In this document: piece by piece, positions 1 through 64,000 of the stretch
Numbering within the stretch: position 1 is the stretch's first letter
Layout: every line of letters starts with the position of its first letter
NCBI GenBank assembly: GCA_030062745.1
Contig: CP099846.1
Coordinates: forward strand, 9,235,432 to 9,299,431
Direction of reading: 5' to 3'
DNA from: Capitulum mitella
Lineage: Eukaryota; Arthropoda; Thecostraca; Pollicipedomorpha; Pollicipedidae
DNA: 64,000 bases
Notes under the pieces: generated by a model
What the model was told of the DNA's origin: nothing
Seen by the model: only the letters and a program-made list of their open reading frames with translations
The model's database searches: none
Made by a program: the position numbers and the translations under genes

Positions 1-1502
1 CGCAACTACGTGAGAGACAAAATTTCTACTTAACAGTGGTGGCATACAGTTACAAACGACGCAGAATTTCAACATCGGAAAATTACTGTAACTCTGAACA
101 AACCTTGTCATTGCAAGGTATTTCTGTGCAAACTTCCAGAAACCTCATTTATAAATAAAATGTATCTGTTCATTTAAGACTTTTCAGATGTAATGAGTTA
201 CGCCACCTATCGCTTGATTTGCTAACTACAATTTCATTGCACGCGCGCTCGGTGAAGTACTGCTTTTAACACGCAAGCATGCGACGCAATATAAAACCTA
301 CGCACTGCCACATTCTTAAGCCTCTTCACGACAAGAACCATAAAGGCCAAGCCAATGTATCAGGTGTCGCATTATGCTCGGCAGCGACCAGTCACGCACC
401 GTTTGTTGTTGCGTTCCCATATCAGCAACCCTCCTTGTACCACCTGATGCTGGACGACAGAACAGCAGCCTGGTTCCCAAGCGCGATAATTAATGCGATC
501 AATATTCATTTGGAACACAAAACCTGAGAGGTGTAACGAAAAGTCAGAATACAGAAACAAAAATAATATTCCCATTCACGGAAGAACTGCTCTTCAGTGT
601 CCACATCCAAAAAGCACGCAAGAACAGTCGGGCTGGCCGCTGCGGCCGGCAGTTGTCGGCTCGGCGCCTCCCACCAGCCTTTCGATTATTAAATGGTTCT
701 GTGGCCAGAAGTTCGGTCGCTCCCCCCCCCCCCGCACTCACCAGTCTCTGCGGCCGGCAGGGGTGTAGTCGGCGCTTCAGCTGGCCCCAGAGGCGGTGTC
801 TCAGGCGTCGCACGAGGTGGCGCACCAGCGGGAGGCCCGCGGCCATGCACGGCGCCGCTCCCGGCTCTGCCCGCCGCCGACTCGGACGGACGCAGCGAGG
901 ACCGGCCGACGCCCGCCGAGCCTGCCGACACAAGGCCCGGCGCTGAGAGGCTGCATCACGACCGTACTTGGTCCCTGCACCGGCGGACTTCTCGCCGGGA
1001 GAAAACTGGCTGGTTCCTTAACCCCCTCCCCCTCCCCCGACATTTTTGAGTGAGTAGCCGTGCAGTGGATCGATAAAACTGATGAGTAGAAAGAGGAAAA
1101 ATGTTACCTCTCTGGCAGCTGTCAGGCATCTAGGTTCTGTCGGCTCCCCGACAAGCCCATGGACCAACAGAGGGCGCGAGAAGACGACAAAGATGACGAA
1201 CATGCCGCCAGACGGCCTGATCCGCGGCAACATCCCCCAAGACAAAGGCTTGGGCGGCCCTCCGGTCTTGTCTCACATGGACGAACGTGGAGTTCCCGAC
1301 AGCTCGGCACGGTGGCCGGCGCCCGTGCACTGGCCGTCACAGCGGACGTGCGTGAAGCCCCGGACAGCCCGCCGGCCTGACCGGCACCGGAAAGGCGCCG
1401 TGCCACAGCACTCAGCGACGCCGGCGACCGGCACGCTGACTAATTCAGCGGCCGCCGCACGGCACCGGCCGGCGACACCAGGGCCGGCCCGTCTCCGGTC
1501 CG
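1..1502. other. No gene recognised
   Basis: The first ~600 bases are of mixed composition and the rest is GC-rich. Overlapping open frames on both strands between about 540 and 1500 have arginine/proline/alanine-rich composition typical of GC-driven chance ORFs; none shows a domain I recognise. A 12-base poly-C run lies at 722-733. Nothing else can be supported. Confidence 0.5.
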
Positions 1503-1655
1503 CCGTGGAGCGGGGAGACCGCAGCGTCTCCCCACTGGAGCGGGGAGACCGCAGCTTCTCAGGAGTGGAGGGGAGTCGCAGGGGGAGACCGCCGAGCTCC
1601 CGGAGTGAAGCGGAGAAACCGGTGTTTCCACAGTGGAGCTGGAGGACCGTCGGCG
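1503..1655. repeat. Degenerate GC-rich minisatellite, ~30-bp unit
   Basis: The phrase TGGAGCGGGGAGACCGCAGC occurs at 1506 and 1536 (30-bp period), followed by three looser copies up to about 1655 (GGGGGAGACCGCCGAG, GCGGAGAAACCGG, GTGGAGCTGGAGGACCG). The array is short and diverged, and its reading frames have no recognisable product. Confidence 0.6.
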
Positions 1656-4615
1656 GAACCGGCATCAGCAGAAGGGAAGACTGTTAAGGAAAACCAGCTC
1701 ACAAAAACGAATCTGGCGGCCCCGAAACGCATCCAGCGAGCCGAACGGTCCCACAGTATCGATCTGACCTGGCGTGGAACAGGCAGCGATGAATGCTCCC
1801 GGACGTTAGGCCAATCGCGACGCGAAACGTTGCCTCGATGCAAAATCCGCGTGGTCTACGGCATATTAAAAGGAAACAACTCCTATGTCCTCGTTCAACA
1901 TATCTCGGCGAAAAGAACAGACTGATGGTACATACGCAGGCATCTTGCTGAGGTTTCCAAATATCTATGGAATAAGCAATGGTAATCATAATATGGCATG
2001 CTATGTAATGACATGGAATTGTGTACGCAATATGAATCGTAAGCAATAGTCCATGCGTTGACAAGGCCCTCTGCAATGGCTTAACTTTGAGGTGAAGGGC
2101 AACACTGAAATGTGTCACTCGGTGATCGGTAACAAAAACTGACACTGGCAAAACAAACACAATATATGACCTAACTAAACAAAGACGGAGAAAAGCTCGT
2201 GAACGAGCAATAAGTCACAGGAAACAGCTGTCAATACTGCGATCTACCTTCTCGCCAGCTCGTTGGCGGTGAACGGGGACAGAAAAAGCTACGAAAACAA
2301 AGGACATTTCCACATCGCGTGACCGAAGATTAGGAGAAAATCACCATCGCTGAACAGGTGTAACAGAACTACACCACTTGATTTGGAATGGTATCATCTT
2401 GCCTCTTGCGTGGAATGTTTCTGAGAGAAGTGTAGTTTGAATATTATGTTCAAAGGCGCCATTCAAACAGAATTGGAACCAGCCAATGCAGAACGCCTGA
2501 ACGCAGTTGGAAATCTCACTGACCGAGATATTATGTAAATCTCATACTCCAGGAGTACGACCCGACCCAGAATATCAGCCATCATCACATCGCCGGGTGA
2601 CCACATTTCACCACGTCTTATTCATAACCGAAGTTATGCTCGCGCGACTGCAGTGGCTGTGAACCAGTGCAACTTGTTTCATTCACGATGCGAAGTACTG
2701 TTTTTTTTCCCACTCACGCGCCGATGTTTTGCATCTCAATCTGGTATCATGAATCTGATTTCGTGTTCTCCTTTCCGATGTGATATCGCTTACTTGATGA
2801 GATAAATTCTCCGGGCGTCGTGAGACACAACCTTGATTATATCTGAGGCTTGGGTCGGAGGCAATAAACAATGTATAGAGTTCGAATTCCACGTCATCGT
2901 TATGCTGGCCTCGATCTGCCACTCACGGCCTCCGTTGCCATGCAGCCGAGGGGTGAGGGGAGCCGCCGCTGCCGCCGCCGTCACGTCGTATCAACAACGG
3001 TCCATCCCCATTACCGTCCCCCGGCAGACGAGCAAAAATCGTTACCAGACGCAGGCGCCGGCGTCAGCCCCGCCGCAGCGGCGGGTGCCGCCGGGAGGGG
3101 GACAGGTCGGGGGGGGTCTGCGGAGCTCACCTGGCGGTCCGGGCGGCGAGATGAGAGGACCCGCGCTCCGCCGGGCTCCGCGGCCGCAGCCGCACTGCCG
3201 CCGCCGACGACCCGGCCGGCGGCGCCGCCAACGACCGGCGCCGCGGCGTCGGCCGTCGGCCGGCACTGACTGCGACGGCAGCCGTGGCACGGACTCCGGC
3301 CGGCCGCCCGAGCCGGGCGAGACTGACGGGGACGGTCAGCCCCGGGGACGAGATACCGAGCGGGGTCGACCGCTCGTCGGCGACTACCAGCCGAACGACA
3401 GTACCCAAAAGGCGGCAAAGGGCATTCTTTGGACCAAGGCTGAGTCAGGGAAAAATAAAAAGTCCGTGACCAGAGGCACTTCCAAAAACATTGCATGACT
3501 CATGACTCCAACTTCCTGCACCGGCTCTTTAACGAGAAGATGGACCCGACCTCTTCCGATGGCCACTACCGTGCGGACTCGATATATCCAGCACGTCGTA
3601 ACCCCGCGTCCACTTCGCCAGGAGCAATTCCAACGGCGCTGCCCGCCGCATCGGTGGAGGTCGGCGCACAACAGCGTGACCTCGGGGCAGACGGCGCTAT
3701 CCCGCCACCGTCTCGCAGTCGCACCGAGTGGCTGTCACTAACAGCAGCCGGTGGCCAGTGGACGGCTCGTCACGGCGGCCCGCTCCGCACCGGGAAACGG
3801 TCTTCGTTCACGCCAGCCTGGCGAGCCGCGGCGGCTCCGTCTCTCCCTTCCCAGCGGCGTCAGCACTCGGCCCGGGTACAGGCGGCTCCCCCGGGTCTGA
3901 TGACATTCACCGTCCGCCGTCCGGCTAGGCGAGCCGCCCGGATACAGGCCAGGTCTCCTCCATCTCTAAATATATCGATCTTTCCCTCATGTGATTGGCG
4001 TGAGTGCGGCACGTATCGACCGCCTGACGATGATCGGACACGGCGGCCATGACGTGATCGCTGTGCTGGTGCCGTGAATTGGGCATGCAAGTTAGGATGT
4101 GCAATGTCTGAAACGTGTCACGGCGATTAGGAACAGTGATTACCTGTCCGGCCCTGAAGTTCACGTCACGCGAGCAAATCCCAGTGTTGATATTACGAAA
4201 ACATATGAAGCATGTATTTGCACATACAGCGTCTACCACTGTTCGTGGGTAACATCCAAAAACCGTTCCAACGGAAGCACGAGAAGATGGTTACTAAGCG
4301 AGGACAGGCTTTACGGGTTCAAGCTGTTGATTCCCTGATCACTGGACCAAAATCTGCGCATATTTAAAACCCTGATATAGCTTCTTGCCTGCGATCGCGA
4401 TACAGAATTACGCCCTGCCTTGTCTAACACAGTTTATCGTTTACCGCCCAAAATACCAGCTGGGGTTAGAGACATCAAAAGGTGACGTCCATATGACCGC
4501 ATGATTTGCAACACAGGTTTCACTTTGTCACGACAGGAGAAATACCGCCCTACGAAGCACAAGGAGCATGACTCCGGCGTCGTTTCATGTCTTAATGAGG
4601 ACAGCAAACCATATC
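1656..4615. other. No gene recognised
   Basis: Mixed-composition DNA to about 2,900, then a CpG-dense island at about 2,930-3,420 rich in GCCGCC/CCGGCC, then ordinary DNA. Long frames over the island are open on both strands and are compositional. I see no domain, tRNA or transposon termini. The island could be a promoter CpG cluster, but no start site or downstream coding exon is visible. Confidence 0.5.
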
Positions 4616-5010
4616 GGACGCGGAAGAGCAACCCGTGGCCCGTCATGGGGTGAAGTTTAACGAGCCTGGCACAGAACAGCACCACGTGGCCCGTCATAAG
4701 GTGAAGTTTCACCAGCCTGGCACGGAACGGCAGCCCGTGACCCGTCATGAGGCGAAAATTACCTAACCTGACACGGAACAGCACCCCGTGGCCAGTCATG
4801 AGGTGAGGTTTAACCAGCACGACACGGACAGCACCCCTTGGCCCGCCTTGAGATGAAGTCTAACGAGCCTGGCACGGAAAAGCGCAACGTGTCCGTTTTG
4901 CGGTGAAGCTTACCAAGCCCCGCACGGAACAGGACCACGTGAACCGTCTTGAGGTGATGTTTAACGAGCCCGGCACAGAATGGGCCAGCACACAACGTGG
5001 CCAGACAATC
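4616..5010. repeat. 51-bp tandem repeat, about 8 units
   Basis: The core GTGGCCCGTCATGAGGTGAA recurs at 4635, 4686, 4737, 4788, 4838, 4889, 4939 and 4997, giving a 51-bp period with two 50-bp units and one longer last unit. The unit equals 17 codons, so on the minus strand it appears as a 17-residue repeat (MTGHG...), but the 1-bp losses shift the frame. I regard it as a minisatellite rather than a coding repeat. Confidence 0.85.
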
Positions 5011-6280
5011 AGGAGAGAAGCGGGAACGACTCCGACAGAAGGCAGCGCCGACACTTCCATCCTGTCCACTGCGAAAAGCAGTGACAACAGGCAGCACCGG
5101 CACTGGCCGGGAACGTCCCGATCCCAGTGCCGCTGTCGTGCAGCATGGGGCATTAAAATTGAACAAACCACATGGGAAACGGCCAAACTTAGCTGCACCC
5201 AACCGCGCCACACGTCACTGCCAAAAGGCTCCAAAAGGCGTGCGGTTCCTTTGTCAATAACGCCCGGCTCCATGGATGTGTACTCAAGAGCATGTGAAAC
5301 AAAGCGGACCAGAGATCGGAACAACAACTCAGTTGTCTTTGGAGAAAATGTCGGTGTCGAGGCTCTTCGCCCCTCTTCGTTCTTTTCTACATGCGGATAC
5401 AATCGAGTCGCTTAGGCGGCAACAAAGTTATTCCTTTCGAGTACGGAGGCACTTCCGTAAACCTAACCCTCATTTGGTCGATACTCAGGAAAAGCAGTCC
5501 GACATTCCACCAGAGTCAGTGATTTTCGCGTGCCTGGCACAAGCAGAACCCGGCGCTTTAATAATTCACAGGACTGCACAACGAAACTCAATAAAGCAGA
5601 AAAACGGCCGGCTGATGATGATGGCGGTGGCGTGCGGCGGAGTATGAAGCGGCCTTTAGAACGAAGCCAGCAGCGATCACTGGACCGACTGATGCCGCCG
5701 CTTCGCCTCCTCCCCCTTCCCCCCATGAACTCTGCACGGTCGCAGAGAAGACAAGTGTGGATCGATACCGGAACAGTGACGCTGGGAACGCAGTTCAAAG
5801 ACTTTCTACCTCACAATGCCTTGAAAACGCTGATATTGCAAAGCGCATACGAAACAAAACTAAACAAAAAAGTCCAAGAACGCGTGAAGGGTCTTATCCA
5901 CAATAGCACAAGGCACGATAGTCTCGAATCGTTATATGACGAACGACAGGGGTTAACATGATATCTAAGGCCCCGAAGGGTAAACGGTCTCAAACCACAA
6001 AGGCCCTGACACTCGACGCCCCGACCAACGTATCTGGGGTATGCGTTGCCAGAGATCACTGTCACGACAGCCGTCTGAGGCGCAGAAACCTAACAGCCCC
6101 GGAACCCGAGGATCACTCGCACGAAAGTCCCCGGCCTGACATGGTCCTGGGCATCGGATGTACCACGGAGCCGGTGGCGTAAACGGCCCGACGACTTAGG
6201 GCCCCAAAACACTGTCGTGTCATGAGCCGCAAAAACGTCTTCAACCCCCGTATGAATGCACTGGATTGGGGTTTTTGTGG
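5011..6280. other. No gene recognised
   Basis: No domain is recognisable in the frames here. Between about 5,960 and 6,220 the text becomes rich in GGCCCC and GTCTCA words resembling the minisatellite that begins near 6,720, so part of this stretch may be an outlier of that array. Confidence 0.4.
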
Positions 6281-6345
6281 CCCAGCCGGATACCGGGTAC
6301 GTCGGATCGAGTTGCCGGATATCCGGCCGGATACCGGATATTATG
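6281..6345. repeat. Self-complementary CCGGATAT repeat
   Basis: A short cluster of CCGGATA/TATCCGG words including the palindrome GATATCCGGCCGGATA. The same motif recurs at 9,398-9,440. Such words pair with each other and suggest a small palindromic repeat; the two copies bracket about 3 kb of repeat-rich DNA. Confidence 0.6.
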
Positions 6346-6348
6346 GTT

Positions 6349-8759
6349 CAGTGGCCGATCCAGGGGGCGAATGGTCAGCGCGGCCCCCTTCCCGTTTTTT
6401 TTTTTTTTACCCTTCAGATGTGAATAAACGTTTTCTGGGGTTCATGGGCAAATATTTGATGTAATTTTCCGTTTTTGCCACTATAAAGCAACCCAAAAAA
6501 TTCAAGAGCGCCACGTTATTTGAGAACATTTTGCGTTTTGTTCCCCTATAACGTGGCCGAAATATGATAACATCGGCGGGATTTTAAGCGGCTGCGTCCC
6601 TTCCTCTATTTGAAATGTCGCGTCTGTATCTGGTCCACGAGTCCATCTGCTCCCTCAGTTCGTGGAGACATTTTTGCCAGCTTTGGTTAGGTTCTCTCTA
6701 GGATTTACATGGGCTCGGGTCGTCTGCCGTGTCAGGGTCCTCCAGTGGTCTCAGGTTTTTTTTCAAAGTGTCACGTGTCTCTCGGGACGTCTCAGGCAGG
6801 CAGACTTGTGCTCTGATTCCGAGTTATCCCCGTTCGCCACGTCACTCGCCGTTCGACCTTTTCACAGGTCAGCCCCTCTAGCAAGGGCGGGTATAGCAAG
6901 AAAAGGTTATACGAACAGAGTTCTCCCATGTGCTGCTCAAGTGGCCGTTCTGCGAAAGTGTAAACGGTCAATAAAATGTCTGCTAAATGCTCTTAAGAAT
7001 GCCAACGAAAGCGACTGCTTAAAGTGCAGTACATGAGAGAACTTGCGTAACATTAACTTTCCTTCCTGTATCCACCCACGCTGAAGGGGCTGGCCTGCCG
7101 GAGGGTTGGGCGGCAAGTAGCGTGGTGAAGGGGGACAGCTCGAAATCAGAGCACAAGTCTGGTCTCAGGCGCTCCTTCGGTTTCGGGGGCACCTCGGTCA
7201 GTTTCATGGACCAATGTGGCAGTTTCAGAGACACTTGAGCCATCGTAGGGTCCCTCCTGTCGCCACTAGGGATTTTTTTGCCGTCTAAGGAAACCCTCAC
7301 GCAGAACAATGGCCTAGTATAAGTCTCTCTCTGCCGTGACCGAGGCGCCTCTGGCAATGCTTTAGGTCCTTTAGTCGTTTCAGAAGCTGTGTGGACGTCT
7401 CAAGGTTTCGTAGTTTCTGGGTTCCCTCTGGTTGTCTCAAGGGCCCCTAATGCTGGAGACTGCTAGTTCACAGTTTCAAAGGCCCCTCTCTTACAGTCTC
7501 AGGGAGCCTCCTGTTGTCCTAGGTGCCCCTCTAGTTGTCTCTAGGGAACATTTTTGCTATCTCATGGGCCCCCTGGCAGTTACAAAAAAAAACCTTTTCG
7601 CAATCTTACGGCCCTGTGTCGTGTCGTGAACGTCTCCGGCGGTCTCCATGACTGTATCAAGGTTCTTCCTCTGTTAGATGGGATATATCTGGCAGTCTTA
7701 GGGCCCCTGTAACCGTGTCAGGGGCCTTTGCTGGCGCTCCAGGAACTTGGCAGTCTCAGGGGACCTTTTCCGTGTTAGCAGTCTGCCTCATACATTCGAG
7801 GCCCTCTTGCCGTCCAGGGCCCTCATACCGTCTCAGAAGTCCTCTTATCATCTTTGCCTCGCAAGGGGCCCTCCAACCTTTTCAGCGGTCTTAGTGGCTA
7901 TCTGCCATGTAGGGGCCAATCTTGCCGTCTCAGGACCCAACTGATGAACTGACCTTCCCAGGGGCCCTTGATGAACTGACCTTCCAGGGGCCCGTGATGA
8001 ACTGACCTTCCATGGGCCCCTGACTGCACCAAGAACCAAATTCAAAGGTTTTCAAAACGATCAGTGTAGCCGATTTGGGGCCCCTCTCGAGGTTGAGAAG
8101 GTCCCTGCCGAATCCTTGTTCAGGGGCCCCCCTGGCCGGCCAAGGTCTTCTTATGCCGTGCTAGGCAACGTCTTAATTTCTTGCCGTCTTGGGGCCTTTT
8201 CTGGCATTTTTGGCGGTATCATGGGCCCTCTGCAGTTTCGGGGCCCCTCTTGCAGTCCCAGGGACCCTTGGAGGATTCCAGGGGCCCTCCTATTCATCCC
8301 AGGGGCCATCTTGACGTCTCAGTATAACACAAACCCTCACGGAGGCTCCCTGACTGCATCAGAAATCTTCAGCTTTTCACACAGGCCCGTGAAACCCATC
8401 CCCGGCCCCCATGACATTCCAGGGGCCCCTATGCCTGAGGACTCAGTCCTCATCCTGGCCGTCTCAAAAGCCCTGTGACCCTTCTGGCAGTCTCAGGGGC
8501 AATCTGCCTTGCTGAAGCCCTGCTGTGGTCTCAGGAGTCCTTGAGAATTTCAGGGGCACTTCTATGCGTTTCAGGGGTCATCTAATCCTCCCAGAGGCCC
8601 CAAACTACATCAAGAACCCGTCACGTTCCCACAGAAACCCTGTAAAGCTCATACAGGCCCCTTCGCCGCCCCTTTGCGTCTGAGAAGGGCCCCTTCGGGG
8701 TTCCTTCGGGAGGGGGCGGCTGCCCCACCCCTCCCTGGATCCGCGCCTGTTGCGTTGCC
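6349..8759. mobile_element. Candidate hAT-like element enclosing a minisatellite
   Basis: The left end reads CAGTGGCCGATCCAGG (6349-6364). The right end, read inward on the minus strand, is CAGGCGCGGATCCAGG (8759-8744): 13 of 16 positions match. The same terminal word bounds the better-supported element at 29,857-30,123. The interior carries no transposase and is mostly a degenerate minisatellite. The expected 8-bp target duplication is poor (TTATGGTT against TTGCGTTG, 4 of 8), so the ends could belong to two different insertions. Confidence 0.4.
6720..8690. repeat. Long degenerate minisatellite of GGGGCCC-CTC units
   Basis: About 2 kb of strongly diverged units, roughly 26-30 bp each, built from words such as GGCAGTCTCAGGGGCCC and CCGTCTCAGGACC. 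The best-preserved stretch is 7,943-8,022, where GATGAACTGACCTTCC(A)GGGGCCC repeats three times at 26-27 bp spacing. Frames are short and broken, so there is no coding content. The repeated CCAGGGGCC word echoes the GATCCAGGGGG end of the enclosing candidate transposon. Confidence 0.75.
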
Positions 8760-9397
8760 CATTTGTATTTATTATTTGCTGCTGAAAAATGAAACGAAAA
8801 AGACTGGACTGAAAAAGGAAAATCTGCAAAATGAAAATATTTAGTAAAAAATATTAACAGTTTCTGAATCGTTCCCCCTAACGCTTACAGCTACAGTGAG
8901 GTTCCCACATGTTCAATTGTCAAAAGCAATAGTAAGAGTAATAAATGAAGAGCACAGCGATCGTAGGGCAGTTCACCATCTCTGATTGTATGCAAAAGGC
9001 AAAGGCTCCAGAATATGCAGAATGCCATTATAGCACCTTGGTAGACCTGGAATACCTGGCTTGATAAACATTCTATACAAATGCTAAGGTATGTTCACTG
9101 AAGTATACTGTCCCTTGCTGCATTTGTACAAGAGTATTTGGGGCAGATAAAAATGTTTTGAGAATAGAAAGATGGTGCACCGCGAAATGGACTGCTGAGC
9201 ATATGCTGGCTGTTGTTGCACTGAGGTTCAGTCCTACCCTTACAAACTGTGTCTTAACCCTTCTAAACAAGAAAGAAAAACCAGTGCTCCAGACAGACCT
9301 TGGAACTGTCACTTACATCGCCAATCCAATATAAGACAGCGCGTTACTCCTGGAACGGTTTTGTAAGCAGACATTACAACGTCTCGATCGCGCACGG
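8760..9397. other. No gene recognised
   Basis: AT-richer, apparently single-copy DNA. A 79-codon frame on the minus strand (9,312-9,073) has balanced composition but no motif I recognise and no supporting splice context. Nothing else is evident. Confidence 0.4.
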
Positions 9398-9440
9398 GAA
9401 GGCCAAATATCCGGCAATATCCGGCCGGATATCCGGTGCT
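9398..9440. repeat. Second CCGGATAT palindromic repeat
   Basis: AATATCCGGCCGGATATCCGG is largely self-complementary and shares its core with the cluster at 6,281-6,345. Confidence 0.6.
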
Positions 9441-9843
9441 TCCCTAAACCCAGGCACCTCGGCTGAGCGACATACGATGAAAATTTCTGACGGATGAAAG
9501 TTACAATGCATATGCAAAATCGTGAACGGCCATGACGTCACAAGCTGGCGTCATGAAGTGCCCTAAGAAACAGATGGGCCCTTAAATGTCAGGGATCATC
9601 AATCAGGAGGCCCCATTCGACAGGCGGTCCAAAGGTGCAAGGTTAAAGGGAAAGCTCCACCTTGGTTGACTTTTCATACATACACTCGGGCGATCTGAAA
9701 AAATGTCGCTGATAACGATTTCAGTACTCCTTTTTCTCCGATACATCTAGAAACCTCAGAAAATGTGACTTATGAAAAAACATATTCCGTAGTCACTCGC
9801 CGATTCCTGCAGTAGGCGCCTGCGTCGGCCACGATTAGCAAAA

Positions 9844-9957
9844 AGCCGGCCAAAACTAGTTCTGGTCAGACTAGTGCCCAAAATCGTATTAGCCGGTTGT
9901 AGCCGGCTAAAACTGGCTCTAATCAGCCAGACCTATATCTGCGCCCAAAATTTGAAA
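9844..9957 (+). repeat. Two-copy 57-bp tandem duplication
   Basis: Units begin with AGCCGGCCAAAACTAG (9844) and AGCCGGCTAAAACTGG (9901), and both end in GCCCAAAAT. Each unit also contains partly self-complementary TAGCCGG words. No function can be inferred. Confidence 0.6.
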
Positions 9958-10351
9958 ATGGTACTTTCCTTCTGTGATCAATCCACGATAACTCTGAACT
10001 CATGAACCGCAAATTCACCACTGAATGGATTTTTGTATGACTGACCAGCTGATTGATATTTGATATATGATTCCACCTGCAGCTGGTTTGATGTTTGCCA
10101 TTTCGGCAAGGCAAACTAAAATCTGCATTAAGGATAGCCTTTCTTCTCGAAAAATACACCATAAAAGGCCCCAAGGAAGGGCTTGGGTAAGGCGACTGGT
10201 AACAGCCTAGCAGAATCCCGTCGTCCAACCGGAGTGTCCTTGTCCAAACTCACCTTCGGGTCATCTCGCAACTCAGCAGTGAGTCTGCATCCGACGTGCC
10301 ATGACTGGAGTAGAACAGCATCACACACCACCTGGCCTGGGGCCACTAAAT

Positions 10352-10985
10352 TTAACTCTATTCCGTGCTAGGGGAGGGGCAGATTCTGCCCGCCTCATAG
10401 TTGGAAACGGTGCAGCTTTTTGGTGTCTAAAAAACACCAGAAAATATGTGCTCCAAAAACATTTCATGCTACAAAACTTTAAACCTGTGTCTCCATCACC
10501 AAGATACATTATAACCATGTTGAAGAAATTCTAACTTACCAAGACTCTGTCTCCATTCTGGAAGAAGGTATGATGAAATAACTGACTTACAAAAAGAACA
10601 TTAACTTGAACCAGCGTTACCATTTGCAAAATTTTGTACTTCAAAACAAAAATAATACTCCGACACCAAGAACAAAAAAAAAAACAAATTTCCAACCCTG
10701 GCCCCTCCACTCGGTTTTTCGCTCGCCATTCCCGGGCTGTTCGGAGCTGCTTCACGAAACTTGGTGACTTTTCTAAATATGCCTTACATATGTTTAAGCA
10801 GAGTTTCAAAAATTTACCTCCTCATGAAGCGGTTCTACGACACGTTTTTCGGAGGCATGTTTCAAAAATATCGCACTTTCTGGAGATCGCGCATTCCGAT
10901 GTGGTCATGCAATATTTTGATGTCCTTTATAGTATCACGATCCACGGACAGTTCAAATGATCGAAACGTTTGTAACCTGCACAAT
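10352..10985 (+). mobile_element. Relic of a TTAA-ended, piggyBac-like element (left end)
   Basis: It begins TTAACTCTATTCCGTG followed by a GGGCAGATTCTGCCC palindrome, a diverged form of the left end of the intact element at 10,986. A second diverged left-end block (GGTTTTTCGCTCGCCATTCCCGGG ... TTCACGAAACTTGGTGAC) starts near 10,700, so more than one insertion is compressed here. A hairpin (TGGTGT/ACACCA) lies near 10,420-10,440. No transposase frame is present. Confidence 0.6.
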
Positions 10986-12119
10986 TTAACCGTATTCCCG
11001 GCAGGTGGGGCTAAATCCGCCCCCTCGGGTTTTTTGCTTGCCAATTCCAGGGTTTTTGACGCAGCTTCACGGAACTTGGTGACGATTCCTGCCTATTCTT
11101 TCTACGTACTATGACAATATTCGGTAATGCTATTTTGCTCAGAGGCGGAGCCAGGCAACGTTTTCTGGGAGGCACCTCAGGCCATTTTTGGCCTTGTTGA
11201 GGATAAAAGGAAAATGTCTGCCAAAAACAATGTTTTTAAGATAAACCTTGCGTCAAAATTTGGCTTCATAGTAATAATTTTGGCGCTATTTTTCCAAAAG
11301 CCAAACCCAGAATACATAAGACGTAAAAGTTTGCCATGTCCTTGCATATCAACTTTCAGGTTGATATCAGATCGGGTCACGGAGCTATGAACTTAAATGT
11401 CTGAGCGCGTACCCTATATCGCAACAGCCGTAAAATGGAATTTTAGAAACAGAGTGAATTCAAATGATTGGAACCGTTTCCATACAACATGAAATGCACT
11501 CCAGATCATTCCACGCGACTCTAAGGTCACTGAGTGTCACCTCAGGCCAAAGGTCGTAAAATGACCTGAAAAGCATGTGACCATGATAGTTCCCTATTTA
11601 CCATGTCCCTGGTACCGCCTATGCTAACATTATACAAACAGTGTAATACGATTTGTACTTCTTCAGCATAGCCGGGCTAGTAGAAACTAAAAGTCATTTT
11701 AGCTTTTTTAACTAAGTTTTTGAAAACTAATCCCCTGCTTTCGAAAGCCTGTGGATGCCTATGAATTTTCTCAAAATTTCAAATGTATGGACCAATGGTA
11801 GAAGCTCCATTCATAATCTCTAGATTCCTTTTTTCACCAATTTCATCAAAATACGTCCCTAAACAACAGAGTTATAACAAGTCCAAAAATATCCCTCTTT
11901 TCACTTTTTGCGCTTCTGTATCCATCCGTTCCAAAATTTTAAAAATTTGTTATAAAAATGTAGTTTATGTCATGGTAAATCGATTGCCGTTTCCACATAA
12001 AAGGAAATGTTGCTGTGGAATCGGATGAGCAGTTCACGAGATCTCACGGGCGCTGAATCCGCCCCCCCCCCCCTGCTGGGAATCGGCCACACCGTCTAGC
12101 CCTCCAGGAACAGGGTTAA
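10986..12119 (+). mobile_element. Non-autonomous piggyBac-like element, complete copy
   Basis: The 1,134-bp element is flanked by TTAA on both sides (10,986-10,989 and 12,116-12,119), the target duplication of piggyBac-type transposons, and runs from CCGTATTCC to GGAACAGGG. Ends are bipartite: a 12-base outer repeat joins directly to a CAGG...GCGG inner block on the left, but is separated from it by about 28 bases on the right. That recalls the unequal spacers of piggyBac ends. A subterminal G-run/GGATTC/C-run palindrome is present. It is homologous throughout to the inverted copy at 47,768-48,964. No transposase is encoded; mobility would depend on an enzyme supplied elsewhere. Confidence 0.85.
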
Positions 12120-14613
12120 AGTATCTTCAACACGCCCGACTGGGGGGGGGGGCGGCTGACCCACCCCTGAGGTTCTTCCAAGATTACGAGAACGAACGAA
12201 CGCAATGCCATGAAACTTCGTGTACCCTTTACTTGATCATTTTTACACTGAGTCAAATTTTTTACTTCAGGTCAAGGCAGGTGTCTGCTCTAGGCCAGGT
12301 CAAGTGGACCTATGTCCAAAAAAGTTAAGCACTCTGTTACTTTTTACGGAAGACATGGTGTAACACTTTAACAATAACAATAACACTCAGGGGTCAAAAA
12401 CCTTCATGGATGCAGGAAATCTGCTATCTGCGATATGTCGGGATTTTCCTGGTCACTGACCTAAGGTCAGCCCCATTTTTGCATATCGCCAATTTTTTTT
12501 TCGAAATTTAACGGATTTTTTTATAGCAGTTTTAGTGTGGGGTGATGAAGACATCCATTTGTCCTCAATGGACAAAGTATCAATGGCTTTCAGCCAGTGA
12601 CCTGAGATCAGGTCACGAAAGTCTGTTATGAGCCAAAATGCAACGCCGTCAAAATCGGTGATGAATTGCCCAGAACGGGTTGAAAACGGCAGAACTGGCT
12701 TGCACAGCTGCGAATAATACCGTGAAGTTCAAAAAAAAGTTTGAAAAAATTGCATATTTTGGAAATAAACAGACTCTCGCGAATAAAGCTCCGCCAATTG
12801 TGTAGACTGATAACTAATGAATTTTTCAAAAATGTAAGCATGAGAAACGATCACAAGACCCACTAGGATAAGGGAATATTACATGTAAAGGCTCATGCTG
12901 CGAAAATAAGGAAACGCTACAGTTAGTTCCCATTAATTTCAAACCGCGTTCGGCTAGGTGACCGCCATCAGTCGGTGCGAAAATCGCCGTGTCTTTAGCT
13001 CAACGTTTCGGCGTACGTATAAAAAATCAGACAAATTAGGCGTGAACCGGCATCTCTGGACTTTTATATGTTCATTGGTACCTCTGCCTAATCTTTATTA
13101 AACACAGCCCTTGAGATCTGGGCCGTTTCTCGGGTTCATGTAGTCGGCTATTACACAGCATATATAGGGCTAAATGGCTTACATATTATCGAAAATTAAA
13201 AATGACGCCAGTTTCGAACCCTACATGTCACGATCTTTCCAATGGTGTGCTTGTTTTTATCGTGCGACCAGCCGTTCGTGAGAGGGCGCGGTCAGTCCCC
13301 CCCCCAGTCGGATGTGATCGGCGCCGACCGCCAGTCGGGCGCGTGTCAAGAAAAATGTTGGCCAGTGGTGAATCCTGAGGCATGTAAAAGGTTTTTTATA
13401 TTTTCTTATTCTGAACAATTTGCTACACTGTAAGGATTAAACGTGCGATACAGACATCTTTATCTTAATTTACGCTATGATCCACTGATATCTACCGCCA
13501 TAATAACCGCCAGGGGCATCTCCAGGCATCGGTTTTCGGGTGGGTACTTCGTCCAATAACATGTTCATTGGCATAACAGACATCTGGATCTGTGCGATCG
13601 GTTTTGTTAGCTCCAGATATATTACGACCAAATGCCCTACATTTTTGTGAAAATAAAAATCAGAAGCGGCCCCAAGATATTGGAAAATGGGGCATTTTAT
13701 GTCTCCTTATTCCTGGAAAATTATGATTCGACTTGAGAAACAGAACAGTTATCATCACAAAGTTATTGGCATCTCCTTTTATCTGGATCCGCATATGAGC
13801 AATTGCAACATGTACACAATATCGCATGTGGTACACATGGAAATATTTTCTTGACACAGATCATCTCACCCGATTCAGAATATATGAGAAAGAAATCACA
13901 TTTTCCAAAAAGATGACCCCTTTCATGTGTCCTGGTTCCATCTACAACTATATTATTTCAAAGTGATGCGCTTATGACCACAAAATGCGGGCCTTACGCA
14001 CAACGCAAAACAAAAGCCACAATATCTATAATAATGAATATAACAAATGCAATATGCCACAATGGCCAATTACTAATAGTGCACCATGTAGGCAGTTTCC
14101 CATTTTTTCGTAACTGGATACGTTTATGGGCAATAGGCATTTGCCATATGTATATAATATGGCACGTGACACATGTGGAAATGCTTTCTGAACACAAATA
14201 ATCTCGCAAGACCCAAAATATGTTGTGCAATGGATTAAAATTTGCCGAAAACGTGCGCACCTTTCTATGTGCCCTGGACATGCCCATGAATTTTGAAAAT
14301 CAGTCCCTTCCTAGCATTTGTGATGGACCTTTCAACTGTCGGTAGAATGACATGACGCAGAACAAAATCGGTCATAAATGTGGTCAGAAACCTCGTACAA
14401 GTAAACCCCTATGTATACTCTCATTCTGACCTCATTATCTCCCTTTTCAAAATTTTCAACATTTCCTTTATGATGTAGATCTCGCTACAGAGTATCGAAA
14501 GCCGTTCTCCACGAGGAAACTGGACGAATAGTTTTAAAGCAGGAGAACAGGAGCTCCCCACCTCCCCCCAGAACGGAATCGTACGTACCGGCGAGAGCAC
14601 GAACTAGGGTTAA
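12120..14613 (+). mobile_element. Diverged relatives of the piggyBac-like family (right end at 14,613)
   Basis: The right border reads CTAGGGTTAA (TTAA at 14,610-14,613). Read inward on the minus strand it shows CCCTAGTTCGTG, about 26 bases of spacer ending CGATTCCG, then CTGGGGGGAGG: the same layout as the intact right end. Inside are phrases typical of the family (ATGAAACTTCGTGTAC, many AGGTCA words) and an internal diverged direct repeat. No transposase is seen. The mate of this right end may be the relic at 10,352, with the intact copy nested inside; that is inference. Confidence 0.5.
13780..14220 (+). repeat. Diverged direct repeat about 330 bp apart
   Basis: The segment from about 13,783 (CTGGATCCGCATATGAGCAA ... 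TGGTACACATGGAAATATTTTC) matches, with many substitutions, the segment from about 14,115 (CTGGATACGTTTATGGGCAA ... CACATGTGGAAATGCTTTC). Both continue into GACACAGAT/AACACAAAT and ATCTC. It lies inside the transposon-derived block. Confidence 0.55.
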
Positions 14614-16374
14614 GGGGACAGATAAGTGGGTCACAGTTCTCTTTTAGGTTTTCTCCAACGTTTGCCCCCAAAAAAATCCCAGGGAAGGCCAAGCACTATT
14701 TTTCACCCTCCTTGGTGTGGCCTGTGAGCAAGAATATTTTAATTCTGGAAACCATTCCACATTCTTGCAAAACATCTGGAAACCACAACAGCTATGCTTA
14801 ATACAATAGCCTCCTTTCTAATAAGGAAGTGACTCCAGTGGACGAACTTTACAGTACCTGAAGAAAATGACTATATCATCTTGCTTGCATGAGCACTGAC
14901 ACATGCTTGTCAGATTTAATGGTATATGGGTAAACAGAATGGTGGTTTTCCAGTCAAATCTGCTAGTCTGAAGTGGGTATCAATAATTCAGTAAAACAGA
15001 ACTGCACTTATTTCTGTATTAAGTTGTGCATTGTATCACAATGGTGATAACTACAGAACAAAGTTTCTTAATTAACTGCAATGAATCTAACTAACTACAC
15101 AAAATGCATGAGCATAAGGGTTTGATTTTATGAGCTCAAATGTTTTGGTGCACCTTCAGATGCCTTTGTCAGTGGGATCAGAAGGCCAGACATCAGTTGC
15201 AACCCCCTTTTGACATTAATTAGCATTACTACCTCAGATTCTAGCTTTAGTAATACCAGCTTTGTAACATTTTGGTAAGGTAAAAAAGATAACATTCAAC
15301 TCCACATAACATTGGGTCAGAAATAATCACAAGCCTCGCTGCAAGCTTCTTTTGACCACCTACTTTAAGTCAGTAAAATGGTTCACACCATATGAAATTT
15401 CACCCAGCTTGAGTGATACTTGATCTAAATTAGTTTTGCAGGAATGGCTTCAGAAGTCAGGACCTTTCATCCACAGGACAGCATTTCTGCAGTGATGAGA
15501 CAAGAAAGAGTAGAGAAATAACACCACTACAATGCAACTGCATTCCTATCCCTTTATCCAAAATCCCTTGAAAATTTTCATCTTGAAATACACATATACA
15601 TGTACAAATGAACATATGTATTTGTGCATGAAACTGTTTACATCTTTCTATCCTGTAAAGTTTATGATTTCCCCATTTTCACTGCATGAGCATCAAAGCA
15701 TATGGACACTGTGTACATGAAATCTAATCCTTATCACACAGCTTATTGGAGTACATAATTTGCTGTTCTTTTACAAACAACAAGCATCAATTTGCCCAAC
15801 AATAATCCAATTTCATATGTTTGAGAGGCTGGTTACAATATTGTGAAATGATCTGTTATACCAGAAAATCAAACAATGACAGTGAAAGCTGATTATCTCC
15901 TACATTTTAGACCAATCCAATGGCCAGGAAACAAAAAGGAAGGCACCACATCTCAAAGACATTCATACCCAAGAACAGCAAAGCCAGCACAGTCATAAGT
16001 CAAATTATCCTGGCAAAAAAACTCTGCTTATAAGTAGGGAAACTGCAATGATGATGGCATGTATAACTGCCATGTCTACCCATGCATGCCTATTTTCCTA
16101 CACCTTTAATAACTGTTACTTTTTCATGCTGTTACAAAGTTCCCTCATTTCATAAAGTGAGGAAAATGGAACATTCACCAAGACACTTCTAACAGATGCA
16201 TTGAAATGTGATTATGCAGTTTGTAGTAGCCAAATTAAATTCCTTGAGATGGAAAAATTACCAGGTATTATGCATGCTGCACAGCATGACTCTCCATTAA
16301 ACAATTGCTCAACGTGGCCGATCTGAAATCCTGCCAGTCACACCAGTTACTTTGTTTTATCAAGCAACACTTAC
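14614..16374. other. AT-rich single-copy DNA, possible intron
   Basis: Sequence character changes sharply after the TTAA border: AT-rich, no recognised repeats, frames short. On the minus strand a strong splice donor (AAATTG|GTAAGTGTTG, exon end at 16,375) sits at its upper edge, so the block could be an intron of an unseen minus-strand transcript with a non-coding first exon at about 16,375-16,800. No coding exon supports this. Confidence 0.3.
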
Positions 16375-16960
16375 CAATTTTCCGCAACACCGCAACACGA
16401 CCTACAAGTTAAATGTTTTCAAACCTAACACTGAGCCGCGTTCCGACCAAGGTAGTTCAACACTGTTCCAACATAGTCCTGCGGCATACGTTGAAATTAA
16501 TTGTTTTCTGGCTTCTTTCCGAAGCATCCGTCACGAATAACCATTAGCGTCGTAATCGGAACCCGACTACCCTGCGTCAACTCGTTTGTCTCGTCAGGTG
16601 CTAGTCGGTCGTCTGTTGCATATGATCGACTTTGTTCATTTACGCTGCACGCATACGAATATTTTGAACTTAGTGCGCCAGATACTTAGATTTGGAAGCA
16701 CTCCATAACACGGAATGCTATTTTGGGATAAAAGCTTTAAGAGTAAGTAAATTCTTCATCAGAATCACGATTTATCGCATTCATCTTACCGGTCCGCTGG
16801 TACGTTGAATAAATGGTTTTAAGTGTGCCGCATTGTCTACTTTTCTTTACAGCTTTATCCCGGACGTGTTAAAGTGGATAGCGGCAGCATCAGTGTCCAC
16901 ATTATCCCTATCTCTTTATGCTAATTTATTAATCAAACCTGCCGTTTTAGTAAATCATTT

Positions 16961-17125
16961 CGGTAGCTCAGATGGTAGAGCGTCTTTCACAGCCCCCACC
17001 TTGGCAAGATGGGTTAGAGACGCCTCTGCTTTCGCTTCTTCTCTCGCAGGTCAGGTGGCAACTGGATACTGACCCATAGAAGCTACCACACTGGCTACCG
17101 TGCGACCCTGTCGTTCAAATCGGCA
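16961..17125 (+). other. tRNA-like sequence: canonical D-arm and T-arm 140 bp apart
   Basis: TAGCTCAGATGGTAGAG at 16,964 fits a polymerase III A box and folds as a D-arm (GCTC 16,966-16,969 with GAGC 16,978-16,981). TGTCG-TTCAAAT-CGGCA (17,109-17,125) is a complete 5-bp T-arm with a canonical loop and a B box. The spacing is far too long for a tRNA, and the acceptor halves do not pair, so this is not a functional tRNA gene. It may be a tRNA-derived SINE head or a tRNA relic with inserted DNA. Confidence 0.4.
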
Positions 17126-17460
17126 CATTCAACTTTCACCTCTAACTCATGCCTCGATAACCTGGAATAGTAAAGGAGGGTGTAGGGATCAAAGACCATG
17201 TAACAAGCATTGCGTAGCGCGAGCTTTATTCGCAAAGCATCCTAGCAAAGCGTTTGAATCAAATGTATAAGGAGAAAAATACAATTTAATTTCTTGTCGT
17301 CCACCGTTCAGTCCACCCCAGCTTGATCTTGCGCGCACCGATGAATACAGGAATCATTGACACGCTGGGAAGCAGCGCCTTTATCTCTAAAATGTGGCAT
17401 TAATCCTATGGCGTTGACTGTTTCAAATGAAAAGATGAGTCAAAAATTATTTGCGCCACC

Positions 17461-17515
17461 CCAGCCACACCACACACCCCACCACACACACACACCTACG
17501 CACCCACTCAAATCC
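17461..17515 (+). repeat. CA-rich microsatellite
   Basis: An imperfect (CA)n/(CAC)n run, CACACC interspersed with ACACACACAC, about 50 bases. Confidence 0.8.
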
Positions 17516-20075
17516 ACACGTTCCGTCTCCAGTCGTGCCAACCAAGCTGAAATCATTGGCACAGGCAAAGGAAGGTTTGTATGAAAGTTGTTCAAAACAC
17601 TTGGCTCTTTCGGAGGCGGAGGCAGCGTCTGCGCGTCCCTCAACGGCAAACGCCAGCGACCCCGTCCCGATCAGCGCAAACGGCAGGACGAATGGCGACC
17701 GCCACCGTTCGTTCCTCTAGGAAGGAAGAGCGACAATCATGGCGGCTGGTTCACTTCAGCAACCGCCGTGCGGAAGAAGGGGCAAGAACTTGCAGACATC
17801 CGAGCTGTGGGGACTGACTAAAAAAATCACCGTCAGACGGAACCTTACGGTCGATCCTCTAACACGCAATCTCAGCCACCCAGCAAGACCATGACAAGAA
17901 GTGGTGCAGCACTTCTTGTCAGCGGCGCTGAACGAAAAGAAAAAAAAACGGAAAACACAATTTGCTACGCGCATTGCTAAGTCCCCATATATAACGTGGG
18001 TCGACTCCACTCGGGAAACTTTGACTGCGACCACCTCTTACGCATGGATCCCGGTGGCATGCAGCTTAACCCCGTGTTGTATTGAATCCTTGTACTGCCT
18101 TGTTGTACTGACCTGAGTGTACAATTGCGTCATCTCGGAAAGGTCATGTCCCGCCAAAGCAGAGCGGAAACGTCACGACACACCATGTCGGGTCAACTTA
18201 GCGTCCGACGCAAAGCGAGGACCTGTTGATCTGCTTTCCATCGCGATTCGGGCGCATGTCTGGTGCACGCACCAACGTCCCAACAATGAAAGTGTTCGGG
18301 AGCCACTGGTGTCATCGCCTGAGGAGTCGCGGCTCTGGGATATGTGTGGCGGGTGGTGCTCGTAACACTCACGGTTCAGTCGAGTTGATGTAACCATGAG
18401 CCATGTCTCGACACATAGTCTCATTTCCAGGCTTTACATGAATGCGTTTTTGAAACCAGCTTCGTGTACACGCGATCTCACCTGGGAAGATAACTGCTGA
18501 CTTATTTCCAGCTCACCCCTGACGATGACTGACCTAGCTATTCTTTCTTTCGTTTCTACTTGTCCTGGATATCTTGTTCGTTTGTTCGCATGTCTTGCAT
18601 TCCGCGTTGGTAGGGTTTCCAGCATTTGTTTGTGCAGAGGCGCTGTAGCCTCGGACCAGGGTGTGAGTCCCGTCTACATGCGATGGCAGTCCAACTTGTG
18701 ATGATTCCAGTGATGAACAACGACGCCGATTTCGAATGGGACCAGACTGGACGAAAGACTATTCCCACGCCCCGTTGCTCCCTGTTTTGCAAATCAAAAT
18801 GAACTGAGTGATCATGGCTGAACATGTCCGAAACCACAATGTCAGAGCCTTTGATAGTGACCTCAGAGCCCATTCCAACAAGACGAAAAACAGGGTCAGC
18901 AGACCCGAAACAAGGTCCCCTCTGGTCAGTATGCCTCACCGCAGGAAGAAATAACGTAATTATACTTGGTTTATCGTGCAATGCGTTGGTCCCGTCTACA
19001 ACCGACCGTTGTCTTCTTTCCTCGCACCCCTTACTCATGAAATCTTGATGGTTCACTGTATGCACGCAACAGCTATTCCATGCTCCAAAGCGAGTACGTA
19101 GGTCTCCATGAAAGTGGAGGATTTGAAATCGTAAACGATTAGGAATCGTACACGATCCCAAATCAGACGACCGAACACGTAACGGCATGGGAGCCAAGTT
19201 CGCTGGACGCAATAGGTCACACGTGCAGCTATTTCCTTCAGTTTCCGCAGAGAGCGCTACCATTGCTACGCGAGATGGCGTTACAAGCGCCCCGTGAAAC
19301 CACGTTTGTGCTGTGTTCTGAGTCATGTAATCGGTTGCATCGGTTGCAAAAAAGCACAGAGATGTCTGCAGCGAGCCACGCCGTTTAAAGGTCGGCGCTG
19401 TGACTTTAATTCACGCTCAAGAGAAGCTGTCAAGTCATGAGCTTGTTTGGTGGGATCTCCCAGTAATACTCCTTTGCATGCGAACTCGCCTTAGCATGTC
19501 TGATAACATTACAAGCTCGTCACAGTCAGATTCCATCTTCCCCATAGACTCCGTGAGCCCACATTAAAAATATTGTCACCCGCGGTGTACACACTTAAAA
19601 GGCGTTTTATATAAAATATGTCCCGGTACGGACCGCCAAGGTACCCCTCGGTCTGAGTGACCGTTCCTGGTACTGGTGATATAACCCTGTCTTTTCTTTT
19701 CTTTCGTGGACATCGCATCTTGGAACGTTTACACAGAGCACAAGCCAAGGAGGTTACCAGTTACAGGGATGACTATGTTCCCATTTCTTTTGTGAAGCCC
19801 ACTGCAACCGGCGATAAACTTACAATCAACTCAGGAAATCATTTCGTTCTTCATATTATATTATCAAATGCTATAAAAAACATAGCAGTCAATGAGAACA
19901 AACCTTCGAACACAAAACAACAAAACTGACCACGAAAGCTGCCATTAAAACAAGCCTGCTTGGAAGCGTCTATTACAGTCAGCGACATCTGCGGTGGCAT
20001 AATACAAAACAATCCCATAGCAAAGCGTATATCCTACCAAACAACAAAGTAGGAATCAACGCGCCAATCCGCGCC
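17516..20075. other. No gene recognised; one unusually long open frame
   Basis: The main feature is a 256-codon minus-strand frame at 19,326-18,556, with balanced amino-acid composition and no tandem repeat to explain it. I recognise no domain and no introns or homologous copy in the window, so it is not called as a gene. The 300 bases next to the acylphosphatase stop codon should include that gene's 3' untranslated region, but no AATAAA is visible on the minus strand there. Confidence 0.35.
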
Positions 20076-20366
20076 TCAGTGCTTGATGCTGAAGCCTTGA
20101 AACGACAATTTAGCCACCTCCCGTTCGTTTCTGAACTCGGCGCGGTCGATCTTGGAGTGCGGGCTGCCGACGTCGCGCAGCCAGCGCTTCATGGCAGCCA
20201 GCGCGTCTGGCGCACCCTGCGCCTGACCGTCCACCGTGTCGTGGCGCGTGTTGCGGCACCAGCCTACCACGCCCAGCCGGCGCGCCTCCTGCTGTGTGTG
20301 CTTCCGGAAGAAGACACCCTGCACGCGGCCGAACACCTCGAAGTCGAAGCTGAACAGGCGTGGCAT
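20076..20366 (-). CDS. Acylphosphatase (EC 3.6.1.7), 96-residue core
   Basis: Hydrolyses the carboxyl-phosphate bond of acyl phosphates such as acetyl phosphate or 1,3-bisphosphoglycerate; normally a small soluble cytosolic enzyme. The 96 residues span the whole family fold. The P-loop-like signature EVFGRVQGVFFR carries the catalytic arginine (R21), followed by GVVGWCRNT with the catalytic asparagine (N39), then VGSPHSKIDRAEF and a C-terminal GFSIKH close to vertebrate ACYP1/ACYP2. The ATG at 20,366 sits in an almost ideal Kozak context (GCCACCATGC), favouring this start. The frame stays open upstream to a splice acceptor, so a longer isoform is possible (next entries). All catalytic residues are intact and no disabling change is seen. 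GC-rich codon use contrasts with the AT-rich intron beside it. No neighbouring gene is functionally linked. Confidence 0.95.
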   Translation of the reverse strand: MPRLFSFDFEVFGRVQGVFFRKHTQQEARRLGVVGWCRNTRHDTVDGQAQGAPDALAAMKRWLRDVGSPHSKIDRAEFRNEREVAKLSFQGFSIKH

Positions 20367-20478
20367 GGTGGCCCCTGACTTCAGTACTGGCAGTGGGCAG
20401 TAGAGCAGAAGTGCTGAGGTCGTCAGGCAAGAGAGACCAATGCAGAGCAATATAGTGCGCAGTCGCCAACCCAGCAAG
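20367..20478 (-). other. 5' part of the last acylphosphatase exon: UTR or N-terminal extension
   Basis: Immediately upstream on the minus strand is TTTTCCCATTACAG|C, a strong acceptor, so the exon starts at 20,478. The 112 bases to the core ATG have no stop in the core frame and would encode a hydrophobic stretch (ILLCIGLSCLTTSALLLYC) preceded by WRLR, as in a signal anchor. The Kozak match of the internal ATG argues that this part may be only 5' UTR. Both products could be made from one transcript by leaky scanning. Confidence 0.55.
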
Positions 20479-21632
20479 CTGTAATGGGAAAACATGCAGG
20501 AATTACAGAAAACATGGCACAAAATCTGTACAATATCAGCTATGTTCTCATAACCAATGAAGCACCTGGCAGATTCCTGCACTCATAAAATGTCTGTGTA
20601 AATATGGCCAATTCAGAACGATTACCCCCAAAAATGATAGAGATGACCAATTTAGTTCATAAATCTATGTCTTTCATGTATAAACCTTTAACTTTAATGT
20701 AAACCTATGTCTTTAATTCAATGTACTTAAGCCTATGACTGAGCAGCTTCATGTCATAAAAGTCATCATAAACCACCAGAATAGGCCACAGCAGTTTAGC
20801 TCTTGCACATACACATCTCAACCTCATTTGCACCAAAGGACTGGAATTGATCTATAATGTGACAAAATGACTTATGCCCAGTTTGCCAGGTCAGCCAATA
20901 ACCAATACCAAACTTAGGTTATAGATGTGCACAGATTTATCTTTAATTTATCAACCTGTAGTTGATGGCAGGCACAAATGATGATTATAATGTTCAACAC
21001 CATTGCTGTGATTTCTATTTCCAGGTTCCAATAGCAATGTTTATGAGGCCTAAATCCCATATTATCCAATCTGGTACTCTTTTGAGGTGCCATGAACCTC
21101 ACTGCTCTCAATACTCAATGCCTGCTTTTAAAAGAAACTTTTAAGTTAATGTATCTCATTATCAAACTGCCACCAAATGCAGATGCTGTTATGCTTTGCA
21201 AAACTGCTGTGGGATGTAATGAGATGTCATGAAAAACAGCATGCCAAAGTCAGATAACATGAGAGGATCCATAGTTAAACTAAAGGTATACATGGGACCA
21301 CCATTAGTTTAATTTTCTACATTTTCAAATGCCTTATGCTGAATTTCACAATTGTGTGACCTTTCCAACATGAAAACTATAGCTTACTACACCCCTGCCA
21401 CAAAAATACATCCCACAAAGCAGTCACAGCTCTCATTGTGCCCTATAGCCTGGTGCTAATCTGACAACTAAACAAGTAATTTCGGCTAAAGGTAAGTTTC
21501 TGCCCAACGAAATCGCACACAATCCTTTAAATAATTGCCACCACTGTAAAGAATGTATCATCCTGTTTCTAACCATACTTTCCACTACTTGATTTTCTAA
21601 AAAATAACAACAAAATCGTAACGATAACGTAC
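20479..21632 (-). other. Predicted acylphosphatase intron, 1,154 bp
   Basis: AT-rich, without recognised repeats. Bounded on the minus strand by a GTACGT donor at 21,632 and the TTTTCCCATTACAG acceptor at 20,479. The acceptor is convincing; the donor was chosen by position and phase. Confidence 0.5.
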
Positions 21633-21676
21633 CACACAGTAATACCGTGCTGCAGTCGACTGGCGGAGAACAACAT
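21633..21676 (-). CDS. Candidate first coding exon of acylphosphatase
   Basis: An ATG at 21,676-21,674 (A at -3) opens 14 codons plus two bases and ends at the donor CTGTGTG|GTACGT. Those two bases (TG) join the C that starts the next exon to make a Cys codon, keeping the frame into the hydrophobic segment and the acylphosphatase core. The predicted protein would be 148 residues: 15 from MLFSASRLQHGITVC, 37 more with the hydrophobic segment, then the 96-residue core. No stop is met. The phase match could be one-in-three luck, and no transcript evidence is available. Confidence 0.4.
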
Positions 21677-21922
21677 TATTCCGCGGCGGAAAATGTAGTC
21701 CTGCCACGGTTAAGGTTATTGACATCAAGGAATTGTATACCCTGCATGCATCTTCAAGCGATTAATGACGTCACATATATGAAAATTCTATTCTGTTGCC
21801 ACGAACTGAACTTGGAGGAACTGCTGAATTATTTCGCCATTATATTATTGTATTAGGTAATTGTCAGGATAGCTGATATCAGTATTATAACATTATGACA
21901 TTTAATACTTGTTCCATTACAT

Positions 21923-22077
21923 TAGGTTGCTAGGTTGGGTTGTGCTGGGCTAGGTTAGATAAGGTTAGGTTAGGTTAAGTTAGGTTAGGTTAGGCTAGGC
22001 TAGGCTAGGCTAGGCTAGGCTAGGTTAGGTTAGGCTAGGTTAGGTTAGGTTAGGTTAGGTTACTATGTTAGGTTGGG
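21923..22077 (+). repeat. Interstitial telomere-type array (TTAGG)n with (CTAGG)n variants
   Basis: About 150 bases of 5-bp units: TTAGG, with a homogeneous block of CTAGG variants at about 21,993-22,022, then TTAGG again. TTAGG is the telomere repeat of most arthropods. Flanking DNA is ordinary AT-rich sequence on both sides, so this is interstitial, not a chromosome end. Confidence 0.9.
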
Positions 22078-22303
22078 GTAAATTTTTATTTATTATTTTA
22101 TTTCACTTCCAAATATTTTCCAGTTTTGTTCCATGATTTCTTTTTCAGATATTTTATTTCACTGCTTTTTATTTTTATTTTCTGTTTTTCAAATTGCAAC
22201 TTCACTTTTCCATCTTTGTAATATTTTTACCTTTTATTATTGTAGTTTGTGATTATTATTAGTACTACTTTATTATTGTTCTTTGTGATTACTATTACTA
22301 CTG

Positions 22304-22332
22304 TTTATTATTATTATTATTATTATTATTAT
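22304..22332 (+). repeat. (TTA)n microsatellite
   Basis: A perfect TTA/TAT run preceded by two diverged copies of a TTATTATTGT...TGTGATTA phrase (from about 22,237 and 22,271), in a T-rich tract that begins right after the telomere-type array. Confidence 0.85.
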
Positions 22333-24092
22333 ACAATGACTAACTTTCTTTTATTTTAAAGATAATTTATATTGCATTAGTTATTTCCCCAACCTTTTTA
22401 TTACTCTTGATTGGACCTTGAGTCCGACCGACGACCAATCAGCGTCGGGATCTCGCATAAATAAACTATTAAACGCAGAAACGTCAAAAATCCCTACGTG
22501 AGCGTCTGGCAGTTAGCATACCAGTGACGATGCAATCTATTTCGGGGAAATAATGTGTTTCAGGTTTTTCCGGCTGAAATCATAAGTAGTACTTAACAAT
22601 ATTGCATCTGAAGCACCATGCAACCACTACTACAATTATTTTCCCTCGAAGTAAGCGCTCCGTCAAAATCGTACTGTTGGCCGTAATTTCTCATATTTGT
22701 GAAATAGGAAATCCAATGCACCTATGTCTGGGGCATTACTAAATGCACCAAGCAGTCTCAAAGACCTGCTTGGAGTCTCAAAGGACCTAAACTCTGATCC
22801 TGCAATTGTAATATTTAGTCTAAAACAATGACTGAAAAAGACAGCCTTAACTTTCATTCAGATCGCACCCTCCCCCCTTCCCCGCACGCAGAATTTTCGG
22901 AAATCCCCAGCTATGGCATCAATTAACACCTAGTTACGATCTGGCGGCTTATACAGCTGAGATGCGAACTATCGCTTCGCCGTCTGCAAACGTTTCAAAC
23001 TCATATACCCATACTTGTACACCACAGAACGAGCTCACGCACCTGTTCTTCCACAGTCCAAATGGGTTTTTAGTCATCAATAAAACCGACTCACTGACGT
23101 ACGTTACCTCGTAACATGTACAAGACAAGACGGATACCTCTGCCAGAACGAGCCGACGTACGTTTTTTCGTCAGTGCATGCAGCCCCGTGAGGCAAAAAA
23201 TGGAGCTATGTTTGTATTTGCTGCGCCAGTTCTAGATCGCGGGTCCGAAACGCAGCGCAATTTTTGATTGGAAGAAACGAAGGAAAACCTTGTAAAGTAA
23301 AGTAACAGCACAAAGAAAAATAACCATGGGTGCAACCAAGATCGGGTGCAACCAGGGGATATGTGACGAAGTATGGGTGTAACCGCCGGGAAGATGGCTG
23401 GACATGTCCGTGTACATTTTGGGAAAATGGACCTTTAGCCCCCCCAAGTTTGGTTGGAAAGTGAGTGTTTCTGGAAATTTTTCATTGAAATATAAGATCT
23501 GAGTCAGATTGTCCTCCAGATTCTGATTTCCTTCTCCCCTCCAATTGCCGTGATGTGGCTACAACCGTGAACATTTTTTCAATATGGACCTCTAACGCTG
23601 TCAACAGAGAACCCCCAGGTAAAGTGTTTTTTATGGCCTTCATAAGGCCTCCAGGCCCCAAGAACATTGCAAACATCGCCCAGGCCTTCACAAGAGCCCC
23701 CGATATCGCACTAAAGCCCTGAAAGATTTTTTAGGGGTCTTCGGGATTTGTGAGGGCCACTAACTCTGACACTATTATAAGGGTTTTCGAGGTGCTTTGC
23801 GTTTCTCTCAAAATAGGCAGTGACTTTTTCACGAAAGCCCCGGATTTTCTCGGCGTCATGTGGGACCATGGTAATGATGGACCTTACACTTCGGCAAGCT
23901 TTATGCATTATGCAGGGGTGGAACTTCATACCTCTTTGTAGGTGCTCATGCGCTCACAGAGAGGTATAAAGCTTTACCATTTTCAAACAGAGGTATAAAA
24001 TTTTACTTTTAGAAAATAAACAAACCAGATCTGTACACCCACAACCATGGCCTGTGTACCCACCATCCAAAAAACAGTTCATGACCCCAAAG
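22333..24092. other. No gene recognised
   Basis: Mostly single-copy DNA with short frames. A short block near 23,300-23,410 repeats GGGTGCAACCA/GGGTGTAACCG phrases. Nothing coding or structured is supported. Confidence 0.4.
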
Positions 24093-24356
24093 CAGGCACG
24101 TAGCCAGGATTTTCCTTAGAGGGGGCAAATGTCAAATTTTGTCATATACGACAGACGTATGACAACATTGATATGAAAAGACAGCAATTTTAGGCAATTT
24201 GTCTCATATATAATGCACAGGAAAACATACAATGTTTGCTTTTGCAACATCGGTATGAGCACTATTACGTATTCATGTGAAATCGCCATGTATCTAGTGC
24301 AGACCCCTTGGCTCAGGGTGTCCATGGCTCCTATGGCCCCCTTGGCTACGTCCTTA
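24093..24356 (+). mobile_element. hAT-type MITE, 264 bp, with target duplication
   Basis: Ends CAGGCACGTAGCCAGG and, inward on the minus strand, TAAGGACGTAGCCAAG are inverted repeats. The element is flanked by the direct repeat CCCCAAAG (24,085-24,092 and 24,357-24,364), the 8-bp duplication expected of hAT transposons; one base further left also matches. The interior is AT-rich with no coding capacity. It is longer than its relatives at 24,653, 31,731 and 46,022, so the interior differs within the family. Confidence 0.8.
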
Positions 24357-24652
24357 CCCCAAAGTAATAACTGGACTCTTTTATAACATGAAAAGGACCC
24401 ATATATACAAAGATATAAAGGAAGCAGGTATGCCTGTATGTGTGGACATCACTGCATGACTGAAAAAGGAGCTCAGGAATACACCAACAGACGCACCCAA
24501 AGGGTACCAGTTTTGTTGTTCTTGTGATGTGTGTGATGTGACGTAATGTGTGAATACTCTTGTGTTCCCCAATTTTTTTCCACCCCCCCCCCAAAAAATA
24601 AATATGAGGACCGAATTTTCGGTATCTAAAAATAACGTAGCCGAGATCCGAG

Positions 24653-24817
24653 CACAGGTGCAGCCAAGAGAAGGGGGCGGGGACCCGTGCCCCCCAAGCC
24701 CTCATTTTTTGTGAAAACCGTTGCACATCGTCTTCCCGACAGGCGGCTTTCGTATGATTTCAGTTCACACTGAGCCCCAGCCCCTCCTCCCTTAAGAAAA
24801 TTCTGGCTGCGTCCCTG
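24653..24817 (-). mobile_element. hAT-type MITE, 165 bp, with perfect 8-bp duplication
   Basis: Bounded by the perfect direct repeat GATCCGAG (24,645-24,652 and 24,818-24,825). Ends are CACAGGTGCAGCCAAG and, inward on the minus strand, CAGGGACGCAGCCAGA. The interior (ATTTTCTTAAGGG ... TCATACGAAAGCCGCC ... GACGATGTGCAACGG) is shared with copies at 31,731 and 46,022. Non-coding. Confidence 0.88.
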
Positions 24818-25480
24818 GATCCGAGAAGTTTCCATTTTCAGGAGGTTAGGATTGCTGGGACACCTCTCGCACAACAACCACAAAAGATTTTGGAAAATTA
24901 CTCCAGTGACATTTTATAGCTACCTATACCTAGGACAGATGAAATACTCATTTTTACTAATCAAAAGGAAAATAACACTGGTGACATTTTATAGATAGCT
25001 GTACCTAGGATACATAAGAGCTTCGCTTTCATAACTAAAAAAACAAAACATGCGTTTTTGAGCTCTGGTGTCTCGCTAGCTCTGTTCCGGAAGAAATGTG
25101 AAAATCGTACTTCGGGCAGATACGCTTTGTGTACGATTTTTTAGTGCATGCGATGCATTTTCGACGTTGCAGTCTCCTTTGGAAATACGGGACGCCATAA
25201 CAAGCACATCAACTTCCAATACATATGGCACAGATGTTAACTGCGGATTTCTGAGTACTTTAGGGAAGATCAGCACTTCGGCTGCGTTAAGTGTGCTAAA
25301 TGGGTGTTTTCAACACCATTTTCCCCTGCGACTGATTGCTGCCAGGATGGCAATGCTTCAGGGCCTATTTTAAGGAAAAATGACTGCGGGGGCAATTTTG
25401 CGAACGAGACGCATTGGCTGAGACCACCGCCCCCCCCCCCCCGGCATTTGTGTTCTCCTTATTGAATTTTGTCCACTTCA

Positions 25481-25548
25481 TATATATATACACATTCCTA
25501 AGGAAAGGACACATATATATATATATATGTAAATGCTTCCCTAAGGAA

Positions 25549-25607
<59 letters not shown>
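25481..25607 (+). repeat. (AT)n microsatellite with CCTAAGG palindromes
   Basis: Three TA runs (25,481-25,490, about 25,513-25,528 and 25,552-25,607) are separated by the near-palindromic spacers ATTCCTAAGGAAAG and TTCCCTAAGGAAGG. The whole can fold into cruciform-like structures. A 13-base poly-C run lies just upstream (25,430-25,442). Confidence 0.9.
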
Positions 25608-25609
<2 letters not shown>

Positions 25610-26046
25610 GTGAATTACGATGAACACTTCCACAGCGCTCTGTCATTAACTGTTATGTTTTTTGGAGGAAATCATGTGTGCAAAATATGGCCTTGGTCCA
25701 GCACTCTTAAGCACTTTCACACGAAGACTGTTTGTCGTTGGTGCTGGATTTTATTTTATTTCGATGAAATTCGCGCCGGCTTTTGTGCATTCCGAGCCCA
25801 TTAAATTCAAAGAACATCATTTCATTTATCCCCAGCAAGAACTCATTCTCCATGGATTTGTGATCCCTGGGAGATTCGCTCAGGGAGAGATGTGTCTAAA
25901 ATGCCCCCAAACGTGTTTTGTGCTTCAGTTTTTTAAACCAAGCGCGCGATATGCATAAAATGCACATCATAGTACTCCTTTTGGCACACTGGATCGAAAG
26001 ACACTTCGCATTCTGTCTCAGGTCATAGGTCACTGGCCCTGTCGGC

Positions 26047-28270
26047 AGCAGTGTGGCTTAGGTGGGAATGATACTTCAGTTCTCTTAGTGGTCTCGGGGT
26101 TTTGGCGACGATGCTATTCGACGACTTGCAGCAGGTACTGCTTTTGCCCTTCATCCTTCGTCAGTACCTTGTTGTATACTTGGATAAGAGCCACAGCTCG
26201 TTCGGCGAAGTCGCTAACTACCGAGATCCCGCACAGGACTTCCTTAGCGTTCGTGAAGCCAGGTGCTGTCTCCCAATCAGCGGGATCGGCGGCAAGGAAG
26301 TCCATGTTGATGCCGTAGGCTTTCAGGCTGCCCACTGACTTTGCGGTAATGAAGTCGACGATGACATTTCTGGGACGAGAACTTCCTTTTCTGCGAGATC
26401 CACCTGCGCTCGCTGGGAGGACTCTCCGATCCCTGTTCCTGGAGTGCCGCGATCATCCTCGTCTTCATCTCACACGGCACGCCCTCGTCGAAGAACGACA
26501 CACCAGCCAGTTCTTCGCTGGGGCACCATAATAGGTGATTGTTATAATAAATCATATGTCGACTGTCATGCCATAATAGATAACAGGTGATCGGCAAACT
26601 CCTTGGGGATCCCCTTCGAAATTTCAGCATTCACATCAGGCTTTGCGGAACGGCCAGGTCGTGCACGGCAGCGCTGACCGCCGATGAAGAGCAGAACCAT
26701 GCACTGACGCACAAAACAACCATGAAAGAGACGAAGCGCTTGAGTGCTCCCAATTCACTGAGAGTCACGGAGAACTGATGGCAAAGCAAGAAGATCTTGA
26801 TCACGCAGATTATGCGCCCCATCCATCTGGCGCGATGGAACCATCTATCTGGCACGTCGGAGAGCACCTGGCTGGGGAACTTGATTCCCCGTGGAGGCTC
26901 TTGACCAAAGGGGATAATCGAGACCTCAAAGAACCAACGATAATCATCGCTAGGCTGGATTTCGGCGAGCTTCTCACGGCAGAAGGCGACGAAACGATCA
27001 CTGGAAGAGAAAAACGTCTCGGCCACTGCTGGCTCCAGGTCTTCATACACCATAGATTCAAACTTGTTCCAATCAATAGCCTCCATCTCTTCTTGAAGCT
27101 CTTGAACAAGGAGATCGCGGTCCCGAGGACGGACCGAAGCGCGTGGAGAAAGCCGCCTCTGCCACCAGTTCGACGATATGATGACGACAAGTAAAGTGAA
27201 TAGGCCGTCACTCAAGCTTCTGCTGAAGAAGCGTGTTTGCTCCCACAACTTGTCCAGTATTGCTGGAGGTGGTGTCGAAGCTCATGCCGACGACGTTGTC
27301 CGAAACCTCCCAGTCTTCCAGACAAAACGCGACAACGTCGGCTGGCGTTGCTCCGGCTCTACTTGCAACTTCCAAACACCGAAGAGCTTGGCGGCACTTC
27401 TTGGACCGGTTACAATGACAGAGTCGATCCACCTTTTCCTTTCCATCGTCAGTAACAGTCTGCCGTCCCAGTGGACCACCAGGTTGGGTGACGTGGAGAA
27501 AGAATGCTAGATTTCGTCCGCAATGGCTTTCCTCTGCGATCTACGTGCGCGCCTGACCGAGCTTCTGTGATCGCCAGTTCAGAGGAGTCGTGGTCGAGGA
27601 CCGAAGCCGTCGCCGATAGGAAGTGAACTGCAGAGCGATCATTGAGCTTGGTCCGATCGAGGGCTGCTGCCTGACCAGGAGTGGCGATGTTCTTGGCTCT
27701 CCTGCAGGGCTGCTTCAAAGGCATGGCCAAGGGCTGCGGGTCATCCTGATCTGTCAGTTGTGTGTTGTCGGTAGGCGAGTATTCCAGCTGGGCAGTTGCC
27801 TCATGCTCGGTCTGCTGTTTAATCTAACGGCGGGCCCTTTAAAGCTTCGGCCTATTGTTGTCGTTGAAGAGTTCGCTCCTCCTTCTCAGAAGGGAACTTA
27901 TCGAATACCACCATGACGCCTCGGCGCCTGGCTCCCTTTGGGCCTAGAGAATGTCTTTATCCTCTTGGCTTTGATGATCTTAATGGTGCCGACAAGGGCA
28001 AGGTCAAAAAGATTGTTAAGATTGTCCCTAAATCCATTCTTCTTGTTAATTTCCGGGGTGAACCTCCAGAATTTGCCTTTGATACTGGTCAAGCTTTCTG
28101 TTGAGCTTCTTTATCAAGTTCCGGTGCGGTGCAGTGAGAATACGGCCTTTGTTCCACACCTTCATCATTTCGCGGACGATCTGTGTTTTGACCTACCTCT
28201 GGGTAAGCCTATCCACACGGTGGGACTGAAAATATTGCTGCAGCACTTCTCCCCGCGAAGGCAGTTCTGA
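26047..28270 (-). pseudogene. Decayed transposase-like gene of an arthropod-type multicopy family
   Basis: Reading the minus strand and changing frame where needed recovers consecutive blocks I recognise from a family of uncharacterised, transposon-like arthropod proteins: KVWNKGRILTAPHRNLIKKL near the start, NLNNLFDLAL, ALDRTKLNDRSAVHFLSATA, NLVVHWDGRLL (about 27,479), VVGMSFDTTSSNTG (about 27,280), HFTCRHHIVELV (about 27,190), FGPSSGP, PPRGIKFPS, RARWMGRIICVIKIFLL (about 26,830), SEELAGVSFFDEGVP (about 26,520) and FAERAVALIQ...LTKDEGQKQYLLQVV at the end. The conserved Asp in HWDG and FDTT would suit an RNase-H-type transposase fold, but I cannot name the superfamily. It is disabled by at least three stops (after ADEI, after QQKLE, after LLQVVE), at least five frame changes, and a ~50-bp insertion near 26,545-26,590 flanked by ATCACCT(G)TTAT-like repeats. 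No terminal repeats were identified. Confidence 0.85.
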
Positions 28271-29435
28271 GCACCGGTCAACCAAAATTCGGCTTTTTTC
28301 TCGTGGTGCAACCATAGTTGCACAGACTTCCGTTTTAAAAGGCACTTTCTGCATTGACGCAGGTGGTCCTTAAATATCCTGACGTCTAGGAACGCGCGGG
28401 AAATTGCCAGACCGGCACCGTGGGTTACCGTGGCATGGCAAGGCGTGGTACTTCAAATATATAAGTCACAGTCTGCAAACGATGGGCAGAATATTGGCGA
28501 GATGTTGCGGCAGCTTCGATTCTTCCCTAAATGAGACAGTAGGTTGCCTGTCCGGGATAGTTTCTGTTGATCTAATCTATCCCCAAAATACATTTTCTCA
28601 CCGAATTTCGGCCATATATTTTTTCAACACTGCGCAGAAGTGTAAAAGCTGTCCCAACACAGGCAGAACAAACTTCTCCATTTCCAGGTTGTCGGCCCCA
28701 AAATAAAAAAGTCACCTCAGATTGAAATGTTCGCTTCAGGCCCGCCTCGGTGAGATATCATCAACATTCGTCATTATCTGCAGTCTGGGCCATGCCATGT
28801 TCGTTAAGCAGATGAAGCATGCTCATGGGATGCTCAAACCCATGCACTAGGAGCAGCAAGATTGACGGTTTTAATATATGACTGATTAATTTTCCGTTTT
28901 CCTCGCGTAAAACTCGGGTTTAACCGCCTAGTTCAATGAAGTTCTACCAATCAGGTACTGGGATTTTAGCAGGATTTCCGGATTAGGATGATTGGTGATG
29001 ACTACAGCACTGCTGGACTGTTACCGCATTCATATAAACCTTATCTCACCATAGCGAAACCGCCCTGCGCACCAGCTCGCCCTTCAGTTTTCTTGCGCTT
29101 GAACACATCAAAGATGGTTATAATCATTTTTAACGTGCTTACGATGCAAGGAAACGCCTTGGCCGCCCACCAGACAATCGCGGCATCGGGTGCCGGCGTA
29201 CTAATTACGAAACACGCTCGCCAGCGGTCACTAGGTGTGCCTACAATACGTATTATAAAGTAATGCTTCTAAGTGTGCTCCCACATTGCTCAGTGATTCA
29301 AAACATCCTTCGTTGATAAGATGCTGCTGTGCGAGCGCAGAGCTTTACGGAATACCTTCCTGGGTACGCTAGTACATCTGGCTGTTTTTTTCTTTGCATG
29401 GGCAAAGGATCTTGACTGGGGGGGCAAAGTGTCCG
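28271..29435. other. No gene recognised
   Basis: Mixed single-copy sequence. Frames are short, and no element ends were found for the pseudogene on this side. Confidence 0.4.
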
Positions 29436-29461
29436 ACTGGGGGGGCATTTGCCCCCCCAGT
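29406..29461. repeat. G-run/C-run palindrome
   Basis: ACTGGGGGGGCA-TT-TGCCCCCCCAGT (29,436-29,461) is a perfect 12-bp inverted repeat with a 2-base loop. The arm word GACTGGGGGGGCA also occurs once more just upstream (about 29,414). It resembles transposon subterminal DNA and could form a hairpin or a G-quadruplex. Confidence 0.8.
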
Positions 29462-29856
29462 TAACATGTTAAAATAGGCCCTGCAATGCTTTGATCAAAC
29501 ACGCTGACCGTAGGCGTAAAAACCTTTCAAAAATTGGGGGAGAAGGCCAGAGGCCATCTGACAGCCCATTGCCGCCCACATGGCGAACTCATCTGTGATT
29601 TCAGCCAGCCTAAATTTAAGATAAAGCCTAAATTTAAACTGGCTTTAGATAGAAGTAGCGCTTGTGTCACCACGACAACATCTTGTGTATGGTAGTACCA
29701 AGAAACTGGTAACTGGGCATAGCAAATCTGGATCGCTGTCAAACCACCCCTCTAGGAGTAAATACAGATGTGACGAAGATCTCCTTCATTTGCCTTGCAG
29801 GCACGTTGTCAGGTATCGGCCAGGGGGAGGGGTCGGATCTTCATGATCTTTTTCAC

Positions 29857-30123
29857 CACTGGCGGATCCAGGGGGCCATCTTGCCCCTGGCTTCCCTAAC
29901 CGCGATTAGGCGGGGAGAATGGTCATTTGGCCATCCCCAAAAAGACATGGGTATTTCTATTCAACCAGAGTTTAAAGTTGCTGGAACTCCAAATTCAACC
30001 TATGGCCAGCGCTTTCTACCATTCCCCCCCCCGGTTAGCAGCTCTGCTGATCCACGATTCAGACCCAGGAAACTCTGGTTTGCGCCCCCCCCCCAGCAAA
30101 CGGAGCCGCTGGATCCGCCCATG
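29857..30123 (+). mobile_element. hAT-like MITE with GGCGGATCCAG ends, 267 bp
   Basis: Ends CACTGGCGGATCCAGG and, inward on the minus strand, CATGGGCGGATCCAGC form inverted repeats. Flanks TTTTTCAC (29,849-29,856) and CTTCTCAC (30,124-30,131) agree at 6 of 8 positions, consistent with an aged 8-bp target duplication. The interior holds two poly-C runs (9 and 10 bases) and no coding capacity. The ends differ from the GTAGCC family, so this is a separate family. Confidence 0.7.
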
Positions 30124-30746
30124 CTTCTCACCCCAGGACGACCTGAGCCTTACCGGGGTCACTGCCAAAAATTGCTGAGATGGCCTCCAGTAACGCAAAA
30201 AGGGACCCTGTGAACTCAGGGAAATGTAATTAAACATTTCTTTACGCACTCGTATGGATTTCGTGACATGAATTTAGTTCCACTGCGTTGGTGGATGGCT
30301 CTGTGGGAACAGAGTCCATGCTAAGCAGACCTGCTGCCTGGACCCGTTTGTACGCCGCCGCAGCCACCGCCGCACGGCTGGGGCGCCACGCTGCCGCTCG
30401 GTCCGACCAAGGTGGATCCGGCGCCCGGCCCGCTGCGTGTTAAAACATCCCCTGCAAGGCAAAAAAAGAAAATACATGTCTCGTCGCAAGGACGTCGGAA
30501 CTCCTCCGGAACTGGGGGGAGGGGGAGCGAAAAAGAATTTCGGGTTGATTTTTAAACGCCCAAAGAGTCATTGTTCAATTTCAAGAGATCTGGGGGGTAA
30601 CTGCCCCCGTGACACCTTTCCTGTCCCGCGCCCTTTTCCCGTCTTATCTCCAACACATTACTGTTTATGTCTATCGTTACTGTTTCTTTCAATGCTAGTA
30701 GCATAGTTCGAGGGTCAGAGCATCAATTAACTCCTTCAGCATCGTT

Positions 30747-30751
<5 letters not shown>
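30124..30751. other. No gene recognised
   Basis: A GC-rich patch at 30,340-30,440, then ordinary DNA becoming pyrimidine-rich before the CT microsatellite. Confidence 0.4.

Positions 30752-30806
<55 letters not shown>
30752..30806 (+). repeat. (CT)n microsatellite
   Basis: A perfect CT run of about 27 units. Confidence 0.95.
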
Positions 30807-30809
<3 letters not shown>

Positions 30810-31730
30810 ATTGTTTTGTCATCAGTTGGGTTAACGTGATTGGGTCTTTCAGGACTTCCAATGTATTTCTCTGCTTATTGGCTCGATAAAAGTCCTGAAT
30901 ACTCATCGTGTGTGTGTATGCCAGGCTGGTATCGAATATAACTGACGAATGGGAAACGGTAACACATTTTATAACCACGGCCTGTTACCTTGAAATGGGT
31001 AATGCCTATCATGAGCTACAGGCGACACATCTGGTAATGTTTGCTTCAAATCGCTACTCAGTTATATTTTTTCACATATGGCATTAACCAGCCCAAAAAC
31101 TGGAACATTACTGCGGCATATGCGCACCCGCAGTATGAAATGCGCATGCTTACCACAGAGGGACTATCCCAGAGGACGTCTAAACCGGCATCGCCGGGTT
31201 GTCAGGGCAGCTCTTCGGCACCCTGTTTGGCAGCGGGCCGGCACTTTCGGCCGGCTCAACTCGTTCGCTGTCCGGTAATCCAGCGGCCAGAGAGACCTTG
31301 ACCCCGCCGTCCGGCGCCCGCCGGTGGTGGCAAAACCGCGCTGGCCGGAGGCCGGCCGCCAGCCGAGCGCACTGCCATCTAGCGGCCGGCGGAGGCGTGC
31401 CGCCGGCGGCCGGCGTCGGCCGCCGCACACGCGGCGGACGGCCGAGCTGGACGGACGGTGAGTGTCGCGCGTGCGAGAGACTGGGACGTGCCGTGTGAGT
31501 GGGAACGGGCTCCAGATCTCAGCATACACCGGGACAGACGGCGCCGACCGGTGCAGGGAGGTGACCAGGTATGCGGTGATGGTGTGGTGTCGGTGTGTGT
31601 GTGAGGTGTCGAATGACTGTGCAGACGTTGAGCTAAACCCTTGCTTGATTTTTGTATGCATGTCAGATCAATTAGAACTTCACTTGCGAATGATTTTCTG
31701 TCGAAAAAAAGAAACGCATGTGCACGCGTC
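30807..31730. other. No gene recognised; GC island at 31,180-31,470
   Basis: AT-balanced sequence gives way to a CpG-dense, GGCCGG-rich island. Frames over the island are open on both strands and look compositional. A promoter role is possible but no exon supports it. Confidence 0.4.
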
Positions 31731-31896
31731 CAAAGGCGTAGCCAGGATTTTCTTAAGGGGAGAGCTCAACGTGAACTGGAATCATACGGAAACCGCCTGC
31801 TGGGAAGACGATGTGCAATATTTTTCTCAAATATCACACAAATATCGGACTTAAAGGGGGTCCGGCCCCCGACCCTCCCCTTTGGCTGCACAGGTG
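31731..31896 (+). mobile_element. hAT-type MITE, 166 bp, with target duplication
   Basis: The direct repeat CACGCGTC (31,723-31,730 and 31,897-31,904) flanks ends CAAAGGCGTAGCCAGG and, inward on the minus strand, CACCTGTGCAGCCAAA. The bases GTG before each CACGCGTC also match, so the duplication could be drawn as 11 bp (GTGCACGCGTC). The interior matches the copies at 24,653 and 46,022 in opposite orientation. Non-coding. Confidence 0.85.
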
Positions 31897-31904
31897 CACG
31901 CGTC

Positions 31905-33419
31905 TGTCTCTGTTGAGTCACGTTGCATCAGCCTCTATCACATCAGCCCCACGAAAGTTGTTTATCGGACCAGACGCCCTCGCACACAAGAGCTTGATCT
32001 TCAGGCAGTCTTCAGTCTTCAGTCTTTGACCTTCAACCAAAAGCTTTGGACCCGTTTAAAAGGAGTTCTTTTGTCGAAATTTTTACATATGAATCATTAA
32101 AAGCTCGTCTTAGCTCTGCGTACTGTAGGCAAATCGTCTGGTGACGGGACCAATGTCCAATTGCCTCTCAACAATGTAAACGTTTGGGAACACCGAGGCT
32201 TTTCAGGATTTTTGTCGAGCACCTACTGGTGTATGAGCGTTATTGTACGCAATGTCGTTGCATTATCGTTATTGAAATCGTTTTCGTGGTCAAAATCGTT
32301 AATATTAATCAAAGTTGGTGGAGTCGCCGCCAAGTTGGTAGGACCGTATTCCCACCTGTTCTATGGACTGCTACACACTTGCACTGGGGGTCATGTCCGC
32401 ATTCTCTAGAGTTGGGACAGGTTCCCCGTCCCCCTCCGGCGGGGCCCATGGGGACATTCACGGTCACTACTGCGCTGTCTTTCGAAACCATGGGTCCTGC
32501 GCAGCTGCCACCGTTAGGAAAGAATGGCGGCTGTATTTTTTTTCGAACTCGTGCACGGGGAATACCGTAGGCGGCATTCGTTGCCTGAGTCTTGGAAACC
32601 ATAGCCGCATGAAACGTTGCCATACGCAGCCTGTTTACATAGCTGCCTTTGCTGCTGTTTTCCGGAACCTTCGTTGTTATGACGAAAAGTGCATCGGTTT
32701 TTTCCGTGAAGGACGCGGCTTATTTTTGTCGTCGAATCCGCCGCAACAACAGGTCGGCCAAGGGCAGCCAGGGCGTGCCGATCGTGCCGGCGCCCCTGCT
32801 CCCGGTCGTCCGTAGCCCTGACGCCCCAGTCGGCAGGCTCTGACCCGGCGCGGGGGGCGGCGGGCGTCCGGTGTCGGGGTCAGCGGTCAAAGGTCCCGTC
32901 AGCTCACGGCGTCGAGAAGGCTGGCGTCTGGACGGGCGCGAGGGCACCTGTCCATCCAGTGCGTCGCCGTGCTGCGTCAGTTAGCCGCGGTGCACGAAGC
33001 TCCGAGGCGATTGGTGTCCGACGTGATTTCCCGAGAGAACCGGTGGAGTCGCAGCTGGCGTCCAGGGGCCACAGACGTCCGTCTGACGTCGGTGAACAAG
33101 ATATCGCGCTCATGAGTGGTCCGCATTGTCAGCCGAGCCATTGCGCAGGTCGAGGCTTCGTTTAAGCAAATTCGGTCCTGGTGAATTCTGCCAGCAAGAT
33201 GGTAGGGTCTTTGCTATCGAAGGTTGAACTCGTTAGAGCTAGACGGAACCGCTTACGTGTCACCAAACCAGAGCTGTAGTCCCGGAAGCCTCCACCATTA
33301 GTGTCTCTGAAACCACGAGCGCTGCGATGTCGGCTCCCAGCCGTCTACGTCTGTTCTCTTCGTGTGCCGCTTCGACGCACCGCGTCTATCCGCCCTCTCT
33401 GTGACGTTTTCGCGTGCCT
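31905..33419. other. No gene recognised
   Basis: Ordinary DNA to about 32,740, then GC-rich DNA to about 33,100. No domain, splice-supported exon or repeat family is visible. Confidence 0.4.
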
Positions 33420-33812
33420 TGTTGGGCCTGCCTGTGACGGTCTGGTCCGCTGCAGTCTGCTTCTTTGTGACGGTCTGGTCCACTGCGGCCTGCCTCTCTG
33501 TGACGGTCTGATCCACTGCGGCCTGCCTCCCTGTGACGGTCTGGTCCACTGCGGCCTGCCTCTCTGTGACGGTCTGATCCACTGCGGCCTGCCTCCCTGT
33601 GACGGTCTGATCCACTGCGGCCTGCCTCCCTGTGACGGTCTGGTCCGCCGCGGCCTGCCTCTCTGCGACGGTCTGGTTCGCCGCGGCCTGCCTCCTGGCG
33701 ACGGTCTGGTCCGCCGCCCGCCCTGCCTCCTGGCGACGGTCTGGTTCGCCGCGGCCTGCCTCCTGGCGACGGCCTGGTCCGCCGCGGTCTGCCTCCTGGC
33801 GACGCGCTGGTG
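33420..33812. repeat. 33-bp minisatellite, about 12 units
   Basis: The core GTGACGGTCTGGTCC starts at 33,434 and recurs every 33 bases through 33,698, then continues after a 2-base slip to about 33,799. The unit GCGGCCTGCCTCCCTGTGAC... alternates two variants (GGTCCACT/GATCCACT), a sign of higher-order duplication. Eleven codons per unit keeps several frames open on both strands for up to 255 codons, with 11-residue repeats such as QTVTGRQAAVD. I treat these as by-products, not proteins. Confidence 0.92.
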
Positions 33813-34979
33813 AGAGCGGCCCGGCCAGCGCGGCGTGACGCCCCCGTGACGGCCCTCGTGACTGTCGATCAGCGGAGACCGGCGGCGGCGCGCGGTCCGT
33901 TCGGCCGTGAGGCTGCGGAGCTGTGTTTCGGAGAGGCGGCGGCTGCCCGCAGCGCGGTGCACTGCTCGGAACGCGCTCGACAAACGGCCGGCCGCGGCTG
34001 CAGACTCCCGCTTTGTGGGCAAAACGCGCAATTACCCTGATCTCGCCCGGAGCTGGACCGTGCATGGATGTGCGGTAAACCGGTTAATTGTGCTCAGACA
34101 AAGTCAGTGCCCGAACCGGTTATGGTTACGGTTATGCCCACTGTGCTTCCCTATCCTGTCCACAGACAGGCTGGTCTTTTTCTTCCTGGCTGTTTTTTTG
34201 CAAGAGCCTGTTTGTTTGGATCTCCTGGGAAAATCCAGAGATCTTGCTCTTTGAACATGTATGTTGCTAGTCCTTTTTCGAGATATTATGTTTGGCTTCC
34301 ATAACACGATTGCCATATCCAGACGAAACTTCGGCTATTCAGAATCCTTTCCGGTTAAATCTTCTCTTCTGATTTCCCAGTTTAAGACGAAAATAACGTA
34401 CATGGTAAGGTTATTCCTGCAAGCGTTCTGGAGTTATCACTTTCATCTTCAGAGTAAATTCTTCTACAACGCTAGGATTGAATGGCGTTGATAAGCAACC
34501 CAAAGCCAAATTTAGTACTTAAAATTCAGGAGACATGGTCATCGTTGGTGCCTCACAACATGCCTAACTCAAGTCTATGTCCATAAAGTGAAACTATGTG
34601 GGAATTGCAAACTTCTGCAGTGCTGATATCAATATGGGTGTCTGCGAGTGCAAGGCGAATTCATGAAAGACTCTCTTCTGCTGCAAACACCTTGCGCTTT
34701 CCGACATTTGCATGCAGTCGACCTGCTCTCGGACACGTCACCACGGCTCGTCGGCTCTGATGGAGATGGTGTGGGCGATCTGCTCACGAGGGGGTGGACC
34801 GGGCGCTCACCCCTCTCAGCCCTAATGACCTTCAGAAGCACACCGGGGCGGCCGCTTGCCCGGCGTCTGGCGCCGCGCCCCGCCACCGTTCATCACCGGT
34901 GTCGGGTAATGGGCCGTACCTGAGGCGAGCGGAGCGGGACAAAAACGTCCCCTGACTCGCTCCGCCGGTCCGGCTCTCT
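33813..34979. other. No gene recognised
   Basis: A GC-rich shoulder of the array to about 34,020, then ordinary DNA. Nothing coding can be supported. Confidence 0.4.
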
Positions 34980-35640
34980 GCGGGGCCGACTGTCCCCCGA
35001 CAGAGCCTGACTCTTTGCCGACTGTCCCCCGACATGGCCGGCTCTCTGCTGACTGTCCCTGATATAGTCCGACTCTGCTGGGCCGACTTTCCCCGGCAGA
35101 GCCTGGGTCTCTGCTGGGCCGACTTTATCCGGCAGAGCCTGAATCTCTGTCGACTGTCCTCAGCAGAGCCCGATTGTCTGCCAACTGCCCCCGGCAGAGT
35201 CCTACTCTGCCGGCCCGACTGCTCTCGGCAAAGCCTGACTCTGCCGGGACGAGCTAACCGCGGCCAGATCCGGCTCTCTGATGGGCCGAGCCAACTGCAG
35301 CCACGACCGGCTGTTGGCGGGCCGAGCTAACGCAGAGAGACCCGGATCTTTGGCGAGCCAAGCTAATCGCGGCCAGGCGCAGCTCGTTCAGAGGCTGAAC
35401 TAACCTCGACTATGATGGGCCCTCTGGTGGGACGATGCAGCTGCGGCCAGGTCTGAACCTCTAGCGGGACGAAGGAACTGTTTGGCTAACCGGGTCCCAG
35501 GCTAACGAGGACGAGCTGACTAGGTTCAGCTTGCTGAGTCGGCCAGGTCCGGCTGCCTGGCGGAACGAGCTAACGGCGGCCATGCCCGGCTGTCTGGTCG
35601 ACTGAACCAACCTTTAGATGTCCCGCGCTCTGGCAGGCTA
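34980..35640. repeat. Degenerate GC-rich minisatellite, ~36-43-bp units
   Basis: The first half repeats GGGCCGACTTTCCCCGGCAG-like units (for example at 35,081 and 35,117, 36 bp apart). The second half repeats GGGCCGAGCTAACGCGGCC and CCGGCTCTCTG words at roughly 40-bp spacing. Strongly diverged; no coding interpretation. Confidence 0.7.
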
Positions 35641-36139
35641 AGCCAGTCCAGCAGGGCCCTGTTCCTAGACAGAGAACAGGTACGGGTTCGGTCCCTCTGC
35701 TATCTTTGCATGAAGTGTGAGTCATGGCGTGCCGGACTGAGTCATTACCTCTTCGGGAGATGATTGGCGCCGAGCTGAGCCATGATCACCTCGTACCGTC
35801 GGCGGTCGCAGCAGCGGAGAGAAAGCCAGTGACGCAGAAACCTCTCAGAATGGCCGGCAGGGACCCTGGGCGATGGGGCGCCGGCAGCCGCCCTCCTCCC
35901 TCCTGCGGCCGACTTATCCCGTCATAGCCTGGCATCAGCGGCGGGCGCTCGGGTCTTTGTGCCGCGCCAGCAGCGGCCGCGTCGCCCCTGCCCGGCCGGG
36001 AACCGGTCCGAGCGGACCCGGCCGGCGCGTCTGACCGCCGGCCCCGCGGCCGCCAGACCGGCCGAGCTGCCGCCGCCCGGGGAGCCGGCTCCGGTGCTAA
36101 CGTCCGCGCTGCCCCCGAGCGGCAGAGCGGCGTCTGTGG
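35641..36139. other. GC-rich spacer between minisatellites
   Basis: Ordinary, then very GC-rich (from about 35,870), with no recognisable gene. Confidence 0.4.
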
Positions 36140-36650
36140 TTGACGGGACCCGACATAGGTCGTCAGCGGTCAGCAGGACCCGACACATAGGCCTTCAGCG
36201 GTCAGTAGGACTCGACACACAGGCCGTGAACAGTCAACATGAACTGACACAGCAGCCAGCGACCAGTAGGAGCTGGCACAGACTGTCAGCAGTCAACTTG
36301 AACTGAAGCGCACCGTCAGCGGTCACCAGGACCTTACACACAGGCCGTCAGCGATCAGCATGAACTGACATAGACCGTCGGCGGTCAGTGGGAACTGACG
36401 CAGACCGTCAGCGGCCATCAGGACCCGACACAGGCAGCCAGCGTCTAGCCGGAACTGACACAGGCCGTCAGCGTCCAGCTGGAACTGACATAGACCGTCA
36501 ATGGTCAGCGGGAACTGACACAGACCGTCAATGGTTAGCGGGAACTGACACAGACCGTCAGTGGTCTGCGGGAACCGACACAGACCGTCAGTGGTCAGCG
36601 GGAACCGACATAGACCGTCAGAGGTCAGCGGGAACCGACAGAGGCGAGCC
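36140..36650. repeat. 30-bp minisatellite, about 17 units
   Basis: The unit is GACCGTCAGTGGTCAGCGGGAACTGACACA. Left units are diverged and the right-hand units (36,480-36,650) are nearly identical, so the array seems to have grown or homogenised most recently on its right side. Ten codons per unit leaves a 187-codon plus-strand frame with GTDTDRQWSA repeats, read as a by-product. Confidence 0.9.
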
Positions 36651-39600
36651 TAGTTCTGCCGTCGGTCCGTCCGAGACGGCGCGCGGCCTGCTGTGCCGCC
36701 TTTCCGGCCGGCGGCGGGCTTGGTCGGCCTTGGAGCGGTCCGGCGGGCGGCGTCCGTCGATCGGCGGCCGGGCCGGCCGGCCGGAGCCGATCGGCCCGGC
36801 GATAGCGCCGCCGCCGCCGCCGAACCGGCATGCAAATCAGCGGCGCGGCTGCAGCGGCGCCGGCCGGCTCAGGCTCAGCACGGCCGGCTGGAGTCGGGGC
36901 ACGCGCGCCAGCACGCCGGAGTTACGGTACAGGCTGGGCGGTACGGGCTGACGGCGTGGGCGAGGCAACTGTCGCCGCATAGCCTGTCTTCCCGAGAGTG
37001 AGTTGCGCCTGACCAGAAGTAGAGCGAGGAACGGAGAGGTGGAGAGACGGAAAAAATGAGAGGACAGGCAAGCTGAAGAGCGATAGAGAAGGAAAGAAAA
37101 GAGGACAAATGAAGAATAAAACAAGCTTCTTTCCGGTACGGCACCGTATCACGGGCACAAAATACGACGGCATCCTCCATGCGCCTGCTTTTCAACGTAC
37201 CTCAGCTGTCGGGCTCCGTGCCAAAACCTCATCATCCCGGCAGTCTGAAGACGAAAGTGGTCGTCCGTCGGGCCAGGTTCGGCTCGTCTCAGGTGACGCG
37301 TCGCCGGCCCGGGCCCGGGTAGCGCTGGTGCGGCCGGCTGCCGGTCCGCGACTCGTCGGGCGCCGGTGGCTCGTCAGTCAGGAGGCGGGGCGTGCCGTGC
37401 GAGGTGATGAGCCGGAAACACCGCCGGACGTCGCTGAGAGACCGATCAATCAGGCCGCTCAGGTGGCAAACGAGCCGCCCAGATAACGTGGCTCGTGTTA
37501 CCGCCCGTCAGAACGGCCGCGCCGCCACCGGACGACCTAATCGCAGCGGCGAACGGTCGCAGCCAGTGTCAGAGCGCCGAGATCACCTTGTATCTCGCAG
37601 ATAAAATCAAAGCGAACACATGCTGCATGCAAACCCCGACTGGTGGCAAAGCTCCAAGGGCTTTCGGCATTCATGGCACACGGTTAAGAACATATTTCCA
37701 CCTGGTCCGACGCGAGCCATATACATTTTGCCTTGTTTGATTCTGTTTTGCCGCACCGGGCGTACGCCGACAACAGCTCTGACAATGATCCAGCTCTGGC
37801 CGTGTTGTCGTGACGCTACCTCTGGCCGCGACCTCCGCCAACAGGTCGCCCGTGCCGCGGTCCCTGGGCCGCCAGTGCGGCGTGACCGAGCCTGCCGCGC
37901 CCGGCCGGCCGCCGCTCGACCACCGGCCCGCCTAATGTCGTCCAATTACGGAGAATTAGCGGCCGGCGCGGAGCGCTACACCCGGCACCGTCCGTCCCGG
38001 TCCGGCCGGCCGCTCAGAGCGCGGCCGGATGCCCGCCAGCCTGACGCGGGATGGCTACCGTTCGAAAGAGGACACCGACACGGTCCTGGGTGTCTTAACA
38101 GGCAAGGGTCCGCCACTGGACCACACGTGGGTGCTGTGGTTTTATGACACCTTTTTATGCAATGCCTGGGAACGCAGTGATGAGCGAGGCCGCAGTGGAG
38201 TTACCTCAATTAACAAAAAATAAATTGAGCGATCTGCACGGCCGTAAAGTTTTGTCGGAGTCTCCTTCGCAAACACTGGGCACCGAATGATTAAATTTGC
38301 ACTAGAAGACGGCGCAGTTCTTTACATTTTACGGATTTTTCTTTGCAATGCGTCAGACTGCAAGTTCTTGGGTTTACATAACTGTTCCGAGAGTAATGTT
38401 TTCACTCTCAACTAATTTTTTGCGGACGATTTTGAACCGTTTAGTAGTGATAATGACCAGTATCATGGATGTTTAGACTCGTAAATCCTCGGGTAAAAAT
38501 GCTGAAATGGATCGACAAATGTCCATTTGTGTTGCGAAATGCAACAGGTAAATCATTGATCCAGGCAGCAATGGAGCAGGCCTCGCTCGTCATGCAGCAC
38601 ACAAAACGACTTATTGGTGTTAGATATCTTCTCTGGTGAAGCGGATGATAGCTCGTGTTGTACACATTTGGCCCACCAGCTCATCTTGATAAAGAGAGCG
38701 AAGCTTGCGTCGCTGCTGTTTTTGGCCGGGGTCATTTCAGCTCCAATTTCCGTTTCCGCTCCAATCAGCTATCCGTGAATCCCTCCCCGGGTCATTCACC
38801 GGCGTCATTTCGGAGCGCCCTCTCCCCCTCCCCCATGTTGGCCGCACAATTCCGTTGAACGCGCAGAAACGGCGGCGATCAGTTTCAGCGTCTGATCCGC
38901 AATTCAATCCAATCAGAGTGCGGCGGGAGACTGCGGCGGCCGCCGCTCATTTCGGGCTTCCTGTCGGCCGGCGTCTCACACTCCTCTGGCAGCCAATGAA
39001 TGCATTTGGCGTCCGGTCCTTGCGGGCGTCCCCGCCGCCGGAGTGGGGCCACTGACCGCCGCTGCTGGACGCTGCCCGGAACAAACACAACGCGTGGCCG
39101 GCAGCCGTGAAACAGCGCTCACGTGGACGTGCACGGGGCGGCCCGCCCCCCTCTGGAGCCAGTCATGCGGTCAGCGCACTTCCCCTGGTCCGCTCCCGCT
39201 CCCACTGTTCCCCTTCGACGGGACGCCACATCCAAGGCCCATTGTCTCAGCGCCGCATTATGGACCAGCGAACGCAGCCATCTATTTACGCCATTCGACC
39301 ACACTGAGGACGGAGATGGGAAAGTGGCAACTAGTATGAGTTACACTCCGAAGCAGACACTCAGGATTAGTGTTACCAGCATAGGCATTCAGAAGCATTA
39401 GGAGCTCTTGAATCCCTGAATTCTGTGCCAACTCAGAGATCCGGCCCGATGTTTTCTGGTGACAGTACGTCACGATGCAGAGAGTGGCAGGCTCGCAGCC
39501 GACTCGGCGACCGTCACCATCCATACCTCTCGACCCCGCCCTGCTGGCTGGCATGGCGTGTTCCGAGCTCTGGTGGCGTGGTGGCGTTTGTGCATCGCGG

Positions 39601-41772
39601 GATGGCTATCTGCCGGAAAAAATCCAAATCCAGCCATATATTGGTTTTGGAGGGAAGGTGGGCCCACAGGTAGGCCCCCAGAGCCGGGATCTCGTGCTGC
39701 AAGGACGTTTTCTGCCCGCTCTTGGCACGAAAGTTGTAGCTTTCAGCGAATAAAAGACTGGCATCAATCACATGCTGCAGGGTGTAAATCAAGGCTGTTC
39801 AAAGTGCACTGGAATTCTTTTGAAGATTGCTGATTCCAGCAACAGAGCAAGGAACTGCGATGCAGGATGCTTGTGACGAAACTGTGATTAATGCAAATTT
39901 AGTGAATGATGACTGAACAGAATGAAGCGTTTTCCATTTGCTGGAAATAGACATGACTAACCATTTCACCGTCCTTATCATGGGGGCAATGATTTTGATG
40001 TTAGATGTGTGATCATGGGATACCAGACAACAAGTCGTTTCGAATTTAGGAGGTCCGTATGTGATTGAGATAAATGGTAAGGAGCAAAAACGTTTAAGAG
40101 CCATTACCGCTTGGTTTCTTTTCAACAAATAAACTGGATATAAATACATACGTATTGCGTAAAAGGCACCTGTCCCTGATGAACACGACAGTTTATGACT
40201 GATTCAAAAAGTATGCTTAAAGTTAGACACAGATAGCACTCTGTGCATGTCTTTTTGTGGGCTCAGTCGACTGGATCATAAACGTCAAACCCCTGTGATG
40301 AGGCATAACACATGTCCCATTCGCAGTGAAAGATCAGCATTTCTGCGAATCCGCAGCATTCTTGACTTTGCATTGACGACAGCTCTGGCGCACTGCTCCA
40401 TTTCCGGGTTCGGGACAGCGCAGTTCACGCGGCGCCTCCGGGACGGTTTCCACCTGGGAGCTCTGCCGTTCAGCCGCCGGCCCGGGGCGGCCGTTTGCGA
40501 TTCGCCGCGAGCCGTCTGGGCGCCGGCCCATCAGCGTCGACGCGCGCCTGCCCGGCATACCTAATCCGGGCCGACCAGGCGGCGGCGAGCGCGGCGCGGC
40601 CGCCAGTCATCCCGCCGCGTCAGCTGACGCCGGTCGTCGGCCGCGCCGCCGCCCTGTCTTTAGCAGCCCTGTCTCGCCCGGCGGATGACGAGTCGTTTCT
40701 GTCGGCGCCGTCGCCCTCATCAGCGTGTGCCTCGGGGATCCGAAGGCACGGAGTGCACCGGCACCGCTCGGTCTCGCCACGTCGCCCCCCCCCCCCCTTC
40801 TCATCCCGCGGTCACATCATCTCGGCGCGGTGGTTCGCCGCTGCTGGCTTCTTCCTGTTGTCGGAGGGTCGCAGAGAGCGATGCTGACTCCGGCGGTTCG
40901 TCCTCGCGCTCTGGCGTCGCCTGGCGCTGACTCTGGCGAGTCGCGGTGTCCGCGTGGTTGACCTTGCCGTGTCATGTGACATGAGATTAGCCCCGGCACG
41001 GTAATGGTGCGGGTCACGCGCGTCTTCGTCCGGGATCGATGTGCCCAGTCGTGAGAGGCCGCCGGCTGTGCGCGCGCGGAACGCCGGCGGTGTAGTGAGG
41101 AACGATAACGACAACGTTAACGATATCGGTGACGATAGCGATAATGATATCCATTAACTAAACATGTCCATTAGGTCTAGGCACAGTAAATGTGCCTGCT
41201 GGTTGGTCCGCACAGGTATGCGTATCTTTGTTATGAAAGGATGTCGGTGGCTTTTTATATTCCACGCTGACCTCCGTTGTTTCCCACTGATAGTCACTTC
41301 GAGCCGAGCAAAGTATAGCAAGCACAGCTCTCGTACAGCCCCCCCCCCCCCAACGACTGGTGAAATATCGGCTAATGAAGACTCAAATCCTATCACCACG
41401 GTAAAAACTGCTGCGTTTTTCGTTCGCATGTCTGAAATACATACAGTAGTCAGATGGAACTGACAATATGACTGTGCGACAACTTATTTCAGCTTATTAG
41501 CAACATGTGCAATATTCAGACAGCAGGATGACAGTCTATGCTAACGTCATGATATGAATAACAAAAAAATTTCTTTTTTGCAGCGTTCATTGCTGCTGAG
41601 GATTGCTTCTCTGTCGCCATCTGAAGAGTCTGGATGTCCGCACTGAGCCATTTACTAGGAAGCATTGGCTCGTCTCTGCTATTGGCAAGTTAAGGTCAGT
41701 GTTTTTCAACTGTGTCCCTCATGCATGTGAAGATGTTCCCTAGACTAAGTCCTGTCACAGAGAGCAGTCCTG
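36651..41772. other. Gene-poor GC-island region
   Basis: GC islands at about 36,660-36,960, 37,220-38,040, 38,880-39,240 and 40,400-40,960 alternate with AT-balanced DNA. A purine-rich strand lies at 37,014-37,115. CCAAT/ATTGG words cluster at 38,758-39,000. Poly-C runs of 13 lie at 40,785-40,797 and 41,339-41,351. I found no domain, splice-consistent exon chain or RNA gene. Confidence 0.4.
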
Positions 41773-41862
41773 CAGGGAACGGAAAAACGGAGATGAAAAG
41801 AGTAAGAGAAGGAGAGGGGAAAAGAAAGAGGTAGAAAGGGAAAGGAAAGCAGGGAGAGAGAA
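41773..41862 (+). repeat. Purine-rich tract, ~90 bp
   Basis: More than 90% A/G on the plus strand (GGAGATGAAAAGAGTAAGAG and similar), a possible triplex-forming tract; no exact repeat unit. Confidence 0.8.
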
Positions 41863-44800
41863 ATTTTCAGTGCAATGAAATGCACAAGGAAGCTGAAATG
41901 AGAAGACAAGGACACTGGTCAGTGGCCAGGAGCCGCGTGGTATCGCGTGACTCCGGTAGCCGTATGATGGCCATTATCACCGACCGGTACAGCACGGCTT
42001 CGTTTTCATATTTTTCGGAGCGTGTCACACGACTGCGGCCCGCACTTTTCCCGGCGCGAAATCGAGATACCGCCTGGTGTCGCCACGAGTCCGTGACTGC
42101 GCGAATCGACGGTTCCAGCGCCACTGCCGCCGTGTCGCTCACTCTGGCGGCGTCAGTCTCTCCGGCCGCCCACTTAGGCTGCTGGTGGCCGAGCCGTCGC
42201 CTCTGCCGCTGCGGCCTGTCTGTCGTTACACCGCCGTGTCAGGTTCACGGGGAATATCCACTGGCAGTCTGTCATCCACGAACTGGTCTGTCATCCATGA
42301 ACTACTACTGCTGTGTGGTTTGAGTGGGACATTATCCCGTCATTGGAATTTTGTCTCGGGACCATGTCTTGTCTTCAGATAGCATACACTGAGCACTGTC
42401 GGTCTGTGTGATGGCTTGTCAAACCACTGCCAGTTCTGAGCCGTGTTCATGTGACCCGAGCCCCCATTTCCGCGACACTGGACGGGAAGACGACCGCAAA
42501 GCGGCGCTGCACGACTCGGAAGGTTCTCCGTTCTGAGCCGTACCCGGGCACCGGCTCCACATCCGACCGTCCAGCGGGGGATCAGTGCCCCGCCCGTTCT
42601 GATGGCCGACCCCGGCGGCGGCGGCGGCGGCGGCCGGCCGCAGTTTCCGCCGCCGCCTGGGCCGGCCTGATCCCTACACGTCGGCGGCCCCAGTCGAGCC
42701 CGGCCGGCACGCTCGTGCGCGCGCGCTCGGCCAGCGCGAAGCCCTCCGTCACGTGCGCCCAGCCGCGCCGCAGGCCCGACACGCGGCTTTCACCGGGGGC
42801 GGATTCGGCACGTGCCGTGTCCGGCGTCGGCCGCCGTCGACGTGTCGGCGGCGCAGCGCTGCCAGGGAAACTCGCCCGCCCGCGCCACGCAGCAGCGTTA
42901 CGTTCACTCGCGCGCCGACGCGGCGCGAAAAGCCTCCGCGCGGACGCCGCCGCTCGAAAGGCCGGCAAGCATGCGCGCGACAGAGGCTGGGTTGATCGCG
43001 CGCCGGGCCTAACGACGGTGCCGATCTGCACGCAGGGTGGCCAGGAATGGGCGGGGACGGCCGCGGACCGCAGCGTCGCCGAGGCCACGCCCAGGGCGAG
43101 CGCGCCAGATTCCCACGGACCAAGGCCGCGGCGGCGGCCGGCCGGCAGCGGCGAATGTGTGCCGGCGCCCGGCCGGCCGGTCAGCTGGCGGTCGGGTCTG
43201 GCGGCGGCGCGTGTCGGCCCGGAGATTGGTGTCGACCGCAGCGGCGTCCGCCGGACCGCGGCCGAGTCTCCAGCTGTTGGTCAATAGCCGCCGACCCGCG
43301 GCCGTTCATTACCACTCGGCCAGAGTCGTCTGAGCCTTCGACGACAAATGGCGTGGCTCGGCGTCCGGCTGAAAACGAAGCAGTCTGCCCTGGCCGCCCA
43401 ATGTTTTCGGGAATATTTGCTTTTTATTTGGCACGTACCTAAAGCTCCCCAATCTGAACCCACTCTGGGTAGGCCCCAGGCACAAATCCGCTCTGGTCAG
43501 GTCCCGGGGCACTAGTCTATGTTCAGCAAAATTCTTGAACACAAGCTCTTGTGTTTGACAGCTCTCATACACGATTCCTGGGTCTTAGAAGTTCCTAGAC
43601 ACATTTCTGCCCTCTGCAGAGCTACTCGACTCGAGTCTCTACTCTGGGCGGCTCCCGGACCGAGCCCCGTCCCCGGGCAGCTGCTGGCCAGCGATGGCAT
43701 GCAGCTGACACTGACAGTGACCCAGATCAGCGGGCGGTGCAGACTTTATGGTCCGCCCCCGTCCCCCTGCTGGACCTCACGCGACGCTCCCTCCCCCCCC
43801 CCCCCCACCACCCTCTGTCGGAGGGTCCACCGGCGATTGGCAGCGTCGCACTGCAGCGCAAGAGGAATCACAAAATTGGCGAGCTGCAACGCACATTGTA
43901 GATACTGGCATTGTTCTGACCTGCCGTGTGCCGGATACCAAGTCATTCTGTATAATTTTCGTTTTCGTTTTCATTTCGTAGTATTTTTTTCTGTGCGCGC
44001 AACGCAAAGCATGGCCTAGTCAGTCGTTGGAAAATGCGATACTGAGCACAAGAACAGTTCCGCCTGTAAATGACGCCAATAGCTGAACGCCAATGAAGCG
44101 GTCCCTCCGAACGGCGAGGTCAGGAGGCGGCGGGCGCAGGGTCACCCGGCCGGCGGGCCGTCTCATCTCGACCAGTCGGGACCGGCTCGGTGAGCGGCAC
44201 CGTTACAGGCCGGCCGCGGCTGCCGGCCCGGCCGGGTAGGCGCCGTGACCAGCCGGGCCGGCCCGGCCGCCGCGCCCGCCGCTGATCCCCTGCAGAACGG
44301 CAGAGAGCGGCGGAATGACGCTGTCGTGGGAGCGGGACGACCGGTGGTCATCCGTTATACAGAAGGATGATTTCGTAATTTGTCCGGCGTAATCCCTGGC
44401 TGGGCTGCCCATCCTCTCCTCCGCGGCGCGGTGGTAATTTGTTCGACGCGAGCGGTTCGCGAGACCGCCCGCTGGTGTGAGCGCATTCCTTGGCGATCGC
44501 CCCGGCGCCGTTCGGCCGGCGCCGACCGTCCCCCGTGGGACCTTGGCGGCGCGTCCGCATCCACGCGGCCTTGCCCTGCCGCTGCTATCGGCGCCGTCGG
44601 CTCCCGAATTCCGCAGACAAAGGCGGCGGCCGCGCGCCCCCGCGCCGCCGGGCCCGATGCCGCGCCATGCCCCTAATCATGCATCGTGCACGGTGGATCG
44701 GGCGGCCGGATTCCGAGTAGGCGGCGGCGCAGGCGGCCGCCGCGGGCCGCCATCCGTCAGCGCCGGCGACGATCGCCGCGCCGGCGACGTGCAGACTCTC

Positions 44801-46021
44801 GATAATTGCCCGCCGCCATGCGGCCGGCGCCGTATCGGTTCGCCATCGCGCCAGCGCCGGCGGCGCTTTCCCATGGCTGCCGGCCGCCGGCGGCCCGCCC
44901 CCGACCGGCGCCGGACGCCGGGGAGCCGCATTGCTGGCCGGCCGTAACTCAAACCGCCCGCGATCTGGCTGCAAGCGGGCGCCGCCGGCGGCCGGCCGTG
45001 TCGGGCATCAGCTGACGGCGGCGCCACCTGTCTCGCCCGCACGCAACCGGCCGTCTTCCTCGTGATTTGCCGGCGTAAATCAACAAAGGTCACCGTGCAG
45101 AGGCCCGATGCACGATCCGAAGGAGCAGCGCTAAACGGTTGCGTAACCACATCCTGGTTTGCAGGCAGGGTTCGGTCGAATGGTAACAACTGCTCTTTCC
45201 GTGTGCCTACGGTATCAGACGTTGGAGGGACGTGGGTGTGCCCAGCCACACTGGCGCCATCGATGACATCAGCAACTGGACACTTGCAGTTCTGGATAGC
45301 AGATATGTACGTAAATGCACTACATCCCTCATATTGTAGCATAGCGTCCTTAACAGCGTCCCTATGAATGAAAATAGGCAAATTAAGGGTGGCTGATGTG
45401 CTGCAATGGAACGTGAACGGGTTTCCGATGGGTAGATATCAATCGTCATGTCCTAAGTCCTGTCTCACCACTCGTGGGAACACTAGAGGTGCAATTTGTG
45501 GCCCCGCAGTCACTGTTGTCATCACTGTGGCCATCTGCATGGAAGCGTCGGGGAAGCTGGAGTCCCGTTGCCGTTATAACGGGGTCGCGATAGTTAGTGC
45601 TAGTCTCTTGTGCAGCGTTGATGGCCGGCTGGCGTCGCCGCGCAGGAGGGCCGGAGACTACAGCTACTCACAACCGCACAGCGTGAGGCGCAGCGGCTGG
45701 GGCGCCGTGCCGGCCGAATTGAAAAAGTTCTCATGCTAAGTCACCAGGCAATCCAGTGGATATCGCAGCGGGGGTACACCCCCAACCCACGCAATTCTGT
45801 AGCTCGCGTTACCGTAAGAGGTGTTTTCGATCCATGCATTTCCACGTGTATCTACCCGGTAAGCCTCAAATGAACATATCTGGTGAACGTTGTCAATAGA
45901 TCTGCTACATATTAGTGGTTTGAGACTGGATTTCAAAACTGCAGCTCATCATACCCCGCCAGCTGCATGCAGTCGGATAGCAGTACCGTGAGGAGCAATG
46001 CCGCGCTAGGTGACACGTTTG
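41863..46021. other. Gene-poor region with the two largest GC islands
   Basis: Islands at about 42,440-43,300 and 44,090-45,080 are saturated with CCGGCC/GCCGCC words and CpG. Frames up to 278 codons over them are open on several frames at once, with Arg/Ala/Pro/Gly-dominated products, so they are not called. A 14-base poly-C run lies at 43,793-43,806. No gene is supported. Confidence 0.4.
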
Positions 46022-46179
46022 CACAGACGCAGCCAAGGAGGGGCCCGCCCCTCGCCCCTTAGACCCGCATTCTTTGTGAAAACCATTGGACATCGTCTAA
46101 CCGGCAGGCGGTTTTCGGATGATTTCAGTTCACGCCGAGCTCCGGGTCACCCCTTAAGAAAATCCTGGCTGCGCCCCTG
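46022..46179 (-). mobile_element. hAT-type MITE, 158 bp, with perfect 8-bp duplication
   Basis: The direct repeat CACGTTTG (46,014-46,021 and 46,180-46,187) flanks the inverted ends CACAGACGCAGCCAAG and, inward on the minus strand, CAGGGGCGCAGCCAGG (11 of the first 14 positions match). The interior is shared with the copies at 24,653 and 31,731. Non-coding; this copy shows the family ends most clearly. Confidence 0.9.
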
Positions 46180-47767
46180 CACGTTTGGCTTGGCTTGGGC
46201 TAGTGGCGCATTTTTCTCGGAAGTGGTGTGTGTGTGTGGTTTGCATTAACTTTTTAGTTCAGGTTTTCAGTGTTTGCACTTAAGTCATTTTTTACTCAAG
46301 TACCACCAACCTTAACAAAGATTCATGGACACCATCGTGGTGTCCATGGCTTGTTGAACAAGGCACTTCTGGGGTATTTTGTCGAGTTGGTCCAGTCTGC
46401 TCCTGACGTAAGTGCAGAACAGGGCTTGCCGTAAAACCGTATATAGGGGTGCGGCACACTGGCACTATTCCGTAGGATTCGTACCCCCCCCCCCCGCCAC
46501 GAGAACTGAAGGAAACATGATGGTGGTTTTCAAAGGTTCTAACCATCACAGCACCTTCGTGGAGGTGAATATCAGAACGGCACACAGTGGTCTCAACACT
46601 AGAATCTTATCGCAAACCAGAGCACACCACGGCCCCCTCCGCCGGTCGGACGGCCGCAGGGGTTCGTCGGACTCCACGTCGGCACGTGGTGTGGTGCCCT
46701 CTCGGTGGGTGTGGCTCGGAACGGGCACGTCACCACGCCGGTCGCTGCCGGTCGGGTGACCTTGAGCGGGCAGGGGTGGCCGGTCAGTGACAGCTGGGAC
46801 TTCTCGGAGCTGAAGAACGGGAGGGGAGGACGCGGTGGAGCGTGGTTTACGAAGTGAGCACACGCGGAGCGGTCGTGCCTGGCAGGCGCACGGGGCGCGA
46901 AAGAGACGGCCATCAGAGCGAAGGCACCAACAAATCCTGGAAACTCGGAGCTTCTAGCTTGCGCGACCTTTCGGCGCACGTTTGCAAATCGACGACTAGC
47001 ATTGCTTCAAGTTGAATGAAAATGGACCCGTCATTTCAAAATGTTGAAAACAGTCCAATAGCCATTGTCGGACGATATAGAAGAGGGTGATTACCACCTT
47101 CATGAGGCTTCCTGAGACTGCACGCAAAATATGTTTCCTGAGACTACAAGCAAAATATCGGCGACAAAATACTGGAATGTTCAAGCGCTGACCTTAAATA
47201 TTGTCGGACTACCAATCATGTCAGTTCATCGAGTTATGACGTTATTCTTGAGGGCTGGCAAGCCATTTCTGGACCCGCTCTACATTTCGGCTTCTTCCTC
47301 AGATGTTTGACCAGATCCATATCTGGTCAAAGTTTGACAGAGGACTCTTACGGCGTAGTCTCGGAAACAGCGGACTTTCAAGGGCTAAGAAGCGTTCCAA
47401 GGTCAGATAAGGTCGTTGAACTTATATGACCTCATAATCCCTGTGAATCAGTCTTTAGGATAGTCTCTGGCGCGGAATAGTTTTTTGGCACTGGTAGCAT
47501 CATAAAAGATGGCAATGATATTCGAGCTTCCATTGACCTGGCTTCAACCCAAAGCAACAAAACAATTATTTTCTACAACGGTTGATAATTTCTGAAACAA
47601 AGTTGTCACTAAAACATTGTTTGCCGGCAGCTTTGTCATAAAACCTCTAAGATGAGGGTGGACAGGGGTGTCGATTTGTATTCTTTTGTAGGGGCCCTGC
47701 CCGCCTTCCCAATGTTGCTTTGGCCACCCCCATGTTGGTTTGAGACCCTCAATATTCTCTGCCGATT
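46180..47767. other. No gene recognised
   Basis: Contains a 12-base poly-C run at 46,484-46,495 and a GC-rich patch near 46,620-46,900. No coding exon or repeat boundary is supported. Confidence 0.4.
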
Positions 47768-48964
47768 TCAACCCTATTTCCGGAGGGCTAGACGGTATGG
47801 TCGATTCTCGGCAGGGGGGTGGATTCGGCCCCCCCTGAGATCTCGAGAACTACACATCCGATTTCATCGCAACAAACGGCAATCGATTTGCCGTGACGTG
47901 AACTATAGTTTTATAAAAAGAAATTTTCACAATTTTGAAATGTGTGGATACAGGGGGAAAAAATGTCAAAATGGGGGTATTTTTGGACTTCTCATAATTT
48001 CCGTTGTTTATCGACAGATTTCAATGAAACTGGTATGAATCGAGAGATAATGGATAGCGCTTTTGCCATGGGTACAGAAACCTGAAATTTTCAGAAAATT
48101 CATGGTCGTTCACAGGGTTTCAAAAATAGGAGGATTAGTTTTCTAACAACTGAATGAACAAAAGAGAAAAAAACACTTTTTTGGCTTCTGCTAGTCATGT
48201 TATGCTAAAGAAGCATAAATCGCATTACAATATTTGTATAATGTTAGCATAGGCTGTGCCATGGACATGAAAAAAGGGAGCTGTCATAGTCACACGTTCT
48301 TCAGATCAACCTGTGGCCTTTGACCTTAAATGATCTCCAGTGACCTTGGGGTCACTTGGAATGATCTTATCTGCATTTAATATTATCTGTAAATGTTTTC
48401 AATCATTTAAATTCACTCTATTTCAAAAATTTCGTTTTATGGCTATTGCGATATAGGGTACGCGTACTAACATTTTAGGTCATAGCTCCGTGACCCGACC
48501 TGATATCAGGCTGAAACTTGATACACAAGTAGAGGGCACCGTTCTACATGATATATATTCCGGGTTTGGTATTTGAAAAAAAACGGCGCCGAAATTATTG
48601 CAAAAAAATATTTGACTTTTGATCTTGACCTGACTTTGTAAAGTGACCTCAGATGAACAAAATTACATCTGCGCATTGCCCAACTACTTAGCTATACATC
48701 CATATAAAGGTTAAAAACTCTGTTTTTGGCAGACATTTTTCTTTTACCCTCAAATGGCTAAAAATGGCCTGAGGTGCCTCCCAAAAACGTTGCCTGGCTC
48801 CACCCGTGAGCAAAATAGAATTTTGAAATTTTGACACGACACGTAGAAAGAATAGCTAGGAAAAGTCACCAAGTTTCGTGAAGCTGCGTTGAAAAGCCTG
48901 GAATTGGCAAGCAAAAAACCGAAGGGGGGCGGATTCCGCCCCCCACTGCCCGGAATAGGGTTAA
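47768..48964 (-). mobile_element. Non-autonomous piggyBac-like element, complete inverted copy
   Basis: The 1,197-bp element runs from TCAA|CCCTATTTCC (a TTAA with one change, 47,768-47,771) to GGAATAGGG|TTAA (48,961-48,964). It aligns along its length, reversed, with the copy at 10,986-12,119. It keeps the right-end spacer of 28 bases (AGGGCTAGACGG ... ATTCTCGG) between outer and inner end blocks. The left-end palindrome GGGGGGCGGATTCCGCCCCCC is intact apart from one base. No transposase. Frames inside it, such as that starting at 47,652, are incidental. Confidence 0.88.
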
Positions 48965-51883
48965 GGGAAAGTGGGCAATGATAACGAAATGATATGATAA
49001 TGAAACGAACGGCCGAGGTCGATATAAAATGGACAGAAAGTACAGAATAAAGAATAAAGTGATCCATTTGTGTATCTTTCTACTTTCTGTCTATGTATAC
49101 GCATATTAACATGGGATGTCAGCGATCTTTTATTTAATAAAGAGTAACAAAAAACCTGTATTTTTCCGTTGGCCTAAATAAAGTGGGTTAAATCCGTTGA
49201 GAAAGCCACATTTTGGGAAGGCTAGATTGTCGGGCCTTCGGCTTGGCCCCCCCAGTCATTTACAGAAATCCTCGCTCCTGACGGCGGAGACGGCAAACGA
49301 TATGATGCTCTCTTTCGCTGTAATCTTTAACGTCCCCAGGTGACAGAAACGAATCAGGTTAGGTACCATTTGAACAAGGGAACGTACTACCCTTTGTTTT
49401 CTCTTTCATTTCTCTCTATCTCAGTCATGAGCGAAATGGGAGGCCGGGTGGCAACCACTCCCCGTCGACCGACGTTTAGGCGAAAATCCCTCAGGTGATG
49501 GATGTAGGTTTCCACGCGCTTTGCGTAAAAAAATATCTTTACAAGAAAAATAGAGTCAGTCAGAACATCTGCATTTATTTTTCATGTATCTGATCATGCC
49601 TTCTTAAGAGGACGCAGGTAATAACCGGCACGGTATATGTTATTAAATCGATACTTTGTAATTTTGTAAATAAAGTTGTTGTTGTTGTCTGAATCTTGAC
49701 CATTTGGCACCCAGCCCTGTTATCTAAATCACAATGAACCTGGTCTATAAAGTCGACTATATCTTCGTCAGCAAATCGGTCCTTGTGAAGAAAACTGGCA
49801 TTAAGAGTAAAGGAGTAACTAGGAAAAACCCCGACTCTCCCCAACATTGCAGCATCGGTCTGAGCGCTGTGCATCGCCTCGCGTTCGGAAGGCTTCCTGT
49901 CGGAATCCCAGAAATCTCAGAAGACCTCCTGTCACGCGTCCCCTCCAGGTGGTGCGTCGGGAGCGTCATCACAGATCGGAGCCGGCCCGTTATCTCGACT
50001 GACGGCCGCCCGCTGATATGGTACATCGCACCGCCAGCTGCGGCTGACCGTCGGCCCGCCGTGAAATGGCCGTCCTTGTTTGGACAGCGACCACATGTGA
50101 CATTGTTACCCACATTAAACCACCCACAAATCCCGCGGCAACTTGTCGCCGCGGCCGCGACCTTGGCACATTTACCCACCGCGGGTGAACGTCTGGTGCG
50201 TTCGCTGCCGTTGTACTGACACCTGAATCCACCGAGATCCGGAACCGCCGTGCCTGGCCTTGTTCCTGGACGTGAGCCGGGCTATCGTCTCACGGCGTAA
50301 CGAAGTCACAGCTGCCTGGCATCACGGAGGCACGGCATCGCGGCGCTGCACGGCCGCGGTCCGATTTCACGCGCGCTGTCCGAATGTTGTTCGTTCGCCT
50401 CCCACGCGGCAGTCCCGAGAAGAATGAGCATGCAGACTGCATTAACAACCATCCGCGTTGCACTGTAAGTGTCCATGCAGAGGGAGAGTGTAGAGGGATG
50501 GTATCTAGATGTATGTAATAGAGTATGCGCATGTATATATGTATGCAATGAAGAGAGTGTTAGGAGAGACAGACGGCAAGGGAAAAATCGGGTTATAAAG
50601 GGATAGGAGAGGTAGAGGGTGAGGGAGGAAGAGGGCGGGAGAGACCCACAATCGGAAGGTTTCTGTGACACTGTGTGGCTGCGCGCGTTTTGTGCGTCGA
50701 TTGGTGCCGCTGTCCGCCAGCGCGCGGCCAATGGTGATCGATCACACGACGCGGACGACTGGTCGCCCCGTGACGTCACCGTCCGGCCGTCCAGCCGTGA
50801 AATTTCCCGGCCCTGCGGGTCGGCCCGGCGCGCCTTGAGCTTCACCGCTAACCCAGATATCTGGCGGGCCGTCAGACGTCCTTGCCCGGCGGCAAACGCA
50901 GCCGGGCTCCCGCGGCGCCGCCGCCGACACGGGCACCTGCTACCCTGGAAAGCGGCTGCGTTCAAAAGGCGGAGCCATTTGCCACGCAAGGCGTGTCGGA
51001 ATGCGTTCGGGATTGTTTGCGCGGTTTTATGTGCTGCGCGTTACTGTTCTGCGATAACGCCACGTCTCGAACCGAACTCTCCTGCAGAGGCGGAGGGTAA
51101 AGCCCGCCACTTTCCAGTTTGGCACTGTTCTGATTTCTCCTTTGGCAGAAAGACAATTCAAGGATGTTACGGCGGGAGATCACGGCAAGTGTTTGTGACC
51201 GGCGCTCTTTTAATGCATGCCTCCAACAGCAAATTTCAAAGCAGGTTTCACGTCGAGCTGATGGAAATGCAATCCATGTAAGGAATCGAATCGCTTTGCA
51301 TGAGGCTGTCTGCCTCGCGAATTGGACTTCATTAGCCACTTTCAGTTCGACAGCAGCACATCTTGCGGATGTAGTGGAAATGTACGTCTCATTGCTGCTG
51401 GCCGCCGGTAGCTCAGAGTTTGACGCCATCCCACCGGCAATTGATGGATGACGTTACGGGAGAGCTGGCAAGACGAGTGAATTACCTGGGAGAGACACGG
51501 GTGCAAATAGACCGTTTGACCTCCCTCGGTGACAGTTCTTTCCCGTTGACTGCATATCGACTGCTGAACCTCTCCGAACGTACTCCGAAAATATACCGCA
51601 ACCTGTCGTAACTGCATGCGATTGCCGTCATTACCGATGCCTGATACAATCACCGTGGTCTAAATGGCCGAAACATTTCATTTAAACGGATCGGTTGGCT
51701 CGCCCTCGGCCTCGTAGCCGGAGCCAACAAATGAGATGGGATGGTAATGAACTTCCTGCGGGCACGGCACGTCCGAGGGCCGGCCGAGCCCAGCGCGCCG
51801 CAGGGCAGACCGCTCTGCTCTGCCGCAGCGCCACACGTGAAGAGCACGGAGGACAAGCAGGCAGGGCGTTGGTCGGATGCCCC
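48965..51883. other. No gene recognised; GC island at 50,230-50,960
   Basis: Ordinary DNA, then a purine-rich plus strand at about 50,545-50,650 directly beside a GC island with ATTGG/CCAAT words. Opposed frames of 227 and 220 codons overlap each other across the island and share no recognisable domain, so neither is called. Confidence 0.4.
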
Positions 51884-52010
51884 GTGAGCCGTGCTCCAGT
51901 GGTGGACGGTCCGTGAGCCGTGTTCCAGTGGCGGGCGGTCCGCGAGCCGTGCTCCAGTGGTGGACGGTCCGTGAGCCGTGCTCCAGTGGTGGACAGTCTG
52001 TGACTGGTGC
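51884..52010 (+). repeat. 29-bp minisatellite, about 4.5 units
   Basis: GTGAGCCGTGCTCCAGTGG recurs at 51,884, 51,913, 51,942 and 51,971 with few changes, the last partial copy ending near 52,010. Confidence 0.9.
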
Positions 52011-53333
52011 GCCAGCGGTGTCCGTGATCCGCGCCGATGACCGGGGGGTCCGGCCGGACCAGACGTGGCGATCGGAGGCCGGGGGTTGCCGGGGGTCAGC
52101 CGGCCGTCAGTCGAACTCTGCCGCCTGGCCGACGCCCGGCCTCGTCCGGTCCGTTACCGGGCGGCTGACCGCGGCAGCCGGCGGCCCGTTCGCGTCGAGC
52201 TGTGACTGCCGTGACGTCACGCCGGTCCGGGGCCGGCCGGGAATCGGCGGGCGGCGCAACAGCCAGACGTCCCGCCTGGCTGCTGTTGGCTGTTGAGCGT
52301 CGTCCGAGGATCGGAGCGCGCTCTCCAGAGCGACGCTCACCGGCTCTGCGGACTGCCCTGAGCCGGAGGGGGTAAACACTCCCCGCTAAGCTGCCTCAGG
52401 TGTGTGTGTGTGCATTAGCAAGTGGTCTGATCCGATTAATTTCTTCGATGTGATGTCCGTAGGCGCTGAGCACGATGTTTCTCGTTCTTCTGACAGATAC
52501 AATCGCGCTAAGTAATGCCGATGAACCTAGGCGCTTCGTTGTTGTCAGATGCACTTAAATCGGCACCATCGCTTTCGCTGAAGAGCATCGTATCACTTGC
52601 CGCCACCTGGCCTCGCAAGAACGAACTGGACTGTAGTACTGTACTTGGACGACGATCAATAGATAGTGATGAGAGCAGAGTTCTTTAAAGGTACACGACG
52701 CCAACTTTCATGTCCTCGCCACACACATGCAAACCCGTCCACCCCACCACCGCCGCCAGATGGGCGGCACGTGCGGTGGGCACGCGGAAGGGGACGCCCC
52801 AGCTGCGCGTTGTCGCCTGGCACACGCCGTCGGCGTGCTGTAGTGGGGTGGGACCGTGCAGCTGGCAGCTGGTGCGTCCCTCTCCGCTCCCCCAACCTCA
52901 CAGATGCTGGCTTTCCTGGGCATACAGGCAGCGCTGTGTGGGAGGGAAAATCAACCACTGCAGCATTTCTGTTCGTCATAATGCTCCGAACAGGTTTAGA
53001 TCCGGACACGTGACACGAAAGGTTTGTCCCCTCGTTTTTTGTCTGACCAAGCACACTTCGGCGTATTGTTAATAGAGATTCACGAATGCAAGCTGAGTCG
53101 CTTTCCGGCGCTGGCGAGTCTGACGTGACTCTCCGAAAGCCGTCAACACGCCTGGCTGGTGCGCAGATATAGCATTTCCATCCGTCGCTCGTCTGGCTGT
53201 CCGCTCGCCCGGCCAAGCCACGATCTGCATGCATATCGCATCTGCCGGCGCTGGTTTCCATTAATGCCGCTTCTTCCGCTCCGCCGCCGATCCGTTAGTA
53301 CTCAGCTCAGCCCGCCCGGGGCGCCCGGCTTTA
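52011..53333. other. No gene recognised
   Basis: GC-rich to about 52,380, then mixed DNA. Nothing is supported. Confidence 0.4.
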
Positions 53334-53456
53334 GGCACAGACCGAGTCCTTGGCGGTCAGTGGCCCCGACGTAAGGCGCAGACCGAGTCCCTTGCGGTCC
53401 GTGGCCCCAACTTTAGACGCAGACTGAACCTCTGAGCCCTCATTCCCAGTAGCAGT
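53334..53456 (+). repeat. 41-bp tandem repeat, 3 units
   Basis: GGCACAGACCGAGTCC (53,334), GGCGCAGACCGAGTCC (53,375) and GACGCAGACTGAACC (53,416) are 41 bases apart. CGCAGACTG words continue at wider spacing to about 53,550. Confidence 0.8.
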
Positions 53457-54454
53457 CCGGTCTCGACCGTCCGGCGCGGCTAGCGTCCAGACGCAGACTG
53501 GTCTGCTGCGGGTTCTCGACGCCTGACCTGCAGGCGCAGACTGCTGGTGAGCCCCGGCGCCGCGCCTGCGCGTTCCTCAGCCTTCAGACGCCGCCGGAAA
53601 CGCTCGCTCATTCGCGTCACGTGCCGCGGCCGGATCCGGGCCGGCCCTGCGGTTGCACGCAGACCTCAGACGGTGCGCGGACGGCGACTCGTTAGCCTAA
53701 TTAGCGGCCGACAAGCTCCGCAATCTGCCGCAATCTTCCGAGTCCTCACCTGGCGGCTGTGTCTGCAGGTACTGCGCGAATCTGCAGATACCGGCAGTGT
53801 CTGCAGCTACCGGGAGAGTCTGCAGCTGCCCGCAGAGTCTTGACCGACCGTCCCGCGCACACAGTGATGCGTACATAGCTCCGGAGACAGAGGGCAAAAC
53901 TAATGAGGTGAAATTGGATCAAGTCCGCGGTCTACTTGGAACCATACAATACAGCACACCATTGACCACTGCCACAAAATGCGTGGCTCTGGACGACGTC
54001 AGGTCCTGCTGCATCTGCGCTCCTCCGCGCCGCTGCCAGAAATCACAGATAATCTGTCCATCCAACGCCGACACCTGGCCTGGGCGTTTAAGGCTCGGCA
54101 TCCGGAGATCTTGCGATGCTCCAGCTTAACCAGCTGCACATCCTCCGGTTCCATCAGACAGGAGATAGCTGGCTGTAATCAAACTTCAGAAAGGCCAGGC
54201 CAGACCTGGGAAAGCTGGACGGAACCCAGCGAGACCCGGCGAGACGTGGCGAGACTGGACGTGCCGCCGCAGTTGTCTCGGCTGGCTGACGGGAGCTCAC
54301 TGGTCGTAATTGTGACTCCGTAATGAGGAGTCACAAATCGACCGGGCGTAATGCGGCGTAATAGCGCGGCCGGGCCGCACTCGGAGTGGGCAGCCCATAA
54401 AGACGGCCCGGCCGGGCGCCGCCGGCTGCGGCCGCCTCTGGAAGAGTTGTTGAC
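53457..54454. other. No gene recognised
   Basis: Contains short CTGCAGATACCGG/CTGCAGCTACCGG repeats at 53,763-53,835. No coding evidence. Confidence 0.4.
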
Positions 54455-54650
54455 CCCGGCCATCCCGATCCCGGCCGTTCCAACTTCAGCCGTCTTGACC
54501 TCAGCTGCTGTCCTGACCCCAGCCGTTCTGACCTCGGCCATCCTCACCATAGCTGCCGTCCCGACCTCAACCGTCCCGACCCCGGCCGTCCTGACCTCAG
54601 CTGCCGTCCTGACCTCAGCTGCCGTCCTGACGCCGGCCGTTCGGAGCCCG
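54455..54650 (+). repeat. 15/18-bp minisatellite
   Basis: Alternating CTGACCTCAGCTGCCGTC (18 bp) and CCGACCCCGGCCGTC (15 bp) units. Both are whole codons, so a 152-codon frame reading AVLTSAAVLTPAVL repeats stays open. Considered a by-product. Confidence 0.85.
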
Positions 54651-55994
54651 GCCGGCGGTCCGTCCGATGGTCGGGACAGCCCCGGTCCTCTGTCCCAGAG
54701 AGATCACCTCCCGCCGAGCGGCTGGGAGAGTCGCCCGGCGCAGCGCCGTCCAGCCGTGGGAAGGCAGCCAGAAGCGCACCGCAGCGATCGGACCACGGCA
54801 GACCGGTGATGCTTTAATGGGCGGCCACAAAGAGCGGAGCGGAAGCGTCCCGTTGGCCGGCCTCTCGCCGCCAAACGCTCGTCGCCCGAGCTGGCCTGCT
54901 CGCTGACCCGCTCCACCCAGGCGGCGTCCGGTGGCGGCTGCTCCGCCGGCGAACTGTCCCGGACTCACACGGACTCACCCGGACTCGCCGGCGGCAGCCG
55001 CTTCGTGCAGCGCCAGGTCGGCGCCCTTTGTCGTGTTTCGCTCGCCCGCGAAGAGAATTGCAGCGTCTCCGTACGTGCCGTATGGGCGCTCAACCACACT
55101 TATGTGCCCGGGACGCAGTCGGTCGTGCTTTGTTGCTCTAACCGTGGCCAACAACCGATGGCAGCGGGGCTTACAGGTCCGGTGAGGGACGACATTACGG
55201 GCAACGATCCGGATGCAAGAAAGGACGCCCCTGCCCCCACGTCCGTTATTCGCGTGGTAGACGGGGGCACTAGAATGGGTGGAGAGATTTTCTTACTGGG
55301 ATGGAGGAGGACGCTGAGGATCGCGCCGTGGCTTCTCCGCCAGAAGCTGAGCTATTCGCTTGATGGTCACCTGTGTCGGCAGGCCAACTTGAAAACGGCT
55401 TGAAAAATATTTTTATCGCCTCAGAACATCTGGTGTGAATAAATTCACTCAATGATATGGGGTGACCTAAAGTCGAAACATGAAGTCGTTATGCGGCCTG
55501 ATTCATTGATTATTGGGGCTAAGGGACGCACCGACTTCGAGGTGATTCGGCGCCCATTCGGCCTGTTTCATGTCATGTCATGAAAACTAGTGCGTTTTTA
55601 TGGCTGACCTGAGGAAGATGGACTGAATATGGAAATTTAGTTTTTGTCCTATGCTGACTGTTTTCAAACGCCACAGCTGTTGTATCGACAGCAACTCGGA
55701 GACAGTGATCAGTGCTAGTCGAGTCTCCCGGACTCGCACTGATCTAATTCGTCATTGTCTTTTCGCGTGATAGAAAATCAACGCTGCAAAGAGGGCTAGC
55801 AGCTTGCTGAAGACTTGATCATGTCAGCAGATTGCCGATGACTGGTGAGCTCGTAGCAACTCGTACCGCAGCAAGAGCATTCTGAAGCTTGGACGACACA
55901 GTGATTGGAAGCTGAAACATGACATGGCTTCCAGATGTGAAACATGGTAGGGTCAAAGCCAACTGTCGTCAGCTGATTTTAGCTAGGCTTGACC
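54651..55994. other. No gene recognised
   Basis: GC-rich to about 55,080, then ordinary DNA. No exon or repeat is supported. Confidence 0.4.
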
Positions 55995-56224
55995 TCGGGG
56001 CGTAGCCAAGGGGAACTAAGGGGATTTAACATCGCTTCTTTGTGAACCAAAAATGAAAACAAGCAGCAGTTTTAGAAACTTGCAAACATAGCGGCCCAAA
56101 TCCGAGATGTGAAGATGATGTTAGTTTAGTATAGTGAAGATGATGGTAGTAGTGAGACGTTAGTTTTGAGGAGGGTTAGGCATGTCCTAAGCCCCTCATT
56201 GGTAAAATTCTGGCTGCGCCCATG
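55995..56224 (+). mobile_element. Older hAT-type MITE, 230 bp
   Basis: Ends TCGGGGCGTAGCCAAG and, inward on the minus strand, CATGGGCGCAGCCAGA match the GTAGCC family. Flanks GCTTGACC (55,987-55,994) and GCTGGTCC (56,225-56,232) agree at 6 of 8 positions. The interior is AT-rich and differs from the 158-166-bp copies. Confidence 0.65.
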
Positions 56225-59200
56225 GCTGGTCCCCGATTTACGAAAGTAAGCAGGGACTCAAGATCCGGCCTTACGAAGATTATCGGCACTCCTTTCGACT
56301 CTAAAGCAGCAAAATTGTGGAATGTGAATCCTGCTCGCAATTCTTATAAGCAGATTACGATGGAGTAATGCCTGACAACGTTTTAAAGACATTAGGCTGT
56401 TAGGTTTCTCTTCTACCGTCATGACCACGTCAGGTTCAGCAAAAACCTGAAGAAAACACTCTACTGGCGCGTTTTTTTTCTAGGCGCGGAATTCATAGCT
56501 GGCAGTAAATTTCGCAGCTGTCCTTACCGCAGTATTTTACGGTCCTTTGTGCCACTTCTCGCAGTTCCTATTTGCCGACACTTTGCGTGGGAACAATGGA
56601 GGACCGCTGTCAGAACGAATTCTGTTGGGCGGGCAGAGGAATAAAAGGGTGCCTGTTATCGCCGGAGGAATTTGTGAGTTCGTTGTCCCGTGCTCGCTCC
56701 CGTCATTCGCTGGTGGTCTTCGGTTCAGGGAAGGCCAATTGAAAACGCCTGAGTGAGTGCATCGGCTTACCAACGTTTTCAAAATTTGCTAGGTCAAAGG
56801 TATTTCTGGGAATTTTTTTCCACGCAACGTCACGGAATTAATGGCGAAAATATTCAGAGCTAAAAGAGCTGCCGCCAAGTTGATAGGGCCGCTGTCATAC
56901 CCACCCCATGAAATGTTCCACACGGAGATGACTGGTTAGCGAAAATACGGAAGGAGCTAGATTGTGATGTTAGCATTTCTCGGACTGTCGTCCACGTTAG
57001 ATGCGCTGCATTTACGCTACGGTCGGCCGATATGGTCTCCAGCCGTCGTCAAAGTGCATGGTCGACTGGTCCTGAGAAGGCTCTATTCGGTGACGATTAG
57101 TCGGCATACTCGCACGTGTCATTGATAGAAATCACGGCAGCAAATGGTACTGGAACCCATCGTATCGTGGTCATGAGCTGCCCACGTTTATCTACTGAGC
57201 TACCGAGTACAGCACCAATAAGAATGCGCGACTCATAGCACACAGAGGATAGAAGCGCACGACTCATGACACACAGCTCATAGCCGTGTGTTATGGATTC
57301 GAATCCAAATTGCTGCCGAGCTTTTGATCAGTGACACGTCTGGCGACTTACCGTCGCCGAACATGACCTTCTCAGGACCAGGAAGCAATGCCACCTGACG
57401 GCTGGGAGACTATACCGGGTGAAACGAAGTTGAAATAGCAACACATCTGACGACGACAGTAGTCTGAGGAATGCCAGCTTCAGCCTTACCTCGTCAACGA
57501 CATTACGAACAAGACGGTCTCCGTTCTCAGCAAACTGATGGAAGTCAGTGAGCCATCCGACGAAGGGATCGGTAAAATCTCGTTGTTTCAAAACTCATGC
57601 ACGATGCATTGCCACCTCTTTTACATCGTTCCCCTCACTCCCCTCCCTCTCCCCACTCTTTCTCCCTCTCCCTTTCATCTTCCCTTTTGTCTTGCCAGTG
57701 TGCTTCATCTACAGCGCAGCTCCTAAGCAGTTCATCTTAGGCCTTAGGTTCATCTACAGCCATCCAAAGTACAACTGTAGTTCATTATTGGTTCCCGACT
57801 TGGTCTTAACCCATAGGTACAGTGCTAATATAATTGTATGATTATTTTGCCAGCCTTAGATGAGTCACGAACAGTTCTCTGGAATCGATCTTTATCGTCC
57901 AATGTCTGCATCGAGTCCCTTAAACATCTAACCGGTCTTTTATCGCCTCTGCTGTCAAATGTATCACATGACTCATTTAACGTGCCTAACAATAAGCTGG
58001 CACGATGCCATTTGACGTGTTACGTTTAGCTCCCGCCTTGGCGCCCCACCTCAGACCCATGTTGTTGGAACCGGTAATTACAGCAACAAGGCTGTCGTGT
58101 AATTCAGCATTTGAGACGTCAAGGTCCCCTCGCGCTTGAGCCCCTGAGACAATCATCACGATTCAGGCACTGCATTACACCCTCAACGGCTCTGTCATCC
58201 GGGGCTTCACTCGAGGAAAGGCGACGGATAATACACAATGACTTGTGGATCTGGAACACATTTTCCCATCAGTGGATGCAGATTTTCCCGTTGATGAGAC
58301 CAGCAAAGCAGTTTCAATCGCTTGCAAATTACCTCAGTCGCTTTCCGCGACATGACAACTGGATCATCCTGGAAGGTCATGAGTCAGCAGCCAAGGAAGA
58401 ACGAATCCGGGAAATCTACCCTCTTCCTGTTTTAAAGGCTGCGCTGAGTACCGTGCCTGGCACGGGCAGACACCCTGTTTTTACATATTTGGCCGAGACA
58501 AACAAGGAGCCCGCGGAGCGTGCGGAATTAGGCGCCCGAGAGCCTGCAACTTCTCGGTGAGACTGTCGGTGCCGTTCTCACCTCGCCAAAACAGTCAGCC
58601 TCTCCGTCAGCATGCATTGGTCGCAGCGTGACCTGTTTTGGCCACGGATTCGGCGCGTGGCGAGTCGGTACGGCTCTAAACGTGGACCGAATTTACTAAA
58701 CCGACCGATCGCTCCTCCCTCCCTCGCTCCCGGCAGTGCTGAATGCAGCTCGGCGGCCAATCAGCCTGCGGTGAACTTGGCGCTCTCTGCAGCCCGTAAT
58801 GACGAGGGGCGGCTCAGACCGTGTAATGGCGTTCAGTGCGCCGGCAACAGTGACGCACCGGTCGCCGCCTGACGGCCGAGATCGTGACGTTCTGCCGACC
58901 GCAGCCTCTGTGACGTCAGCCGGCTCTGACTGAGTGCTGGTCTCAGAAACACCTGTGGTGCAGTTAGCCGAACCGGTCTGCCATTTTTATCTTCATTTTT
59001 CTCGCCGATTTACAGTGGCGTTGTGACCATTATTTCGCCTTCAGCGTTGTTTTGTTATGCCACTAACGACGAATTAATGCCGGAGCCATTAGCCGCCGAG
59101 TCGGTTCCGTTAAAATATACAGGCGGCTTGAATCGAATTGGGTTTCCATTACCAGAACGCCGACTCGATAACCACGACTCCACTTTGCCCATAGTTCCAG

Positions 59201-61609
59201 ACCAAGCACCTCGCGAAGAACACTCCGGCGCCCTCCGCCACGCTCGGCCGGCCCAGAGACATAGTGAGCTCATTTGAGCCCGTGCCCGGTGGGGTCCCGT
59301 TTCCGCCCCCTGTCCCCACGCTGTCGTCCCGGCGCGCCCCCGTGAACCGCAACAGCGCCGGACCTGCTCATCTGCGGCCGGCTCCCACGAGCGCCGCCAG
59401 TAGGCGGCCGGCCTTCCGTGTCGGCGGGCGGTGAGCGGTGCCGCGGCGGCCGCTGCACGTGTTAACGGTCCTCCGCCAGCCAAAAATGGGTCCCGTCCCC
59501 GGGCCTTACCCGGGCTGGCCGGCACTGGGGGGGCCTTGAGGGCCGGACTCCTGGGGGGGGCAACAATTGGGCGATGCCGAGGTTCGGTTGGGGTCCGACG
59601 GGGTCCGGGTGGCTATGAGGACGTGTTCAGAGGCGCAATACCGCGACCACGGCAGTCGCCCCTACTGTGACAGGGGTGGGGGACGCTTCAAATGTAGAAG
59701 GCCGGCGGGTGAAGATGCTGGAGCTGGAACTGGCGGTGGGGAAGTCGCGTACGGAGCGAGTCGTAAGATAACAATGCCGCAAATGTGTGAACGGTGAGAA
59801 TTTTGTCCGGTTTTGCGGTGCTGGTTTGCGGCACACCATTTTTTCTGATACAGAAAAGTACGATGTTCTGCACATTATGCCTGCCCGTGGCCTGTGAAGC
59901 AATGCTGGAGGGCACAGGAGCTTTGGTCTACTCAGCTGTCGGTGGCATTGCATTCAATTTCGGAAAAGCGTGGTGCATAACTACGTCAAAATTACTTTTG
60001 TCCCCTCCTCGCGGGGCTCGCAATCCTTAAGGCGCGTGTGAGCTGGAACACATGCCGCATCCTGTCCCGGCCAGCGTGGCGCCTTCCCGGAGTTTGGCTG
60101 GGTCTATTTCCTCCCGGGGTGTCAACGGAGAGCCACCGCCTCGCGAAGTTCTGCAGCCGCCGCTGGTGGCGGCATCGACCACAGCGCTGCAGGTTATCGC
60201 TCGTTTTAGCCGTGCTCGCCAGCTCTCAGAACGTCAGTGTGCAGCGTTTACGGCCTTAAACAAAACCATCGGGCGGGCCTCACGAGGCCTCCGTTCTGGC
60301 TGTACCTCTGGTATCGGCTTGTGATCAAGGTCGTGAATACAGCGCCCTTCCGAGCAGTGGTCGCTACAAGCGAATGCACGTGAACAGTTATCGGCGGCCA
60401 TCTAGTGGACAGGGTGGTTTTCCTGCCGCGCCCGTCCTTCCATCTCATTAAGGCGCCTGCGGCCTGCGGTTCGTCGGGCCGCCGTGGCGTGCCGGCGTTG
60501 TCGGTCGGACAGACGTGTGCGGCCCTCCGTATCTGGATACCCGAGCTCCATAAATGACACGATTTGTGTCTGTTCACTGTTTCGATGAACAGGAAAATAA
60601 AGACCAAAGGAGCCCTCATGCCCAGTGGCTGCAGGAAGACGGGGATCCTGGTCGTTATTTCCCGCGCCTGTTGGTATGGGATGGGCTATGGGCTATGGGC
60701 CTGCTTGGAGGTTTGAGATCATTTATATCTGTGGTATTTGAATGTTCAAGCAAACTCCGTCAATGGCGAGAACCGTCAACAGCTCTGTCCTGATGAAATT
60801 ACTGACGTCGCCAGGCAAAATGACGGTCGTACCGTCCTGATCCGTACATCATCACCCACCCGGTTTTTCATGCGCTCCGTCCGAATCTGCCCGGCTGCTG
60901 ACGTCACGTGACCTCCCTCCTCTCAGAGACGCCCCGTTTGCTGAGCGTCAGAGTCGTCCTGTTTACGGAGCGGCTCGGTCGGCCGGACCCAGTGCCGGCC
61001 GTCTCGGCTGCCGTTCCGGGCCGCTTCCCGGGCCGCGTTCCAGACCGCACAATGGCCCGATCTGGCCGCCCGAGGTGTGGCTCTTTGGTGGCGGCTTGTC
61101 GGGCGTCACGCGCCGATGCGCCGTCACCGAGCGGCGCCTACTTCCCCGGCCGTCGGGCTGGGCGCCCCCCGCAGGTCCGCGGGCAATCACGCTCTGCCGA
61201 GGTGCTAATGAGCTCCAGCAGTCGATCGTCACGCATCATTGCGCATCGGGGATAGCGGTAGCTGGTTCATCTGATCAGAGTCTTTTAATTACCCACGAAC
61301 GACCGTGAAAGCGGGCCATGGTTTGAACGCCGCCACGTTTATCTCGATCTTGACTGTCCTCTTTGGCTTCGCGTACAAGTGTCCGTGCGCTCTCTCACGC
61401 GGCGCTTTCAGCTATTTATGCTCATGATTCTTCGCCACGGTGTTTCCTGACGGCGAAGTGGTGCAACGAGTGCGAGGATTTCGTCGAGATGGCGAACCGA
61501 TAGTCTCGCAACGTCGTTTGCTCTTGGCAACGGCTACGCATAGTCCGTCTTATGTCCTAGGCTGGTTCCGTCAAACGCAGCGTCAGAACATCAGAACCCC
61601 TGAGCGACG
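56225..61609. other. No gene recognised
   Basis: Mixed DNA with a pyrimidine-rich strand at 57,627-57,695 and GC islands at about 59,290-59,560 and 60,960-61,210. A GGTAGCTCAG word on the minus strand near 57,205 resembles an A box but lacks a supporting D-arm. A 149-codon plus-strand frame (58,111-58,560) has no recognised domain. Confidence 0.4.
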
Positions 61610-61925
61610 AACCGGCAGACGGCACAGACGGGACTGGCAGACGGCAAGCCGGGGCCGGCTGACGGCACAGCCGGGGCCGGCAGAGGCACAACCGGGACCG
61701 GCAGACGGCACAGACGGGACCGGCAGACGGCAAGCCGGGGCCGGCTGACGGCACAGCCGGGGCCGGCAGAGGCACAACCGGGACCGGCAGACGGCGCAGA
61801 CGGGAACCGGCAGACGGCAAGCCGGGGCCGGCTGACGGCACAGCCGGGGCCGGCAGAGGCACAACCGGGACCGGCAGACGGCGCAGACGGGACCGTCAGA
61901 CAGCACAGACGGGACCGGCCACCGA
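61610..61925. repeat. 86-bp higher-order minisatellite built of ~21-bp subunits
   Basis: The marker GGCAAGCCGGGGCCGGC starts at 61,643, 61,729 and 61,816 (86, then 87 bases). Each 86-bp unit contains four related subunits (GGGACCGGCAGACGGCACAGAC, GCCGGCTGACGGCACA, GCCGGCAGAGGCACAAC and similar). The simultaneous open frames on the minus strand (SAGPGLPSAG, CRQPAPACRLPVP) are by-products. Confidence 0.9.
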
Positions 61926-63432
61926 CGCGGCGGTGGGCGCGGCCCTCTCCACTGTCGCTGCGGACACCGCCGAGCCTCGCTCGCCGCCCGCTCACAGGCG
62001 CCAAGCACAACTGACGTGCTGTCACGGTGCAAACTGGAGCGGTACTGCGCTAAATGGATGCGTTCAGTCGCTGACTGCCTTGCGCGCCGTTCGTTTGTTG
62101 GAATTAAAACTGCCGCAGATGAGTCATTCATATTTGCAGACCTCTTCTAGGCAAGTACTTGTATTAATGCGCACAACCGAAATAGACCCCAGTCAACCGT
62201 TTCATTGTATAGAAGGTTAAGTAGATAATGCAATTGTTTGTCAATGTCAGCTTTATGTGGGCAAATGATGCAGGACCAATACATTCTTGGTTTAAGCACT
62301 CACGGTGCGGGCAGCCGCTTTCATGGAGTATCTCTGTCGTCCAGTGAATCAATGACAGCCGCCAGCGACCTGGCCAGTCAAGCGAACTCGCTGGCCCCGC
62401 GGCGGCCGGCGACCTTGACCCGGTCACTGGCCCAGGCCAAGGGGGGGGGAAAGGCACGCCGACAACGGCGAAACGCGCTTAGCCACGCACGCCGGCAAAA
62501 CTACGCCCCAGCTCGTGCGAGGCCGACTGCTCGTGAGGCGTTCCTCATGTGTGCAGTGGCCCCTGGGACTCAGGTTGTAGGGGCTTTTGGTTATACGTGG
62601 CTGAAGTAACGACGCAACTGCTTTTCAGATACAGGAGATGCTCGTTGGGTGTAAGCAATGGAAATTATTCCTGGTGCAATCTTAGGAACATTTTGCCGCT
62701 AAGCAAAGCATGTGGTCATGCGCCTACTTTCTGCCGCATGAAAAAATGGTTGGTAAACTTTGTCAGAGCGAGTCCGAATCCCCATTCCTGAGTCTCAGGG
62801 TGAGCCAGAAATGTGGATCCTCGATGGCGGATCTTTATCAGATCTGCCGAGTAGTTGGTACCCCCCTCCCCTCGGTCGTAGCCTTGTCTTCTGTGATGTT
62901 TATAATCCCGCCGAAGGCCAGGTAACTGGTCACTGATGAACTGACATGACGCCAAGTACTTCGCTTTGAACTTTATACGGTGCTTGGATGATGTGCATTG
63001 TTACGACTGGTTGAGCATTCGAGATTTTTTAAACACGAACACGGTGCTTCAAGACAAATTCTAACGCTGATAATCCGGAACTGGGTACGTTGCAGTCCAT
63101 TTGTTACGCAGACCGTCTATTTTTATGCCATACAGGAATGTAACTTTTTGAAATGAATTGTTAATGCCCGGACATATATAACATTGGGGATTTAAAGTCA
63201 TTGTGGGTGCTCAGTGTTCACGCCAGAGGGTTCCATGCTAAATGACAAACTTTTAAGGTGCGACACACAATTTTGGTTGTGGGGACGGGACATGAGTCGG
63301 GCATGGCCAACACTCTCTCCAAATAAGGAAATGATCTCGAGCTCTTAATGTTTAATTCGAAGGTAATTTTGTTTCAATTACCCACGAAAGCACATGCCCC
63401 ATTAGTTCCCTGATTTTCCCAATTATTGCCAT
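61926..63432. other. No gene recognised
   Basis: Ordinary DNA without recognised repeats or exons. Confidence 0.4.
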
Positions 63433-64000
63433 TTAACCCTATTCCCGGCAGGGGGCGGAATCCGCCCCCCATCGGGTTTTTTGCTTGCCAATTCCAGGCT
63501 TTTTGATGCAGCTTCACGAAACTTGGTGACTTGTCCTAGCTATTCAATCCACGTGCTGTGACAAAATTTCAAAGTTCTTTTTTGTCCAGGGGCGGAGCCA
63601 GGCAACGTTTTTGGGAGGCACCTCATGCCATTTTTAGGCCATGTTAAGGGTAAAAGTAAAATGGCTGCCAAAAACAGAGTTTTAAAGATAGAACTTAAAA
63701 CTTTATATAGATGCATAGCTAAATAGTTGGGCAATGTGCAGATTTAATTTTGTTCACCTGAGGTCATTTTACAAGGTCAGGTCAAAGTCAAAAGTCAAAA
63801 TTTGTTTTTTCGCAATAATTTCGGCGCCGTCTTTTCAAATGCCAAACCCGAAATATATATGACGTAGAAGGGTGCCTTCTACTTGTGTACCAAGTTTCAG
63901 CTTGATATCAGGTCGGGTCACGGAGCTATGATCTAAAATGTCAGTGCGCGTAGTCTATATCGCAAGAGCCATAAAATGATTTTTTTGAAATAGAGTGAAT
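63433..64000 (+). mobile_element. piggyBac-like element, left part, cut by the window end
   Basis: Starts TTAA|CCCTATTCCCGG (63,433) with the subterminal palindrome GGGGGCGGAATCCGCCCCC. It continues colinear with the copies at 10,986 and 47,768 (shared phrases TTCACGAAACTTGGTGAC, GGGCGGAGCCAGGCAACG, GGTCGGGTCACGGAGCTATG). The remaining right half lies outside the window. Confidence 0.88.

Follow-up and report, generated by a model that had tools for sequence, protein, structure and literature searches.

A long, transposase-free transposon family, probably of piggyBac type, with ends offset by 28 bp in Capitulum mitella

Copies of the element in the window and in the genome

The window, which is the whole stretch of 64,000 nucleotides of Capitulum mitella DNA that was analysed, carries three copies of a transposable element, the left end of a diverged relative and a further diverged fragment. 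In coordinates of the window, the features are:

10352..10396, + strand: left end of a diverged relative, TTAA|CTCTATTCC followed by a palindrome with other letters, GGGGCAGA-T-TCTGCCCG
10711..10773, + strand: diverged fragment corresponding approximately to element positions 36-106
10986..12119, + strand: copy 1, complete non-autonomous element flanked by TTAA at either end (read directly and by alignment)
10990..11001, + strand: copy 1, left outer repeat CCGTATTCCCGG
11002..11024, + strand: copy 1, left inner block, abutting the outer repeat; a decayed palindrome with 6/8 pairs
12047..12083, + strand: copy 1, right inner block and duplicated half-site (complement of ATTCCCAGCA)
12084..12103, + strand: copy 1, 20-bp spacer of the right end (complement of AGGGCTAGACGGTGTGGCCG)
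12104..12115, + strand: copy 1, right outer repeat, followed by TTAA at 12116-12119
47768..48964, - strand: copy 2, complete element, left TTAA at 48961-48964
47814..47835, - strand: copy 2, right inner block, set 28 bp deeper than the left block
48924..48944, - strand: copy 2, left inner palindrome GGGGGGCGGA-A-TCCGCCCCCC
63433..64000, + strand: copy 3, left part, continuing past the window
63451..63469, + strand: copy 3, left inner palindrome GGGGGCGGA-A-TCCGCCCCC

All three copies are real and align as one family. The original prediction had each of them begin with TTAA followed directly by the same outer repeat, which needs correction for copy 1, as this copy starts TTAA|CCGTATTCC with one mismatch. 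Copy 3 is complete and ends at base 647 of the next 10 kb (L010) with an intact TTAA. The right TTAA is intact in copy 1 as well, but that of copy 2 (47768-47771) has mutated to TTGA. Copy 1 is older and diverged, with a K2P distance of 0.18 from the consensus at non-CpG sites. When the window was searched for TTAACCCTATTCC with up to two mismatches, 7 matches were obtained, compared to a mean of 1.26 and a maximum of 4 in 100 shuffles.

Elsewhere in the window, a frame on the - strand (20076-20582) encodes an acylphosphatase domain (PF00708, 1.7e-21). At about 33300-34080, 36360-36950, 54180-54700 and 61580-62150, long open frames encode peptide units in repeated form and are apparently minisatellite arrays.

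In the genome, which comprises 477,042,490 bases in 16 contigs, the exact left-end 17-mer TTAACCCTATTCCCGGC matched 6,143 times and the exact right-end 24-mer CCCTATTCCCGGAGGGCTAGACGG 5,118 times. The reversed-pattern controls both gave 0 matches, and the element ends are therefore not due to chance. Twenty 10-kb stretches on 15 contigs held five near-full copies (L024, L025, L028 and two in L030), about 25 per Mb. This corresponds to a family size in the order of 10,000 copies, or 3% of all genomic sequence, a rough figure extrapolated from 200 kb. Length was assessed by pairing the first 100 left ends on contig C1 with 89 of the 100 listed right ends, the 11 that lay beyond the compared stretch being omitted. 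Sixty-three left ends paired with an exact right end, all at a distance of 1,164-1,238 bp and none of them longer in a search up to 8 kb, while 37 had no exact right partner within 8 kb and 26 right ends were left unpaired.

That the element is free of a transposase gene had been predicted, and this was confirmed: in the two consensus sequences, the longest frames span 76 and 69 codons. Translated comparison with the six long transposase frames found in this genome (see below) gave a best E value of 5.8, compared to 0 for a control locus, and Rfam yielded no match at gathering scores in two loci of the element. The absence of coding capacity, the uniform length of paired copies and the high copy number are traits of non-autonomous elements and MITEs. 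Typical MITEs are short, usually under about 600 bp, and with about 1.2 kb the element exceeds this length.

The interior of the element contains nine AGGTCA motifs per consensus (mean 0.47, maximum 4 in 1,000 shuffles), a sequence known as a nuclear-receptor half-site. They lie at about positions 331-360 and 627-667 of the consensus, for example at 63760-63800 of the window, and include AGGTCAAAGGTCA. Mismatches in these sites were fewer than in the rest of the element in old copies (13.7% vs 18.3%) and also in young copies (3.2% vs 5.3%). Since the lower value is already found in the young copies, selection is not demonstrated by this difference.

End architecture, insertion sites and age

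The ends were analysed in 36 near-full copies, 28 of which had been fetched for an exact left end and 8 of which came from unselected sequence. Thirty-three were scored; L025 and L046 were dropped on account of a lost end and L047 because of a rearranged right end. In L047 (near base 190-300) and L025 (near base 697) we observed right ends in which the inner palindrome and the half-site are apparently rearranged or expanded.

At the left end, TTAA is followed by CCCT and then by ATTCCCGGCAGGGGGGGGCGGAATCCGCCCCCCC. Read inward, the right end consists of TTAA, CCCT, ATTCCCGG, a 20-bp spacer AGGGCTAGACGGTATGGTCG and then ATTCCCGGCAGGGGGGGCGGATTCGGCCCCCCC. Because ATTCCCGG is present twice on the right and is joined there by the spacer, the whole inner block lies 28 bp further in. 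The inner block ATTCCCGGCAGGGG starts 4 bases from the left tip in 33/33 scored copies and 32 bases from the right tip in 32/33, the remaining one being unmatched, so that the right-minus-left offset is 28 in 32 copies. The asymmetry that had been described for the two complete copies in the window, with the inner block directly behind the outer repeat on the left and 28 bases away from it on the right, is hence a property of the entire family. CCCT tips were found at 32 of the 33 left and 32 of the 33 right ends, and CCCTATTCC is present as a whole in 31 left and 29 right ends (26 of the 33 copies had been fetched for the exact left end). The short inverted repeats accordingly carry the motif CC[C/T]T, which is described as terminal in piggyBac elements (PMC2872659).

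The left inner block is palindromic (GGGGGGCGGA, A, TCCGCCCCCC) and centred on bp 27 in the consensus. By the 6-base-arm measure applied to the left block, its counterpart on the right is not a perfect palindrome. Variation in the runs of G and C moves the start of the core between 18 and 28 on the left and between 47 and 54 on the right; measured from core to core, the difference therefore takes values of 21 to 33, despite the block offset of 28.

TTAA abuts 4,728 of the 5,118 exact right ends in the genome and 31 of the 33 right ends of the scored copies. It is also present at 6 of 7 left ends that had not been selected for it, the other left ends having mostly been so selected. The right ends without TTAA are in keeping with decay of four bases, given the median distance of 0.047 of young copies. 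The flanks follow a preference y-TTAA-r, with C or T upstream in 26/33 and A or G downstream in 30/33 copies. Joined flanks of the 33 copies were compared with all fetched sequence, and two matches spanned the junction, both of them to L021 (1483-1812) and stemming from the flanks of window copy 2 and of the copy in L049. These two copies occupy the same position of another repeat, whose relative in L021 has no insertion at this point; its sequence there is CCCCTTCAAAACC, which contains one TTAA-like site, TTCAAA. Compared with L021, the flanks show 68% and 75% identity, while the two inserted copies of the element are 88% identical to each other, which we read as two insertions into one favoured site and not as co-amplification. 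The element thus has the TTAA target duplication of piggyBac, and the check for insertions at non-TTAA sites did not refute the predicted target.

Exact junctions between adjoining copies were encountered as well, left-left at 11 places and right-left at 31, near the 1:2 expected of random orientation. In such cases copies have inserted into the TTAA flanking another copy and share one TTAA, as also seen in L007 and L030. The right-left junctions at C16:7824189 and 7825399 are one element length apart and apparently represent three tandem copies.

Most of the scored copies are young: 29 of the 33 lie 0.03-0.07 from the consensus, with a median non-CpG K2P distance of 0.047. The older ones are L050 (0.10), L032 (0.14), window copy 1 (0.18) and L035 (0.20), and they are of similar length. 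The 28-bp offset is kept in L050, L032 and window copy 1, and the right block of L035 was the unmatched one. More distant relatives with a common interior occur in L024 (3927-2725, 67-73% identity), in L013 (67%) and next to the element in L007 (77-79%). By eye, the distance between the right-end repeats is 28 beside L007 and about 27 in L024. The left palindrome recurs with different letters in the window end at 10352 and in L024, with 7/8 pairs each, a value reached by 0.36% of random 17-mers from the same genome. It is absent from the second element in L030 (5/8 pairs), window copy 1 (6/8) and L013 (4/9). Among these five, with cores picked by eye, the symmetry is therefore retained with changed letters in two and lost in three. 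From the persistence of the layout in some diverged relatives we infer that recognition by an enzyme maintains it.

Candidate sources of the enzyme

To what extent the genome still harbours a matching transposase was addressed with the piggyBac transposase domain PF13843, which gave 118 genome matches, some of them pieces of one gene. Six loci with long transposase frames fall into two families, A and B, with 32-35% protein identity between them. Family A (L051-L054) has tips CCCATTAACGCCCAG at both ends; L053, whose own ends deviate from the end pattern, was assigned to it by DNA similarity. One frame, that of L052 in family A, was compared with solved structures and matched the transposases of piggyBat (9c0f, 2.9e-24) and piggyBac (6x67, 3e-17). 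Family B (L055, L056) has the left end CC[C/T]ATTAGTGCCCA and the right end CCCTTTAGTGC[C/T]CA (also CCCTTTAGTGCCCA), and right ends of this family are also present in L061-L063. Both families share with the element the genome, the TTAA target and CC-rich tips and carry a PF13843 transposase, but their tips are different, and neither an inner palindrome nor a shared segment at 28 was present at the ends of L051, L052 and L055. Matches of stray 10-mers were off register, at 22 and 42 in family A and at 29 and 116 in family B. As the ends of these three loci have no palindrome and no 28-bp shift, the layout alone does not tie the element to the two families, and both were rejected as autonomous partners on account of their differing ends.

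No autonomous element with the same ends was found, these ends being absent from all 14 PF13843 loci that were read in part. Nine of these loci belong to families A and B, four showed no recognisable end in the stretches read and one lies beside a plain copy of the element. A third class of transposase comprises four loci with main pieces 43-63% identical to family A, and no transposon end was present in the 500-800 bp pieces read.

Two individual loci were considered as partners and rejected. The first, C2:27090889-27092445, holds a frame of 593 codons, and no TTAACC[C/T] end occurs in the two flank pieces read, L057 and L064. The second is a transposase match at C5:13879661, with two left ends in head-to-head arrangement at a distance of 2 kb. 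The 120 bases fetched from the point where a plain copy should end contain a normal right end, identical to the consensus over all 70 aligned bases, and this is a plain copy beside a gene. The frame on C2 is intact and piggyBac-like, 50% identical to family A, and is possibly a domesticated gene. At C14:7029500-7032600 (L055), an older copy of the element harbours an inserted autonomous piggyBac of family B, which indicates that family B was active after that copy had arrived. The source of the enzyme that moved the element may be extinct, may lie among the remaining PF13843 loci, one of which, at C1:7018197-7019295, has a frame of 558 codons and is unrelated to A or B, or may be a distant family acting across.

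Relation to known systems and interpretation

In T. ni piggyBac, 35 bp of the left end (LE35) and 63 bp of the right end (RE63) are sufficient, and bp 34-63 of the right end are almost identical to bp 7-35 of the left end, the right end having acquired a 17-bp insertion and a duplication (PMC7351741). The 19-bp inner repeat is palindrome-like and a dimer of C-terminal domains binds bp 17-33, a span that includes the centre of the element's left palindrome at bp 27. A 5-bp insertion in the right end or randomisation of the second repeat reduces activity by about half. Chen et al. call the asymmetric ends puzzling and propose binding by two dimers (PMC7351741). Simple arithmetic (63 minus 35) gives a shift of 28 for T. 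ni piggyBac, and the short and long spacers that had been predicted for the element from canonical piggyBac thus follow the same offset. The likeness extends to the TTAA target, the palindromic inner repeat near the left tip and a right end that is exactly 28 bp longer by way of an insertion and a duplicated segment. The two differ in that the element has a 20-bp insertion and an 8-bp duplication, an inner block rich in G/C runs, a right block that is not a perfect palindrome and no transposase gene. The end sequences themselves we take to be unlike those of T. ni piggyBac.

Asymmetrically placed sub-terminal repeats are described as a characteristic structure of piggyBac-like elements (PMC4273485), and CCC tips together with TTAA are usual, with exceptions, in a survey of small animal genomes (PMC10813416). 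The end layout of the T. ni type is not universal in the superfamily: the ends of piggyBat are arranged otherwise (PMC11707139; PMC13405395), and local families A and B differ from it too. MITEs of piggyBac type with TTAA and CC[C/T]T tips are already known from corals. The CMITE families of Acropora resemble the element in their TTAA target, CCCT-type tips, many copies (about 1,600 estimated) and occasional tandem arrangement; they are about 100 bp in length with plain inverted repeats of 13-14 bp, whereas the element has 1.2 kb and asymmetric bipartite ends (PMC2872659). CMITE family I shares its tips with the autonomous AmiPB1 (PMC2872659), whereas the loci read here revealed no such partner for the element. 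No published account of the element was among the open-licence literature matches listed, judged by titles and the starts of abstracts.

Given these findings, the element is very probably a member of the piggyBac superfamily, a long non-autonomous DNA transposon of about 1.2 kb that was moved in trans by a piggyBac-type transposase. Two other assignments have to be weighed against this one. Kolobok elements also target TTAA, and a Kolobok enzyme is thought to move the abundant T2-MITEs of Xenopus, a long-lived non-autonomous family to which the high copy number of our element could be likened (PMC6004289). The ends of Kolobok elements are given as RR, AG or AGGRR, with AGGRR tips in T2-MITEs (PMC6004289); the element, in contrast, terminates in CCCT at nearly all scored ends on both sides and has an inner block with a 28-bp shift which fits piggyBac, and a Kolobok-type origin appears very unlikely to us. 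It is hardly to be expected, either, that the element belongs to another superfamily targeting TTAA or TA, such as Sola3, Tc1/mariner with ACCC...GGGT ends or an undescribed one. That a linked transposase was not found at the loci read in part would agree with such an origin, and the outermost bases, TTAACCC...GGGTTAA, admit a second reading as TA followed by ACCC ends, but TTAA is whole at 4,728 of the 5,118 right ends, so that the outer bases are kept and not only TA, and the y-TTAA-r flank preference likewise speaks against it.

A different question is whether the asymmetry of the ends has any function. Within the piggyBac superfamily, it could be an accident of ancestry, in which one founder carried a 28-bp insertion in one end and passed it on to all copies, the layout is without function and the match with T. 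ni piggyBac is a coincidence. The 29 young copies, at the median distance given above, stem from a single expansion and are therefore not independent of each other, and the ends of local families A and B that were examined have no such layout, both of which favour an accident. Against it stand the copies at distances of 0.10-0.18 that keep the offset (L050, L032 and window copy 1, whereas L035, at a distance of 0.20, has an unmatched right block), the right ends of the L007 neighbour and of L024 with their distances of 28 and about 27 by eye, and the fact that an insertion, a duplicated half-site and a palindrome come together just as they do in T. ni piggyBac. We consider an accident possible, at less than even chances.

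If the element was mobilised by a piggyBac-type transposase, which the similarities to T. ni piggyBac suggest, this enzyme would act in trans, cleaving at the CCCT tips, generating TTAA hairpins and integrating the element at TTAA. The left and right ends would play different roles. On the left, where the inner palindrome follows 12-14 bp behind the tip, a dimer of zinc-binding C-terminal domains would be placed beside the catalytic core, and by analogy the palindrome is the putative site of these domains. On the right, the 20-bp insertion and the duplicated half-site push the block 28 bp inward and would make room for a second transposase dimer. Two dimers would then presumably bind the ends of the element, a catalytic one that engages the tips and contacts the left palindrome through its C-terminal domains, and another at the inner right block. 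We hypothesize, tentatively, that the 28-bp shift created by insertion plus duplicated half-site is a geometric rule of one class of piggyBac transpososomes and not an oddity of T. ni piggyBac; it could be held to the base pair in apparently unrelated ends, and kept in a long-lived family devoid of transposase, because it sets the spacing between the catalytic and the structural dimer.

For Capitulum mitella, the finding means that a 1.2-kb passenger of piggyBac type makes up roughly 3% of the genome, with an autonomous partner not found so far at the loci read. For the superfamily, ends that look unlike those of T. ni piggyBac and yet show the same 28-bp shift in thousands of copies amount to a natural experiment on the two-dimer model. 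With thousands of ends at hand, conserved positions can be told from free ones, and the spacing rule becomes testable.
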